From Oscillospiraceae bacterium (GTDB taxonomy: Bacteria > Bacillota > Clostridia > Oscillospirales > Acutalibacteraceae), in NCBI GenBank assembly GCA_015066345.1, contig SVOQ01000006.1, positions 41,035-105,034 of the forward strand: a stretch of DNA of 64,000 nucleotides, written 5' to 3'. The position numbers were made by a program, and so were the translations under genes. This document shows, one piece after another, positions 1-64,000 of the stretch. How positions within the stretch are numbered: the first letter of the stretch is position 1; every line of letters starts with the position of its first letter. Below the pieces are notes generated by a model. The model did not search any database. It saw only the letters and a list, made by a program, of their open reading frames with translations, and was not told where the DNA came from.

Positions 1-54
1 TTTAGAACAGCACAAGTAGTTTAACACACCATTAACGGTATGTCAAGTATTTTT

Positions 55-765
55 TTAGTCTTCGTTAGAAACAGTACCTGTAAGCTTAGCAGCGTTAACA
101 CGGATACCGGGGCCCATTGTAGTAGCAACTACGCATGAACGGATGTAAGTACCCTTTGTTGCAGCGGGTTTTGCTTTGATAACAGCATCAAGAAGAGCGT
201 TAGCATTTTCAGTGAGCTTGTCGCCACCGAAAGAAGCTTTACCGATGGGGCAGTGGATGATGTTTGTTTTATCAAGACGATACTCGATTTTACCTGCTTT
301 AGCTTCTTCAACAGCCTTAGCAGCATCAGGTGTAACAGTACCTGCCTTGGGAGAGGGCATAAGACCTCTGGGACCAAGAACTTTACCTAAACGACCAACG
401 AGACCCATCATGTCGGGTGTTGCAATACATACGTCGAAGTCCATGAAGCCACCCTGGATTTTTTCAACAAGATCCATATCGCCAACGATATCTGCACCTG
501 CTGCTTCTGCAGCTTTGGCAGCATCGCCCTTTGCGAAAACAGCTACGCGAACTTTTTTACCTGTACCGTTGGGGAGAACAACCGCACCTCTAACCTGCTG
601 GTCAGCGTGACGGGAGTCAACACCAAGACGGATATGCATTTCAACAGTTTCATCAAATTTTGCACTTGCAGTTTTTGTTGCAAGTTCGAGAGCTTCTTTA
701 ACTTCGTAGAATTTTGTTTTGTCTACGAGTTTTGCACTCTCAACATACTTTTTACCATGTTTCAT
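55..765 (-). CDS. rplA: 50S ribosomal protein L1
   Basis: Translation has L1 hallmarks ([22 protein letters not shown]); follows rplK. Confidence 0.97.
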
Positions 766-786
766 AATTCTTTTCCTCCCAATAGA

Positions 787-812
787 GTGGTTAAATCGGA
801 TTTACCTCCCAC
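787..812 (-). promoter_or_regulatory. Possible L1-binding-like hairpin in rplK-rplA intergenic region
   Basis: Minus strand GTGGGAGGTAAATCCGATTTAACCAC; same GTGGGAGG...ACCAC layout as the hairpin upstream of rplK. Confidence 0.45.
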
Positions 813-821
813 CCGGGAGCA

Positions 822-1247
822 TTAATCTACAACAGTAACGCCCATGCTACGAGCTGTACCTGCTACCATTGAGATAGCAGCTTCAATTGAAGCAGCGTTA
901 AGATCGGGCATTTTCTGTTCTGCGATTTTTCTTACTTGCTCTCCGGTAATTGTTGCAACCTTTGTTTTATTCGGAACACCCGAACCGCTTTCAATACCGC
1001 AAGCCTTCTTGATAAGAACAGCAGCAGGCGGAGTCTTTGTAATAAAAGAGAAAGAACGGTCAGCGTAAACAGTGATAACAACGGGAATAATGAGACCCAT
1101 ATCATTTTTGGTACGCTCATTGAATTCCTTTGTGAATGCCATGATGTTTACACCGTGTTGACCTAAAGCAGGACCAACAGGGGGAGCCGGGGTTGCTTTA
1201 CCGGCGGGAATTTGCAGTTTAATAAGACCTACAACCTTTTGAGCCAT
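822..1247 (-). CDS. rplK: 50S ribosomal protein L11
   Basis: [36 protein letters not shown]; start placed at the ATG after GGAGGT, inside the longer ORF 822..1328. Confidence 0.97.
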
Positions 1248-1267
1248 GTTTTGCACCTCCAAAATTC

Positions 1268-1309
1268 GTGGTATGGCGGAATAAGAAGCTCGTCTTACTC
1301 CTCCCACAC
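1268..1309 (-). promoter_or_regulatory. Probable ribosomal protein L1 autoregulatory leader site upstream of rplK
   Basis: Minus strand GTGTGGGAGGAGTAAG...CTTATTCCGCCATACCAC, resembling the GUGGGAG / AUACCAC L1 mRNA site. Confidence 0.6.
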
Positions 1310-1373
1310 GCGACGCATTGCATCGCATATAACAGCGAATATACCGCTGATTACCAAATTTAATTCGCGATTA

Positions 1374-1967
1374 TCAGTCAATCGCCTTTTTTACCTGATT
1401 AAGGGGAAGCTCAATGGGAGCTTCTTTACCCATAAATGAAACGATAACTCTTACAACACCGTTATCTGTGTCGATAGTTTCAACAACACCTGAGTTGCCT
1501 TCCATAAGACCCTCGGTAATTGTAACGAAATCGCCAACACTGTAAGAAACCTCTGTAACAGTTTTAGCAGAGCCTTCTTCGTCGCCTGCTTCTTCGATAC
1601 CTAACTTACGAACCTCGTCAGCAGTAAGCGGAACGGGTTTGCCGTCGGGACCTACGAAACCGGTAACACCGCGTGTGTAACGGATTGCGTGCCATGTTTC
1701 ATCGGGCACCTTGAGGACATTTTCTTCGCCCTCTTTGTCGCTGTATTCAACTGCAAGTTTAACAACAACATAACCGGGGAATATTTTTCTCTCTACTTCG
1801 ACTGTTTTATCCTCGCGGACCTCAACAACCTTTTCAACGGGAATACATACTCCGAAGATTTTGTCGTGCATCTTACGGTTTTCAACGATTTTTTCGATAT
1901 TCTCCGCAACCTTGTTCTCGTAACCGGAATAGGTGTGGATAATATACCATCTTGCTTCTACAGCCAT
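1374..1967 (-). CDS. nusG: Transcription termination/antitermination protein NusG
   Basis: WYIIHTYSGYENKVAENIEK and FPGYVVVK motifs, KOW-like C-terminus. Confidence 0.97.
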   Translation of the reverse strand: MAVEARWYIIHTYSGYENKVAENIEKIVENRKMHDKIFGVCIPVEKVVEVREDKTVEVERKIFPGYVVVKLAVEYSDKEGEENVLKVPDETWHAIRYTRGVTGFVGPDGKPVPLTADEVRKLGIEEAGDEEGSAKTVTEVSYSVGDFVTITEGLMEGNSGVVETIDTDNGVVRVIVSFMGKEAPIELPLNQVKKAID

Positions 1968-2003
1968 TGTGTACCTCCGAAAATACTGATGTCAGGAATC
2001 AGT

Positions 2004-2363
2004 TCAAGCGGCGGTTGTTGACTCTGATTCGGCAACTGTTGATTCAACAGTTGTTTCTCTGTTAGCGGCAGCATCATTGATAGCTGTAACACCGCTTGAT
2101 AAAGCAAAGTCAATAATCCAAATGCCTGCACCGATTACAAGGATCGCAGCAAGTACGATACCGGTGCTCTTAAGAACCATCTGGCGTGAAGGCCAAACAA
2201 TCTTCTTTGTTTCACCGCGAAGGTCTTTGAAGAACTTAGCAATACCTTTGAAGATATTCTTGGGTGAGAACTTAGAAGGCTTTTTGTCCTTCTTTTCTTT
2301 CTTGTCGGACTTAGCAGTCTCCGAGGTAGCTTTGGCTACTTTCTTGTTTTTATCGTCAGCCAT
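2004..2363 (-). CDS. secE: Preprotein translocase subunit SecE
   Basis: IAKFFKDLRGETKKIVWPSRQMVLKSTGIVL plus single TM; context. Confidence 0.94.
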   Translation of the reverse strand: MADDKNKKVAKATSETAKSDKKEKKDKKPSKFSPKNIFKGIAKFFKDLRGETKKIVWPSRQMVLKSTGIVLAAILVIGAGIWIIDFALSSGVTAINDAAANRETTVESTVAESESTTAA

Positions 2364-2375
2364 GTTGTTACCTCC

Positions 2376-2525
2376 TTACTTTGTTTCTCTGTGGAGAGTG
2401 TGTTTCTTGCAGAATCTGCAATACTTCTTCATCTCCAACCTGTCGGGGTTGTTTTTCTTTTCCTTCATAGTGTTGTAATTACGTTGCTTACATTCTGTGC
2501 AGGAAAGTGTAATTTTAACTCTCAC
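2376..2525 (-). CDS. rpmG: 50S ribosomal protein L33
   Basis: (M)[51 protein letters not shown] start after GGAGG, ORF track start is too long. Confidence 0.95.
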
Positions 2526-2641
2526 TAACGGCACCTCCAATTTTTGATTAGCCTCCCTCTCAAACGGTGAACGGAGCCTATCCCCTTTCATCCGAGGAGT
2601 TGTACTTTAATTGATTACTGACTGTGAGAAAATCAGGGCAC

Positions 2642-2667
2642 AAAAAAAGAACCCTCTCCGAGAGGTG
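2642..2667 (-). terminator. Intrinsic terminator-like hairpin at the 5' end of the rpmG operon leader
   Basis: Minus strand CCACCTCTCGGAGAGGGTTCTTTTTTT directly after the -10 box. Confidence 0.6.
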
Positions 2668-2672
2668 GCACA

Positions 2673-2701
2673 ATTATAGCACGGGGGTTCGGGGTTGTCA
2701 A
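2673..2701 (-). promoter_or_regulatory. Sigma-A-type promoter of the rpmG-secE-nusG-rplK-rplA operon
   Basis: Minus strand TTGACA - 17 nt - TATAAT, exact consensus. Confidence 0.85.
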
Positions 2702-2819
2702 TACCTTTTTTAAAAAATGCAAAATGCAAAATTATAGGGGCTAACGCCGATTATAATGCGTAATGCGTAATTATCAGAATTGTGTTAGCTATTATAATCA
2801 CATTTTGCGTCAGCAAAAT

Positions 2820-2888
2820 ATATCGCATCCAAGGGATATATCGCGTGTCAACATATCGCACCGAAGGTATATCGCTTCACGAAGTGAA
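2820..2888. repeat. ATATCGC / mini-hairpin array
   Basis: Four ATATCGC units separated by ATCC-AAG-GGAT, GTGTCAAC, ACC-GAA-GGT and followed by TTCAC-GAA-GTGAA. Confidence 0.85.
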
Positions 2889-2913
2889 TATTATAATCGG
2901 CTTTGCCCTTACG

Positions 2914-3074
2914 GTGAAGTTTTTTATTACACAAAAAGTGAAGTTGTGCTAAAGCACAGTGAAGTTTTTATCTGTCTATAAAAGTGAAGTTAAGTTTGCC
3001 TCAAAATCACTTGCGAAGCAAACTTCACTGCTCTGCAACTTCACTACGAAGTAACTTCACTTGCCATCAGGCAA
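2914..3074. repeat. GTGAAGTT / mini-hairpin array with inverted right half
   Basis: GTGAAGTT at 2914, 2938, 2959, 2984; AACTTCAC at 3021, 3037, 3053; spacers such as GTGCTAAAGCAC, TACGAAGTA, TTGCCATCAGGCAA are self-complementary. Confidence 0.88.
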
Positions 3075-3128
3075 ACTTAGTTGGCACAAGTGCCATTCCT
3101 CATTCCTAATTAATTTTTCATTCATATA

Positions 3129-3157
3129 TTGCATTAACAAATATTGGGTGATATAAT
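3129..3157 (+). promoter_or_regulatory. Probable sigma-A promoter of hprK
   Basis: TTGCAT - 17 nt - TATAAT upstream of RBS aaggagg. Confidence 0.65.
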
Positions 3158-3194
3158 AATGTATAAATACAATAATATGTAAGGAGGCGTTTTT

Positions 3195-4157
3195 TTGGCA
3201 GGAAAATACTCAGTAGCATTAAGCAAAGTTATCAAGGCTCATTCCCTTGAAACAATATATATGCCTGACAAACCCGAAAGCGAATTGGTAATCCGTTCCC
3301 AGGACGTTAACCGTCCCGGTCTTATGTTTGCAGGTTACGAAAAATACTTTGACCCGTTGCGTGTTGAATTCGTAGGTCTTGCTGAGATGAGCTATCTCAC
3401 TGAGCTGGACGAAAATACCCAGCGCGAAAGGGTTGAACTGTTCTTCAGTCTTAAACCGCCCGTTGTAATTATTACCCGTAATATTGACATATTACCCGTA
3501 ATGCTCGAAATGGCTGAGAAATACGAAGTACCCCTTCTCAGGACTGCCGAGCCCACATCGGAAATTATGGCAACCCTTATATCCTATCTCAATACCGAAC
3601 TTGCGGAGCGTATAACACGTCACGGTGTTATGGTTGAGGTTTACGGTGAAGGTATACTTATTTTAGGTGACAGTGGTGTCGGTAAGAGTGAAACCGCCGT
3701 TGAGCTTATTAAAAGAGGTCATCGTCTTATTGCCGATGATGCAGTTGAAATCCGTAAGGTTTCATCCAGAACTCTCGTTGGTGCTGCACCCGATAATATC
3801 CGTCACTTTATTGAGTTACGCGGTATCGGTATAGTTAACGCCCGAAACATTTTCGGTATCGGTTCAGTTAAACTTACCGAAAAAATCAATATGGTAATTC
3901 AACTTGAGCAATGGGACAGCTCAAAAGCATACGACAGGTTGGGTCTTGAGGACGAATATTTCAATATTCTCGGTATCAAAGTTCCCGCTACGGTTGTACC
4001 CGTAAAACCCGGTCGAAATCTTGCCATTATCATTGAGATTGCGGCAATGAACAACCGTCAGAAACGTATGGGTTACAATGCGGCACGTGAGCTTATGCAA
4101 CAGTTGGGTATGGGCGAGGTATATCCCGACCCTAAAGAATTGGAAGTATGGCACTAA
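3195..4157 (+). CDS. hprK: HPr kinase/phosphorylase
   Basis: Walker A GDSGVGKSE, HRLIADDAVEIR, ELRGIGIVN; TTG start after AAGGAGG. Confidence 0.96.
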   Translation: MAGKYSVALSKVIKAHSLETIYMPDKPESELVIRSQDVNRPGLMFAGYEKYFDPLRVEFVGLAEMSYLTELDENTQRERVELFFSLKPPVVIITRNIDILPVMLEMAEKYEVPLLRTAEPTSEIMATLISYLNTELAERITRHGVMVEVYGEGILILGDSGVGKSETAVELIKRGHRLIADDAVEIRKVSSRTLVGAAPDNIRHFIELRGIGIVNARNIFGIGSVKLTEKINMVIQLEQWDSSKAYDRLGLEDEYFNILGIKVPATVVPVKPGRNLAIIIEIAAMNNRQKRMGYNAARELMQQLGMGEVYPDPKELEVWH

Positions 4158-4201
4158 GCCTTAATTAATGTTTAAAACTTTATCACAAGGAGACTATATT
4201 T

Positions 4202-5149
4202 ATGTACAGAATAGGTGTTGACCTTGGCGGAACAAATATCGCCGTAGGTGTTATTGACGAAAACTACAAAATTATCGGCAGGGGCAAAGTTAAAACCCGT
4301 GCTCCCCGTCCTGCAGAAGCAATTTTTGATTCAATCAAAGAAGCGGTTGATATGGCGGTTGTAAACGCAGGTATAAATTATGATGAAATCGTTTCAGTAG
4401 GTATCGGTACACCCGGCTCAGTTAATAAGGATACAGGTGCTATTGAATTTTCAAATAACCTTAAATTCCACAACGTACCCGCAAAGGATATGCTTGAAGA
4501 AAGACTTAAAAAACCCGTTTACCTTGAAAACGATGCTAACGCAGCTGCATTGGGTGAAGCGGTAGCAGGTTGCGGTAACGGTGTTAAAAACTTTGTAGCC
4601 GTAACACTCGGTACAGGTGTAGGTAGCGGTATTATTATTGACGGTAAGATTTATCGCGGCAGTAACTTCTGCGGTGGTGAAATGGGTCATATGGTAATCA
4701 ATGTTGACGGTATCCCCTGTAACTGTGGCAGAAAGGGATGTTGGGAAAAATACGCATCTGCAACCGCACTTGTTTCACAGGCAGTTGAAGCAATGCAGGG
4801 TAACAAAGCAAGTCTTTTATGGCAGACCTGCGACGGTGACCTTAATAAAGTTGAAGGTAAAACAATTTTCGAAGCTCTTGATATGGGTGACGAAACCGCA
4901 AAAGCAGTTGTTGACAGATACCTTTATTATGTTGCTGTCGGTCTTGCTAATGTTATTAACGCACTTCAGCCCGAGGCAGTTTGTATCGGTGGCGGTATCA
5001 GCGGTCAGGGTGAAAAGATACTTAAACCTATTCGTGATATGGTTAAAGCGGAACGTTATAGCGTTTATGCCGAAAAACAGGCTAACATTCTTCCTGCCGC
5101 ACTTGGTAATGACGCGGGTATTATCGGTGCCGCATTACTTGACGAATAA
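4202..5149 (+). CDS. ROK family glucokinase
   Basis: DLGGTNIAVGVI; ROK zinc motif CNCGRKGCWEKYASATAL. Confidence 0.94.
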   Translation: MYRIGVDLGGTNIAVGVIDENYKIIGRGKVKTRAPRPAEAIFDSIKEAVDMAVVNAGINYDEIVSVGIGTPGSVNKDTGAIEFSNNLKFHNVPAKDMLEERLKKPVYLENDANAAALGEAVAGCGNGVKNFVAVTLGTGVGSGIIIDGKIYRGSNFCGGEMGHMVINVDGIPCNCGRKGCWEKYASATALVSQAVEAMQGNKASLLWQTCDGDLNKVEGKTIFEALDMGDETAKAVVDRYLYYVAVGLANVINALQPEAVCIGGGISGQGEKILKPIRDMVKAERYSVYAEKQANILPAALGNDAGIIGAALLDE

Positions 5150-6069
5150 TGGTGAATATGAATAATACTTTTCAAGAATTATACAACTATGCCGAAAGTA
5201 TAAATTGCGACGCGGCTTTGGGCGAACAGATGAGTTTACACACCTCCTTTAAAACGGGTGGTCCATGTGGTATCAGACTTTCCCCAAAAGATACCGAGCA
5301 AATTATCCTTATAATTAACAAGGCAAAGGAACTTAATATCCCCTTTGTTATTTTAGGTAACGGTACCAATGTTTTAGTCCCCGACGAGGGAATCAAAAAA
5401 GCCGTTATTATAATCGGTGACAAAATGTCTTCAATTGAACTTGAAGATGAAAACACCATCAGTTTTTCTGCGGGTGTAAACCTGGTTTCTCTTTGCCGAT
5501 TTGCTCTCGAAAACAACCTTAGCGGTCTTGAGTTTGCATTCGGTATTCCCGGCACTTTAGGCGGCGCAATATATATGAACGCCGGTGCTTACGGCGGTGA
5601 GATGAAAGATGTTTTAACCCAGATTACTCACCTTACCCCCGATATGAAAAATGAAACCATCTCAGCAAAGGATGCGGACCTTTCATACCGTCACTCGGTG
5701 TATAAAAATAACTCTTGTATTATTTTAGGCGGTAAAGTTAAACTCACCCCCGACACCCGCGAAAATATAAAGGCTCGTATGGATGACTTCCTTGGCAGAA
5801 GAAAGGATAAACAACCCCTTGAATACCCCAGTGCAGGAAGCACATTCAAACGTCCCGAGGGATATTTTGCAGGCGCTCTTATTGAGCAATGTAATCTTAA
5901 AGGTAAATCCGTGGGCGGTGCTCAGGTCAGCGAAAAACACGCAGGTTTCGTAATAAATAAAGGCGGTGCTACATCCACCGATATATTAAACCTTATTGAT
6001 TTTATTGGCGAAACCGTAAAGAATGAAACCGGAGTCACCCTTGAACCCGAAGTTATTGTTTTGAGGTAA
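5149..6069 (+). CDS. murB: UDP-N-acetylmuramate dehydrogenase
   Basis: HTSFKTGGPCG, LGNGTNVLV, GIPGTLGGAIYMNAGAYGGEM, YPSAGSTFKRPEGYFAG. Confidence 0.96.
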   Translation: MVNMNNTFQELYNYAESINCDAALGEQMSLHTSFKTGGPCGIRLSPKDTEQIILIINKAKELNIPFVILGNGTNVLVPDEGIKKAVIIIGDKMSSIELEDENTISFSAGVNLVSLCRFALENNLSGLEFAFGIPGTLGGAIYMNAGAYGGEMKDVLTQITHLTPDMKNETISAKDADLSYRHSVYKNNSCIILGGKVKLTPDTRENIKARMDDFLGRRKDKQPLEYPSAGSTFKRPEGYFAGALIEQCNLKGKSVGGAQVSEKHAGFVINKGGATSTDILNLIDFIGETVKNETGVTLEPEVIVLR

Positions 6070-6072
6070 AAT

Positions 6073-6978
6073 ATGTCTTTTTCGTCAGATGTTAAAAACG
6101 AACTAACACAATCAATATCCTCCGCCTGTTGCTACAAGGCGGAGGCTTTCGGTATGCTTATTTTCGGAAGAGCCTTTTCAATTACGGAAATCTCCCTTAT
6201 GACGGAGTTAAAAGAAATCGCCGAAAGATACTGTGCCTGTATACGTGATTTAACGGAGGTAACCCCTACCCTTACTTGCACAAGTGCAGGTAAATACAAG
6301 GTCAGTATCCCCGATAAAAGCGACCGTTTAAAAATACTCGATTATTTCGGTTATACGGGCAAGGAACTGGCTTTAAGAGTAAATCTTGCAAACCTTGAGC
6401 AAACTAATGATGACTGTTGTTCAAGAGCTTTTCTCAGAGGTGCTTTTTTAGTTTGCGGAAGTGTAACCGACCCCCAGAAAGATTATCACATTGAGTTCAA
6501 TGTGCAAAAGTCAAAACTCTGTGATGACCTTATGCAGATAATTACCGATATCGGTCTTAAAGCAAAAAAGATAATCCGCAACAACGGTTATGTTTTATAT
6601 AGTAAGGATGCGGAATCCGTTGAGGATTTCATAGGTACTATGGGTGCTAATAACGCCTTTTTATCCGTAATGCATACCCGTGCTATAAAGGACTTAAAAA
6701 ACCAGATTAACCGTCGCTCCAATTTCGAATCCGCCAATATGAGCCGTTCAATTGAAGCGGGACTTAAACAGGTTGCACTTATTGAAGAAGTTCTTAAGAA
6801 AATATCACTTAATGATATGACCGAGGATCTTTCAAAGCTTTGCTCCTTAAGACTTGAAAATCCCGATATATCTTTGGATGAATTGGGTAAGCTTATGACT
6901 CCTGAGCTTTCACGTTCCGCCGTCAGCAGACGTTTTAAAAAATTAGAAAAGATTGCCGAGGAACTGAAAGCAAAATGA
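6073..6978 (+). CDS. whiA: DNA-binding protein WhiA
   Basis: SFSSDVKNELTQ, RAFLRGAFLVCGSVTDP, NRRSNFESANMSRS, C-terminal HTH ISLDELGKLMTPELSRSAVSRRFKKL. Confidence 0.95.
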   Translation: MSFSSDVKNELTQSISSACCYKAEAFGMLIFGRAFSITEISLMTELKEIAERYCACIRDLTEVTPTLTCTSAGKYKVSIPDKSDRLKILDYFGYTGKELALRVNLANLEQTNDDCCSRAFLRGAFLVCGSVTDPQKDYHIEFNVQKSKLCDDLMQIITDIGLKAKKIIRNNGYVLYSKDAESVEDFIGTMGANNAFLSVMHTRAIKDLKNQINRRSNFESANMSRSIEAGLKQVALIEEVLKKISLNDMTEDLSKLCSLRLENPDISLDELGKLMTPELSRSAVSRRFKKLEKIAEELKAK

Positions 6979-7940
6979 GAGAATTTACAATAAATAAAAA
7001 TGATTCGGGTCAGAGACTTGATAAGTATCTTACTAAGTCATTTCCCCTACTGCCCCAATCCCTGATGTATAAGTACATACGCAGTAAGCGTATAAAAGTT
7101 AATTCCAAACGTTCCGAGATTTCATACAGGTTAAATGAAGGAGACGTTGTAACACTTTATATTAACGACGAATTTTTCGAGCCTGTTAAACCCCGCTATG
7201 ACTTTTTAAATGCGGGTAAGAATTTAAAAATAGTTTATGAGGATGAAAACATCATTCTTATAGACAAACCTGCGGGTCTTTTGTCCCACCCGGATGAGGG
7301 TAATTATACGGACACGGCAATAACCCGCGTAAAACGTTATTTATATGAAAAGGGTGAATACAACCCCGATAGCGAAACTTCATTTGCACCGGCTCTTGTT
7401 AATCGAATTGACAGAAATACCTGCGGTATTATAATCGGTGCTAAAAACTCCGAGGCTTTACGTATTCTTAACGAAAAACTCAAAAACCGTGAACTACACA
7501 AATTATATTTATGTGTAGTAATAGGCAAACTAAAAAGAGAAAGCGGTATTATTGAGGGATATCTGCAAAAGAACGAAAAGCAAAATCGGGTTTACGTCAG
7601 CGATAAATCAGGTGACAATACCAAGCACATATCCACAAAATATAAAGTTTTAGGGTATAAAGATGGTCTGTCATTAGTTGAAGTTGAACTTCTCACAGGG
7701 CGTACCCACCAGATAAGAGCCCATTTTTCACATCTTGGAAATCCCCTTTTAGGTGACGGAAAATACGGCACTAACGCACAGAATAAAGAGTTCGGCTCTT
7801 ACAAAAAGCAATTCCTTTACTCATATAAACTTGCTTTCGATTTCAATAGTGATGCAGGTATTTTAGAGTACCTTAATCACAAAGAGTTTGAAGTAGAGGA
7901 TGTATGGTTTAAAAAAGCCTTTTACGAAGGAACAATATAA
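6975..7940 (+). CDS. RluA family pseudouridine synthase
   Basis: S4-like N-terminus; NRIDRNTCGIIIGAK and GRTHQIRAHFSHLGNPLLGDGKYG. Confidence 0.93.
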   Translation: MREFTINKNDSGQRLDKYLTKSFPLLPQSLMYKYIRSKRIKVNSKRSEISYRLNEGDVVTLYINDEFFEPVKPRYDFLNAGKNLKIVYEDENIILIDKPAGLLSHPDEGNYTDTAITRVKRYLYEKGEYNPDSETSFAPALVNRIDRNTCGIIIGAKNSEALRILNEKLKNRELHKLYLCVVIGKLKRESGIIEGYLQKNEKQNRVYVSDKSGDNTKHISTKYKVLGYKDGLSLVEVELLTGRTHQIRAHFSHLGNPLLGDGKYGTNAQNKEFGSYKKQFLYSYKLAFDFNSDAGILEYLNHKEFEVEDVWFKKAFYEGTI

Positions 7941-7949
7941 AATCAGGAG

Positions 7950-8783
7950 ATGAATAAAATGAGTGAATGTACTCACAATTGCAGTACCTGTTCACAGAAC
8001 TGCTCTTCAAGAAAAGAACCCGAAAGCTTAATTGAAAAACCCCATGAGCTTTCAAATATTAAAAAAGTAATCGGTGTTGTCAGCGGTAAAGGTGGCGTAG
8101 GTAAATCCTTAGTTACTACACTTCTCGCCGTTTCAATGCAGAGAAAGGGCTATAAAACCGCTATTCTTGACGCGGATATTACAGGCGCCTCAATCCCCAA
8201 GGCTTTCGGCATTAAAGAGAAAGCGATGGGAACAGAAACCGGTATTATCCCATGCAGAACAAAAACCGGCATTGAAATTATGTCCGTAAACCTTCTTCTC
8301 GAAAACGACACCGACCCCGTTGTATGGCGCGGTCCCGTTATTGCAGGTGCAGTAAAGCAGTTCTGGACCGACGTTATATGGAATGACGTTGACTTTATGT
8401 TTGTTGATATGCCCCCCGGAACAGGTGACGTACCGCTTACTGTATTCCAGAGCCTTCCCGTTGACGGCATTGTTATTGTTGCCTCACCTCAGGAGCTTGT
8501 AGGTATGATTGTTGAAAAGGCAGTTAAAATGGCTGAGCTTATGAACATCCCCGTTATTGCTCTTGCGGAGAATATGGCTTACTTCCTCTGCCCCGATTGT
8601 GGCAAGAAGCATAGCATCTTCGGTGAAAGCCATATTAAAGAAATTGCAAAATCATATAATGTTGATACCGTGGCTCAGATTCCCATTAATAACAAACTTG
8701 CAGCAGCAGTTGACGCAGGTGCAATTGAGCTTTTCGAAGGCGATTGGTTGGACTCAGTTGCAGAAAAAATCGAAAAACTTTAA
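7950..8783 (+). CDS. Mrp/NBP35-type P-loop ATPase with Cys-rich N-terminus
   Basis: GVVSGKGGVGKSLVT, DMPPGTGDVPLTVFQSLP, CPDCGKKHSIFG; N-terminal CTHNCSTCSQNC. Confidence 0.93.
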   Translation: MNKMSECTHNCSTCSQNCSSRKEPESLIEKPHELSNIKKVIGVVSGKGGVGKSLVTTLLAVSMQRKGYKTAILDADITGASIPKAFGIKEKAMGTETGIIPCRTKTGIEIMSVNLLLENDTDPVVWRGPVIAGAVKQFWTDVIWNDVDFMFVDMPPGTGDVPLTVFQSLPVDGIVIVASPQELVGMIVEKAVKMAELMNIPVIALAENMAYFLCPDCGKKHSIFGESHIKEIAKSYNVDTVAQIPINNKLAAAVDAGAIELFEGDWLDSVAEKIEKL

Positions 8784-8790
8784 TAACTGA

Positions 8791-8823
8791 AAAGGACTGC
8801 CGATTTTCTCGACAGTCTTTTTT
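8791..8823 (+). terminator. Intrinsic terminator
   Basis: AGGACTGCCGATTTTCTCGACAGTCTTTTTT. Confidence 0.55.
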
Positions 8824-8834
8824 GAAAGGTAATT

Positions 8835-9515
8835 ATGAAAAAGAAAATTATACTCATTGACCTTGATAACACCCTTATTGATTTTAACGAGTGCGCCCGT
8901 CATTCCGTTATTGATGCATTCGCTGAATTGGGCTTTACATATACCCCCAAGGTATTTGAAACCTTCATTGAGGAAAACGTTAAAATATGGAAACGTCTTG
9001 AAAAAGGTGAAATTGCCAAGGCCCAATTACGAGCCGACAGATGGAACATAATTCTCGGAAGGCTCGGCATTGACTATGACGGCACAATTCTTGAAGAAAT
9101 GTTTGAAAACGGTGTGGCACGCTACGCCTGCCCCGTTGAGGGTGCCTATGAGTTACTCGACTATCTTCAGGGTAAATATACGCTCTGCATAGTTTCAAAC
9201 GGATTCAGATTTGTTCAGGAAAGCCGACTTAAAATCGGTGATTTTGAAAAGTATTTTGATGGTATTTTTGTATCTGAGGATATAGGTATACCTAAACCCG
9301 CCAAGGAGTTTTTCGACTATTGCTTTGAAAGGCTCGGTAATCCCCCTAAGGGTGACACCTTACTTATAGGCGACAGTCTTTCGGCTGATATTATCGGGGG
9401 CATAAATTACGGCATCGACACAATATGGTTCAATAAAAACGGTGACCCTTTACCCGAGGACATCGAGCCCACGTACATAGTGAACAAGTTGGAAGAAATA
9501 AAAAGCATATTATAA
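8835..9515 (+). CDS. HAD superfamily hydrolase (YjjG-like)
   Basis: LIDLDNTLIDFNECAR, IVSNGF, LIGDSLSADIIGGINYGIDTIWFN. Confidence 0.92.
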   Translation: MKKKIILIDLDNTLIDFNECARHSVIDAFAELGFTYTPKVFETFIEENVKIWKRLEKGEIAKAQLRADRWNIILGRLGIDYDGTILEEMFENGVARYACPVEGAYELLDYLQGKYTLCIVSNGFRFVQESRLKIGDFEKYFDGIFVSEDIGIPKPAKEFFDYCFERLGNPPKGDTLLIGDSLSADIIGGINYGIDTIWFNKNGDPLPEDIEPTYIVNKLEEIKSIL

Positions 9516-9556
9516 AAAAGTCTCTTAAAGTCAGTGAACTTTAAGAGACTTTTCAT
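9516..9556. terminator. Bidirectional intrinsic terminator between convergent genes
   Basis: AAAAAAGTCTCTTAAAG TCAGTGAA CTTTAAGAGACTTTT. Confidence 0.85.
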
Positions 9557-9562
9557 TTAGCT

Positions 9563-11896
9563 TTATGTTAAATTGCAGGTATCTATTTTATACTCGCCAT
9601 CAGTACCATCGTACACAATTTCAAACTCATACGGGTTACCATAATATTCAGGCGATGGTGCTCCACCATTACATATAACCCTGTATCTACCGGGTCCCAC
9701 TTCCTCCATAGACATAGTATTAATGTCCATATCGTAGAAGCCCATACCATAATTAGGCACATAATAAATTGTGCCATCAGCTTTAAACCAATCACCTGCA
9801 TACGTAGTATTTCCCGGTACATCTGACGAATACGTTTGTGTAAATGTATCATCAATATAATTATATGTAAAATCTGATGATAACGCTTTTCGTAAATCCT
9901 CCCATGTATTAACACACGGAACCGAACCGCACTCCACAATCTGCATACCATCAAAAACTGCCAACTCATAAGGGTTAGAGCAATCAATCATACCTTTACT
10001 TTCGAAATAATGATACAAAAACGATGTCGCATAATTCCAATTATTAACAAGCTCAAATGCCCTGCTTCTTGTAAGGTCGGGGTATTGGGGTGCTATGGCA
10101 ATTTCCAAAATAACGGTTGAACCCTTTTCGAGTAAATCTCCATCAGAGTATGAACTTGAAATTACCGTACCCTCTGTATAATCCGAGGTTTCGGTATATG
10201 TAATCTCACAAATCAAGCCAACTGATTCAATCAGACTTACCGCATCTGATTCAGGGAAGCCTGTAACGTAAGGAACGTATACGTCGGTATTCTCGGTAAC
10301 CTCTTCGGGAGTTGAACCATCGTAATAATCATAATCATCGTAGTCATCTACGTAATCCTCATAGGGTGTGGGGTCAACGTAATCAACCGTATGACCTCCA
10401 AAACTACCTAAAAGAGGAACTGAAACGCCGAAAATTGCAAGAAGTGCAAATGCACCGACACCTAAAACACCTACAAGTGCTATTACACCAAGAATTGCAC
10501 CAACTACAACACCTGCTCCACCCTTTTTGGGTTCAACGCCCGATGCCTTCCACATAGCAATGGTATCAAGCATTTTTTCATATTCAAAGGTTGTATCCTC
10601 GTTGGGATAATTGCCCTGACTTACGGCAACCTTAAACCAATATGCCGCCTCTCTCAATGCATCAACACAACGCTCATCATCGGCATTTTTAAATTCGTAA
10701 GCAAGTGCCTCATAATATTCCTTAAGTATGCGACTTGCCTCATAATTCCCCGCTTTTGCCGAACCCTTAACAAGGTCAATATATTCCTGCTCACTGTACT
10801 CTTTAACGTAGTAAGCATAATAGAGCATTGCCTGATGATATCCGCCGTAAGCGGATGTTCTGAGCAATTCAATAGCTTCCTCATCATCATTGCCGCGGGA
10901 ATTAATAAGCTCACAGGCATATATATACGAAGCATAGATATTGCCGTTTTGTGCCATTATCTTGATTTCGTCAGGGCTTTCGTCGCCCTTGACACCGCTT
11001 CGTAATTTATCAAGCTCCGTATTATTGGCGGCAAGACCGTAAGCGGCTACGTTTTCAAGAGCAAATTTTTCCTGCTCTCTGCTGAATTTTTTGTACTCTT
11101 CCGTTCTGTACAATGCATCCGTATTTACGCCGACCCATCTGAGGTATTTAACGTAAACGAACAAATCAAATATACCGAAGGTTACAACACTAAGCAATGC
11201 CCAAAGAAGCATTTTGCCGAAGAGTCTGCCACCTAAACCGTTGAATGCCAAGGGACTTCCACCGATTACGGTGTTTGAAAGCTTCCACCTTTCAAGCATC
11301 ACCATGGCAAAGGGCATACCTATACCAAAGGTCACAAGCGAAAGCACAATGAAAAGCACGTGGTAGCCGAACCAACCACCTGCACCGCCTGTAAACTTAC
11401 TTGCAGTTTCATCGGGGTCATCTGCATAAACCGTGTGGCTTGTCATCCACTTCTGAATGCTTAAGCCGAACCATATACCATATATACCGAATGTGATTAT
11501 AGTAAGAATTACACCTAAAATATATTTACCGAAAAGCTTACCGCCGGTACCTGTAAACTTAAGCCTTCTGCCGTTTATTACCGTGTGGTTAACCCTCCAG
11601 CGCTCCATCATACACATAGCCCAAGGAACGGCTATACCCAAAGAGAAAACCGATATCAGACAATATAAAATCTGATGACCTATGTAACCGAAGTATCCAC
11701 CGTCAAAATATGACCTTTGGTCGCCTAAAACTCCGTCATCGCCAACGGGCGAAAGGTCATCATTGCCGTTTTTGCGAGATGCAAGTACCGCTATAAGTGC
11801 CACAAGACCGCCCACAATAAGAATAGCAATCAATGCAAATATAATAATACCCAAAACGCTAAAGCCAACGTTAGTAGCAACCTGCATAAAAGTCAC
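9563..11896 (-). CDS. Membrane protein: DUF898/YjgN-like TM repeats, Sel1-like repeats, TM, PASTA-like domain
   Basis: Repeated FSLGIAVPWAMCMMERWRVNHTVINGRRLKFTGTGGKLFGKYILG blocks; Sel1-like helices; VPYVTGFPESDAVSLIESVGLICEITYTETSDYTEGTVISSSYSDGDLLEKGSTVILEIA. Confidence 0.8.
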   Translation of the reverse strand: MTFMQVATNVGFSVLGIIIFALIAILIVGGLVALIAVLASRKNGNDDLSPVGDDGVLGDQRSYFDGGYFGYIGHQILYCLISVFSLGIAVPWAMCMMERWRVNHTVINGRRLKFTGTGGKLFGKYILGVILTIITFGIYGIWFGLSIQKWMTSHTVYADDPDETASKFTGGAGGWFGYHVLFIVLSLVTFGIGMPFAMVMLERWKLSNTVIGGSPLAFNGLGGRLFGKMLLWALLSVVTFGIFDLFVYVKYLRWVGVNTDALYRTEEYKKFSREQEKFALENVAAYGLAANNTELDKLRSGVKGDESPDEIKIMAQNGNIYASYIYACELINSRGNDDEEAIELLRTSAYGGYHQAMLYYAYYVKEYSEQEYIDLVKGSAKAGNYEASRILKEYYEALAYEFKNADDERCVDALREAAYWFKVAVSQGNYPNEDTTFEYEKMLDTIAMWKASGVEPKKGGAGVVVGAILGVIALVGVLGVGAFALLAIFGVSVPLLGSFGGHTVDYVDPTPYEDYVDDYDDYDYYDGSTPEEVTENTDVYVPYVTGFPESDAVSLIESVGLICEITYTETSDYTEGTVISSSYSDGDLLEKGSTVILEIAIAPQYPDLTRSRAFELVNNWNYATSFLYHYFESKGMIDCSNPYELAVFDGMQIVECGSVPCVNTWEDLRKALSSDFTYNYIDDTFTQTYSSDVPGNTTYAGDWFKADGTIYYVPNYGMGFYDMDINTMSMEEVGPGRYRVICNGGAPSPEYYGNPYEFEIVYDGTDGEYKIDTCNLT

Positions 11897-11960
11897 TCCT
11901 CATCCATATTTTAAGTTCAAATTACCATATCATTTTTTATGTGTCAATACGAAAAAAGAA

Positions 11961-12440
11961 TTATAAATCACAAATATCGTCATATTTAACTTTTATAAGC
12001 TTATTAATATCCGAAACGGCAATTTCCACCTGAAGCCCGATTTTACCCGCACTGAAATATATCCTGTCACCATTTTGGGCGGATATATCAACGGTAGTAG
12101 GAAACAGCTTCTTCATTCCTATGGGTGAGCAACCCCCATGTATATATCCCGTAAGGGGTAAAAGTTCTTTTGATTTAATCATTTCAATACTTTTTTCGCC
12201 CACTGCCTTTGCCGCTTTTTTCAGATTAAGTTCTTTGCAAACGGGCACAAGAAATACGTAGTATTGCTTTGATTTACCGACGGTTACAAGGGTTTTGAAC
12301 ACCTTTTTAGGGTCTTCACCCAGAGTATTCGCCACGTCTTCCCCTGCTATTACACCACTTTCGGTATAGTCGTGGACTATATATTCAATTTTCTTTTGGT
12401 CAAGAATACGCATTGCGTTTGTTTTTTCTTGTTTTGCCAT
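11961..12440 (-). CDS. ybaK: Cys-tRNA(Pro) deacylase YbaK/EbsC family
   Basis: NAMRILDQKKIEYIVHDY, KTLVTVGKSKQYYVFLVPV, GYIHGGCSPIGMKK. Confidence 0.92.
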   Translation of the reverse strand: MAKQEKTNAMRILDQKKIEYIVHDYTESGVIAGEDVANTLGEDPKKVFKTLVTVGKSKQYYVFLVPVCKELNLKKAAKAVGEKSIEMIKSKELLPLTGYIHGGCSPIGMKKLFPTTVDISAQNGDRIYFSAGKIGLQVEIAVSDINKLIKVKYDDICDL

Positions 12441-12441
12441 A

Positions 12442-13431
12442 TCAATCACCGTAAATCAGATAATCTGTATTTTCTTCACTATACTCAATTTGCTTGGACC
12501 AGTTTTTAAGATTTTCAATTCGGTCATTCAAGGTCAAATCCCCTTTTTCAAAAAAGGTTTTCATATCACAAAGGTAAATAAATCTTACACTTTCAACCGA
12601 AAAACAAACCCGTTCTTTCACACTTTCATCAAATACCGCCTTGATAAAATGACGGTAAATAATATAGGCAAGAATTTTTGAATAAAGCATATCACTATTA
12701 GTGGATTTTTTGAAATCATCTTCAATTTTTAAAATATCCTGAAGATTATCACCAAGTCCGTCTATAAAAACCGTCCATTGTTCATCAATGGGTTCGGTTT
12801 CTTTATATGCTTCAACAAGGTTATTAAAATTTTTGATTTTAATTTGTTCATTGCAAAAATTTCCGGTAAGCGAAAGACTCTTTACAAGTTTTTCCTCAAA
12901 ATCAGTTTCGGTACTGAATAAAATATCAAAAAGTCTTTCACGGAATGCACTAAGGAAAATATATGTATCCGACTCAATCACATCGTCCTCGTTATCAAGA
13001 ACAATTTCTTCACCGTCGTTTTCTTCAATCAATGAAAAAGGCTTTTCGTCATGAAGCAGAGTACGGCACACCTCCTCACAGGAAAGACCTAAACCGCACT
13101 CCGTAACACCGGGAAACCACTCGTAAAAACGAGGATGATTTTTACATATATCACAAATTGCATCCTCACCGCAATTAATAATAATTCTACAAAGATTACT
13201 GTCATTTAAAAATGGGCAACGGTCATTTTCGGAAAGTTCAAAACACCTGCTACCGTCCTCGGAAACTGTTATTTTACTGCGTATTTCGTCACCCAAAGCA
13301 CCCTGAAGTTTGTTATATTTATCAAATGAAACTTCATCAATATCAATTTCCCAACCGATACAACAATTGTCGGTGCATTTTGACGCAATACATTTGAAAT
13401 TATCATAAAATGAGGGTTTAATATATATCAA
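12442..13431 (-). CDS. fliB: FliB-like flagellin lysine-N-methylase family protein
   Basis: PSFYDNFKCIASKCTDNCCIGWEIDID, CPFLNDSNLCRI, ICKNHPRFYEWFPGVTECGLGLSCEE. Confidence 0.82.
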   Translation of the reverse strand: MIYIKPSFYDNFKCIASKCTDNCCIGWEIDIDEVSFDKYNKLQGALGDEIRSKITVSEDGSRCFELSENDRCPFLNDSNLCRIIINCGEDAICDICKNHPRFYEWFPGVTECGLGLSCEEVCRTLLHDEKPFSLIEENDGEEIVLDNEDDVIESDTYIFLSAFRERLFDILFSTETDFEEKLVKSLSLTGNFCNEQIKIKNFNNLVEAYKETEPIDEQWTVFIDGLGDNLQDILKIEDDFKKSTNSDMLYSKILAYIIYRHFIKAVFDESVKERVCFSVESVRFIYLCDMKTFFEKGDLTLNDRIENLKNWSKQIEYSEENTDYLIYGD

Positions 13432-14114
13432 TTCTTATCACCCGTTATCTCAATAACATAAATCTTTTGATTTTCAACACGGAATTTCACCTGAAACTCA
13501 TAGAAACTAAGCCCATAAATACGATTTTCGTCATCCTGATATGACGGTCGCGGGTCTAAGGATAAAATCTCGTAAAGATTTTTAATCTGCTCATCCGACA
13601 AAATGCCTTTTGCATTTTCGCTGAATTCCACCTGAATAAAATCATCTTTATGCTCGTCGGAAAAGCCCCCAACCGCCTCAGGTATACTATCCACATAAGG
13701 AAGATAAGGTTTAATATCGTAAATGGGTGTGTTGTCCGAAAGGTCCGCACCCGATACTATAAGAGTAATACCATTACCGCTTTTTTTCACACTCTCGAGT
13801 TTAACACAGGAAATCCCCAAACCGTTAGGACGAAACGGTGAACGGGTCGCAAAAACCCCCACCCTTTTGTTACCCCCAAGCCTCGGGGGTCTTACGGTAG
13901 GTGACCATTGACCGTTATTTTTTGAAAAGCCCCACACAAGCCAAAGGTGTGAGTATTGGTCAATACCACGGATTATATTTTCATCCGTAAACCCATCGCA
14001 AAACTCAATCTCGGATTTAACCGATGGTGCAAGTCCGCTTTGACGGGGTACGCCGAATTTTTCTTTATATGCATTTTTGATATATGCCACAGGCTTAATT
14101 GTAATTTCGTCCAC
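13428..14114 (-). CDS. trmO: TsaA-like/TrmO tRNA(t6A37) methyltransferase
   Basis: PVAYIKNAYKEKFGVPRQSGL, HLWLVWGF, RPPRLGGNKRVGVFATRSPFRPNGLGISCVKL. Confidence 0.93.
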   Translation of the reverse strand: MDEITIKPVAYIKNAYKEKFGVPRQSGLAPSVKSEIEFCDGFTDENIIRGIDQYSHLWLVWGFSKNNGQWSPTVRPPRLGGNKRVGVFATRSPFRPNGLGISCVKLESVKKSGNGITLIVSGADLSDNTPIYDIKPYLPYVDSIPEAVGGFSDEHKDDFIQVEFSENAKGILSDEQIKNLYEILSLDPRPSYQDDENRIYGLSFYEFQVKFRVENQKIYVIEITGDKN

Positions 14115-14160
14115 ACTATCACCGCCAACCTAAAGTTTAACATAAAGGGAATATATAGTC

Positions 14161-14420
14161 AAATTCGTAATTCATAATTCGTAATGCGTAATTAAAGGGG
14201 CACTTCGTGCCGATTGTAGATAAAGTTGTTGTAACGCGAAGCCTTATCATCCCTGTTCGGCTCTGCCGAATAGGGAGGGGGACCGCGTAGCGGTGGTGGG
14301 TAGTTCTCTTGCGGTTTTTCTTAGTTTGATAGAAGCAATATCTTCGCATTACAACTACCTTATCTATAATTCGGCTTTGCCCCGATAATTTTGCATTTTG
14401 AATTCTGCATTTTGCATTTT
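14161..14420. repeat. MITE-like intergenic repeat, copy A
   Basis: Terminal inverted arms GGGGCACTTCGTGCCGATTGTAGATAAAGTTGTTGTAACGCGAAG and CTTCGCATTACAACTACCTTATCTATAATTCGGCTTTGCCCC; core shared with 51298, 59703 and 63640 loci. Confidence 0.8.
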
Positions 14421-14449
14421 AAAAAGCTCCGCATTTCTGCGGAGCTTTT
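14421..14449 (-). terminator. Terminator of hydrogenase operon
   Basis: AAAAGCTCCGCATTTCTGCGGAGCTTTT. Confidence 0.85.
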
Positions 14450-14453
14450 AATC

Positions 14454-16205
14454 TTAGTATTTTGTTCTCTCAGTATAGCCTGTGTGAAGGATGTGATGAG
14501 CCTTGTGGCTTCCGGGTTCACCGAAGAATTCATCATAAACTGCCTTAACATCGGGGTTCTTATGAGATTTTCTTAAGGGAAGATTTTCGTCGTCTTTGTA
14601 AAGACCTTTAGCACGTTCTGCTCTTACGTCAACAAAGTTTGAAACAGATGCGGGAACGATGGGCTGACCGCCGCCGTTTACGCAACCACCGGGACAAGCC
14701 ATGATTTCGATAAAATCATATTTCTTTTCGCCGGATTTAACCATTTCAAGAACTTTCTTAGCATTTGCAAGACCTGAAGCAACTGCAACTTTAACTTCTG
14801 TACCGTTAAGGTTGTATGTAGCCTCTTTAACGCCTTCAACACCACGAACTGCGTTGAATGTTGCGAAATCTTCAAGTTCGTTACCTGTAACAACTTCGTA
14901 AGCGGTACGAAGAGCAGCTTCCATAACACCGCCTGTTGCACCGAAGATAGTACCTGCACCTGAAGCAAGACCGAAGGGAGCGTCAAACTCTGCATCGGGA
15001 ATCATTCTGAAGTTGATACCTGCTTTTTTAATCATTCTTGCAAGTTCTCTTACTGTGATAGAAGCATCAATATCAGGGAGTCCTGCAACTGCAGAATGGT
15101 CTGTTCTTTCTGCCTCAAACTTCTTAGCAGTACAGGGCATAACAGATACAACGAAAATATCTTTGGGGTCAAGACCCATTTTCTCAGCATAGTATGTTTT
15201 TGCTACTGAGCCGAACATACCCTGAGGAGATTTACAAGATGAAAGATTGGGGATAAATTCGGGATAGTAATGTTCGCAGAATTTAATCCAACCGGGTGAG
15301 CAGGAAGTGATAAGGGGAAGATTTTCGCCCTTGTTAAGTCTGCCGAGGAATTCGGTAGCTTCTTCCATAATTGTAAGGTCAGCAGCGAAGTTTGTATCAA
15401 ACACACCGTCGAAACCGAGCATTTTGAGAGCTGCAACCATTTTGCCTGTAACGATTGTACCCATTTCGTAGCCGAATTCTTCACCTAAGCCAACACGTAC
15501 TGCGGGAGCAGTCTGAACAACAACGTGTTTTGTGGGGTCGTTAAGAGCATCAAATACTTTCTGAGTATCATCTCTTTCGGAAAGAGCACCTGTGGGACAA
15601 GCAGTGATACACTGACCACAGCTTACACAAGCAACGTCACCGAGTTTATACTCGAAAGCTGAACCGATATGTGTATCGAAACCACGGTCGTTAGCACCGA
15701 TAACTGCAACAGACTGAACCTTGTCACAAACTGCTACGCAACGACGGCAGAGGATACATTTTTCGTTATCACGGTACATATGAGTAGCACTTGCGTCGAT
15801 GTCGTACTTAACAACGTCACCTGCATATGCGTTTTCGTCCTCAATACCGTAATCTTTACAGAGTTTCTGTAACTCACAGCTACCGCTTCTTACACAAGAA
15901 AGACATTCTTTCTTATGAGTTGAAAGGATAAGCTCAAGAGTTGTTTTTCTTGCCTGGATAACCTTGGGAGTATTTGTGAAGATTTCCATACCCTCGTTAA
16001 CGGGGAATACACAAGCAGCAACAAGGCTTCTTGCACCTTTAACTTCAACAACACAAATACGGCAGGCACCGATAGCATTGATTTCTTTAAGATAGCAAAG
16101 AGTAGGAATTTCAATACCTACCATACGAGCGGCTTCAAGAATTGTGGAACCGGCAGGAACCTGATAATCAAAGCCGTTAATTTTAATATTTACTGCATTT
16201 TCCAT
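14454..16205 (-). CDS. hndD: [FeFe] hydrogenase catalytic subunit, HndD-like
   Basis: N-terminal [2Fe-2S] and 4Fe-4S motifs; H-cluster motifs TSCSPGW, MPCTAKKFEAER, MACPGGCVNGGGQP. Confidence 0.95.
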   Translation of the reverse strand: MENAVNIKINGFDYQVPAGSTILEAARMVGIEIPTLCYLKEINAIGACRICVVEVKGARSLVAACVFPVNEGMEIFTNTPKVIQARKTTLELILSTHKKECLSCVRSGSCELQKLCKDYGIEDENAYAGDVVKYDIDASATHMYRDNEKCILCRRCVAVCDKVQSVAVIGANDRGFDTHIGSAFEYKLGDVACVSCGQCITACPTGALSERDDTQKVFDALNDPTKHVVVQTAPAVRVGLGEEFGYEMGTIVTGKMVAALKMLGFDGVFDTNFAADLTIMEEATEFLGRLNKGENLPLITSCSPGWIKFCEHYYPEFIPNLSSCKSPQGMFGSVAKTYYAEKMGLDPKDIFVVSVMPCTAKKFEAERTDHSAVAGLPDIDASITVRELARMIKKAGINFRMIPDAEFDAPFGLASGAGTIFGATGGVMEAALRTAYEVVTGNELEDFATFNAVRGVEGVKEATYNLNGTEVKVAVASGLANAKKVLEMVKSGEKKYDFIEIMACPGGCVNGGGQPIVPASVSNFVDVRAERAKGLYKDDENLPLRKSHKNPDVKAVYDEFFGEPGSHKAHHILHTGYTERTKY

Positions 16206-16218
16206 CGTTAGTTCCTCC

Positions 16219-18024
16219 TTATTTAATTACCGCTTTAAACTTACAGTTACCAACACAAACGCCACACTTAACGCATTTGTCAGTGTCGATTGAGAAGGAT
16301 GCAAGCTTATGACCGGGTGCAATATACTCAGTTCTTGTAATAGCATCAACGGGACAATTTCTTGCACAAACGCCGCAACCGATACATTTATCTTTATCGA
16401 TGGAGTATGTAACAAGGTCTTTACATACACCTGCGGGACATTTTTTGTCAACAACGTGTGCAATATATTCGTCACGGAAACGCTGATATGTAGAAAGAAC
16501 GGGGTTGGGAGCAGTCTGACCGAGACCGCAGAGAGAGTTTTCTTTGATGTAGTTACAAAGATATTCCATTCTCTCAAGGTCTTCCATTGTACCTTTACCG
16601 CTTGTGATTTTTTCAAGGATTTCAAGAAGTCTTCTTGTACCTACACGGCAGGGAGTACATTTACCGCAAGACTCGTCAACAGTAAATTTAAGGAAGAATT
16701 TAGCAATATCAACCATACAGTCGTCTTCGTCCATAACGATAAGACCACCCGAACCCATCATTGCACCTTTGGCAACGAGGTTATCATAGTCGATTTTGAT
16801 ATCAAGAAGGTCTGCAGGAAGGCATCCGCCTGAGGGACCGCCTGTCTGAGCAGCCTTGAATTTTTTACCGTTGGGAATACCGCCACCGATATCCTCAATG
16901 ATTTCACGGAGTGTAGTACCCATGGGAACTTCAACAAGACCTGTGTTGTTGATTTTACCACCGAGAGCAAATACCTTTGTACCCTTGGAAGTTTCAGTAC
17001 CCATTGTGTTGAAGAATTCAGCACCTTTAAGGATAATCTGAGGAATGTTAGCGAATGTTTCAACGTTGTTTTCGGTAGTGGGTTTGCCGAAAAGACCTTT
17101 AACTGCCGGATAGGGAGGACGGGGTCTGGGCTCACCACGGTTACCTTCGATAGATGTCATAAGAGCAGTTTCTTCACCGCAAACGAAAGCACCTGCACCA
17201 AGACGGACGAATAAATCAAAGTCAAAACCTGAACCGAAAATATTTTTACCGAGAAGACCGTATTCACGAGCATCGTCAATAGCCTTCTGTAAACGCTGAA
17301 CAGCGATGGGATACTCAGCACGAACGTAAACGTAACCTTCAGTAGCACCTGTTGCGTAACCGCAGATTGTCATTGCTTCAACAAGACAGTGGGGGTCACC
17401 TTCGAGAACTGAACGGTCCATGAATGCACCGGGGTCACCTTCGTCGGCGTTACATACAACGTATTTCTGGTCTGCTTTATTAGCAGCAGTAAAGCTCCAT
17501 TTACGACCTGTGGGGAATCCGCCGCCGCCACGACCGCGAAGACCTGAATCAATAACAGTCTTAATAACATCTTCGGGTGTCATTTCTGTGAGAGCTTTTG
17601 CGAGAGCTGCGTAACCGTCGTAAGCGATATATTCCTCGATATTTTCGGGGTCAATAACACCGCAGTTACGAAGAGCAACTCTGTGCTGTTTTTTGTAGAA
17701 GTTTGTTTCGCTAAGGGGTTTAACGTTTTCTGCTTCAACAGTTTCTTTGTAAAGAAGTCTCTTAACGATACGACCCTTAAGAAGATGTTCTTCAACGATT
17801 TCGGGGATATCGTCAACTTTAACCTCACTGTAGAAACAACCTTCGGGATAAACGATCATAATCGGACCTAAAGCACAAAGTCCGAAACAACCGGTTCTTA
17901 CAACTTTAATTTCCTCTTCAAGGCCTTTTTCTTTAATGTTAGCTTCAAGTGCCTCGATGAGTTCTCCGCTGTGGCTGGAGGTACATCCGGTACCGCCGCA
18001 GACAAGTACATGAGAACGATACAT
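16219..18024 (-). CDS. hndC: NuoF/HndC-like NADH-binding flavoprotein of bifurcating hydrogenase
   Basis: GLRGRGGGGFPTGRKW, NADEGDPGAFMDRS, ESCGKCTPCRVGTRR, C-terminal 2x4Fe-4S; start at MYRSHVLV after GGAGG. Confidence 0.94.
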   Translation of the reverse strand: MYRSHVLVCGGTGCTSSHSGELIEALEANIKEKGLEEEIKVVRTGCFGLCALGPIMIVYPEGCFYSEVKVDDIPEIVEEHLLKGRIVKRLLYKETVEAENVKPLSETNFYKKQHRVALRNCGVIDPENIEEYIAYDGYAALAKALTEMTPEDVIKTVIDSGLRGRGGGGFPTGRKWSFTAANKADQKYVVCNADEGDPGAFMDRSVLEGDPHCLVEAMTICGYATGATEGYVYVRAEYPIAVQRLQKAIDDAREYGLLGKNIFGSGFDFDLFVRLGAGAFVCGEETALMTSIEGNRGEPRPRPPYPAVKGLFGKPTTENNVETFANIPQIILKGAEFFNTMGTETSKGTKVFALGGKINNTGLVEVPMGTTLREIIEDIGGGIPNGKKFKAAQTGGPSGGCLPADLLDIKIDYDNLVAKGAMMGSGGLIVMDEDDCMVDIAKFFLKFTVDESCGKCTPCRVGTRRLLEILEKITSGKGTMEDLERMEYLCNYIKENSLCGLGQTAPNPVLSTYQRFRDEYIAHVVDKKCPAGVCKDLVTYSIDKDKCIGCGVCARNCPVDAITRTEYIAPGHKLASFSIDTDKCVKCGVCVGNCKFKAVIK

Positions 18025-18037
18025 TATTTTTTCCTCC

Positions 18038-18412
18038 TTATTCTGTAACAGCGCCAACTGTATATTCAACTACGGGGTTACCGTTAACGAGGTGTTCGTT
18101 AACAACTTTAGCTACCTTTTCGGCAGTCATTTTAACGTAAGTAACCTTTTCTTTACCGGGTTCAAAAACCTCAACGATGGGCTCGTACTGGCACATACCG
18201 ATACAACCGGTCTGTGTAACACTTACGTGCTTAACTTCTCTCTTAGCGATTTCGTCAGTAAGAGCTTTAAGTACGGGACGTGCACCTGCTGCAATACCGC
18301 AAGTTGCCATACCTACAACAACTCTTGTACCGTCGTTACCGTCAGCGTCACGAGCAGCAATCTGAGCCTGAGCTTTTTGTTTTATAGCAAGTAACTCTTC
18401 TAATGATTTCAT
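18038..18412 (-). CDS. hndB: Thioredoxin-like [2Fe-2S] ferredoxin, HndB-like
   Basis: VVVGMATCGIAAGARPVL, VTQTGCIGMCQYEPIVEV. Confidence 0.88.
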   Translation of the reverse strand: MKSLEELLAIKQKAQAQIAARDADGNDGTRVVVGMATCGIAAGARPVLKALTDEIAKREVKHVSVTQTGCIGMCQYEPIVEVFEPGKEKVTYVKMTAEKVAKVVNEHLVNGNPVVEYTVGAVTE

Positions 18413-18429
18413 TTTATTTCGTCCTTTCG

Positions 18430-18975
18430 TTAATTCTTGAATAACTGTTGCGTTTGTTCACTGATATAGCCTTCGACCCAACTCATAACCGATGGCTCCG
18501 AAAGAGGAACACCGTCGAGAACGGTCTTTATATCAGCTGATGAGAACTTAAATTCTGCATCATCAACAACACGGGTGTAGATGAAATCCTTATCCTCATT
18601 CATACAAACAATAGTTGCTATTGTTGATGACATATCGCCCAAAGGGGTAAAATCAATACTGTCGGTTTTAAAACGGGCTTCAACCCTTGTACCGACACCC
18701 GGTTGGGATTTTATTGAAAAACTCCCGCCCGTTTGCTCCGCCGCCATTTTAAAAAGCGGAATACCCATACCGACTTTACGTGTGGTACGTGTTGTAAAAA
18801 ACGGGTCCTGAACATTTCTGACCTGTTCTTCGGTCATACCTTTACCATTGTCGTAAATACCGATAAGAAGTGTTTTCTCGGCGGTGTTTTCTTCAACAAC
18901 AATTTCGGTAAGTGAAGCCCCTGCCACAATTGAGTTCTGGGCAATATCGAGAATATTAAGTGATAATTCACGCAT
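18430..18975 (-). CDS. HATPase_c domain protein (histidine-kinase-like/anti-sigma-like ATPase)
   Basis: LNILDIAQNSIVAGA, YDNGKGMTEEQVRNVQDPFFTTRTTRKVGMGIPLFK; no DHp/His box visible. Confidence 0.88.
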   Translation of the reverse strand: MRELSLNILDIAQNSIVAGASLTEIVVEENTAEKTLLIGIYDNGKGMTEEQVRNVQDPFFTTRTTRKVGMGIPLFKMAAEQTGGSFSIKSQPGVGTRVEARFKTDSIDFTPLGDMSSTIATIVCMNEDKDFIYTRVVDDAEFKFSSADIKTVLDGVPLSEPSVMSWVEGYISEQTQQLFKN

Positions 18976-18980
18976 AAGGC

Positions 18981-19478
18981 TTAGTTCATATATTTAGCAA
19001 GAATACCGGGAACATCGTCTGCGGTAATTTTACCGTAAACCTCACCGTTGATTGTGAAAACGGGAGCAAGACCGCAAGCACCGATACAACGGCATTCTTC
19101 GAGAGAGAATTTACCGTCGGGTGTGCATTCACCGGGTTCAATACCGAGTATTTCACTGATTTTTTCTGTAAGCTGCTGTGAACCTTTTACGTAGCAAGCT
19201 GTACCGAGACAAACAGAGATATCGTATTCGCCCTTGGGTGAAAGTGAGAACTGTGCGTAGAAAGTGGCAACGCCGTAAACCTTCTCAAGAGGGATATCCA
19301 TACCCTCCGCAATCATTACCTGCACTTCACGAGGAAGGTAACCGTAAATACCCTGTGCCTCCTGCATTACGTGCATAAGCTGACTTTTGTCATCCTTGCA
19401 CTCTGCAATTACTGCGTCAAGTTGTGCTTTCTGCTCAGGCGTACCTTTGAAAGGTATTGTGCTGATTTTCTTGACCAT
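18981..19478 (-). CDS. hndA: NuoE/HndA-like 24 kDa subunit, [2Fe-2S]
   Basis: YGVATFYAQFSLSPKGEYDISVCLGTACYVKGS, CRCIGACGLAPVFTING. Confidence 0.94.
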   Translation of the reverse strand: MVKKISTIPFKGTPEQKAQLDAVIAECKDDKSQLMHVMQEAQGIYGYLPREVQVMIAEGMDIPLEKVYGVATFYAQFSLSPKGEYDISVCLGTACYVKGSQQLTEKISEILGIEPGECTPDGKFSLEECRCIGACGLAPVFTINGEVYGKITADDVPGILAKYMN

Positions 19479-19767
19479 TCAGATTTCCTCCATTCAAAAA
19501 TATGTTTTACACCTCGTTTTTTTAATTAAAACAAAGTGCTGTATATATTAGTTTAACATAACACATATATCGAAATTATAACACAATAAATGTACGATTG
19601 TCTATACTAAAATTCGACTTTTTAGGTGTTTTTGATATTTTTTTAACATTTTGACCTATTGCACAAATCTTAAAAAGATTTTTCTATGCATATTTAACTT
19701 AAAACTTTTGAAAATTACACTTCAGTTATGCTACAATATAATAGTATAAATAACTCTATCACGGAGG

Positions 19768-20127
19768 ATGTTGTTAATGAAAATAAGTGAAATAAAATCG
19801 ATTCTTAAAGCCGACCTTATCTGCGGTGAGGAATTCCTTGAAAATGAGGTTTTCACTGCCTGCGGAAGTGATATGATGAGCGACGTTCTCGCTTATGTAA
19901 AAGAACAAGCCGTTCTTTTATCGGGTCTTGTTAATCCTCAGGTTGTAAGAACCGCCGAAATGATGGATATGAACTGCATCGTTTTTGTCCGCGGAAAGCA
20001 ACCTGACGCAGATATTATTGACCTTGCCAAAGAACGTGAAATCGTTCTTCTTCGTACTGATTATGAAATGTTCACCTCTTGTGGCCTTTTGTATAAAAAC
20101 GGTCTCAAAGGAGGTTGCGGAGTATAA
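19768..20127 (+). CDS. DRTGG domain protein
   Basis: KISEIKSILKADLICGEEFLENEVFTACGSDMMSDVLAY...; family by recall; RBS cggagg. Confidence 0.75.
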   Translation: MLLMKISEIKSILKADLICGEEFLENEVFTACGSDMMSDVLAYVKEQAVLLSGLVNPQVVRTAEMMDMNCIVFVRGKQPDADIIDLAKEREIVLLRTDYEMFTSCGLLYKNGLKGGCGV

Positions 20128-20549
20128 TGGAACCTTTGACTTTGCACTATAACGTAAGCGGAACGGATTTTACCTGTGCCGGTGAAGCCTCGGGTAAAAT
20201 CAAAAAAGCCCTTAAGGAATTAGGCTTTCCTACAAGTATTATCCGCAACGTGGCAATTGCCGTTTACGAAGGCGAAATAAATCTGGTAATACACGGTGGT
20301 GGCGGTGTTATTGATGCCGAAATTACACCCGAATGTATTTCCGTTGTTTTGGCTGACCAAGGCCCCGGTATTCCCGACATTTCACTGGCAATGCAGGAGG
20401 GTTACTCAACCGCACCCGACAATGTACGTCAGCTGGGCTTTGGTGCCGGTATGGGTCTTCCCAACATCAAAAAATATACCGACGAAATGATTATTGAATC
20501 AGAGGTCGGAAAAGGAACTACAATTAGGCTTAAAGTTTTCGTAAAATAA
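20127..20549 (+). CDS. RsbW-like ATP-binding protein (HATPase)
   Basis: RNVAIAVYEGEINLVIHGGGG, LADQGPGIPDI, GFGAGMGLPNIKKYTDEMIIESEVGKGTTIRLKV. Confidence 0.88.
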   Translation: MEPLTLHYNVSGTDFTCAGEASGKIKKALKELGFPTSIIRNVAIAVYEGEINLVIHGGGGVIDAEITPECISVVLADQGPGIPDISLAMQEGYSTAPDNVRQLGFGAGMGLPNIKKYTDEMIIESEVGKGTTIRLKVFVK

Positions 20550-20567
20550 AGCCTGAAAGGAGCATTT

Positions 20568-21902
20568 ATGGATAAATATTTCCATTCGGTGCGACTTGAT
20601 AAAGATAAATGCCGTGGTTGTACTAACTGTATTAAACGTTGCCCCACTCAGGCAATACGTGTACGTAACGGCAAAGCACGTATTATAAAAGAACGTTGTA
20701 TCGATTGTGGCGAGTGCATTCGCGTTTGCCCCCACCACGCAAAATACGCAAGTCGCGACTCATTAGAGCAACTTGAAAATTACAAGTATAAAATTGCCCT
20801 TCCTGCACCCGCATTATATGGGCAATTCAATAACCTTGATGATGTCAATATAATACTTAATGCCCTACCCTCTCTGGGCTTTGACGCAGTTTTTGAGGTT
20901 TCAAAAGCGGCGGAGTTAGTCTCCGAAGCAACACGAATATATCTTGAAACCCGAAGATACGTAAAACCCGCTATTTCATCCGCTTGTCCTGCGGTAGTAA
21001 GACTTATAAGGGTATGTTTCCCCGAACTTATTGACAACATAATTCTCGTTAACGCCCCCGTAGAAGAAGCGGGACGTCTTGCAAGAAACAAAGCCGTTGC
21101 CAAAACAGGCTTAAAACCCGAAGAAATCGGCGTTTTCTTCATATCCCCCTGCCCTGCTAAAATAACATCCTTCAAGCAACCCATGGGCACCGATAAATCA
21201 AATGTTGACGGGGCTATTGCCATAAATGACATTTACCCCCATCTTCTTAAAGCCATGGAGAAAATGAATGAACACGATGAAATGATGGCACTTCACGATT
21301 CGGGTGTTATCGGTATCGGTTGGGCTACAAGCGGCGGCGAGGCATCGGGCACACTTAAAGACAATGCCCTTGCGGCGGACGGTATCGAAAACTGTATGAA
21401 AATACTTGAAGAAGTTGAACGAGGAAATCTTGACAGTGTTGATTTTATCGAGCTTAACGCTTGTCAGGGCGGTTGCGTAGGCGGTAGTTTAACTGCCGAA
21501 AACCCCTTTATAGCTAAGTCAAGGCTTATGAAATTAAGAAAATACAATCCCGTTTCCTGTAACCACCTCTTATCCGAAGACATCCCTGAAGAAATGTTAT
21601 GGTCGTCCCCCATTGAGCCCTGTGACGATGTTATGAAACTTGCGGACAATGTACAGGAAGCAATGGAACGGATGGCAAGAATGAAGGAACTTTTAAAGAC
21701 TTTCCCCGGTCTTGATTGCGGTACCTGTGGTGCTCCCGGATGCAGAGCCCTCGCCGAGGACGTTGTACGCGGTTTCACTACCGAGCACGACTGTGTTTTC
21801 AGAGCAAAAGAGGAACTCCAGGATATTGACAGCCTTGAGGATACCGAAAAACTTGAACTCATTATTCCTGCTCCGTTCAGAGAAAATCTCAAAGAGGATT
21901 AA
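20568..21902 (+). CDS. HydS-like sensory/regulatory [FeFe] hydrogenase-related protein
   Basis: 2x4Fe-4S N-terminus; modified H-cluster motifs SSACPAV, SPCPAKI, NACQGGCVGG; extra C-terminal CGTCGAPGC Fe-S motif. Confidence 0.85.
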   Translation: MDKYFHSVRLDKDKCRGCTNCIKRCPTQAIRVRNGKARIIKERCIDCGECIRVCPHHAKYASRDSLEQLENYKYKIALPAPALYGQFNNLDDVNIILNALPSLGFDAVFEVSKAAELVSEATRIYLETRRYVKPAISSACPAVVRLIRVCFPELIDNIILVNAPVEEAGRLARNKAVAKTGLKPEEIGVFFISPCPAKITSFKQPMGTDKSNVDGAIAINDIYPHLLKAMEKMNEHDEMMALHDSGVIGIGWATSGGEASGTLKDNALAADGIENCMKILEEVERGNLDSVDFIELNACQGGCVGGSLTAENPFIAKSRLMKLRKYNPVSCNHLLSEDIPEEMLWSSPIEPCDDVMKLADNVQEAMERMARMKELLKTFPGLDCGTCGAPGCRALAEDVVRGFTTEHDCVFRAKEELQDIDSLEDTEKLELIIPAPFRENLKED

Positions 21903-21907
21903 TTTAT

Positions 21908-22240
21908 ATGACAGTAAATGAATTACAAAAAGAACTTCAACTTACATATTTATGCGGAAAAGAAGTAGCCGAAGAAAAAGAAATTGACGGATGCTATTGC
22001 GGTGACTTGCTCAGTTGGGTTATGTCACGCGCTCAGTCAGGCAATATATGGCTGACTGTTATGGGTAATGTGAATTCCATAGGTGTTGCAGTCCTTGCGG
22101 ATATATCCTGTATCATTTTAACGGAAAATGCGGCATTGGACGAGGATGCTAAAAAACGGGCAATTGAGAATGATGTGGTTATTCTCACCTCCCCCAAAAA
22201 CGCTTACGAGCTTTCCGCCGAAATTTCAAAACTCATATGA
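21908..22240 (+). CDS. DRTGG domain protein
   Basis: LTYLCGKEVAEEKEIDGCYCGDLLSWVMSRAQSGNIWLTVMGNVNSIGVAVLADISCIILTENA. Confidence 0.75.
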   Translation: MTVNELQKELQLTYLCGKEVAEEKEIDGCYCGDLLSWVMSRAQSGNIWLTVMGNVNSIGVAVLADISCIILTENAALDEDAKKRAIENDVVILTSPKNAYELSAEISKLI

Positions 22241-22944
22241 AAGTTCAATACGATTTTCACATTCATTCCTGCCTCAGTCCCTGTGGCGACAATGATATGA
22301 CTCCGCAAAATATAGTCAATATGTCAAAAATAATGGGCTATGATGTTATAGCCCTTACGGACCACAACACCTCGCGTAATTGCCCCGCGGTAATGAAAGC
22401 CGGTAAGGAAGCGGGGCTTACGGTTATTGCGGGTATGGAATTATGCACATCCGAGGAAGTACACATTATCTGCCTTTTCCCTGACTTAGAAAAGGCTATG
22501 GCTTTTTCCGATTATGTGTATACCACCCTGCCCCCCGTTAAAAACAAGCCCTCTATTTTCGGTGATCAGTTAATCTGCGACGAAAATGATGAGGTTATCG
22601 GCACTGAAGAAAAACTACTGATTACCGCAAGTAGTATAAGTTGTATGAAGGTAGTTGAAACCGTTAAAAAATACGGCGGTATATGTTACCCCGCCCATAT
22701 TGACCGTTCTTCTTTCAGTATTCTTTCAAACCTTGGCACTATTAATGAAAGTTTTGGCTTTACGTGTGCCGAAATATTTGATATGACTAAAGAAAAAGAA
22801 CTTAAAGAAAAACACACCTATCTTAACAATCTTACAATTATCTCAGACTCGGATGCCCATTATCTTGAAAAAATGCGTATACCCGAATATTTTATTGAAA
22901 TTCCCGAATTATCAATAGATAGCATATTTAATTATTTGCGATAA
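22237..22944 (+). CDS. PHP domain phosphoesterase
   Basis: YDFHIHSCLSPCGDNDMTP, ALTDHNTSRNCP, GMELCTSEEVH, PAHIDRSSF. Confidence 0.88.
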   Translation: MKVQYDFHIHSCLSPCGDNDMTPQNIVNMSKIMGYDVIALTDHNTSRNCPAVMKAGKEAGLTVIAGMELCTSEEVHIICLFPDLEKAMAFSDYVYTTLPPVKNKPSIFGDQLICDENDEVIGTEEKLLITASSISCMKVVETVKKYGGICYPAHIDRSSFSILSNLGTINESFGFTCAEIFDMTKEKELKEKHTYLNNLTIISDSDAHYLEKMRIPEYFIEIPELSIDSIFNYLR

Positions 22945-22960
22945 TAAAGGAGTGAGAAAC

Positions 22961-24451
22961 TTGGCACTACCAACCCAGACTACTGAAATCAGGCGTTATG
23001 TAGGCAAAAAAGAGACCCTTGCATACGTTCTCAATGACGTAGCGTCGAGCCTTAACATTAACGACTACAAAGAGCGTTATATTTACGACGTTGTAAAAAT
23101 TGACTTTAATCTTCTTGCCATTCAGAACGTAGTCGCCACCGCCTGGGACTCAGTAAACGATACCTTTATAGGTGTTCTTGTTGACAAAACCCGTACCCGT
23201 TGGGGTAAATTCAGACCCTACGCACTTTTAGGTGAAATCCCCCTTACTGTTTTGGGAATGTGGTATTGGCTAATACCCTTCCTTTTCCCCGATACCCCCG
23301 GTGATTATCTTCCCAAATGGATATTCTACTTTGCAATGAGTATCATAACCGAAACGGCAGGTACGTTTACCTCCGTTGCAAAAACAGGCTATCTTTCAAC
23401 CATAACCCCCGAACCACTTGAACGTTCAAGGCTTATTGCTACGGCAAACGTGGCATCCCATCTTGTTGAGGACTTACCAAAGCAATTATTCGGAATCATA
23501 TACGACCTTGTGACAAATAAGGTTATTAACATACATCTGCCGAAATTATTTGCTTCCTTTGGTCTTGTATGCTCCGGAGTTTCCGCAATATTTGCTTTGT
23601 ACTTCGTGCTAAACTCCCGCGAAAGAGTTTCACAGTCAATAAAGCAACCCTCTGTCAAGCATTGCTTCAAGGCAATCCTCCACAACAAGCCTATGTTCAC
23701 CTATCTTCTATCCTCGTTCCTGTCGGGCTTCAGTATAGGTCAAAGCCGTACAAACTTCTATATAGACGTTATAGGCTCAATCACCTGGAAAACTATTGTA
23801 GGTATCCCCGCATTCCCCGTTAAATTCATCAGTTACAGTTTCGTTGAGCCCTTACGTAAAAGATTTTCCACAAAAGCCCTGTGGATTCTTGAGGATGCCT
23901 GGACGGATATGCTATGGCTTACGGTCTTCGGCATAGGCTCTATTAAGGGCAATTTCCAGAAAAAGGGCGTTATCCTGCCATTGATGGGAATTGAGGAAAT
24001 TTTCGAAATGTGTGTTTACGGCTTAAGACGAGTTATCCCTGCCGAAATCAAGAACGAAGCCCTTGACTACAGTGAATGGAAATACGGCTACCGTTCAGAG
24101 GCTATGACGGGTGTTTCGATGGACCTTATATCAAAACTCCAACAAGCCATTATGAGTGGTGTAAATAACGTGGTTATGGGTAAAATCGGTTACATACAGG
24201 GTAAAGAAATCGGTACCCAGACCGACAAAACCAAATGGTGGATTTTCGCACTCGGTACGGGCATCCCCATTATCACCTCAAGCCTCGGCATTATTCCCAA
24301 GCTCTTCTATCCCCTTTCTGCAGAAAAAAGAACTAAGATGTACGAAGAACTTAGCGAACGAAGACTTCAGATGTCCGAATTTATGAAAACCGCTTCCGCT
24401 GAAGAAATTGCAATTAAAGCAGATAACCAGCTTAACGGTATATTTGATTAA
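22961..24451 (+). CDS. MFS/GPH-type transporter
   Basis: AWDSVNDTFIGVLVDKTRTRWGKFRPYALLGEIPL plus many TM segments; TTG start after AAGGAG, ORF track uses GTG at 22952. Confidence 0.78.
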   Translation: MALPTQTTEIRRYVGKKETLAYVLNDVASSLNINDYKERYIYDVVKIDFNLLAIQNVVATAWDSVNDTFIGVLVDKTRTRWGKFRPYALLGEIPLTVLGMWYWLIPFLFPDTPGDYLPKWIFYFAMSIITETAGTFTSVAKTGYLSTITPEPLERSRLIATANVASHLVEDLPKQLFGIIYDLVTNKVINIHLPKLFASFGLVCSGVSAIFALYFVLNSRERVSQSIKQPSVKHCFKAILHNKPMFTYLLSSFLSGFSIGQSRTNFYIDVIGSITWKTIVGIPAFPVKFISYSFVEPLRKRFSTKALWILEDAWTDMLWLTVFGIGSIKGNFQKKGVILPLMGIEEIFEMCVYGLRRVIPAEIKNEALDYSEWKYGYRSEAMTGVSMDLISKLQQAIMSGVNNVVMGKIGYIQGKEIGTQTDKTKWWIFALGTGIPIITSSLGIIPKLFYPLSAEKRTKMYEELSERRLQMSEFMKTASAEEIAIKADNQLNGIFD

Positions 24452-24460
24452 TAAAAAAGA

Positions 24461-24492
24461 CCTCCTATGGTTAACCATAGGAGGATTTTTTT
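24461..24492. terminator. Intrinsic terminator with perfect palindrome
   Basis: CCTCCTATGGTTAACCATAGGAGG flanked by A-run and T-run. Confidence 0.9.
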
Positions 24493-24514
24493 GCCACAAA
24501 GGGCTTTTTATACT

Positions 24515-25732
24515 TTATTGCTTAGCTCCGTCATCAAACTTTTCAAGAACTTTAACACTTGCTGCGTAGCATTTTTCAAGGCAATCCTTGTTAAGGGCAT
24601 CGGGTGTGTCAAGTCTTGTATGATAGAAATCGGGAAGAGCGTGGCTGAGAGCTGTAACACCTGTTGCTTTGAGACCTGCCTGAGCAAATGCTGCTGAGTC
24701 AGTTGCACCACCGAGAGGAGGAACCATACCTTTTTTACAAGGAATGTTCAATTCCTCACAAGCTTCAATAAATAAGTCGGAAACATCTTTGTCAACTTTA
24801 ACAGTACCATTAAGGTCACGATAGTTAACCATAAGCTCTTCTGATTGGGTAATTGTATCGTATGAATAAATAAATGTGGGAACATCGTTCATTTCGTCTT
24901 TATGAGCTTCACACCAAGCCTTGGCACCACGAAGACCGGCTTCTTCACTGCCCGAGAAAATTACGCCGATTTCTGTGTTTTTAAGTTCGATGTTTTCTTC
25001 CTGAAGCATTTTAAGGATACCCATACCGATATAACAACCTGAAAGGTTATCATTAGCGCCATCAACAACTCTTTTTTTGTTCCACATAAAGTAAAGACCG
25101 AACCAGAAGGGTGCAAAAGCAAGTGTACCAAGACCAAACTTTGTTGCAAGAGAGCCTTCAAGAACACCCGCTACGCTTAAGATAGCAATAGCAAGAAGAT
25201 AGAAAGCACCGATGAAGCAAAGTATCATATGAATGTCAAAGCCAAGATATGTAAACTTGTATTTGAAGGGCCATTCCCAACAAGCATCAACGTGACCAAC
25301 AAAGATAATTCTTCTTTTCACTTCGCCTGAGGGCTTTTTGAATCCTGTTGCGTTGTGACCGATTTGTTCCTTGAAGAACTTATCAACAATTTTCTTGTAA
25401 AGGCCAAACTGCAAGAAGCAAAGAGTGAGACCCAGTGCAATAAATACAATTGATAAAGCAGGAATAAAGAAATATGAAATAAGTGCTAAGAAGCAACAGG
25501 TGATTGTGAAATAAATCCAACCGAAGAATGAACCGGGGTTTTCTTTAAATTCTTCAACATAGGCTCTGTCGCAACCTAATTCTTTCATTTTTTCCACTGC
25601 GTATTCGCAAGCCTGATGCTCACCCTTTGAACCGGGATCTCTTTTTTCAAAAGTGTTGCAGATATATGTGATTTCATCAATCATATATTGAGCAGCCTTG
25701 CCTTTTAAATCAATAATTTTACTTAAATCCAT
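24515..25732 (-). CDS. M28 family membrane-associated peptidase
   Basis: GHVDACWEWP, GANDNLSGCYIGMGIL, SGSEEAGLRGAKAW, GGATDSAAFAQAG, DTPDALNKDCL. Confidence 0.87.
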   Translation of the reverse strand: MDLSKIIDLKGKAAQYMIDEITYICNTFEKRDPGSKGEHQACEYAVEKMKELGCDRAYVEEFKENPGSFFGWIYFTITCCFLALISYFFIPALSIVFIALGLTLCFLQFGLYKKIVDKFFKEQIGHNATGFKKPSGEVKRRIIFVGHVDACWEWPFKYKFTYLGFDIHMILCFIGAFYLLAIAILSVAGVLEGSLATKFGLGTLAFAPFWFGLYFMWNKKRVVDGANDNLSGCYIGMGILKMLQEENIELKNTEIGVIFSGSEEAGLRGAKAWCEAHKDEMNDVPTFIYSYDTITQSEELMVNYRDLNGTVKVDKDVSDLFIEACEELNIPCKKGMVPPLGGATDSAAFAQAGLKATGVTALSHALPDFYHTRLDTPDALNKDCLEKCYAASVKVLEKFDDGAKQ

Positions 25733-25774
25733 TTCTACCTCTCCTTTTTACACACCAAAACTGTTTTTTATTGT

Positions 25775-28700
25775 TTAATACTTATGTGCGCAAGACATAT
25801 TCGGCTCATACCAACTTAAATAATTGCCGTATTTTGCACGTACGGTGTAGGTGTACTTAACACCCATTTCAACTTTCTTATCGGTATAGCTTAATGTTTT
25901 TGCGTTAACCGAACCAAGTTGTACCCAAGGTCCGTTACCCTCTTTTCTGAAAACGGAGTAACTTGTACAACCCTTTACGGCAGCCCATTTAAATGTTATA
26001 CCGCTACGTGTACTTTTTACGGATAACATATCGGGCGTATCAAGATAAACTGTTTTCCAACCGGTTGTGTAATATCCTGATGTAGTTTTTGAACCGTAGG
26101 CTTTAATAGTATATGTATATGTGGTTTTGTTATTAACCTTTTTATCAATATAGCCGGGCTTTGAAACTGTTGCAATCTTAGTCCAGGATTTAGCGTTACC
26201 CGCTTTTCTGTAAACGTAGTAACTACTTGCTCCCGAAACTGCATCCCAGGTAAGTGTTACGTTACCCGTTCTGTTTGCTACATTCAGTTTAGGTGCCGTA
26301 ATATATTTAACCGATACACCCTTACTGTTGAATGTAGAGAGGGACGTGCCGTAATAAGCCCTTATGGTGTAGGTGTAAGTAGCCTTATTCTTTACATCCG
26401 TATCCTTGTAGGAGGTTGTAGTAACGTTACCTAAATAAGTCCACGAAGAATCCTTGTTAACCTTACGGTATACTCTGTAACCCGTAGCACCGGGGACTTT
26501 ATTCCAAGTTACTGAAATATAGCCGTAACCGTTATTGGCAGATTTAAGAACAGGTGTTGTTAATCTTCTTTCCGCCCAACCTGCGGGTTTATAAGAAGAA
26601 TATATTCCATCAGAATTTGCCTTTATAGTATATCTGTATGTAGTACCTGCCTTAGCGGTTTTATCAAGGTAGGATGTACCTGTGGAAGTAGCAAGATATG
26701 ACCAACTATCGGTGCTTTTGGCTTTCCTGTAAATTCTGTAACTGTCAGCAACAGGATTCTCAGCCCACTTAAGTTGTATACCTTTGGAAACGTTTGATGT
26801 TTCGAGCTGAGGAGCGGCAATATAAATTATACTCTTAGCAATATATACGCTGATTCCGTTTTCACTTTGGGCACGTACTGCGTAATACATACGTTTACCG
26901 TTCTGAGGTTTAGTATCGGTGTATTTAAGGATATCCGAACCTACTGTTTCAACATAAGTCCAACCCTTATCACCCTCAGCCTTGCGGTAAATCCTGTAGC
27001 CCTCGGCTCCCCTGATGCTCTTCCAGGAGAATGCAACACCCGTATAAGTACGGCTTAAAGTATTTATAACAGGAGCATCAAGATATGTATTTTTTACTGA
27101 TACGGAGTCTGAGCTGAGCTTCTCACCGTCGTGAGTACGAACCGTATAAATAAATGTTTCCCCACAATCCACGTCCGTATCTGTAAAACTGAGAGTTTCT
27201 GCAGAAACTTTTTTTATTAATCTGGGTGTAGCACCCTCGATTACAGAAGTTCTGTATACATAATAAGTTTTTGCACCATCCACCTGTGACCAACTGATTT
27301 TAACACAATCGGTACTGTTACTTACCGTAACAGTTTCAGGAGGAGCAATATAAGTAAATCCAACTGCATTATCGGTATTAAGAATACCGCGGCTTTCACC
27401 TATAACCGCTGCAACCGCATAATAATATGTTCTTGCACTCTTTACATTTTTGTCAATATATTCGCTTTCTGTTACCTCGTTAACCTGAACCCAACCGCTG
27501 CCGTCATTTCTGTAAACGTCATAGGCATCCGCTTCACTTACGGGAACCCACGAAACCCTGATACCATCCTCATAAAGCTCGGGGTTTGCAGAGCCCATAG
27601 CACCAATTCTTATAAGTGGCGATGAAGTATCACTCACAAGGCTTTCACCACGTGAACTTATTGCCTTTACGGTGTATGTGTAAGATTCATTCCAGATTAC
27701 ATCTGTATCAATAAATTCAAGGGGCTCATTTGCATTAATCTCGGTGAGAGTTTCATAATCACCGTTATTATTAACACGCATTAAAACGTATCTTAACGCA
27801 CCTTTTGAGCTTTCCCAAGTAATTTTTATACCGTCAATTATATTTTCGGCTTTTATATTTTTAGGAGAGGCAATAAAGTAAATTGGGTCTGACTCAACCT
27901 TAGCACCCTCCGATGTGGATACTACGGGGCAAACTGCGTAGAAATATTCAGTACCGCTTACTAAGCCTGTATCACTGAAGGATGTGGCGTCTGCACTTAC
28001 AGACCCTACCTTTGTCCATGAACTTTCCGATGCGTTCCTGCGATAAATATTATACCCCGTAACACCACTGACAGGAGACCAATGTACTTTAACTCCCGCC
28101 TTTTCAAGAGTAAGAGCGGTAACCTCGGTATGAGCAACACGTGATACAGTATATCCTGTGGTACTGTATGCACTGTCACCAAAGTTTGTACAAGCCTTTA
28201 CGGAATAAACATAAACCTTACCCGCAGTTACATCCTGATCAAGGTATGATGTAGAGGATGTATATATATGCTCAACCAACTGGGACTGTGTACTCTTATC
28301 TCTACGGTAAATTATGTAGCTTGTTGCTAAAGGATGTGAAGTCCAGGAAATTCTGATACCCTTTAACTCATTGGTAGCACTCATTAATGTGGGTGCCGCA
28401 ATGTACGTTACGGATTCACCCTGAATTTCATTGGGTGTTGAATACATATCAGTAGCCGAAACAATATCGTACTCATAAGTTTCACCGTCCGTTACGGTTG
28501 TATCCTTATAATAAGTACCTGAGTTAACATTACGTTTTGCTATCTGTGTCCACTCTGTTTCACCCGAAGCACGGCGATAAATAAGGTAGAAATCCGCACC
28601 CTGAGTGGCATTCCACTTAATTTCAACACCGCCCACTGCATTGTTAACTTCTGAAATAACGGGTTTTTCAATATATTTACACGAAACGCCTATGGCATCG

Positions 28701-29479
28701 TACAAACTTACGCCGTAATTATTAAATGCTTTAACAGTGTAGGTGTAGGTTGTACCGCTGACAAGACCTGTATCAACAAACTCTGTCTCAGAAGCTCCGA
28801 TTTCAGCGATATTTTCCCAACCCGTTGTGGGTGTGGAACGCATAATCTGATAACCGACAGCACCCTCAACACCATTCCAAGAAACCCTGATACCGTCAAT
28901 ATCGGGCTTAGCACCTTTAAGAGAAGGCTTTGCAAGGGTGGAAATACCGTTGTACTCCGCTATAGTCTGAAGACCGTCCGCAGGGGTAATATTTTTATCC
29001 GTTTCGGTTGTGGAATAATATTCTTTACAATAAAACTTTATATCGGTTGAAGGACGGCTCTCGTCAATTACTTTAAACTGTAATTTAAAAAAGCCTTTTG
29101 CCGAAGTAGTTGATACGGCGATGTCATTCATATATGCAATAACATACATATTGGGGTTATTTTCGCTTACACCGTATGCATAAGTTCCCTTGAAATTATT
29201 AACCGTACCCTCTTCGGTAGATGTACTCTCAACGGGACCGCAATTTACGGGCTCAAGAACAGTACTGTCGAAATCCACATTAAGAATAATACCGCCGATA
29301 TTCTGTTGTTCTTTAGTGATGCTTATAGTATAAGTAAGCAAATCACCGTCTATATTTTCACCTTTTACGGAAAATATTGTTTTTACGTTATATGCGGCAA
29401 GTGTGGGTGTGGCAGTCACGGTAAAAACCGACAAACACATTACCAGACATAAAATTAAAGAAATTGATTTTTTTAACAT
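25775..29479 (-). CDS. Giant secreted protein: signal peptide, cohesin-like N-terminal domain, about 11-12 Fn3 repeats
   Basis: Signal peptide; DGDLLTYTISITKEQQNIGGIILNVDFDSTVLEPV; repeated GxxYxVYRK...YTYTVxA Fn3 pattern. Confidence 0.85.
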   Translation of the reverse strand: MLKKSISLILCLVMCLSVFTVTATPTLAAYNVKTIFSVKGENIDGDLLTYTISITKEQQNIGGIILNVDFDSTVLEPVNCGPVESTSTEEGTVNNFKGTYAYGVSENNPNMYVIAYMNDIAVSTTSAKGFFKLQFKVIDESRPSTDIKFYCKEYYSTTETDKNITPADGLQTIAEYNGISTLAKPSLKGAKPDIDGIRVSWNGVEGAVGYQIMRSTPTTGWENIAEIGASETEFVDTGLVSGTTYTYTVKAFNNYGVSLYDAIGVSCKYIEKPVISEVNNAVGGVEIKWNATQGADFYLIYRRASGETEWTQIAKRNVNSGTYYKDTTVTDGETYEYDIVSATDMYSTPNEIQGESVTYIAAPTLMSATNELKGIRISWTSHPLATSYIIYRRDKSTQSQLVEHIYTSSTSYLDQDVTAGKVYVYSVKACTNFGDSAYSTTGYTVSRVAHTEVTALTLEKAGVKVHWSPVSGVTGYNIYRRNASESSWTKVGSVSADATSFSDTGLVSGTEYFYAVCPVVSTSEGAKVESDPIYFIASPKNIKAENIIDGIKITWESSKGALRYVLMRVNNNGDYETLTEINANEPLEFIDTDVIWNESYTYTVKAISSRGESLVSDTSSPLIRIGAMGSANPELYEDGIRVSWVPVSEADAYDVYRNDGSGWVQVNEVTESEYIDKNVKSARTYYYAVAAVIGESRGILNTDNAVGFTYIAPPETVTVSNSTDCVKISWSQVDGAKTYYVYRTSVIEGATPRLIKKVSAETLSFTDTDVDCGETFIYTVRTHDGEKLSSDSVSVKNTYLDAPVINTLSRTYTGVAFSWKSIRGAEGYRIYRKAEGDKGWTYVETVGSDILKYTDTKPQNGKRMYYAVRAQSENGISVYIAKSIIYIAAPQLETSNVSKGIQLKWAENPVADSYRIYRKAKSTDSWSYLATSTGTSYLDKTAKAGTTYRYTIKANSDGIYSSYKPAGWAERRLTTPVLKSANNGYGYISVTWNKVPGATGYRVYRKVNKDSSWTYLGNVTTTSYKDTDVKNKATYTYTIRAYYGTSLSTFNSKGVSVKYITAPKLNVANRTGNVTLTWDAVSGASSYYVYRKAGNAKSWTKIATVSKPGYIDKKVNNKTTYTYTIKAYGSKTTSGYYTTGWKTVYLDTPDMLSVKSTRSGITFKWAAVKGCTSYSVFRKEGNGPWVQLGSVNAKTLSYTDKKVEMGVKYTYTVRAKYGNYLSWYEPNMSCAHKY

Positions 29480-29548
29480 AAATCCTCCTGAAAATCAGAT
29501 TTATATTCAAAATTAAAGAAAATAAAATCCTTTGTTTTTAATAACTAT

Positions 29549-29570
29549 CCCTCGCACATACGTGCGAGGG
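29549..29570. repeat. 9-bp stem hairpin between Fn3 genes
   Basis: CCCTCGCAC ATAC GTGCGAGGG; no U-tract of note. Confidence 0.7.
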
Positions 29571-29578
29571 TAGGTTTC

Positions 29579-32500
29579 TTAATACTTGTCTTTACAGGCA
29601 ATACCCTTGGTATTGTAATAACTTGTGGATGTACCGTAGTATGCTTTTACGGTGTACTTGTAGGTAACGCCCTTCTTAGCAGTTTTATCAAGGTAGCTTA
29701 CCTTTGACGCACCCTTAACTGTTGCAATTTTTGACCAACCACCGGTTGTTTTACGGTAAACAAAGTATCCCGTTGCACCCTTGGACTGAGTCCATGTAAA
29801 TGTAATACCGGCTTTAGCACTTGTTGCTTTTTTAAGTGTGGGGGTTGTAAGTCTTCTTACTGCAAAACCACTTGTGTTATATGCTGAGAAGTAAGAACCG
29901 TAGTATGCCTTTACAGTGTATCTGTAAGTTACACCTGCACTTGCTTTTTTATCAGTAAATGAAAGTGTATTTGCACCCTTTACTGTTGCAACTCTGGTCC
30001 AACCACCGGTTGTCTTACGGTATACAAGGTAACCTGTTGCACCTGCGGATTTAGTCCATTTAACTGTCACACCGCTATTTGAGTTTGTTGCGGAAACTTT
30101 TGGTGTTGCAAGGAAGTAAGTCTTAAGACCGGTTGTATTATATCCGCTGTTACCGGCTGCGTTATTCGCTTTTACCGTGTAAAGATAATATGTGCCCGAT
30201 GTTGCCTTTTTATCAACAAAGCTTGTTCCTGTTGTATTACCGAGATTTGTCCAACCGCCCCATTTTTTAGTCTTTGCATTATATGTTTTACGATAAACAA
30301 TATACTTTGATGCACCTGTTGAAGCACCCCAGGTAACCTTAACACCACTTGCGGTATTTGCTACCTTCAAAAGCTTAGGTGTTGTGGGTTTTGCAAGACA
30401 AACGATACTGAGACCATCCTCGTCAAATCCGCTTTCGTATGCACCGTCAACTGCTCTGACTGTGTATGTATATTCAACACCTGCAGATGCAGTTTTATCA
30501 ATAAAGCTTGTGCCCTCAACGTCATTTAATACAATCCAACCTGTGTTGCTTGTTTTACGTAATACTCTGTATGCAGTCGCACCGTCAACTGTACTCCATT
30601 TAAGTTGAACACCACCGCTTACATTAGCAATATCTTCGATATCGGGAGTATCAAGGAATTTATATGTAGTGCCGTTTTCTGCGTAACCTGACATACCGCC
30701 ATCCTTCATAATGGCATTAACTGTGTAGGTGTAAGTTTCGTCACTGAAAACGTCCGCATCAATATAACTATTCTTTGTAACATTATTTGCTACTACTGTC
30801 CACTTCTTGCCACCGACTTCTTTACGAAGAACCTGGTAAGCACCCGCGTCATCAATGGGTGTCCAAGTGATACAGATACCAACGATATTGTTGTAAACTT
30901 CGGTAATCTTAGGACAACTAAGTCTCATTATTGAGGCTATCTGATAGTAAGCACTATTAATATCGCTTGAAATTGCATAAACTCTGTAAGTATATTCACT
31001 CTCGGCAACAACATCGGTATCAATGTAGGTAAGAGTATTTGTAAGTCTTGCGATTTCAACGAATTCGCCGTCAACCATCTTTTCGATAACGTAACCCTCG
31101 GCACCATTTACTGCGTTAACTGTAATCTGGATACCGTTGTTTGCGTTTTTAGCAATACTTGTGGGTGCCGCAATGATTTTTGCATTTGCAGGTGAACAAA
31201 TCATATCCGACACGTTGTTACCCTTATATGCTTTAACCATATAGAAGTAAACTACGCCACTTGCCATTTCTTTATCAACGTATTTTGTAGTATTAACTTT
31301 TGCGAGTTTTGTCCAGTCAAGGTCGTCTGCGGTCTTTCTGTAAACCTCGTAGGAATCTGCAGTTGAAAGAACTTCCCAGTTGATTTCTGCACCGTCTGTA
31401 ACAGAAGTTGCTGTTATCCAGGTAACGTTACCGAAGTACATACCTTCAACGCCGTCTGTATTGTAAGTGCTTTCGCTACCACCTGCAACTGCACTTACTG
31501 TGTATTTATAACTAACGCCTTCTACACAAGTTGTATCAGCGTAACTAAGCTCTGAGGTTGAACCGACGAGTGTCCAATTTGTACTACCAACTGTTGTACG
31601 ATAAACATTGTAGCTTTCGGCACCGCTTACCGCACCCCATTTAACTTCAATTGCGTTTTTAATAGCCGCAACTGATTTCACAACGGGAGCTTTTACGTAT
31701 GTAATGGAAACGGGAGGCTCGGATGAAGCACCGCTACCTGAAGCATTAAGAGCAGAAACTGTGTAAGTATATTTAACACCACTTAATACATTTTTGTCTG
31801 TGTAGCTTAATGCAGTTGTTTCGAAACGGTCTAAAATTGTTTCGTCACCGGTTTTACGTACAATTTCATATTTGGTTGCACCCTTAACTGCACCCCAACT
31901 TAATGAAACACCTGTATCGGTGTTTTTAATCTCTGTAACACCGGGTGTACCGAGTCTTGTAACAGAGCCGATTTCCTTTTTAGAACTGCTCATATCACCC
32001 GCTACGGCTTGAATGGTGTATGAATACTCAGTATCAATTACAACATCTTCGTCGATAAATGAATAATCTTCATCTGTAACAATTTCAGTTAATACTGAAT
32101 ATGCACCGTTTGCAGTTTTCTTTTCGATAATGTATTTTTCTGCACCGACTGTTTCAAAGTAAATTTCAATACCGTCGGGAGTGTTTGAGATTTCAGCATA
32201 AGGAATTGCAACGTATTTTACTGTTGCAACGTCGCAGGACATATCCGCAGAATAAATACCTTTAATTGCTTTAACTTTGTAGTTATAGTCAACACAACTT
32301 GCAATAGAATCATCACTATATTCACAAGCTGTTACTGTGGCAACTAACTGCCAGTTTGAAGATACTGCCAGCTTTCTGTAAACCTCGTATTTCTCCGCAC
32401 CGTTAAGAGCACTCCAAGTGATTTTAGCACCTGTTTCAGTTGCAACTGCGTTAATGCTCTCGATATTACCGAAGTTCATACCTGCAAGACCTGCGTTATC

Positions 32501-33253
32501 GTAAGCCGTTGCACCATAAGCGTTAATAGCCGCTACGGTGTAGTAATATACAGTACCTTTGGTAATTGCAGTATCAAAATATTCGTTTGTTGTATGGTTA
32601 CCGTTTAAAAGAGTCCATGCGGAAGCACCTGCTTCTTTACGGTAAAGTTTATAGTTTTCTGCACCCTGTGTGTCAGTCCATACAACTTTGAGTCCGTCAC
32701 CAACTGAGTTAACCTCAGTAACCCGGGGCATTGAAAGAGAATGGAATGTGTGTGAGTAGATATCCTGAACAGCGTTACCTTTCTTGATATCGTTATCAGC
32801 ATTGCCGTCGTCAGTTACCAATTCAACGCATTTGAATGTAACTGTTTCCATTGCACGTTCTTCTGAAGTTGCCTCGAGCACAATCTGCATAAATGCTTTT
32901 TCGGAGTCAGTAGCACTAACACCGTTTGCATCCATAAAGCCGATTGAGTAAACGCCGGTTTCCTCGTATTTGTAACCATTTACGAACATACCGCCGTTGT
33001 ACGCTCCGCCGGTCTCGTCCTCAACAACTTTAAGGTCCTCACCGTCAAAGTGTACTTCAACAATCGCACCCGTTACTTTTGTAACGCCGGGTTTAAGACT
33101 AACTGTAAAAGTAATTTTGTTATCTTTGAATTCGCCGTTTGTAACGGTCAGTAATTCGGTAGCATTGCCCGCTGCCATAACCTGCCCCGCAGTAGCGGTA
33201 AACATTGTTATAAACATCAGTACGCAAAGCACCATAGAGAGAAATCTTTTCAA
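29579..33253 (-). CDS. Giant secreted protein: signal peptide, cohesin-like N-terminal domain, about 11-12 Fn3 repeats
   Basis: Same architecture as 25775..29479; KVTGAIVEVHFDGEDLKVV; terminal repeats near-identical; ends ...YYNTKGIACKDKY. Confidence 0.86.
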   Translation of the reverse strand: MKRFLSMVLCVLMFITMFTATAGQVMAAGNATELLTVTNGEFKDNKITFTVSLKPGVTKVTGAIVEVHFDGEDLKVVEDETGGAYNGGMFVNGYKYEETGVYSIGFMDANGVSATDSEKAFMQIVLEATSEERAMETVTFKCVELVTDDGNADNDIKKGNAVQDIYSHTFHSLSMPRVTEVNSVGDGLKVVWTDTQGAENYKLYRKEAGASAWTLLNGNHTTNEYFDTAITKGTVYYYTVAAINAYGATAYDNAGLAGMNFGNIESINAVATETGAKITWSALNGAEKYEVYRKLAVSSNWQLVATVTACEYSDDSIASCVDYNYKVKAIKGIYSADMSCDVATVKYVAIPYAEISNTPDGIEIYFETVGAEKYIIEKKTANGAYSVLTEIVTDEDYSFIDEDVVIDTEYSYTIQAVAGDMSSSKKEIGSVTRLGTPGVTEIKNTDTGVSLSWGAVKGATKYEIVRKTGDETILDRFETTALSYTDKNVLSGVKYTYTVSALNASGSGASSEPPVSITYVKAPVVKSVAAIKNAIEVKWGAVSGAESYNVYRTTVGSTNWTLVGSTSELSYADTTCVEGVSYKYTVSAVAGGSESTYNTDGVEGMYFGNVTWITATSVTDGAEINWEVLSTADSYEVYRKTADDLDWTKLAKVNTTKYVDKEMASGVVYFYMVKAYKGNNVSDMICSPANAKIIAAPTSIAKNANNGIQITVNAVNGAEGYVIEKMVDGEFVEIARLTNTLTYIDTDVVAESEYTYRVYAISSDINSAYYQIASIMRLSCPKITEVYNNIVGICITWTPIDDAGAYQVLRKEVGGKKWTVVANNVTKNSYIDADVFSDETYTYTVNAIMKDGGMSGYAENGTTYKFLDTPDIEDIANVSGGVQLKWSTVDGATAYRVLRKTSNTGWIVLNDVEGTSFIDKTASAGVEYTYTVRAVDGAYESGFDEDGLSIVCLAKPTTPKLLKVANTASGVKVTWGASTGASKYIVYRKTYNAKTKKWGGWTNLGNTTGTSFVDKKATSGTYYLYTVKANNAAGNSGYNTTGLKTYFLATPKVSATNSNSGVTVKWTKSAGATGYLVYRKTTGGWTRVATVKGANTLSFTDKKASAGVTYRYTVKAYYGSYFSAYNTSGFAVRRLTTPTLKKATSAKAGITFTWTQSKGATGYFVYRKTTGGWSKIATVKGASKVSYLDKTAKKGVTYKYTVKAYYGTSTSYYNTKGIACKDKY

Positions 33254-33292
33254 TTTAAAGCCTCCTGACTTTCATTATATAAAGAGCTTGAA

Positions 33293-35212
33293 TTATTTTA
33301 CCCTTTTAATTGACGTGCCTGCAGAATTGTAAGCACTGAGATTACTGCCGTCCACGGCTCTTACTGTGTACTTATAGGTTTTACCGTTTACAACGTTTTT
33401 GTCGGTATAGCTTGTTGTCTTTACCGTACCGAGAAGCTTCCAGCTTGTTTCACCGGGTCCTTTACGGTAAACCCTGTAGCCTGTGGAAGCACCTGCGGTT
33501 GCACTCCACTTGATATTGATACCCGAAGAGGTGTTAGAAATTTTTGAGATTTTGGGCATTACAAGATATTCAAGTGTAAGGCCTGTTGAATCGTAACCGC
33601 TTGCAACCTTACCGTTAAAAGCCTTTACCGTATAAATGTACTTCGTACCGCTCTTGGCTGTTTTATCCACATAAGAAGTAGTCTTTACGTCGGCAAGAGC
33701 AGTCCAGCTCTTTGCAGTTGCGGCTTTTCTGTAAACTCTGTAGGTTGTTGCACCCTTAACTGCAGCCCATTTCAAAGTTGCACCGCTTGTGCCGTTGGCA
33801 AGGCTTGTAAGCTTGGGAGTTGCAACATAGTTGATAGTCTTGGCAACGTAATTACTGCTGCCCTTTGATGAGTAGGCTCTTACTGTGTAGTCGAGCTTCT
33901 TACCGGATGTAGCACCCGCATCAATGTAGCTTAATTTATCAGCTGTCACTGTCTTAAGTGCCGTCCAAGCACTTGTGCCGTTATTTCTGCGATAAATTCT
34001 GTAAGTCTCGGCACCGTCGATTTCATTCCAGCTGATTTTCGCACCGCCCTTGGCAGATGCAATTTTAACCGTGGGTGCATCGTAGTGGTAAATAGCACTT
34101 GCACTACTGTTTGCACTGAAAACCTTGCCGATATATGCACGTACGATGTATTCGTACTTAACGTCGTTTGCTACGTTTGTATCAACGTAACTCTTAGCGG
34201 TTGTATTGCTTACTAATGTCATCCAAGCTGTTTTTGTACCGTCGGCGTTAGTAACACGTTTATAAACACGGTAACCACTTGCACCGCTTACTGCGGACCA
34301 ACTGATTTTAACACCGTCACCTGAGTTAGCGGTTGAAACCTTTGAAACGGGAGCTACATACAAACCTGTTACGGTGTTGTAGGTTTTAAAGCTTCTGCCG
34401 TCATTCTTGAAAGCTCTTACGGCGTATGTCTCTTTAACACCGTGTCTTGCGGTTGTATCAATATAGCTTGTGGCATCTGCAGAAACCTTGCTGTTGAGAT
34501 TTGTCCAACCGCCCTTATCATTCTTTTTGTAAACTCTGTAAGAATCAGCACCCTCGGTTGCCTTCCATTTAATCTGCATACCCTTTGCAGCAGGTGTAAC
34601 ACCTGTGATAATTGTCTTTTCGAAGGTATCCGTGCTTACGGTTTTGAAATGTTTGGGAGTTTCAGTGTTATGTGCAAGATTCATTTCTTCATCCGCACCG
34701 TTGAATTCTACGCAATAGAATTTAACCGAAGTAATAGGTCTCTCGGAATCAATAACTTTGAAATCAACAGAGAACAAACCTTTACGGACTGAACTTCTGT
34801 ATCCGTCAAGACTGGTGTAACCGACAGAAACAACGTTGGTTTTGTAATGGACCTTACCGCCACCGTACAAACCGCCGATGCTTACTGTTGTATCACCGTA
34901 TTCGTCAACATTTACGAACGCACCGCCGTTTGCACAACCGGGATATTCATAAGTGTTACCGTCTGCTTCGTAAGTAAAAGTTTCGGGAAGGATGGGTTCA
35001 AGAACCGCTTCATCATATTCAATCCAGACAATTGCTCCGTTGATATGAATTTTGGGTTCAAGATAGACATTGTAAGTGACCTTACCGTCAACAACATCCG
35101 TCGCCTTTACACTAAATGCATTCCATGTACTGTTATCTGCAGCCACTGAGCAAACAGAAAATACTGAAAACATCATCACAATACATAATGCAAGTGAAAT
35201 AAATTTTTTCAT
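33293..35212 (-). CDS. Secreted protein: signal peptide, cohesin-like N-terminal domain, about 5 Fn3 repeats
   Basis: HINGAIVWIEYDEAVLEPI; Fn3 repeats YRVYRK...YKYTVRA. Confidence 0.86.
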   Translation of the reverse strand: MKKFISLALCIVMMFSVFSVCSVAADNSTWNAFSVKATDVVDGKVTYNVYLEPKIHINGAIVWIEYDEAVLEPILPETFTYEADGNTYEYPGCANGGAFVNVDEYGDTTVSIGGLYGGGKVHYKTNVVSVGYTSLDGYRSSVRKGLFSVDFKVIDSERPITSVKFYCVEFNGADEEMNLAHNTETPKHFKTVSTDTFEKTIITGVTPAAKGMQIKWKATEGADSYRVYKKNDKGGWTNLNSKVSADATSYIDTTARHGVKETYAVRAFKNDGRSFKTYNTVTGLYVAPVSKVSTANSGDGVKISWSAVSGASGYRVYKRVTNADGTKTAWMTLVSNTTAKSYVDTNVANDVKYEYIVRAYIGKVFSANSSASAIYHYDAPTVKIASAKGGAKISWNEIDGAETYRIYRRNNGTSAWTALKTVTADKLSYIDAGATSGKKLDYTVRAYSSKGSSNYVAKTINYVATPKLTSLANGTSGATLKWAAVKGATTYRVYRKAATAKSWTALADVKTTSYVDKTAKSGTKYIYTVKAFNGKVASGYDSTGLTLEYLVMPKISKISNTSSGINIKWSATAGASTGYRVYRKGPGETSWKLLGTVKTTSYTDKNVVNGKTYKYTVRAVDGSNLSAYNSAGTSIKRVK

Positions 35213-35298
35213 AAAATCTTCCTTTCAGATTCACTTTGGGAATACAACTCATTTTTGGGTATAGTTCACCCAAGGATGTACACTATAAATATAACATA

Positions 35299-35332
35299 AA
35301 AAGCCGTTTCCTGTCAACGGAAACGGCTTAAA
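35299..35332 (-). terminator. Intrinsic terminator downstream of 35414..35884
   Basis: AAGCCGTTTCCTGTCAACGGAAACGGCTT, T-run on the minus strand. Confidence 0.75.
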
Positions 35333-35413
35333 AGTAAATGTAAAAGTAACCAAAAAAATCCAAGGATTTTTATACACTAAAAATAAAAATTATAAACAAA
35401 CTTTAAATAAATT

Positions 35414-35884
35414 TTAAACAACCAATCTGTGGCGTACGCTGAAGAGAATATCTTCATCCTCGCGCTTGATTTCACGGGCGGAAACACCAACCGCGCTACG
35501 TGCCGTACCACCGGAAAGAGATATACGTACCCTCAGTGAATCGAGAGCCCTGTTCACACCCCTGCCGTCACCGAAAACAATGCAGTCAATGTTCTTGTAA
35601 CGCAGATCATTTTTCTCAATAAAGGCGGATATTTCGGAGGGGATTTCACCTAAAACTTCGTCACAGGCGAATATAATTTTATCATACTCAGCTATATCAA
35701 TATCGTAACCGCTGTAACGGTAATTTTTACGGGAACGGGCAATTTCGAAGTAACGGCTTAAATGGTTTTTACTACCGTTGCAACTTAAGGAAAGAGCCTT
35801 TGTATCACGCTTTCTCAAAGCACTTTCGTTACAGAGGGCATTTATGGTATCATCATCGGAACAGTACACAAATAAAGTCTTCAA
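35414..35884 (-). CDS. Hypothetical protein, possibly flavodoxin-like fold
   Basis: MKTLFVYCSDDDTINALC...YDKIIFACDEVLGEIPSEISAFIEKNDLRYKNIDCIVFGDGRG. Confidence 0.55.
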   Translation of the reverse strand: MKTLFVYCSDDDTINALCNESALRKRDTKALSLSCNGSKNHLSRYFEIARSRKNYRYSGYDIDIAEYDKIIFACDEVLGEIPSEISAFIEKNDLRYKNIDCIVFGDGRGVNRALDSLRVRISLSGGTARSAVGVSAREIKREDEDILFSVRHRLVV

Positions 35885-36161
35885 AACAACACCTCACACA
35901 TCAAAAAATTAACAACATATTGTTAAAAACACATATTTCCACAACTACATATAGTATAGCATATATATGACAAAATGTCACGTTTTTCGACGAGAAAATC
36001 AAATATCTGCGTCTTGCACAAATACAACCCCTATACTTTGTATATATTTGCGAAAACATACATAACTATCCCCAATATATGGCAAAAACTATTGCAAGAA
36101 CTATGCTTTTATGCTACTATAAACCTTACTATACACACTTTTAATAAAGAAGGTATTTTTA

Positions 36162-37337
36162 ATGAAACCCGTACGCACTTTTATACAGCAAAACGGCATC
36201 CGTGCCACCATTAAAATCCAAAAACCCATCCATAAAATCACCAAGGGTAAAATAGCAAAATCCTCGTTTATTTCCGCTATTAATATGCCTTTTGTAGGAA
36301 CGGATGTCAAGATTATAAAAGAAAACGAAACCTCGACTTTTATTGCTAAATTCAACCCCGACGGTACATACAGTAATGAGGATTTCAAGATCCTTACTTT
36401 CACCGACCTTCATATGGACGATGACTTCGATTTAAATAACAAAACACTTCAGCTTGTGGTTGATAATATTGTTACGGAAAAACCCGACCTTGTTATATTC
36501 ACAGGTGACTGTATCTGCGGTAAATATCAACAGATTGATGCTATTCAATTCGGTCAGATGATGGAGAATTTAGGTGTTTACTGGGCTTACGCTTTCGGTA
36601 ACCACGAAGCACGTGCAGAAAAAGAATTCTTTAAATACCTTATTTTCAAAAGCCTTTCCGATTTTCCCCACTGTCTTTCAAAATTCGGTAAACCGGAGCT
36701 TTTCGGTTACGGTAACTTCATAATCAATATTATGGACTCCGAAAAGGACCTTCGCCAGAGCCTTGTGCTTTTCGACTCAGGCAGGGATTTCTGCGAACCC
36801 CATATTACAAATGACAATGTCCCCTTTACTAAGGAGGACGGTTACGACTATATAAAACCCTCACAGATTCAGTGGTACAAGGATGAAATCACCGCTTTAA
36901 AAAAGGAATACGGCAAAGCAACATCAATGCTTTATATGCATATCCCGATTCCTGAGTACAATGATGTTTTCAACATGGAAAAAGAGGCGGACGGCTCATA
37001 CACACCCACGGGAAAAGCGGAGATTCTCTACGGTGTGCAGTATGAAAATGTAGGTTCTTCAAAATACAACAGCCACCTCTTTGATGCTATGAAGGAAATG
37101 GGCGCTCAGGCAATTTTTGCAGGTCACGACCACGTTAACGACTGGGCGGCAAAATACGAGGGTATATGGCTTGTATATACTCAGAGTGGCGGTTACAATT
37201 GCTACGGTATGGGCGCTTACAACAATACATTCTTCTGGGAAGAAAAAGACTGGCTTCAGGGCTCAACCCTCACCACCATAAAACCCGACGGCACTATAAC
37301 CCTTGAACAGAAGAAAAACTCGAGATTTTTAAAATAA
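36162..37337 (+). CDS. Metallophosphoesterase
   Basis: ILTFTDLHMDDDF, VIFTGDCICG, YAFGNHEA, YMHIPIPEY, FAGHDHVNDW. Confidence 0.9.
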   Translation: MKPVRTFIQQNGIRATIKIQKPIHKITKGKIAKSSFISAINMPFVGTDVKIIKENETSTFIAKFNPDGTYSNEDFKILTFTDLHMDDDFDLNNKTLQLVVDNIVTEKPDLVIFTGDCICGKYQQIDAIQFGQMMENLGVYWAYAFGNHEARAEKEFFKYLIFKSLSDFPHCLSKFGKPELFGYGNFIINIMDSEKDLRQSLVLFDSGRDFCEPHITNDNVPFTKEDGYDYIKPSQIQWYKDEITALKKEYGKATSMLYMHIPIPEYNDVFNMEKEADGSYTPTGKAEILYGVQYENVGSSKYNSHLFDAMKEMGAQAIFAGHDHVNDWAAKYEGIWLVYTQSGGYNCYGMGAYNNTFFWEEKDWLQGSTLTTIKPDGTITLEQKKNSRFLK

Positions 37338-37420
37338 GCTTTGAATTCACAAATTATTAACCGTTTGTTTCAAATTGTTCACAACTAATTAATATGGAAT
37401 TTATTTTTTAGGTTTATAGT

Positions 37421-37468
37421 GTAATCAACGGAACGGAAATCATCCACACATCCGTTTCTGTTGATTAC
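37421..37468. repeat. Long intergenic hairpin without U-tract
   Basis: GTAATCAACGGAACGGA - AATCATCCACACA - TCCGTTTCTGTTGATTAC, 17 pairs with one wobble and one bulge. Confidence 0.75.
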
Positions 37469-37507
37469 ATTTCATTCCTATCTCCTTATTTCCATATTTA
37501 CCCCTAA

Positions 37508-37542
37508 GAAAAAAGCGCCTGTGTTAAACGGGTGCTTTTTTC
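37508..37542. terminator. Intrinsic terminator
   Basis: AAAAAAGCGCCTGTGTTAAACGGGTGCTTTTTT. Confidence 0.8.
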
Positions 37543-37602
37543 ATTGACAAAAATCTTTAAAGTGCTACTATATTAATATATTTTCATTTGGGGAGAATTT
37601 TT

Positions 37603-38472
37603 ATGATTTTATCTCAGACAACATCCTGTGCCTCAAAATTCGGTGAAGAAAAATCAATTGAAATCATTGCAAATGCGGGTTTTGATGCTATTGACTACAA
37701 TATGGAAAGTCTTAAGGACGATAAGGGTATTTTATTTTCCGATAATTACAAGGATTACGTTTTAAACCTCCTTGAAGTTGCTAAGAAAAATAACGTTTGT
37801 TTTAATCAGGGTCACGCCGTAGGTTATATCCCCCACGAGGACCACGATACCGTACTTAAACTGCTTATCGAAAAGAATGTGAGAGCTATTGAAATCGCGG
37901 GGCTTCTCGGTATCAGAACACTCGTTATCCATCCCGTGGCATTCGGTCAGTATGTTGGCAGAGAGGAATACCTTTTCCATAAAAATATGGAATATTTCAA
38001 GGGTCTTTTACCCTATGCCGAAAACTATGGTGTTAAACTTGCCTGTGAAAATATGTGGTGCGGTGATAAACGAAAGGGTGTTACAATCGGCAGCGTATGC
38101 GGTAACCCCTTTGAACACGCAAAGTATATTGATGAAATTAACAGTGAGTTTTTGGTTGCCTGTCTTGATGTGGGTCATTGCAGTCTTGCGGGACGCGAAG
38201 CGCAGGACTGTATACGGGTTTTAGGTGACAGATTACAGGCTCTTCACATTCACGACAACGATTACCTGGACGATATGCACACCCTACCGGGACTCAGCGA
38301 AATGAATTGGGACGAAATAACAAAAGCCCTCGCCGATATTAATTATAAAGGTGACTTTACCTTTGAAACCGACCATTTCTTTGACTCCCTCAACACAATC
38401 GAAGAAACCGAAACAGGTATGAAATTAGCCGCTTTAATAGGCAGAAAGCTCATTTCGAAAATTGAAAATTAA
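37603..38472 (+). CDS. Sugar phosphate isomerase/epimerase (AP endonuclease 2-like TIM barrel)
   Basis: VIHPVAFGQYVG, KLACENMW, CLDVGHCSLAG, LQALHIHDNDYLDDMHTLPG. Confidence 0.88.
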   Translation: MILSQTTSCASKFGEEKSIEIIANAGFDAIDYNMESLKDDKGILFSDNYKDYVLNLLEVAKKNNVCFNQGHAVGYIPHEDHDTVLKLLIEKNVRAIEIAGLLGIRTLVIHPVAFGQYVGREEYLFHKNMEYFKGLLPYAENYGVKLACENMWCGDKRKGVTIGSVCGNPFEHAKYIDEINSEFLVACLDVGHCSLAGREAQDCIRVLGDRLQALHIHDNDYLDDMHTLPGLSEMNWDEITKALADINYKGDFTFETDHFFDSLNTIEETETGMKLAALIGRKLISKIEN

Positions 38473-38490
38473 ATTCCTTTGTTATAACAG

Positions 38491-38515
38491 AACCCGTTGC
38501 ATAGCAATGGGTTTT
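38491..38515 (+). terminator. Intrinsic terminator
   Basis: AACCCGTTGCATAGCAATGGGTTTT. Confidence 0.7.
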
Positions 38516-38622
38516 GCCGTTTATGTAGAAAAAACAACCGAATACCCCAAAGCCCTTGAAAAAGAAAAGCAAAACCCATAAACTATAATCACAAAGGGTA
38601 CCTGAAAGAAAGGTGGCGTAAA

Positions 38623-39057
38623 ATGAATTTCAAATTTTTCATTGATAAGCATCGTGAGGAGGAAGTGATAGTTTACGCTCACGAAAAAAATCAAATCGTT
38701 TATGAAATAGAAAGAATTGTACAACAAAGCAACCACGATTTGTTTGGTTATACAGAAACCGAGGCTAAAAAGCTGAACCTGCTTGACGTTAATTGCTTTA
38801 TAACCGAAAGCAACAAAACGTACGCTATTACAAACGAAAAGCTACAGGTTAAAATGCGATTATACGAGGTTGAAGGCATACTTAATGATAGCTTTATAAA
38901 AATCAATCAATCCTGCATTGCTAACATACGGCAGATAGAAAAGATAGAAGCAACCTTCTCGGGTTCACTTTCGGTTGTTTTCAAAAACGGCTACACAGAC
39001 TATATTTCAAGAAGGAATTTAAAAGCTGTAAAAGAAAGGTTGGGTGTTAAATTATGA
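38623..39057 (+). CDS. LytTR DNA-binding domain regulator
   Basis: FITESNKTYAITNEKLQVKMRLYEVEGIL...FIKINQSCIANIRQIEKIEATFSGSLSVVFKNGYTDYISRRNLKAVKERLG. Confidence 0.9.
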   Translation: MNFKFFIDKHREEEVIVYAHEKNQIVYEIERIVQQSNHDLFGYTETEAKKLNLLDVNCFITESNKTYAITNEKLQVKMRLYEVEGILNDSFIKINQSCIANIRQIEKIEATFSGSLSVVFKNGYTDYISRRNLKAVKERLGVKL

Positions 39058-39479
39058 ATAAATACTTAAAGTCATTTTTATTGAGAGGTCTTATTTTTGG
39101 AGGCTTCGGTCCTATAATTCTTGGGATAATTTATTTCTGCATCTCGATATTCCATCACGAAATAATCTTCGGCGGAACCGAGATTTTATTAGGAATAATC
39201 TCCGTTTACATTATGGCATTTGTCCACGCAGGTGCAAGTATTTTCAATCAGATAGAAGAATGGGGCTTGAATAAATCAATAGCTTTTCACTTCGGCACAC
39301 TTTATCTTGCCTATTCCCTGTGCTACCTTATAAACAGTTGGATTCCCTTTGACATCAAAGTATTCGGCATATTCACCGCAATATTTATCGGAGTTTACTT
39401 TGTAATATGGACCATAGTTTACCTCTGTGTAAGAAATGCAAGTAAAAAGCTTAATGCAAAGCTAAAGGCTAATATATAA
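39054..39479 (+). CDS. DUF3021-like membrane protein
   Basis: Four TM segments, overlaps the LytTR gene; typical LytTR partner. Confidence 0.82.
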   Translation: MNKYLKSFLLRGLIFGGFGPIILGIIYFCISIFHHEIIFGGTEILLGIISVYIMAFVHAGASIFNQIEEWGLNKSIAFHFGTLYLAYSLCYLINSWIPFDIKVFGIFTAIFIGVYFVIWTIVYLCVRNASKKLNAKLKANI

Positions 39480-39482
39480 ACG

Positions 39483-39524
39483 AAACCTCCGTACAGACCG
39501 CAATCTGTACGGAGGTAATTTTTT
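39483..39524 (+). terminator. Intrinsic terminator
   Basis: AACCTCCGTACAGACCGCAATCTGTACGGAGGTAATTTTTT. Confidence 0.88.
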
Positions 39525-39597
39525 ATTTTAAAAATCATATTCTGCGGCAATTTTTTCAAAATCTTTCAGAAATTGACTCATATTAATCACCTGTTAT

Positions 39598-40407
39598 TCA
39601 GAAATACTTTTCAGCATAATCCTCAATTATTTCCCTTGATTTTATTTTAGCTTCCGGGTCCTTATCAAGAGCGTGACCTGAATTTTCAAAAAGCAGAGCA
39701 TCGTGCTTAACGTCGTTTTCTTCAAGTAAGTCCAAGAATTTTTCAATATGCCACATAGGAATAAGATCGTCGGACTTTCCGTAAAAAACCGCAGTAGGTA
39801 TACACTCTTTACTGACATAATTTATAGGCGAAATCCTCGCAAGAGCATTCTGCACCTCGGCATTGGACAAATTATCCTTGGTAACGTGGAAACCGCTGCA
39901 CTTTGAAATGATACTGTATTTCCATTCCTCAAATTCACCCGAAATTCCCATAAGAAAATCAGGCTCACCAAATATTACGGGAGGACAGTAAACACAAGCC
40001 GCCACAGGTTTTATTGGTGATTCATCACACCTTATGTAGGCATAAAGAAGAGAAAGATGTCCCCCTGCAGAACCACCCGACAACATCACTTTTTTGATAT
40101 CGAATCCATATTCGGAGCATTTAATTTTTATGGTTTTAAGTGCCGATGTTATATCGTCAAGTTCATTAAAAACACTTAAATCTTCCGAAACAAATCGGTA
40201 GTTCATTGTGACACATATACACCCTCTGTCTGAAAAATACTTCGCATCGGGGTGGTGTATAGTTTTGTCACCATCGTGCCATCCGCCACCATGAATAAAG
40301 AGTATAACTCCCTCACTGTATTTCACGTTTTCGGGAATAAAAATATCAATCCTGTGTCTTTCGTGATTGCCGTACACAACTTCATTTAAAATAATAGTTT
40401 TATCCAT
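39598..40407 (-). CDS. Alpha/beta hydrolase (acetyl-esterase/BD-FAE-like)
   Basis: VILFIHGGGWHDGD, VTMNYRF, LSGGSAGGHLSLLYA, GKSDDLIPMWH, NSGHALDKD. Confidence 0.88.
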   Translation of the reverse strand: MDKTIILNEVVYGNHERHRIDIFIPENVKYSEGVILFIHGGGWHDGDKTIHHPDAKYFSDRGCICVTMNYRFVSEDLSVFNELDDITSALKTIKIKCSEYGFDIKKVMLSGGSAGGHLSLLYAYIRCDESPIKPVAACVYCPPVIFGEPDFLMGISGEFEEWKYSIISKCSGFHVTKDNLSNAEVQNALARISPINYVSKECIPTAVFYGKSDDLIPMWHIEKFLDLLEENDVKHDALLFENSGHALDKDPEAKIKSREIIEDYAEKYF

Positions 40408-40409
40408 AA

Positions 40410-41540
40410 TCAATCCTCAGAAAAAACTTCTTTTATGGCTTCAAGATAGCCGTAGCCATACAGGTCGTCGGGCTCAAGATAACTGGTTTCCGTCCACTCA
40501 TTCCAACTGTTCACGGTTATAAACGGAGCTTTCATTATTTTGTTTTCCGTTGATTTATCTGCAAAAGCCTTTATTTTTTCACAAGCTGTTCTGAAATTCT
40601 CGGGTGTGTTATCTACAACCACACCGGGAACGAATTCATTAAATCTCACGTTATTATCCCAGCCGACGGAAATATTGGGGTAGAAAGGAATATTAAGGTT
40701 TTCACATTCACCTTCAATTGCATTTATGTAATTGTCAGTAACCTCGGTAAATTCACCGTCAAGATCCGTTGAGCACCCCCAGTTATAGCTTGTAACCGAC
40801 GAAGCACCCAAATAATCATACATCTGCGAAGACTTAACACCCTTTTGTGAATCATCATCACGAAGCCAGTTAAACACACGGTCACGCCAATGTATAAACT
40901 GAAGATGCAAACCCTTGAATCCCGCCTCAACGGTTTTTCGGTTAAATTCTTCAATTGCTTTTTTACATTCATCGCTTGTACCAAAGGAACGGATAAAATT
41001 GTCAATATCAAAAATCATATAAACGGGACAACCGTCTATACAGTAATAATTTTCTTTAAGAAAATATTTTTCAATGGTTCTGTCGCATATTTCCGAAAAA
41101 ATCTTCGGAGTAACCACACCACTCCATATAACCGTTTCAAGGTCATTATCAGAATTCCTCTTATCCCACAAATGATTTGCGTTATGGTTTGCCCACATAA
41201 GGCAGAATTTCATATCCGTGTTATTTTTGGCTTTCAAAAAACCGTCATTAAGGCAGTTTTCAAGGAATGGACGGTTATCATACCAGTACCAGTCGTAAAT
41301 AAATACATTTACACCGTGGGAAACGGCACACTCAATCTGCTTTTCCATAACGGTGCAATCCGCCTCATTCTCGTAACCCCACAAGGGTACACGTGGCCAA
41401 CGACAACCCTTATAACCCTTATCGGTCATAGCCTTAACCGTCTGCCACTCACCTATTCCGTCCGGCCAGAAAATACGTGTACGAGGCTCATCCCCTGTAT
41501 AGGACGGCCATACAAAAGCGGCAATATCATATTTTTTCAT
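40410..41540 (-). CDS. GH99-like / WbsX family protein
   Basis: AAFVWPSYTGDEPRTRIFWPDGIGEWQTVK, GVNVFIYDWYWYDNRPFLE, FCLMWANHN, NSWNEWTETSYLEPD. Confidence 0.85.
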   Translation of the reverse strand: MKKYDIAAFVWPSYTGDEPRTRIFWPDGIGEWQTVKAMTDKGYKGCRWPRVPLWGYENEADCTVMEKQIECAVSHGVNVFIYDWYWYDNRPFLENCLNDGFLKAKNNTDMKFCLMWANHNANHLWDKRNSDNDLETVIWSGVVTPKIFSEICDRTIEKYFLKENYYCIDGCPVYMIFDIDNFIRSFGTSDECKKAIEEFNRKTVEAGFKGLHLQFIHWRDRVFNWLRDDDSQKGVKSSQMYDYLGASSVTSYNWGCSTDLDGEFTEVTDNYINAIEGECENLNIPFYPNISVGWDNNVRFNEFVPGVVVDNTPENFRTACEKIKAFADKSTENKIMKAPFITVNSWNEWTETSYLEPDDLYGYGYLEAIKEVFSED

Positions 41541-41606
41541 AATACACACCTCGCAGATTTTGGTGAGATAAATGTTCAAACGGAGCTTTTTGTTTTGTTG
41601 TTAAAT

Positions 41607-42044
41607 CTATGCTCTTACCGGTTCGCCGTATTCTCGTTTCATTGCTTCCATTGAAACTACCCACTGTTTGCCGAATTTACATACATCAACACCGTTAACA
41701 AGCTTGCCGTATGCAATTGCCTTGCGGAGTGTACTTTCGTTCAAATTCCAAAGGAATGTTGCATCGCTGAAAGCCATAAGTCCGTCAAAGGGTGTTTTAA
41801 TTTCTTCGCCATTTGCCCAAAGCTCATCGCAAGAGATGTCAATATCATCATTCCATATAATGCCGTAACCGCCTTGGTCAACTATTACCGAACTGAAAAG
41901 TTCAGGTGAATCCTTAAGGGATAAAAAGAAACTGTACTTTTCAAAAAGCGGTGCAACATCATAAATCTTTGTTACACCCTCGCAAAACTGTACGCTGAGC
42001 TTGTAATCAGGCAGAGCATTTACATTTTTAACCTTATGAAACAT
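41607..42044 (-). CDS. DUF2442-like protein with C-terminal HTH-like domain
   Basis: YKLSVQFCEGVTKIYDVAPLFEKYSFFLSLKD...; C-terminal LWNLNESTLRKAIAYGKLVNGVDVCKFGKQWVVSMEAMKREYGE. Confidence 0.75.
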   Translation of the reverse strand: MFHKVKNVNALPDYKLSVQFCEGVTKIYDVAPLFEKYSFFLSLKDSPELFSSVIVDQGGYGIIWNDDIDISCDELWANGEEIKTPFDGLMAFSDATFLWNLNESTLRKAIAYGKLVNGVDVCKFGKQWVVSMEAMKREYGEPVRA

Positions 42045-42056
42045 ACAAAAACCTCC

Positions 42057-42311
42057 TTACTCAAGAGGAGAAAGAGTGATAAACTCCTGTGTTTCCCAAA
42101 TCTTTAAAAGCTCATCCTTGTGCATAGCACTCCATTCGAGAACCATTTCAAGTGCTTTCTTGGGAAGTTCTCCTTCTAAAACAGTACCGTCGTTAATACA
42201 AATTGCAGCCATGTGGTCACCGTAAATTGCGTGGAAGTGCGGTGGATTATGTTCTGACTGCTGAAAATACATACGGATAACAATTCCGTAAAATCTTGAT
42301 AATACAGGCAT
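42057..42311 (-). CDS. DUF4160-like protein
   Basis: MPVLSRFYGIVIRMYFQQSEHNPPHFHAIYGDHMAAICINDGTVLEGELPKKALEMVLEW. Confidence 0.85.
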   Translation of the reverse strand: MPVLSRFYGIVIRMYFQQSEHNPPHFHAIYGDHMAAICINDGTVLEGELPKKALEMVLEWSAMHKDELLKIWETQEFITLSPLE

Positions 42312-42340
42312 CGGATAATCTCTCCTTTCACTTGTATTGT

Positions 42341-42356
42341 ATCACTGTATCGTGAT
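42341..42356. promoter_or_regulatory. Inverted repeat upstream of DUF4160-DUF2442 pair (possible operator)
   Basis: ATCAC TGTATC GTGAT about 30 bp upstream of the start codon. Confidence 0.4.
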
Positions 42357-42514
42357 ATTGTCAATAAATATTATAGCATCAAACAAACGATTTATACATT
42401 TTCCAGCTGTATTTTCATCATATCACAGAAAAATACTGCTTTCAATAAAAGCGATATATTTGTGTGGTGAAATATTTTGGTGAAATATTTTTCTTGCGAA
42501 AAATATGAAATATA

Positions 42515-42644
42515 GTGATATTCCGCCTATGGCGCAGTGATATATTTTACAATGCAAAATGTGATATTTCTGCCTATGGCAGAGGTGATATTCTATTCGC
42601 AAGCAACTCGGCTTTAGCCGAATATCACTACAAAGCAATATCAC
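42515..42644. repeat. GTGATATT / mini-hairpin array with inverted right half
   Basis: GTGATAT(T) at 42515, 42537, 42561, 42585; AATATCAC at 42621 and 42637; spacers CGCC-TAT-GGCG, ATTTT..AAAAT, TCTGCC-TAT-GGCAGA. Confidence 0.87.
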
Positions 42645-42683
42645 TTTCGAAGAAAATAAAACTCGCATAAGCGAATAGAACTG

Positions 42684-42715
42684 AAAAAGACTTCACAAAA
42701 GTGAAGTCTTTTTTC
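42684..42715 (-). terminator. Terminator downstream of tRNA-Ala
   Basis: AAAAGACTTCACAAAAGTGAAGTCTTTTTT. Confidence 0.75.
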
Positions 42716-42791
<76 letters not shown>

Positions 42792-43064
42792 ATGTTTGTG
42801 CTATGCAATGAAGTACTGCGTAATGAAGTTGCCTTCGGCAAACGATGTGCTCACGCAATGAAGTTTCTTTCGGCACACTACTGTAGAAGTATAGCATTTA
42901 AATGTTATTTCGTCAAGGGAAACTTGCTTTTTTGTCCAAAAAAACTATTAACTTTTTGTTTATATTATTGTATGAATTTTGTTAATATAATGTTTACAAA
43001 ATTATAATAATTGTGATATAATTAAATGTGTTTAGACTAAATCTTTTTTGAAAGGATTGTTTTT

Positions 43065-44936
43065 ATGAAAAAGACCAAGAAATTGTTGGCATTGCTTCTT
43101 GCCGTTGTAATGCTTTCAAGCACTCTTTGTGCAAGTGTTAACGCTATTGACTGGGGCGGTCATACACCCTACGTTCCCGTAGATGATGATGTACTTCCCA
43201 CAATTATCGTTCCCGGCTTGTTCCAGAGTGAAACAATATATTACGAAGACGGCAAGGTTGCTCTCGATGCTAACGGTGACCCCTACAAAATGCCCTTCTT
43301 TATGGACACTACCGCTGAAATCGTAGGTGCGGCTGTTACAGAAGCTCTCGTTCCCATTGCCGAACTCCTTATTAATCAGGAAGATAAAGACGCTATGGCA
43401 GCAAACGCTGTTGCCGATGTTCTTTGCGAAACCCTTATGGGCAAGCAGAAACTCGACGAAACAGGTCACTTTGTTAACGACATCCGTGCTACCGCGTACA
43501 ACGATTCTTTCGCTGACCTCTCCGATTATGATAAGAACACAGTTCTTGAGCACTTCCCCATGGAATACTACATCGAGCACGCAGGTGCCGATAAACTCTA
43601 TGTTTTCTCATACGCATCACTTGATAATATGATTGACATAGCTAACAGACTTTATGACTACATCCAGTTTGTTAAAGAAGATTCCGGCTACGACAAAGTT
43701 AATATTGTTCCCATTAGCCAGGGTGGTTCTGTTGCAGATGCTCTTTTAGAAATCTACAACGAAAAAGACCGTTCACTTGCTGAAGATATCAACAAAATGG
43801 TATTTGCAGTTCCCGCAATCAACGGTTCAACTCTTGTTGGTGAAATCCTTGAATTCGGTCTTATTGACGAGGACAATGAGCTTTACTGCGAAATGCTCCC
43901 CGCTCTTCTCGGCGAAGATAATATGTTAAGCTATGTTGTTAACATCGTTTTACGTATTATGCCCAATGCGGATTTACACACAATTCTTGATGTTGTATTC
44001 GACACATTCATAAGCGAGTACGCAGGTTACTCAACCGCTCTTTGGGGTCTTTGCCCCACAGAAAACTACCCCGGTGCCCGTGAGAAATATCTTATGGCTG
44101 AGGGTATGGAACAAATCAGAGAACAGACTGACTGGTTCTATCAGGCACAGCTTAACGCATACGACAACATCCTTAAGGCTCAGGCAGACGGTGTTCAGGT
44201 TTACGACATCGTAGACTACAACAAACCCCTCGTTCACATCGTTGACTCCTGGAATATGCCCGCAGACGGTATCATTCAGGTTGATTCAACTTCAATGGGT
44301 GCTTACGCCGCAGGTAACAACGTTAAACTTCCTGCAGATTATGTTCCTACACATTCTAACTGTACAGACCCCGAAAACCACAACCACAAAGATCCCAACA
44401 ATCTTATTGACCCCTGTACAGGTCTTCTTCCCGAAACAACTTTCTATTTTGTAAATCAGTCACACGAAAGCTCAGCTTCCAATGACGTATTTATGAAACT
44501 CGCTTCTGCAATTCTTATGGACTCTAACTTCACAAGTGTTCATTCCTATCCCGATGTATTCCCTCAGTTCAACACAGGCAGAAATACAAAGGGTATTGCT
44601 AAAGATGCTGAAGAATACAGAGATTTTGACACAAGCATCCTTAACGCCGAAGACAAACTCGAACTTGAAGAAGCTATTATTCAGGTTGAAATGATGCTCA
44701 ACAATACAGTTGTTGACACAAGAGAAGTTGAAGCTGCTAAGGTTAGATTCTACGATATTAAAGACAGAGTTGACTGGGTAGCAGAAAACAACGGTGATTA
44801 CAATGCACCCGTTCCCGAAAAAGAGAATACAGCATACCTTGATTTCAGTTATCTTCTCAAAGATATTCTCTCAATCCTCAGTGACATTCTCTTCAAATAC
44901 TTCGGCGGTGCCGGTTTCAGCGAAATCTTAAAATAA
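43065..44936 (+). CDS. Secreted alpha/beta-hydrolase-like protein
   Basis: Signal peptide; TIIVPGLFQSE; nucleophile-elbow-like VPISQGGSVADAL; hydrophobic C-terminal tail. Confidence 0.65.
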   Translation: MKKTKKLLALLLAVVMLSSTLCASVNAIDWGGHTPYVPVDDDVLPTIIVPGLFQSETIYYEDGKVALDANGDPYKMPFFMDTTAEIVGAAVTEALVPIAELLINQEDKDAMAANAVADVLCETLMGKQKLDETGHFVNDIRATAYNDSFADLSDYDKNTVLEHFPMEYYIEHAGADKLYVFSYASLDNMIDIANRLYDYIQFVKEDSGYDKVNIVPISQGGSVADALLEIYNEKDRSLAEDINKMVFAVPAINGSTLVGEILEFGLIDEDNELYCEMLPALLGEDNMLSYVVNIVLRIMPNADLHTILDVVFDTFISEYAGYSTALWGLCPTENYPGAREKYLMAEGMEQIREQTDWFYQAQLNAYDNILKAQADGVQVYDIVDYNKPLVHIVDSWNMPADGIIQVDSTSMGAYAAGNNVKLPADYVPTHSNCTDPENHNHKDPNNLIDPCTGLLPETTFYFVNQSHESSASNDVFMKLASAILMDSNFTSVHSYPDVFPQFNTGRNTKGIAKDAEEYRDFDTSILNAEDKLELEEAIIQVEMMLNNTVVDTREVEAAKVRFYDIKDRVDWVAENNGDYNAPVPEKENTAYLDFSYLLKDILSILSDILFKYFGGAGFSEILK

Positions 44937-44946
44937 AATAAACATA

Positions 44947-44987
44947 AAGAAATCGGAGTTCGTTATGAACTCCGATTTTTATTTTTG
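44947..44987. terminator. Bidirectional terminator
   Basis: AAATCGGAGTTCGTTATGAACTCCGATTTTTATTTTT. Confidence 0.88.
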
Positions 44988-44990
44988 TTT

Positions 44991-45758
44991 TTATTTTTCA
45001 GTAAGTATCATATTTACAAGACCGGGATTATCCGTAATAATACCGTCAACCCCTGCTTTAAGAAGTTTCTTTACTCTTTTTTCGTCGTTTATTGTCCAAG
45101 GGTTAACCTGTAAACCTGCGTTATGGGCTCTTTTAACGTAACCCTTTGTAACGTACATATAGAAAGGATGTAAAGCATCTGCGCCGATTTCTTTAGCAAA
45201 ACCTACGGGGTGAGTTGATATCTTAAATCCCATTGTACTGTTGGGACTGTAAAGAATACCTGTTTTACAGTTCTTATCAACTTTTTTACAAACTACAAGT
45301 AATGCAGGGTCAAAACTTGAAATAAGAAGTTTATCAAATAAACCGTGGTTCTTTACTGCGTCAATTGTCTTTTCCGCAAGTTCAGTACCCGCTTCACCAA
45401 AATGCTCACTTTTAAGTTCTATATCAAGAACTTTCATATCGTCGCCCATTGATTTACTGATTTCAAGGAATTCATCAAGCGTGGGTATTTGAACACCCTC
45501 AAACTCCTCACCTTTGTATTTACCGAAATCAAAAGCACGAAGTTGCTCCAAGGTCATATCCTTAATAGCACCATTACCTGTTGATGTTTCATCAATGGTA
45601 AAGTTGTGACAAACAACGGGTATACCATCCTTAGTAAGGTGAATATCAGTTTCAAAACCATCACAACCGATTTCAATCGATTTTTTAAATGCTACTATTG
45701 TGTTCTGGGGTGCTACCATATTAGCACCTCTGTGAGATATTACATTACACTTAGCCAT
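44991..45758 (-). CDS. Glycerophosphodiester phosphodiesterase
   Basis: VISHRGANMVAPQNTIVAFKKSIEIGCDGFETDIHLTKDGIPVVCHN. Confidence 0.95.
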   Translation of the reverse strand: MAKCNVISHRGANMVAPQNTIVAFKKSIEIGCDGFETDIHLTKDGIPVVCHNFTIDETSTGNGAIKDMTLEQLRAFDFGKYKGEEFEGVQIPTLDEFLEISKSMGDDMKVLDIELKSEHFGEAGTELAEKTIDAVKNHGLFDKLLISSFDPALLVVCKKVDKNCKTGILYSPNSTMGFKISTHPVGFAKEIGADALHPFYMYVTKGYVKRAHNAGLQVNPWTINDEKRVKKLLKAGVDGIITDNPGLVNMILTEK

Positions 45759-45768
45759 AAAAAGCACC

Positions 45769-46896
45769 TCATTTTTTTAATAATAAGCCAAAAGTAACTC
45801 CTGCACCAATTGCTAAAAGTCCACCTGCAGTACCTGCGATAAGTGCGATTTTCTTTTTAACCATATCGTCCGCATCCCAGATATAACAAAGGTCATTCCA
45901 CAGGGATTTACCGACTATATCGTTATATGTCAGGGTAAAGGTTTCGTAGTCTCCCGTTGCCTCGTCAATGTCAAACACTCTGACACCACGGCAGAAGTTA
46001 CCGTAACAACGGAACGAAGCACAAGGTGTCTGAACAAAGTTAATGCCGTCAACTACACCTGTAAAACAATTACCGTGGTCGTGACCGAATACAACCGCCT
46101 TAATATCGCCACATTCCTTCATAGCTTCCATCTGCCCTGTTTTTTTGCTAACGGCAGATACGTATTCCCCAAGATGACCTTGGCACTCAGGTTTGAGTTT
46201 GAAAAACTTATTATCGGGACCTCTTACCGCATCTTTATCGGCGGGGTCGCATTCCTCAATAAGTTCAAGAGTTTCAAGCATAGGAATATGTTGAAACATA
46301 AGTGAAGGTACGGGCTCACCGCCATTTTCGGCTTTGAGTTTTGCACTCGTGTTTTTGTACCACTCCACTGCCTCAGGCTTAACGTATTCAAAGCATTCAT
46401 CCTTCTCTTTGTCGTGCCACGCAGTGTCAAGCATCCATATATTAAACTTTATCTTTTCCCCATCCTCAGAATAAATAGGGATATTATATGTGTCACAGTC
46501 GCCACTGTCTGTACCATCAAGACCAACATTGCAACTGTACTGTCTATAAAAGTCCGCCTGTTCTTCCTTTGTCATACGGTTACGGTCATCGTGATTACCG
46601 TAAATCATGGCAAAGGGTATTTTTCTTTCCTCAATTGGTGAAATGAGCTTATCAATGGCAACACCCATAGCTTTCATTTCACTGGGTTTGTCTTTCACAA
46701 AAAGCGGTGTCCACAACTCGCAGTCATCAAGGTGGTTACCTAAAATATTATCACCCGTAAGTACAATCAGGTCGGGTTTCAAATCATCATACGCCTTATT
46801 GAGCATACGCATCATAGTATGGCGTACATGTTGCAAATCCTGAGCATCACTTACCTGCAATATTCTGAATTTACCGTTTTTAAATTTTAATTGCAT
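45769..46896 (-). CDS. Metallophosphoesterase with C-terminal TM
   Basis: ILQVSDAQDLQ, VLTGDNILGNHLDD, AMIYGNHDDRNRM, FQHIPMLE, VFGHDHGNCF; C-terminal IALIAGTAGGLLAIGAGVTFGLLLKK. Confidence 0.9.
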   Translation of the reverse strand: MQLKFKNGKFRILQVSDAQDLQHVRHTMMRMLNKAYDDLKPDLIVLTGDNILGNHLDDCELWTPLFVKDKPSEMKAMGVAIDKLISPIEERKIPFAMIYGNHDDRNRMTKEEQADFYRQYSCNVGLDGTDSGDCDTYNIPIYSEDGEKIKFNIWMLDTAWHDKEKDECFEYVKPEAVEWYKNTSAKLKAENGGEPVPSLMFQHIPMLETLELIEECDPADKDAVRGPDNKFFKLKPECQGHLGEYVSAVSKKTGQMEAMKECGDIKAVVFGHDHGNCFTGVVDGINFVQTPCASFRCYGNFCRGVRVFDIDEATGDYETFTLTYNDIVGKSLWNDLCYIWDADDMVKKKIALIAGTAGGLLAIGAGVTFGLLLKK

Positions 46897-46901
46897 TTAT
46901 A

Positions 46902-48260
46902 TCACCCCAATGCAGGAATCATTGACTTTGCAACACCGAAATACACTAAAAGTGAAACGGCGTCAACTATTGTCGTAATAAAGGGACTTGCCATAACTGC
47001 AGGGTCGAGCTTCAGTATTTTTGCCAATATGGGCAATACACAACCAATAATTTTCGCACATATAACCGTAGCACAAAGTGTCAAAGCAACTACAAGTGCA
47101 ACCGTAATATCGACTCCGTCAGTTTTGAGAAGCATCTGGTCAATTAATATCATCTTCACAAAACACGCTACGGCAAGGGAAACACCGCAAAGAAGTGAAA
47201 CGCGGATTTCCTTCCACATAACACGTAAAACGTCTTTAACCTCAACTTCACCTAAGGAAAGACCACGTATTACCGTAACTGATGCCTGACTGCCGGAGTT
47301 ACCGCCCGTACCCATAAGCATGGGGATGTAAGCCGTAAGAATAACTACTTTAGAAAGGGCATCTTCAAAAGATGAAATAATAATACCCGTAAATGTTGCG
47401 GAAAGCATAAGTAATAATAACCAAGGTATACGCACCTTCCACAAATCCCATACGGAAGTTTTAAGGTAGGGCTTATCCGTGGGGGCAATAGCCGCCATTT
47501 TCTGGAAGTCCTCTTCTGCCTCTTCCTGGATAACGTCAATAGCGTCGTCAACCGTAACAATACCTACAATGCACTGTTCTTTGTCGAGAACGGGAATTGT
47601 AAGAACGTCATATTTATTAAATAACTGAGCAACCTCTTCTTTGTCGGTTGAGGTTGTAACAGTTATGGGGTTATCATCCATTACATCCGTAACAAGCTCG
47701 TCATCATCACAAGTAAGTAAGTCCATTGCGCTTATAGTACCTAATAACTTGTGCTTTTCTATAACATAACAGGTGTTAACCGTAACAGAGTCTTCACCCT
47801 TGGATTTAATTTTCTTAAGTGCATCACCTATGGTCATTGTGGGAAAAAGGCTGATGTACTCAAGGGTCATAATACTACCCGCACTATCCTCGGGATAATT
47901 GAGAATAGTATTGATAACCTGTCTTTTATCCCCTGCCGCAGAAAGCATACGCTCAACTACGTTTGCGGGCATTTCTTCAATAATGTCTACGGTATCGTCA
48001 ATAAACATATCATCCATAATGTTTTTTAACTCACTATCCGTAAACGCCTCTACAAGGACTTGTTCCTTTTCAGGCTCAAGGTATGTGAAAACCATTGATG
48101 CACTCTCTTTAGGAATAAGCCTGAAAAGTAAAACCAACTGTTTTTCTTCAAACTCGGGAAGCAAGTTTGCTATGTCAACAGGGTTCATTGTGTCAAAAAT
48201 GCTTTTGATAGCTTTATATTGCTTTTCGTTTAAAAGTCTTTCAAAAACTTCTCTTGTCAT
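46902..48260 (-). CDS. mgtE: Magnesium transporter MgtE
   Basis: MgtE N domain, CBS pair, PMLMGTGGNSGSQASVTVIRGLSLGEV, PFITTIVDAVSLLVYF. Confidence 0.95.
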   Translation of the reverse strand: MTREVFERLLNEKQYKAIKSIFDTMNPVDIANLLPEFEEKQLVLLFRLIPKESASMVFTYLEPEKEQVLVEAFTDSELKNIMDDMFIDDTVDIIEEMPANVVERMLSAAGDKRQVINTILNYPEDSAGSIMTLEYISLFPTMTIGDALKKIKSKGEDSVTVNTCYVIEKHKLLGTISAMDLLTCDDDELVTDVMDDNPITVTTSTDKEEVAQLFNKYDVLTIPVLDKEQCIVGIVTVDDAIDVIQEEAEEDFQKMAAIAPTDKPYLKTSVWDLWKVRIPWLLLLMLSATFTGIIISSFEDALSKVVILTAYIPMLMGTGGNSGSQASVTVIRGLSLGEVEVKDVLRVMWKEIRVSLLCGVSLAVACFVKMILIDQMLLKTDGVDITVALVVALTLCATVICAKIIGCVLPILAKILKLDPAVMASPFITTIVDAVSLLVYFGVAKSMIPALG

Positions 48261-48281
48261 TATCCGTTCCTCCTTTGCTTT

Positions 48282-48540
48282 TGCGATGTAACCGGGTAAT
48301 CATCGCTTTTACTCAGAATCAGGTAACGGGGGAATGCAAATAAAAAAACCGAACCAAGGCATTTCACCTTTGATTCAGCGACACAAATATTGCATTCATT
48401 ATTAAATGAACGCACAAAATTAATTATTGAAAATCCGTGCAACAGTACCGTTGCAACGGAACATCAGTGTCGCCGTTTTTATAAAAGATGCCACTTCGCC
48501 CATGTCCGCTACTGCCTGAATCCATCGTACTGTCACACTC
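48282..48540 (-). promoter_or_regulatory. Structured mgtE leader (candidate riboswitch-like element)
   Basis: Long-range stem GTGACAGTAC (48527-48536) with GTACTGT-TG-CAC (48437-48448) enclosing further self-complementary segments; then terminator 48342-48376; then GCGATG...CATCGC hairpin before the SD. Confidence 0.6.
48342..48376 (-). terminator. Intrinsic terminator inside mgtE leader
   Basis: Minus strand GAATCAAAGGTGAAATGCCTTGGTTCGGTTTTTTT, about 80 nt upstream of the mgtE start. Confidence 0.65.
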
Positions 48541-48640
48541 CTTATTATTAATATAATATTAGCCTTTACTCAAAGCCCACATTTTAATATACCCTAACAA
48601 AGCACCTTTGTCAAGAATTTAATGTCTTAAAAAACAAAAT

Positions 48641-48668
48641 AAAAAAGGGAGTCGAAAGACTCCCTTTA
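48641..48668 (-). terminator. Intrinsic terminator
   Basis: AAAAAAGGGAGTCGAAAGACTCCCTTTA. Confidence 0.8.
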
Positions 48669-48680
48669 AGTTAAATTAAA

Positions 48681-49256
48681 TTAGCCGATAAGTGAAGTGA
48701 TAAGAGCCATAAGCCATTCCCAGAAAGCAAGAAGACCGTTGTACTGAGAAGTTCTTCTATGGCCACAGACTTTACATACGTTATCAGCCTGTGTAGCATC
48801 AGAACCAAGTGTTGTATGTCCGCCTTTTTCAGCCTGACCGTCGCAATCTGCACAATCACGCCAGTGGTCTGTACCGCTGTATTTGTAATCGCCGATAGGA
48901 TTGTGGTCTACAACAACAAGAGCTTCGTTTGAGTAAGCGTAACCGCCTACTGCGTTAGCTGCGAAGTATCTGATGTATGCGCCATCGTCATATTTGTCAA
49001 GAGCTTCACCGTCGTAAGGAATCCAGTCGCCACCTACAACTTTAATTTCCCAACCTTCAGCAAAAACATTACCTGAAACTTCGGGAGCTTCAACCTTAGA
49101 CTCAACTGTTGCACCGGGACAAATTCTTACCTTTGCAGGAATTTCGGTATCAATTGTAGGAACTGCTGCTGCAGTTGCAAAACAAGCAAATACGCCAAAC
49201 ATAAGACATACGCTTAAAATTACGGATAAAACTTTCTTAGTCATATCTAAAAGCAT
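48681..49256 (-). CDS. Small secreted protein with HWxxCxxC...CxxC motif and hydrophobic C-terminal tail
   Basis: Signal peptide; DHWRDCADCDGQAEKGGHTTLGSDATQADNVCKVCGHRR; tail GLLAFWEWLMALITSLIG. Confidence 0.75.
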   Translation of the reverse strand: MLLDMTKKVLSVILSVCLMFGVFACFATAAAVPTIDTEIPAKVRICPGATVESKVEAPEVSGNVFAEGWEIKVVGGDWIPYDGEALDKYDDGAYIRYFAANAVGGYAYSNEALVVVDHNPIGDYKYSGTDHWRDCADCDGQAEKGGHTTLGSDATQADNVCKVCGHRRTSQYNGLLAFWEWLMALITSLIG

Positions 49257-49336
49257 CCTTTCAATACTACATTTTTTTCTATTTTAACATCTATACACAA
49301 AAAATGCAAGTGTTTTGAAAAGTTTTTATAATAATA

Positions 49337-49368
49337 GTGAGTAAATCGACAAAGACGCGTACAATTAA
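49337..49368. repeat. 32-bp direct repeat, copy 1
   Basis: gtgagtaaatcgacaaagacgcgtacaattaa, one mismatch to 49453..49484. Confidence 0.9.
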
Positions 49369-49452
49369 TACTATTTTAATAATTTAAGGCTTTAGTGTGC
49401 GTGAATTTGGTGATTTAGGAACCCCGAAGCGTACAAAGGTACGCGAGTTGGG

Positions 49453-49484
49453 GTGAGTAAATCGACAAAGGCGCGTACAATTAA
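49453..49484. repeat. 32-bp direct repeat, copy 2
   Basis: gtgagtaaatcgacaaaggcgcgtacaattaa. Confidence 0.9.
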
Positions 49485-49487
49485 GCC

Positions 49488-50459
49488 TTAAATCCACCAA
49501 GCGGCTGTAAGCCCTTCTTTTATTATGCATTTTTTAAGGAGGTCAACGGCTTTCTCAAGACCTTCATTCTGACTCATAAGGGAGTCCTCGTGTTCGATAG
49601 AAACGGCGTAATCATAACCAACCATACGAAGGTTACTGATAACGTCACGCCAGTAGGATTCGCCATTACCGAAACCAACGGAACGGAATATCCATGAACG
49701 GTTAATTTCATCCGCATAACTCTTTGTATCAAGAACACCGTTAACGCCTGTGTTAAGGGCATCAATCTTAGTATCTTTTGCGTGGAAGTGGAAAATTGCA
49801 CCCTCTTTACCCAAAGCACGGATAACTGCAATTGGGTCCATACCCTGCCATATAAGGTGGGAAAGGTCAAGGTTAGCACCGATCTCCTTACCAACTGCGG
49901 CACGAAGTTTAAGAAGGCTTTCGGTGTTATAAACACAGAAACCGGGATGAAGTTCAAGGGCAATTTTATCAACACCGTGAGCGGTACTGAATTTAACAAA
50001 CTCTTTCCAATAAGGAATAAGAACTTCGTTCCACTGATAATCAAGAATTTCACCGAAATCGTTTGGCCAAGGGCAGGTTACCCAGTTGGGATATTTTGAA
50101 TTCTCGCAGTCACCGGGGCAACCTGAGAAAGTATTAATCTGATGAACGCCCAATTTTTCTGCAAGAAGAACTGCTTTACGCATATCTTCATCGTAACTTT
50201 TTGCAATTTCCTTGTTAGGATGCACGGGGTTACCGTGGCAACTCAGAGCACTTATTTCAACGTTATATTTTTTAAGAAGTGCCTTGAAATCCTCAAGAGC
50301 CTTTTCATCATTAAGTAATACATCCGGGTCTGCGTGATCCTTGCCGGGGAAACCGCCACAACCGATTTCAACCATTTCAAGACCCAAGGATGAAAAGTAT
50401 TTCAATGCTTCCTCAAGGGAAACTGTACCAAGCAAATTAGTTAATACACCAAGTTTCAT
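49488..50459 (-). CDS. Sugar phosphate isomerase/epimerase
   Basis: SLGLEMVEIGCGGFPGKDHADP, ALSCHGNPVHPN, LELHPGFCVYNTES, GANLDLSHLIWQGMD, FHFHAKDTKID. Confidence 0.9.
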   Translation of the reverse strand: MKLGVLTNLLGTVSLEEALKYFSSLGLEMVEIGCGGFPGKDHADPDVLLNDEKALEDFKALLKKYNVEISALSCHGNPVHPNKEIAKSYDEDMRKAVLLAEKLGVHQINTFSGCPGDCENSKYPNWVTCPWPNDFGEILDYQWNEVLIPYWKEFVKFSTAHGVDKIALELHPGFCVYNTESLLKLRAAVGKEIGANLDLSHLIWQGMDPIAVIRALGKEGAIFHFHAKDTKIDALNTGVNGVLDTKSYADEINRSWIFRSVGFGNGESYWRDVISNLRMVGYDYAVSIEHEDSLMSQNEGLEKAVDLLKKCIIKEGLTAAWWI

Positions 50460-50475
50460 CTTATTTTACCTCTGA

Positions 50476-51201
50476 TTAAAAATTTTCTTTGAGCCATTTA
50501 TAGCTTCTTGTAATGTCTTCAAGGCCTGTGGGTACGGGGTCATCATTTTCAAGAACAACCCAGTCGAGACCGATAGCTTTAACACCTTCAACTACCTTAG
50601 CAAGGTCATTTTCACCCTCACCCAAAGCGGTAGGTTTTCTGTTAACACCGTCTTTAATATGAATAAGAACGATTTTATCTTTATTTTCTTTAAGGTATTC
50701 TACATTGTCCACTCCTGCACAGAAGCTCCAATATGTATCAACCTCAAGTTTACAACCATCTTCGGAAATAATATCCATAGCATTTTTGCCGTCTTTAATA
50801 TCACTGAATTCTTCAGTATGGTTGTGATAGTATGTATCCATACCTATTTCACGTGCTTTAACACCGGCGGCACTTAAAACTGAACCGGTTTCAAATGCCT
50901 CCTCATAAGTATCATGAGGCGCACCGCCTACACCGAGATACTTTGCACCTAAAGCCTTACCGTAAGCAAGGGTTGAATCAAGTTTTTCGGAACGGAAATC
51001 GTCAAGACCCAAATGTGAGCCCACTACCTCAAGACCTAATTCTTCGCATCTTTTACGAAGAACATCTGCCTCAAGGTCAAAGTATCCTGCGAACTCAACG
51101 CCGTCAAAGCCGATTTCTTTAACTTTGCCGAGAACTTCGAGCATATCATCACCGTTCTCAATATGGTCACGAACGGAATATAACTGTACTGCAAATTTCA
51201 T
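50476..51201 (-). CDS. Sugar phosphate isomerase/epimerase
   Basis: QLYSVRDHIE, IGFDGVEFAGYFD, DTYYHNHTEEF, LEVDTYWSFCAGVD, VLIHIKDG. Confidence 0.9.
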   Translation of the reverse strand: MKFAVQLYSVRDHIENGDDMLEVLGKVKEIGFDGVEFAGYFDLEADVLRKRCEELGLEVVGSHLGLDDFRSEKLDSTLAYGKALGAKYLGVGGAPHDTYEEAFETGSVLSAAGVKAREIGMDTYYHNHTEEFSDIKDGKNAMDIISEDGCKLEVDTYWSFCAGVDNVEYLKENKDKIVLIHIKDGVNRKPTALGEGENDLAKVVEGVKAIGLDWVVLENDDPVPTGLEDITRSYKWLKENF

Positions 51202-51297
51202 TTATTTTCTCCTTGTTATATAATTAAATGCCGTAATTATGGACTTTGAACCGATACACCAAACTGTATTTAAAACATTACTATTAATCTACTGAAG

Positions 51298-51452
51298 AAT
51301 AACCGCAAGAGAACTACCCACCACCGCTGACGCGGTCCCCCTCCCTATTCCGGCAAAGCCGAAACAGGGATGATAGGCTATCGCTCTACAATTACTTAAT
51401 CTATAATCGGCTTGCCCCTTTAATTACGAATTATGAATTACGCATTAAGCAT
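51298..51452. repeat. MITE-like intergenic repeat, copy B
   Basis: AACCGCAAGAGAACTACCCACCACCGCTGACGCGGTCCCCCTCCCTATTCCGGCAAAGCCG...GGGATGATAGG; right end CTATAATCGGCTTGCCCCTTTAATTACGAATTATGAATTACGCATTA. Confidence 0.82.
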
Positions 51453-51472
51453 TAATATTACCAGGGACAATT

Positions 51473-52564
51473 TTAGTCAAAGTAAACGGGTTTACCTGTT
51501 TTTGCTGACTCATATATCGCTTCAAGAATCCTTGTAACAACAAGTGCTTGTTCGGGAAGAACAACGGGGTCTGTATCAGTACGGATTGCGTTAATCCATC
51601 TTGATGCTTCAACCTCTGCGGGTGAACCGTCTCTTTGTCCCTCAAAGAATGCGGCACCGCCTGCTCTGAGGTTGGGTTTTTCGATACACTGACGCTGATT
51701 TTTAATGTAGTTAAGACGTGCTTCATCGTTGAGAGTATCTGCGCCACCCTTGTCACCGCAAATCATATAACAAGCTTCGTTAGGCTCGGCAATATTAAGT
51801 GCCCAGCTTGATTCAAGGTTAATAACCGCACCGTTTTTCATTTTAATGAAACCGAAAGCGGAATCTTCAACGGTGAATTTTTCAGGGTCCCACTGACCCC
51901 ATGCATTACCCTGCTCGGTCTGGTCGGCAAGTTTTCTGAATGTCTGACCAACCACCATTTCGGGTTCGTAGTTATTCATAACCCAAAGAGTCATATCAAG
52001 AGCGTGAGTACCGATATCAATAAGAGGACCGCCACCCTGCTCATATTCGTTAAGGAAAACGCCCCATGTAGGAACTGCACGACGACGGATAGCAAGAGCT
52101 TTACCATAGTAAATCTCTCCGAATTCACCGTTGTCTGCACATTGTTTTACATAAAGATTTTCGGGTGTCTGACGGTTCTGGTAACCGATGGAGAGTTTTT
52201 TACCGGTTCTCTTAGCGGCTTCGCACATAGCCTTAGCTTCCTCGTAAGTTTTAGCCATGGGCTTTTCGCACATTACGTGCTTACCTGCTTCAAGGGAATC
52301 AATTGTAATGAAACTATGTGAACGGTTGGGTGTACAAACGTGAACGATATCAATGCTTTCGTCCTTAAGAAGTTCTTTGTAATCTTCGTAGACCTTAGCA
52401 TCGGGAGTACCGAATTTCTCAGCAGCCTTCTGGGCACGTTCAACAACGATATCACAGAAAGCAACCATCTCAACATCCTGAACTTTTGAGAGTGCGGGCA
52501 TATGCTTACCGTTAGCGATACCGCCACAACCAATAATACCTATTTTTAAAACTTTATCATTCAT
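51473..52564 (-). CDS. Gfo/Idh/MocA family oxidoreductase
   Basis: KIGIIGCGGIANGKHMPAL, HVCTPNRSHSFITIDSLEAGKHVMCEKPMAKTYEEA. Confidence 0.95.
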   Translation of the reverse strand: MNDKVLKIGIIGCGGIANGKHMPALSKVQDVEMVAFCDIVVERAQKAAEKFGTPDAKVYEDYKELLKDESIDIVHVCTPNRSHSFITIDSLEAGKHVMCEKPMAKTYEEAKAMCEAAKRTGKKLSIGYQNRQTPENLYVKQCADNGEFGEIYYGKALAIRRRAVPTWGVFLNEYEQGGGPLIDIGTHALDMTLWVMNNYEPEMVVGQTFRKLADQTEQGNAWGQWDPEKFTVEDSAFGFIKMKNGAVINLESSWALNIAEPNEACYMICGDKGGADTLNDEARLNYIKNQRQCIEKPNLRAGGAAFFEGQRDGSPAEVEASRWINAIRTDTDPVVLPEQALVVTRILEAIYESAKTGKPVYFD

Positions 52565-52715
52565 AAAAATGAACCTCCTATTGCTCTGATTAAGCAAAAT
52601 CATACAATACTATTATATTATATTTGGGTTTTATTTCAATAGAAAAGCCCAATAAATAGAGGCTTCAAAAACAACAAAAATACCTTGATTTATTTAGGAA
52701 AATCACACAAAAAAC

Positions 52716-52740
52716 AGGGCGTACCCAATGGGTACGCCCT
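52716..52740 (-). terminator. Intrinsic terminator
   Basis: AGGGCGTACCCAATGGGTACGCCCT, T-run on minus strand. Confidence 0.88.
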
Positions 52741-52758
52741 AAAATAATTTAATTAAAA

Positions 52759-54279
52759 TCAACCAAACAAACTGCCTATTGCCTGAGGAAGGAGTTTGGT
52801 AAGGTATGTGATGAGAAGTCCGAAGATTTCAGTAAAGAAGTTAGCAACAGAACCGTCGATACTACCGAAGATATCTGTGGGAAGTTTTGTATCTTCAACA
52901 TCTTCGTCTTTAACGGTCTTCTTGATAGCGTATTCATCAACCATTGTTACTTCCTGAGTATCGTCGTTAACAACGTATGCTCTGTAAACAAGGTAGTTAC
53001 CATCAACTTCAATATTTGCGAAGCAACCGCCTGCATAGGGGTTTGTTTCAACTTCATTTTCGTCTTTTTCACTTCTTGTTGTGAAGTAAACGTCTGCACA
53101 GTCCATAATGGGGTCAATAGCACCGTCGTTTACACTGTATCTCTTAGTACCTGCTGTTGAGGGAAGAATGTAAACTGCACCCTCGGGATTTACTGCGAAA
53201 GTAACATCCTGACCGTTGTGTCTTTCTGTGATGTAAACAGTATCTTCGCAAACTGCGTCACCTGCAACCTGCTGAGTTCTGAAGTACATATGGTCGTGAC
53301 CTGAAAGAACCATGTCAACGCCTGTTTCGTCAACAATTTCGATAACGGTTTCTCTCATAGCAAGAGTATCGGGCTTGTTGATGTTTTTACCTGCAGAATA
53401 TACTGCTCTGTGGAGAAGAAGTACTTTCCAATGTGCGTCAGAAGATGTGATATCGTTATAAATCCAGTTTCTCTGAGCTTCGGTCATGGGATACATATCG
53501 TTTGAGTTAAGAACTGTGAAGTGAGTATCGCCGTAATCGAATGAATAGTATGTGCCGTTAACACCGTTACCTGCGCCGTCGCCACCGTCAAGGTTGAACA
53601 TTGTATCGAACCAACCAACGTTGAGTTTGTTGGTGATGTTACCTTCGTGGTTACCTGCAACAGGAGCAAGAGTAAGACTTGTGTTAGCATCTTCGAAAGC
53701 CTGACCGTACCAGTTCCATTCTTCGTCAGTACAATCGTTAACGAAGTCACCAAGGTTAACTACGAATTCAGCGTCGCCGTTAAGTTCCATAGCGGCATCC
53801 ATAACGAGAGCTGCCTGTTCGAAGTTTTCGAGGCTACTTGCCTGAACGTCAGCAATAGCAAGGAATGAGAAACTATCATCACCGTCGTCAGTAACGAAAG
53901 TACAAGTTTTGCTCCAGATATCTCTGTCATAGCTACCTACGCGATAGCAATATTCTGTACCGGCTTCAAGACCTGATGCAATAGCTTTATGGCAGTAGTA
54001 ACCTTCCCAAGCGGATACTGTACCTTCAAAAGTAATTGCATTTTCAAAGCCTGATGCTTTGTAATCGTCAGTGGGAACTACCTGAATAGCAGAATCGCAT
54101 TTCTTCTCGGTAAACCAAGTGAAACCACGCTGAGTTTTAGTATCACCGTTCATTGTACAGGTGATACGGATTGTTTCGAAACCTGTTGCGCCTTCTGCAG
54201 ATGCACTCACACCGATGCAACCGAAAAGCATCATAACTGCGAGCAATACTGCGAGAGCTCTTTTTGCTGTCATCTTCAT
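52759..54279 (-). CDS. Secreted purple-acid-phosphatase-like metallophosphoesterase with Fn3-like N-terminus
   Basis: Signal peptide; FLAIADVQ, VNLGDFVNDC, PVAGNHEG, VLLHRAVYSAG, MVLSGHDHMYFRTQ; hydrophobic C-terminal tail. Confidence 0.9.
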   Translation of the reverse strand: MKMTAKRALAVLLAVMMLFGCIGVSASAEGATGFETIRITCTMNGDTKTQRGFTWFTEKKCDSAIQVVPTDDYKASGFENAITFEGTVSAWEGYYCHKAIASGLEAGTEYCYRVGSYDRDIWSKTCTFVTDDGDDSFSFLAIADVQASSLENFEQAALVMDAAMELNGDAEFVVNLGDFVNDCTDEEWNWYGQAFEDANTSLTLAPVAGNHEGNITNKLNVGWFDTMFNLDGGDGAGNGVNGTYYSFDYGDTHFTVLNSNDMYPMTEAQRNWIYNDITSSDAHWKVLLLHRAVYSAGKNINKPDTLAMRETVIEIVDETGVDMVLSGHDHMYFRTQQVAGDAVCEDTVYITERHNGQDVTFAVNPEGAVYILPSTAGTKRYSVNDGAIDPIMDCADVYFTTRSEKDENEVETNPYAGGCFANIEVDGNYLVYRAYVVNDDTQEVTMVDEYAIKKTVKDEDVEDTKLPTDIFGSIDGSVANFFTEIFGLLITYLTKLLPQAIGSLFG

Positions 54280-54389
54280 AACTACCTCCGTAATTATATG
54301 GATTTTGGGTATGAGTTTAGACTACTACCCATTTTTATTCCATTTCATTATACACACAAAGTTTCAATATTTCAATACTATTTTTAAAA

Positions 54390-54418
54390 AAAGAAACTCC
54401 CACACCTAAAATTTGTGC
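54390..54418 (-). terminator. Intrinsic terminator
   Basis: Minus strand ACTCCTGCACAAATTTTAGGTGTGGGAGTTTCTTTTTTT. Confidence 0.65.
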
Positions 54419-54439
54419 AGGAGTCATAAAAATCAGTGA

Positions 54440-56296
54440 TTAATATTTATCTTTACAAGAAATTGTCGAGGAGTATGCACTTATACTCTTACCGTCAATT
54501 GCCTTGGCGGTGTAAGTATATGTCACGCCTTTTTTTGCGGTTTTATCCACGTAAGTTACGGTATTTCCGCCCTTGACAGTAGCAAGTCTTACCCAACCCG
54601 AGTTAGCGGTTTTGCGGTAAACGTAGTAGTTTTGAGCACCCTTAACCTCGCCCCATTTAACGGCAATACCCGTTTTACCGCTTACGGCACTTTTCATAAC
54701 AGGATCAGAAAGACGTTCGGTACATAAACCTTTCGTATCATATCCGCTATTACCCGAATTTACGGCACGGACCGTGTAACTGTAACGAGTACCGCTTTTA
54801 ACGGATGTATCAACATATTTAAGGCTTTTAGTGGTGACTATACAAGTCCAGTAATCCACACCGTCAACACGTCTGTAAACACGGTATGCAGTTGCACCCG
54901 ATACTTTAGCCCATTCAACCCGTATACCCGACGTGGTATTTTGAACTTTTGTAAGCCCAGGGGTTTGAACATATTTTATCTTAGATGTTTTTGCAGAGTC
55001 GTAAACGCTGTAATCACCCGCGGAATTAAATGCTCTTGCACTGTAATAATAGGTAGTGCTATTTTTAGCAGTTTTGTCAAGATAAGTTGTTGAGGTTGTG
55101 GTTTTAATTCTGACCCAGGTTTTATCACCCGAAGCCCTGCGATACACTGCGTATTTTGATGCACCGTCAATTTTATTCCACGAAACACTTACGCCACCGT
55201 GTGTATTCATAGTTGATGCTTTCGGGGTAACGGGTTTAAATTGAGAAACTTCCTTATATTCAAATATAAATGAACACTCTTTGCAAACCAATGTCTTTAT
55301 ACCGCTGTCAAAGGCGGTAGCAGGTTTGTAATCAACCCAATGTTTATTTTTGTGTTCACAAGTACCACGGTATGAAACAGAGAAGTCGATACCTCCGCCG
55401 TCCTTTTCCCCTACAAAACAACAAATTTCTTCACACGGAGTAAGGTATACGGGAACTTCAAAGTTCAACTTATTATTTTCATAGTCCACATCATCAAATG
55501 AGTAAGTGAACATATCATTACGGGTATATTCAAAATACGGGTCATTTTCACTTACGGATTTGAACACATACAAACCCTCAACAGTTGCTTTAAAAGTGAA
55601 CTGTGTACCGCTTGGAATGTTTTGGTATTTAACACCTATTCCAATACCCATATAGGGATATTCCGAACAATCGCAGGAAATTCTGAAATTTACATCCGAG
55701 CCGTCATAATCGTTTACGGAAAAGAATATTGTTTCACCTTTTTTAATATAAGTTTCGCCAAAAAACTCACAATCACTTTCATCATCAAAGCTTTCAAAAG
55801 AGTCGTCGGGTAACTGAATATCAGCATAGGGGTCAAAGCCATTAAACGAACTTAACTGATAATAATCGTCATGGTCGGCGGTAAAGTAAAAATACGAGCC
55901 ACTTTCAACAGCATAATCAACACCTATCCGTGCCTCAACAACCGACTTGATAACAAAATTTATTACTTCGTCATTCCCGTAAGAGCCAAGTTTACAGTTA
56001 ATCTCCTCCCCTTCTTCAAGGAAGATATAACCGCAGAATTCCATACTATTTCTTATATTATCAAATTCGCAGGATGTACCGTCACTATGCTCTACTTTTA
56101 AAAACGGGTCTTCATTATCATAAGAATTAATAGCATACCACCCTGTGTCCGGTGCTTTAAAGACAAAAACCGAATCCGCGTCAAAGGTATATTCACCCGT
56201 AGCATTAATATGGGTAACAGTCGCTATTACAGGAGTACAAAGAGCAATACAAATAAACAAAACAATCGCTAAAGACAAACTGATAAACTTTTTCAT
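54440..56296 (-). CDS. Secreted mosaic protein: three PPC-like beta-sandwich repeats, Cys motif, three Fn3 domains
   Basis: Signal peptide; repeated YTFDADSVFVFKAPDTGWYAINSYDNEDPFLKV-type units; HKNKHWVDYKPATAFDSGIKTLVCKEC; Fn3 repeats; ends ISCKDKY. Confidence 0.75.
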   Translation of the reverse strand: MKKFISLSLAIVLFICIALCTPVIATVTHINATGEYTFDADSVFVFKAPDTGWYAINSYDNEDPFLKVEHSDGTSCEFDNIRNSMEFCGYIFLEEGEEINCKLGSYGNDEVINFVIKSVVEARIGVDYAVESGSYFYFTADHDDYYQLSSFNGFDPYADIQLPDDSFESFDDESDCEFFGETYIKKGETIFFSVNDYDGSDVNFRISCDCSEYPYMGIGIGVKYQNIPSGTQFTFKATVEGLYVFKSVSENDPYFEYTRNDMFTYSFDDVDYENNKLNFEVPVYLTPCEEICCFVGEKDGGGIDFSVSYRGTCEHKNKHWVDYKPATAFDSGIKTLVCKECSFIFEYKEVSQFKPVTPKASTMNTHGGVSVSWNKIDGASKYAVYRRASGDKTWVRIKTTTSTTYLDKTAKNSTTYYYSARAFNSAGDYSVYDSAKTSKIKYVQTPGLTKVQNTTSGIRVEWAKVSGATAYRVYRRVDGVDYWTCIVTTKSLKYVDTSVKSGTRYSYTVRAVNSGNSGYDTKGLCTERLSDPVMKSAVSGKTGIAVKWGEVKGAQNYYVYRKTANSGWVRLATVKGGNTVTYVDKTAKKGVTYTYTAKAIDGKSISAYSSTISCKDKY

Positions 56297-56400
56297 TGCA
56301 TCTTCACTCCTTTTAAATTCCTTTAGTTTATTATAACATACCTTAACCTATTTTCAATATACAAATAATTAATAATAATCTCGAAATTTACTAAAAAATA

Positions 56401-56432
56401 AATATCCGTCCCGAAAAACCGAGACGGATATT
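56401..56432 (-). terminator. Intrinsic terminator
   Basis: AATATCCGTCCCGAAAAACCGAGACGGATATT. Confidence 0.8.
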
Positions 56433-56439
56433 CTTAAAA

Positions 56440-59400
56440 TTATTTCATTTTAATTTTGTAACATTTGATTTCGAAGGGATTGATTTCAAAGTTAAGTGAA
56501 TCGCCCTCAGCAATATCAACTGCAACATCGTTTCTTTCAAGAAGATCGCACTCTGTTACGCTTTCAATTTCAGCAAAGAGTTTTGCAGAAACCTTTGTAC
56601 GGCTACCTGCTTTTTCAACGAAACGAACGATGTAAGCATCTTCGTCTTCGCATTTCTTAACTGCTTCAAGAGTAACGTTCTTGCCGTCAACACTGATGAA
56701 TGACTTAGCATCATCACCATTTGCAGTGCCGTTAATTTCAACTGCAACTGCGGGGTTGTTGATTTCAAGACCTCTAACGAGAGTTTCAGCATTCTTCCAA
56801 TTACCTGCGTGAGGATAAATTGAATATGTGAAGTAGTGGTCGCCACGGTCTGATTTGGGGTCGGGGTTCATGGGAGCTTTAAGGAGAGTGATAATCATTC
56901 TCTGCTTGTCAACCTCGTAACCGTATTTGCAATCGTTAAGGATTGATACACCGTAGTTATCCTCACTCATATCAATGAAGTTATGAGCGGAAACTTCAAA
57001 CTTAGCCTTATCATAAGGATTATGACGGTAGTTAGAACTCTCGATTGTTGCGTAAGCAATATCACGGGTGAATTTCTGAGCCTTAACATCAACGTCGAAA
57101 CCAACTTTAAGGAGTTTTTCCTGTTCGTTCCAGTTGATGAATGTATCGAAATCAATTCTGTCAAGCTCGTTGTAGATAATGATATTCTGCTTAACAAGTG
57201 ACTTGTTGATAACTTTTTCAAAAGATACAACTGTGAATACGTCACCTGTTGCAATACCTGTTACCTTACCGGGGTCTGTATCGAACTGACGGTCAACGTA
57301 AGAAGCAACGATATCCCATGCATCATATTTACCGGGAAGGTCTTCGTAAAGACGGAATACGTTACCTTTACCTGAAAGAACTTCGCGGTCATTCTTCTTG
57401 TCGTAGATTGAAATAAGCTCTGCACTGTCATCAAGTTCAACCTTGAAGTTTGCATTTTCGATAACATTACCTGTAAGAGCGGTAGCCTCGGAAACTGCAC
57501 CTTCTTTAGCATAGAATACTTTGTAACCAACTGCAGGAAGGTCTTTTGCAACGAAAACGAGTACCTTTGTACCGTCAAGCTTTGTATAGCTCTGAGTAGC
57601 AAGTTTGTTACCGTCTGCGTCGTAAATTTCAACATCCTTGTAGGGAAGTTCAACTTTCTGAGTTGCGTTAACACCGAGAGAGTTGAAAAGTGCAAAGGGT
57701 TTGCCGTATTTTTCGGTACCGTTTACATTACCCGCAATAACATTGAGGGCTTCGTCACGTACACTTTCACCGATTGCGATAATATCATCATAAATAGCGC
57801 AAAGGTCACCGAAAACTTCAGTGATATGTGAGCCGGGAAGTGAATCGTGGAACTGGTTAGTAAGAATAGCCTGCCAACCTTCGTTAAGTTTTTCAAGGGG
57901 ATATTCGTAACCGTACTGCATAGCAATACTTGCGAACATCTCTGCCTGACGGTAAAGGTTTTCAGAATATCTGTTAAGTTTCTTAAGAAGAGCCTTTGTA
58001 GTGTGAACACCGCGGTGCTCTTCAAGATAAAGCTCGTCTTTCCATGTAGGAATGTTAGTTTCTGTTGCGTTTGCTTTCATACGTGCAAGAGAATCTTCAA
58101 TCTTACTTGTCTGAGTTTTAGGAAGACCGGGGAAGTTCTTATAACGTTTTACGTATTCGAGCATTTCGGTGTCAACACCGCCGCCACCGTCACCCCAACC
58201 GTAACAGTACATAGATTCACCGATGGTTTCTTTATCAGTGTATTTCTTCCAGTTAACTTTAAGGGAGTCTGCTTCAACAGTACCGATAAAGTGTGTGGGA
58301 GGAACAATTGAGAATACCTTTGAGCCGTCGGGACCTTCCCACCAGAAGGTGTTATACTGCCAGGGGTTAGTGTCATTCCAGATACCCATCTTATGGGTTA
58401 CGAAATATTCAACACCCGCTTTTTTAAGAATCTGGGGCATTGCGTAGCCGTTACCGAATACGTCGGGAACCCAACAGGTCTTAGGTGTGATGCCGAAGGT
58501 CTTTTCAGCAAAACGAACACCGTGAAGAAGCTGACGAACGAAAGATTCACCTGAAACAAGGTTACAGTCGGGTTCAACCCACATTGCACCGATGTATTCC
58601 CATCTGCCCTCTTTAATACGTTCTTTAACCTGTTTGTAAAGAGAGGGATATCTCTTTTCCATTTCGATATATGTAGGAGCGGTACTCTGTGAGAAAACGA
58701 AGTCATCGTACTGTTCCATAAGACGGAGCATTGTAGCATGAGTTCTGCCCAATTTACGGATATACTCTTTGTAAGCCCACATAAATACAATATCAAGGTG
58801 GGAGTTACCTACGAGAGCGAGCATACCCTCGGATTTATAGGAATCGTTGTTGTAAACTTTATCCTTAAGAATTTTCTGAGCCTGACGAAGACCGGCTTTA
58901 AATTCTTCACCGTCAAGGTCAAAGTTAACATAAGTGAAAGCCTCTTTAAGAGTTGCTCTGATAAGCTCCTGAAGACCTGTATCGTGAACGGGCATAAAGA
59001 GAGCATTGAAAACAGCCTTGAAGTCCCAGTAAATCTCTTCGATTTCGGGGTCAACAACACCAACAAAAGAGCATGAAAGAGTTTTTACGGTTGACTCGTT
59101 TGAGTGCCATACATAGTAGGACTCAATATCAACATCGTAATGCTCGTCACCCTTAGCGCAGTCAGTAAGGAGAACGGAGTTTCTGAAGGGGTCAAGACCC
59201 TGATAGGGTTCACCGTTAAGTGTAAGGAGTGAGTCACCGCCGAAGTAAACGTTAAGAGTAACCTTTTTACCCTTGAATCTTTCGGGCATATCAAATGAAT
59301 TTTTGAAGAATGCACTCCAACCGTTGTTACCCCAACGGTCGCCAACATTAAGCTCCTTCCATTCGTCATAAAGGAACTCATAATCGTCAACACCTTTATA

Positions 59401-59610
59401 AATACATTCCTTCATTTTCCAAGCGGGAATGGATTCGATATCGGTGTAAATTCTTTTTTTAAGGTTTTTGATTTTAAGCGCCGCAACATCGTCAAAAGAG
59501 AAAATACCTCTCTGTTTACCTTTTGTGGCGTCACGCCAATCATCAACATGGGCATCCATAGCGTCAAGAGCCGCTACTGCATCCATATTTTTAATCTCTG
59601 CCAAAGCCAT
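56440..59610 (-). CDS. Glycoside hydrolase family 38 alpha-mannosidase
   Basis: GNSHLDIVFMWAYKEYIRKLGRTHATMLRLMEQYDDFVFSQS, GAMWVEPDCNLVSGESFVRQLLHG, WVPDVFGNGYAMPQILKKAGVEYFVTHK, FHDSLPGSHITEVF. Confidence 0.94.
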   Translation of the reverse strand: MALAEIKNMDAVAALDAMDAHVDDWRDATKGKQRGIFSFDDVAALKIKNLKKRIYTDIESIPAWKMKECIYKGVDDYEFLYDEWKELNVGDRWGNNGWSAFFKNSFDMPERFKGKKVTLNVYFGGDSLLTLNGEPYQGLDPFRNSVLLTDCAKGDEHYDVDIESYYVWHSNESTVKTLSCSFVGVVDPEIEEIYWDFKAVFNALFMPVHDTGLQELIRATLKEAFTYVNFDLDGEEFKAGLRQAQKILKDKVYNNDSYKSEGMLALVGNSHLDIVFMWAYKEYIRKLGRTHATMLRLMEQYDDFVFSQSTAPTYIEMEKRYPSLYKQVKERIKEGRWEYIGAMWVEPDCNLVSGESFVRQLLHGVRFAEKTFGITPKTCWVPDVFGNGYAMPQILKKAGVEYFVTHKMGIWNDTNPWQYNTFWWEGPDGSKVFSIVPPTHFIGTVEADSLKVNWKKYTDKETIGESMYCYGWGDGGGGVDTEMLEYVKRYKNFPGLPKTQTSKIEDSLARMKANATETNIPTWKDELYLEEHRGVHTTKALLKKLNRYSENLYRQAEMFASIAMQYGYEYPLEKLNEGWQAILTNQFHDSLPGSHITEVFGDLCAIYDDIIAIGESVRDEALNVIAGNVNGTEKYGKPFALFNSLGVNATQKVELPYKDVEIYDADGNKLATQSYTKLDGTKVLVFVAKDLPAVGYKVFYAKEGAVSEATALTGNVIENANFKVELDDSAELISIYDKKNDREVLSGKGNVFRLYEDLPGKYDAWDIVASYVDRQFDTDPGKVTGIATGDVFTVVSFEKVINKSLVKQNIIIYNELDRIDFDTFINWNEQEKLLKVGFDVDVKAQKFTRDIAYATIESSNYRHNPYDKAKFEVSAHNFIDMSEDNYGVSILNDCKYGYEVDKQRMIITLLKAPMNPDPKSDRGDHYFTYSIYPHAGNWKNAETLVRGLEINNPAVAVEINGTANGDDAKSFISVDGKNVTLEAVKKCEDEDAYIVRFVEKAGSRTKVSAKLFAEIESVTECDLLERNDVAVDIAEGDSLNFEINPFEIKCYKIKMK

Positions 59611-59702
59611 CGTCCTTTCTTAAACCGAAACATAATATCCGATTTTATTAAAGATTAGTATAGCATTATAAATTACAAGTTGCAAGTATTAAATGGCAAA
59701 TT

Positions 59703-60035
59703 TTAGCGAGGAGTTAGGAGTGAGGAATGAGGAGTTAAGGGGCACTTCGTGCCGAATTATAGATAAAGTTTTTTAATGCGAAGCCTCGCCGTCCTGCCGC
59801 TTGCGGGAGGAAGGGGGACCACCGTCAGGTGGTGCAAGGTCCTATTCTCGTTTCACTTGCGAAATATATCGCACTGAAAGTATATCGCACCCGAGAGGCA
59901 TAAAATGGTGGTGGGTAGTTCACTCGCGGCTATTCTTCAATAAGATAGAACAATAGTAAGGTACGCTTCTATGCGTACCGCGAGAGATAAAGTGCAACCT
60001 TGAAAATTGTCGTTTAGAAAAGCCCACTTTCCTTA
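59703..60035. repeat. MITE-like intergenic repeat, copy C (with ATATCGC mini-array)
   Basis: ggggcacttcgtgccgaattatagataaagtt; gggggaccaccgtcaggtggtgc; ggtggtgggtagttcactcgcgg; gtaaggtacgc..gcgtaccgcgagagataaagtgca; ATATCGC at 59866 and 59882. Confidence 0.8.
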
Positions 60036-60045
60036 CTTATCGAAA

Positions 60046-60072
60046 AAGCCCCGCATCTCTGCGGAACTTTTC
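60046..60072 (-). terminator. Terminator
   Basis: AAAAGCCCCGCATCTCTGCGGAACTTTT, related to 14421..14449. Confidence 0.65.
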
Positions 60073-60075
60073 TTC

Positions 60076-60185
60076 TTAATATTTATCTTTTATAGCAAGA
60101 CCTTTGGTGTTGTAGTAGCTGGTTGATGTGCCGTAATAGGCTCTTACCGTGTGGGTGTAGAAAATACCTTTTTGAGCAACTTTCT
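60076..60185 (-). pseudogene. Truncated C-terminal remnant of an Fn3-repeat protein
   Basis: GIFYTHTVRAYYGTSTSYYNTKGLAIKDKY, near-identical to the C-terminus of 29579..33253 (GVTYKYTVKAYYGTSTSYYNTKGIACKDKY), no upstream Fn3 in frame. Confidence 0.75.
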
Positions 60186-60214
60186 CAAAATGCCACCAAT
60201 TGATTTCTATCCGA

Positions 60215-62701
60215 TTATGATAGTTTATATAGTGACCATTCACCATCAGATTTTGCAAAGAATGCTCCGGAATAATGCACTTGGGAAACATCTTCGTATT
60301 TAGGCTCAATAATTGTTTCTCCTGATGAATCAATCAAGCCCCAAAGCTCCCCTTCTCGTACAGCAATATAACCGTTAACGCAGGTATTAATTATTTCTGT
60401 GTCCTTATCGTACATATAACCATAATCAAGCGTTTTTTCAGGAGAATATCTGAAGTCGGTTATCATTTTTCCCGACTGGTTCATAAAGCCCCACTTACCA
60501 TTTGATTCAACAGCAAGAATACCTTCGTTGAAGCCGATGCAATTATCATAATCATCAAAAATAAAATCTGTGATTAATTTAGCGTTGGACCTGTCGTAAA
60601 AAGCATACTTTTCTGTTTCCAACTCAGGTGTTGCGGCACTGCTATAACCATTTTTCGTTATCGTGTACCTGTTCATTTTTTGAACAGGTAAAAGTTCTTC
60701 CCAAACAACCTCACCTATCAATGTGTTTTTGATAGAATCTGTATCTTCAACAATTCCGAAACACATATCAAAAAAGATGAGCTCGTCATTATATATGTAT
60801 GGTATCGGGTCCATATCATAACCCCAGCCGCCTTGTTGATTTAAAGTGACTCTACCCTCTTTACTTACAACAAATTCCCCTCCAATTAATTCGTCATAAA
60901 AATATATCCTATATTCTCGGTCTGAGGGCATAGATTCAGAATAGTACATCTCACTAAATGTTGGTTCGTGCAAAATATTACCATTAATATCAATTACACC
61001 ATATTTACCGTTTTTACATATAATAGCACAATCATAATCTATCGAAGATTTTTCAGAATCAAAATACTTGATATCGTCAACATAAATGCCGTCCTTTATC
61101 AAAACAACTTCAACAGAGCGCACTGAATCAATACCGCCTTCAACTTTTTCTACTTTAAGTCCAAGATTGTTTTTCTCATCCCAGAGATTTGATTTACTGA
61201 TAGATTTTAAATTTGGAAAGGCTTTAACCGTAGCGTTTTGAAGAAGAAAAAGACGAGCTGAAAATAGTTCGGTATTTCTATCAATATTGGAAATAACCTC
61301 AGCAGATACTGCATCTTTCGGATTTTTTATAAGGTTTTTATATGCAGTGTTTGAAGCTATAAGCGTTTTGTAATAAAACATATTGAGCAAACGGTAGTCA
61401 TCAAGATGTTTTTCATCAGAATAGTTTTCCTTAATGATGGTTTCACCAAGATTGGTAAGCGCAAGAGTAATATCTTTTTTGAGTAAAAGAAGATACATTG
61501 CTTCAATCTCTTTTTCAACGTAATCAATCTGATTATTTTCACCATAGATGCGTTTATTTAACCATACACTTATATCTAACGATTTAGATGCTAAATCTAT
61601 ATAACCGGTGTTATCGCATGCATCTATAGCAAATTTAAGAATAACGGAGGCGATTTGGTCGCGGAATGTTTCGTTGACTGCAGTAATTGCAGCGTTGTCC
61701 TTATTAAGTTTATAAGACGCATCAGAGACGGCATCCTTTACATCACAGTCATCAGTTGCCCATTCTGCAAGTGTGGTGAGAATCTTTGTAGACTCTACAG
61801 AATTTTTTCTGTTTTGTGAATAGTTTGAATAAAATTGAATAACGCTTTCGTAGCCAACAAAAGCCCAAGAAGATAATTTAGCATCTTGTTGTAGTACACT
61901 TTTTGCTTCTGCGGCTCCATCAATGTAGTCAAGTACCACATTGCAGGCGTTCATTCCACTTTTATCAGAAGTGCTCAAAAAATCTTCAGGCATATTATTT
62001 GATTCTTCCAGGTTGTTGAAAATCTCAACACACTTAGCATCTAATTTTAATTTCTCGTCATAGCCGGCATTGTAACACAGAGGGTCAACACCAAGCGATG
62101 TACACATAGCTTGTACCTGAAGAGAATTGCCAAAAGATTTTCCGAGATTACCACTTAAAGCAAAAAGGACAGTATCCCAGAAAAGCCGAAGATTCTGGTC
62201 TTCAGTATCTCCAAAGCAGGAAATGTCAACGTAATTCTCCTGGCCTGTACGCTCAACAGCTTCCCATAGGGTTACAAGAGGCATGTTTACAACAAGACTA
62301 CCATTGTCTATTCCAAGGGTGGCACCAAGATATGTGAGCACAGGGTATGCATGTAGAAGAACTATTCCATTATCATTGGTTAGACAATTTATAGAATATT
62401 TTATAGTGCCTTCTGTTAAGGTTTTTTTGTTCAAGTCAACAGAAATATTTCTTGAACCGTGAGTAATTGTTAAAGTGTTATCATTAATATCATATTCAGA
62501 ACGGGTAAGTTGCACGATGTCGCATATATTCATATAACAAACATCATCATAAAAATATACCGTTCTGTTTCTGAAACCATCTGTGGAACTCTTTACCATT
62601 ACAGTCGTTTTATAAAGGATTGAATCAGAGGCTACAACAGTAACGGAGAAGATATTTAAAACAAACAAAAAGCACAAACAAAAACTTAATAATTTTTTCA
62701 T
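60215..62701 (-). CDS. Secreted WG-repeat protein with copper-amine-oxidase-N-like segment
   Basis: Signal peptide; IKYSINCLTNDNGIVLLHAYPVLTYLGATLGIDNGSLVVNMP; WG units GKYGVIDINGNILHEP, GKWGFMNQSGKMITDFRYSPE, GELWGLIDSSGETIIEPKYEDV. Confidence 0.72.
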   Translation of the reverse strand: MKKLLSFCLCFLFVLNIFSVTVVASDSILYKTTVMVKSSTDGFRNRTVYFYDDVCYMNICDIVQLTRSEYDINDNTLTITHGSRNISVDLNKKTLTEGTIKYSINCLTNDNGIVLLHAYPVLTYLGATLGIDNGSLVVNMPLVTLWEAVERTGQENYVDISCFGDTEDQNLRLFWDTVLFALSGNLGKSFGNSLQVQAMCTSLGVDPLCYNAGYDEKLKLDAKCVEIFNNLEESNNMPEDFLSTSDKSGMNACNVVLDYIDGAAEAKSVLQQDAKLSSWAFVGYESVIQFYSNYSQNRKNSVESTKILTTLAEWATDDCDVKDAVSDASYKLNKDNAAITAVNETFRDQIASVILKFAIDACDNTGYIDLASKSLDISVWLNKRIYGENNQIDYVEKEIEAMYLLLLKKDITLALTNLGETIIKENYSDEKHLDDYRLLNMFYYKTLIASNTAYKNLIKNPKDAVSAEVISNIDRNTELFSARLFLLQNATVKAFPNLKSISKSNLWDEKNNLGLKVEKVEGGIDSVRSVEVVLIKDGIYVDDIKYFDSEKSSIDYDCAIICKNGKYGVIDINGNILHEPTFSEMYYSESMPSDREYRIYFYDELIGGEFVVSKEGRVTLNQQGGWGYDMDPIPYIYNDELIFFDMCFGIVEDTDSIKNTLIGEVVWEELLPVQKMNRYTITKNGYSSAATPELETEKYAFYDRSNAKLITDFIFDDYDNCIGFNEGILAVESNGKWGFMNQSGKMITDFRYSPEKTLDYGYMYDKDTEIINTCVNGYIAVREGELWGLIDSSGETIIEPKYEDVSQVHYSGAFFAKSDGEWSLYKLS

Positions 62702-63258
62702 TGCGCAACGGCCTCCTCATTAATTGCATTAGTCAGAATTTCACCATAGAGAGACGAAATTTCCGGGAAGATGGCAAGATATAATTGAGGTGTCAAAACC
62801 AACTTCCCCCCATCTTCATTTTCTGATATAGGACACGTTACTGTTGTAGATACTAAAGAATCTTCGGGAATATCCTCAATTAATGAAATAAGTTGGTCTT
62901 CATCAAATTCATTTAGAGCATTTTCATAAACAAGATGTGAAGATAATATAGTACCTATATTTGGTGCACTAACGCAAACTTCAGCTGTTTTTTCTTCACT
63001 ATTTACACTGAGGACGGTGACAGTAACTTTTTTTGCATATGCTTTCTCTAATTTATCTGAAACCTTGAGTTTTTCAGTGGTGTAGCAGTAATCGGTAACA
63101 TCTTCAAGTGATAAAGGTTTGCCTATAATATCTGATACATTTTTAGGTGCTGAGACAACAGAAAAAATAACCACTGAAAACACAATAGTTATAACTAATA
63201 AAGCAATAGACACAGCTGCAACAATTAATGGTATCAAGACTCTTTTCTTAAGTTTCAT
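62698..63258 (-). CDS. Membrane-anchored hypothetical protein
   Basis: MKLKKRVLIPLIVAAVSIALLVITIVFSVVIFSVV N-terminal TM; overlaps start of 60215..62701. Confidence 0.65.
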   Translation of the reverse strand: MKLKKRVLIPLIVAAVSIALLVITIVFSVVIFSVVSAPKNVSDIIGKPLSLEDVTDYCYTTEKLKVSDKLEKAYAKKVTVTVLSVNSEEKTAEVCVSAPNIGTILSSHLVYENALNEFDEDQLISLIEDIPEDSLVSTTVTCPISENEDGGKLVLTPQLYLAIFPEISSLYGEILTNAINEEAVAQ

Positions 63259-63639
63259 AAAATATGCCCTTCCCTTCAGATTGTAAATTTTGTAAGAAAA
63301 AAGGGGTAGTATTGTGTTTTGTACACTTTTTTGTTTTAAAAAACACAACCCTAACTCCCCTATTATCAAAAGTTATATTTCTTCCAAATTATTGTAAGAA
63401 AAAAAGAACCCGTTTTCAATTCGCAATTACACCAAAAAATCACTGTTTGTTTTGACGGAGAATGCGAAAGAACTCCACCGCACCTTATACGATATTATGT
63501 AAAAATTGAATATAGTCGGAGTATTTAAGAATTGAGCGCCACTGGGCGTGCTCAAATATAGATAGACTTTTTGTTTTTTACACTGAAATGAGGAAAAAAC
63601 GTGATATATGTTGAATTATCTTTACTAAAAAGCCAACCT

Positions 63640-64000
63640 AAAACGATGCACTTTATCTCCCGCGGTACGCATAAATGCGTGCCTTACTGTAGTTGCTTTT
63701 CCTACACAAGTTGACTTTTCAGAACCAACCCATCTTAGGGTTTAGATTTGCCTAAACCGCCAAGTTAACTGATAAACCTATGGACTGGGTTAACTTTGAC
63801 CTTTACGGTGGTTTGTTATTCTATCCAACCGAAGACTAACCGCAAGAGAACTACCCACCACCGCTACGCGGTCCCCCTCCCTATTTCATCAAAGATGAAA
63901 TAGGGATGATAGGACCTCCCACCACCTGACGGTGGTCCCCCCTCCTCCTTACGCAGGAGGGCGAGGCTTCGCGTTACAACTACTTTATCTTTAATCGGCG
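63640..64000. repeat. MITE-like intergenic repeat, copy D (truncated by window end)
   Basis: TGCACTTTATCTCCCGCGGTACGCATAAATGCGTGCCTTACT (inverse of copy C end); ACCGCAAGAGAACTACCCACCACCGCTACGCGGTCCCCC; CCACCACCTGACGGTGGTCCCCCC. Confidence 0.82.

Follow-up and report, generated by a model that had tools for sequence, protein, structure and literature searches.

In REP/RAYT systems, palindromes and a short constant word surround a single gene, and many copies lack the gene. The STRR sequences of cyanobacteria are tandem repeats of a heptanucleotide, and the ring protein TRAP reads evenly spaced triplet repeats in a leader and limits expression. According to the introduction of PMC4679880, heptanucleotides outnumber the other classes of tandem repeats in most genomes surveyed, with polymerase slippage suggested as a reason. 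The intervening-sequence protein (IVP) family is known from the intervening sequences (IVSs) of 23S rRNA, for example in Coxiella (PMC4990558), and is related to the Avd protein of diversity-generating retroelements (PMC10053308). One solved IVP relative is mentioned in PMC4990558, which cites a Xanthomonas structure, as a pentameric ring. Gut-1 RNA (RF01706) was described as a noncoding RNA candidate of the human gut only (Weinberg et al. 2010; PMC2864571).

We analysed a 64,000-nucleotide stretch of DNA (hereafter, the window) from an Oscillospiraceae bacterium, in which two separate array elements lie in the intergenic region between rpmG (minus strand) and hprK (plus strand). A first-pass annotation had listed four copies of ATATCGC, four of GTGAAGTT and three of AACTTCAC with palindromes between them, and all of these are present, with starts at 2820, 2838, 2853 and 2869 for ATATCGC, at 2914, 2938, 2959 and 2984 for GTGAAGTT, and at 3021, 3037 and 3053 for AACTTCAC. 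The palindromes are as described except for GTGTCAAC, which is poor. The word, which had been taken to be a 7- or 8-mer, is constant, but its invariant unit is 7 nucleotides (GTGAAGT, ACTTCAC or ATATCGC). The last of the eight letters of GTGAAGTT is part of a hairpin, in which its partner is the A preceding the next word. The arrays had also been treated as one architecture, a view that does not hold: they are separate elements, and the ATATCGC array represents the class a second time, independently. The observation is thus confirmed as real rather than due to chance, and its earlier interpretation is partly supported.

The GTGAAGT/ACTTCAC element spans 169 bp on the minus strand (2914–3082), where it reads AACTAAG...ACTTCAC. 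Its dispersed copies and its full-length alignment to the leader at locus L124 identify it as a two-arm IVP leader without an open reading frame (ORF). In arm A (3017–3082, minus strand), a TTGCC-loop-GGCAA hairpin is followed by three words (3054, 3038 and 3022) and the hairpins TACTTCGTA and TGCAGAGCA; this arm is Gut-1-like by a match to RF01706 below the gathering threshold. In arm B (2914–2991, drawn on the plus strand), the hairpins TTTTTATTACACAAAAA, TGTGCTAAAGCACA and TTTTATCTGTCTATAAAA accompany four words, at 2914, 2938, 2959 and 2984. Arm B is evident from the sequence, from the array detector and from another sub-gathering RF01706 match. The closing arm of arm A, AGGCAAACTTA (2991–3001, minus strand), is an inverted repeat complementary to 3069–3079, and the same closing pair is present in other leaders. 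Adjoining the 5' (A) end of the element is the palindrome GGCACAAGTGCC (3083–3094, no strand assigned), which we read as the insertion-site hairpin given that the A end meets a hairpin or terminator in most copies.

The second element (2802–2888, plus strand) is a single-arm array of four ATATCGC words with hairpins ATTTTGCGTCAGCAAAAT, ATCCAAGGGAT, GTGTCAAC (weak), ACCGAAGGT and TTCACGAAGTGAA. It has copies in the genome, and the same word stands beside IVP genes at L090–L095 and L110–L112. Short spacer-less 7-bp repeats border, and partly break up, the two arrays. Those at 2718–2778 (plus strand) read AAAATGC AAAATGC AAAATTA ... TAATGCG TAATGCG TAATTAT with a central palindrome and resemble the heptads beside class-2 IVP genes in the genus; the ATATCGC element appears to be nested in them. 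On the opposite side, ATTCCTC ATTCCTA ATTAATT (3095–3115, plus strand) is by analogy taken as a short heptad repeat. Elsewhere in the window, short lag-7 heptad repeats occur at 14386–14423 and 51420–51457, and among the lags from 4 to 14 only lag 7 gave matches anywhere in the window. Another gene-less two-arm leader, with words GTGATAT/ATATCAC, lies at 42515–42690 on the minus strand, right behind the terminator of a tRNA-Ala gene (42716–42791).

The layout in the window is GTGAAGT, TGTGCTAAAGCACA, GTGAAGT on the plus strand, GTGAAGT, TACTTCGTA, GTGAAGT, TGCAGAGCA, GTGAAGT on the minus strand, and ATATCGC, ATCCAAGGGAT, ATATCGC in the neighbouring array. Linkers of 7 nucleotides are found for both GTGAAGT and ATATCGC, such that the words are in register after the hairpins fold out. 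As a single strand, the two-arm element folds with z = -4.3 as RNA and -3.3 as DNA, and the ATATCGC array by itself folds more weakly (z = -1.8). No IVP gene was matched on the contig of the window (C47), no rRNA was matched in the window, where the element has rpmG and hprK as its neighbours, and Rfam at the gathering threshold returned only a tRNA across the whole window.

In this genome and its relatives, copies occur at IVP-linked loci as well as solo. The 169-bp GTGAAGTT element is present at several sites of its own genome, mostly with 90–97% identity including the spacers and in part truncated, in several species of the same genus and, weakly, in one genome of another family; the ATATCGC array has a separate set of copies elsewhere in the genome. 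The copy behind a terminator on contig C46 of the window's genome (G000) is absent from the orthologous gap in G008 and G018, each of which has its own terminator. Several relatives likewise lack the C1 and C21 copies at orthologous sites, and the position of the C21 copy in G000 is occupied in G018 by a heptad repeat. No clean target-site duplication is readable because the terminators themselves differ between species, and the element ends (AACTAAG and ACTTCAC) are not inverted repeats of each other. An adjacent IVP is lacking for most of the gene-less copies, and the solo copies act like dispersed repeats, which is the ordinary part of these results. We conclude that the arrays in the window are almost certainly gene-less dispersed copies of the leader from a class of small genetic elements. 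Other repeats were encountered beside these copies. At L060 (G018, contig C23), the GTGAAGTT element is split by a different GC-rich repeat inserted between two words, and a further dispersed repeat, GGGTAGTTCTCTTGCGGTTATTCTTC followed by CCTCGCC...GGACCACCGTCAGGTGG, has dozens of copies that often adjoin arrays (approximately 1550–1700 of L028 and many G000 loci).

The gene partner of these leaders belongs to the IVP/S23 family (PF05635) of four-helix-bundle proteins. At one ATATCGC locus (L045/L090), arrays lie on both sides of a 115-amino-acid ORF that matches PF05635 (23S rRNA-intervening sequence protein; E = 1.4e-20). The protein of L124 matches TIGR02436 (E = 5e-27), and 2RLD is a PDB relative of IVP (E = 4e-21); a match to NF033474, which bears on the relation to Avd, is below its cut-off. 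IVP ORFs are present in 20 of 22 genomes of the genus, with up to ten per genome. IVP genes are under strong purifying selection (median dN/dS 0.043 for 153 pairs, which are not independent events because some come from related loci). Many subfamilies are preceded by a word of their own: ATATCGC, ATATCAC, ATTTCAC, ATTTCAT, ATATCAT, ACATCAC, ACTTCAT or ATATCGA. Over its full length, the window element can be aligned with the leader that precedes the intact IVP gene of L124 in the sister species G018, as far as the ribosome-binding site of that gene; the window thus holds the leader but not the gene. The L124 subfamily is not found in the window's genome, where the best IVP has 56% identity, and so the GTGAAGTT copies of that genome may be inactive. 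Accordingly, the window copy lacks the gene, may be inactive and represents the leader of a word-hairpin element linked to IVP. Two other proteins were rejected as constant partners. A reverse transcriptase, the trait sought from diversity-generating retroelements with their Avd relatives, has no RVT_1 match in G000 and is present in only 4 of the 22 genomes, and no Y1 transposase was found in the element-rich genomes G006, G008 and G014. A comparison with the PADLOC defence families gave no match.

The association between array and gene was established with a detector that demands three copies of an exact 7-mer, using dinucleotide shuffles of 400–420 bp as controls. Under this strict setting, 46 of the genus's 90 IVP genes had an array ahead of them (a few of these being plain heptads), compared with 1 of 450 shuffles, and a GTDB scan of gut Clostridia yielded arrays upstream of 71 of 73 IVP genes, compared with 1 of 365 shuffles. 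About half of the IVP genes in the genus lack hairpin arrays and have heptads or nothing instead. Among the most canonical Pfam members of the IVP family across the phylum, hairpin arrays are mostly absent (4 of 30 positive, those being plain heptads), and a test for heptads was therefore made.

This test revealed that IVP genes without hairpin arrays are often flanked by contiguous 7-bp repeats, in Bacillota, cyanobacteria and Treponema. Self-similarity at lag 7 is seen at 32 of 50 loci of the genus and 15 of 30 of the phylum, and every other lag tested is positive at no more than three loci, apart from the harmonic at 14. Plasmid and phage records, mostly cyanobacterial with one from Treponema, have lag-7 heptads at 10 of 14 IVP loci; often a word precedes the gene and the reverse complement of that word follows it (e.g., AATTCGC and GCGAATT). 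Some of the surrounding loci merit separate mention. On a contig filed as a gut phage (L345; MT835590.1), an IVP gene lies behind an ATTTCAT word-hairpin array, and the plasmid loci L333, L336, L343 and L344 have IVP genes, mostly accompanied by heptads, that lie between cas genes or between hsdS and hsdR and so ride as passengers in defence operons. At L266, between tmRNA and ybaK, a solo array is followed by an ORF of approximately 120 amino acids and of no assigned family (MNFENMDWADSN...), and relatives have an IVP gene or nothing at this place.

Intact elements follow a common plan, in which a two-arm array of 7-nucleotide words with hairpins paired end to end is followed by the IVP/S23 gene and sometimes by a partial copy of arm A. 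Read towards the gene, this plan starts at a terminator, another hairpin or a stop codon, and continues with a first hairpin, the 5' arm of which recurs in inverted orientation where arm A ends. Arm A has three words with hairpins, and arm B has three or four inverted words with hairpins before the promoter and/or ribosome-binding site. The direct left half and inverted right half remarked on in the first-pass annotation hold across well over a hundred related loci. Copies are located at the 3' foot of a terminator or of some other palindrome: among 61 GTDB loci with a readable start, which are not all independent because they come from one query clade, a hairpin ends within 14 nucleotides of the element start in 58 (shuffles: 101 of 305), and 53 have a tRNA gene no more than 260 bp away. 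A single gap between tmRNA or tRNA and ybaK contains arrays with differing words in different species. In promoter-less elements inserted into operons (L090, L095 and L124), the last word adjoins the ribosome-binding site, and in tRNA-linked elements (L099 and L118), promoter-like sequence overlaps or directly trails the last word.

The proposal that spacers vary yet remain self-complementary was well founded across well over a hundred related loci, although within the window's genome the spacers of the GTGAAGTT copies are mostly conserved and turnover is seen only between diverged copies. Watson-Crick stems of at least 4 bp form in 72% of 522 spacers from 121 elements, compared with 3% of shuffled spacers, and distinct spacers compared position by position are 90% paired (1352 of 1502 cells), with three or four Watson-Crick types at most slot pairs. 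Hairpins stop exactly at the word edge in about 60% of cases, and a further quarter run 2 bp past it because ATTTCAT words themselves permit this extension. The modal single-stranded linker across the class is 7 nucleotides. Mapped on the IVP tree, the word changes 22 times, compared with a shuffled mean of 92.7 (0 of 200 shuffles as low), and the fraction of the 2765 pairs with less than 60% protein identity that share a word is printed as 0.00; as some pairs come from related loci, the pairing and word counts are likewise not independent events. Hence the word co-varies with the IVP protein, and the hairpin sequence is free. Mismatches include 38 G-U and 22 A-C pairs (10 and 4 in a first set), a borderline but suggestive excess.

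It had been stated that this architecture has no established name, but each arm of the window element matches Gut-1. In a search by E-value, arm A (3017–3083) scores 31.3 bits (E = 2.6e-4) and arm B (2912–2995) 25.9 bits, below the gathering threshold of 50, and intact IVP leaders score 52–81 bits, above it. The cmscan alignment of the window copy covers model positions 1–77, with three hairpins split by a constant word that is GUGAAGU rather than GUGAAAU. Gut-1 thus corresponds to one arm of the element, and the window copy is a divergent relative of it.

We hypothesize that IVP reads heptads, a proposal drawn from sequence comparisons to which we give about even odds. An IVP ring would bind successive heptads along one single strand, most likely the transcript, with one 7-nucleotide word per protomer, and would accept either contiguous heptads or words spaced by hairpins. 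Each hairpin would fold out, which would place the spaced words in the same 7-nucleotide register as the contiguous heptads beside other IVP genes. Such reading by a ring would explain most simply why the word is constant while the spacers vary freely and yet stay paired. RNA is somewhat favoured over DNA as the target, because G-U mismatches outnumber A-C mismatches, albeit weakly. Binding at the leader would also limit IVP synthesis, given that the last word adjoins the ribosome-binding site or overlaps or precedes promoter-like sequence. Gene-less copies might be mobilised in trans by IVP together with a further enzyme, or might be relics. Counting against this explanation are the many gene-less copies with no IVP nearby, the missing L124 subfamily in the window's genome, the IVP genes (among them the most canonical Pfam members) that lack hairpin arrays, the unreadable target-site duplication and the want of a consistent transposase or reverse transcriptase partner. 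For the overall explanation, that these are IVP-linked word-hairpin elements read as heptads, we estimate a probability of roughly 60%.

Other explanations account for parts of these findings. The elements could be REP/RAYT-like or MITE-like parasitic DNA, whose words and hairpins are sites of a single-stranded DNA transposase acting in trans and whose IVP gene is a passenger or repressor. Dispersed gene-less copies at the feet of palindromes, folding as single-stranded DNA and two Y1-family hits in the window's genome fit this proposal, but the lack of Y1 hits in element-rich relatives (G006, G008 and G014), the close tracking of the IVP tree by the word and the absence of terminal inverted repeats make it unlikely. 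Alternatively, the arrays could be independent structured RNAs, the form in which Gut-1 was first annotated, that serve in host or trans regulation and are associated with IVP only secondarily. This would be in keeping with the strong pair covariation and the weak G-U excess on the ORF strand. The 103 Gut-1 hits above the cut-off in the genus represent 89 loci, of which 76 have no listed IVP ORF within 450 bp; however, the other 13 are beside IVP genes where 0.11 would be expected (approximately 118-fold). Since, in addition, the array accompanies 71 of the 73 IVP genes from one large clade, the presence of copies differs between close species and the window copy sits between divergent genes with no obvious transcript across it, we consider this account quite improbable.

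Quasi-palindrome mutational repair is an established process, and the arrays could lack function altogether if slippage kept the words alike while template switching at quasi-palindromes re-perfected the hairpins, which would yield pairing without selection. The absence of a strong strand bias among mismatches agrees with this idea, for which we nevertheless see little chance, because it leaves unexplained why hairpins end exactly at word edges, why words track the protein tree and why the two-arm plan is conserved in unrelated sequences. Finally, positions directly behind terminators (58 of 61) and tRNA genes (53 of 61) could mean that the host benefits from the arrays as insulators or terminator boosters and retains them downstream of tRNA and protein genes. 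Orthologous genes with a bare terminator and no array, and variation between species in the word or heptad element that occupies a given site, render this very hard to credit.

If the reading of heptads by IVP rings is correct, these elements could form a previously unrecognised class of mobile element, with a protein-specific heptad as recognition code and spacers that need only fold out, a simple reason for their changing freely while kept paired. The interesting part is the link between word and protein together with the common 7-nucleotide register: natural protein-word pairs are available for working out a recognition code, and one rule, 7-nucleotide words in register read by a ring protein, would connect Gut-1 RNA, the IVP/S23 family and bacterial 7-bp tandem repeats. 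On a broader reading, which we hold less likely than not, IVP/S23 rings, and perhaps Avd, would be sequence-specific single-strand readers of 7-nucleotide repeats, and much of the bacterial heptanucleotide load (STRR-type, Gut-1 and word-hairpin arrays) would consist of IVP elements, whether active or dead. The open literature, to which the search was confined, yielded no account of hairpin or heptad arrays linked to IVP, so that priority is unproven.

The elements resemble REP/RAYT systems in their palindromes, short constant word, single gene and many gene-less copies, but their protein is a four-helix bundle without a transposase fold, and the 7-nucleotide word follows the protein phylogeny. 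The proposed logic is that of TRAP by analogy only, as the protein, the repeat length and the genetic setting differ. With the STRR and other heptanucleotide repeats of cyanobacteria they have a 7-bp period in common, and in cyanobacterial plasmids such repeats flank IVP genes in inverted orientation; STRR-type words are contiguous, whereas hairpins separate the words of IVP-linked arrays. The 23S rRNA IVSs with an S23p/IVP ORF encode the same family (PF05635/TIGR02436) and are likewise small, with complementary flanks, and considered selfish (PMC4990558). In contrast to these, IVP-linked arrays lie outside rRNA genes, behind tRNA or protein-gene terminators or stop codons, and carry word-hairpin or heptad arrays. 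Gut-1, in which three hairpins alternate with GUGAAAU words (PMC2864571), has the same plan as the IVP leaders. It was described without a gene partner and from the human gut only, whereas here it is one of two inverted arms ahead of an IVP gene, and IVP arrays, whose words vary widely, are found in numerous genomes from the herbivore gut.
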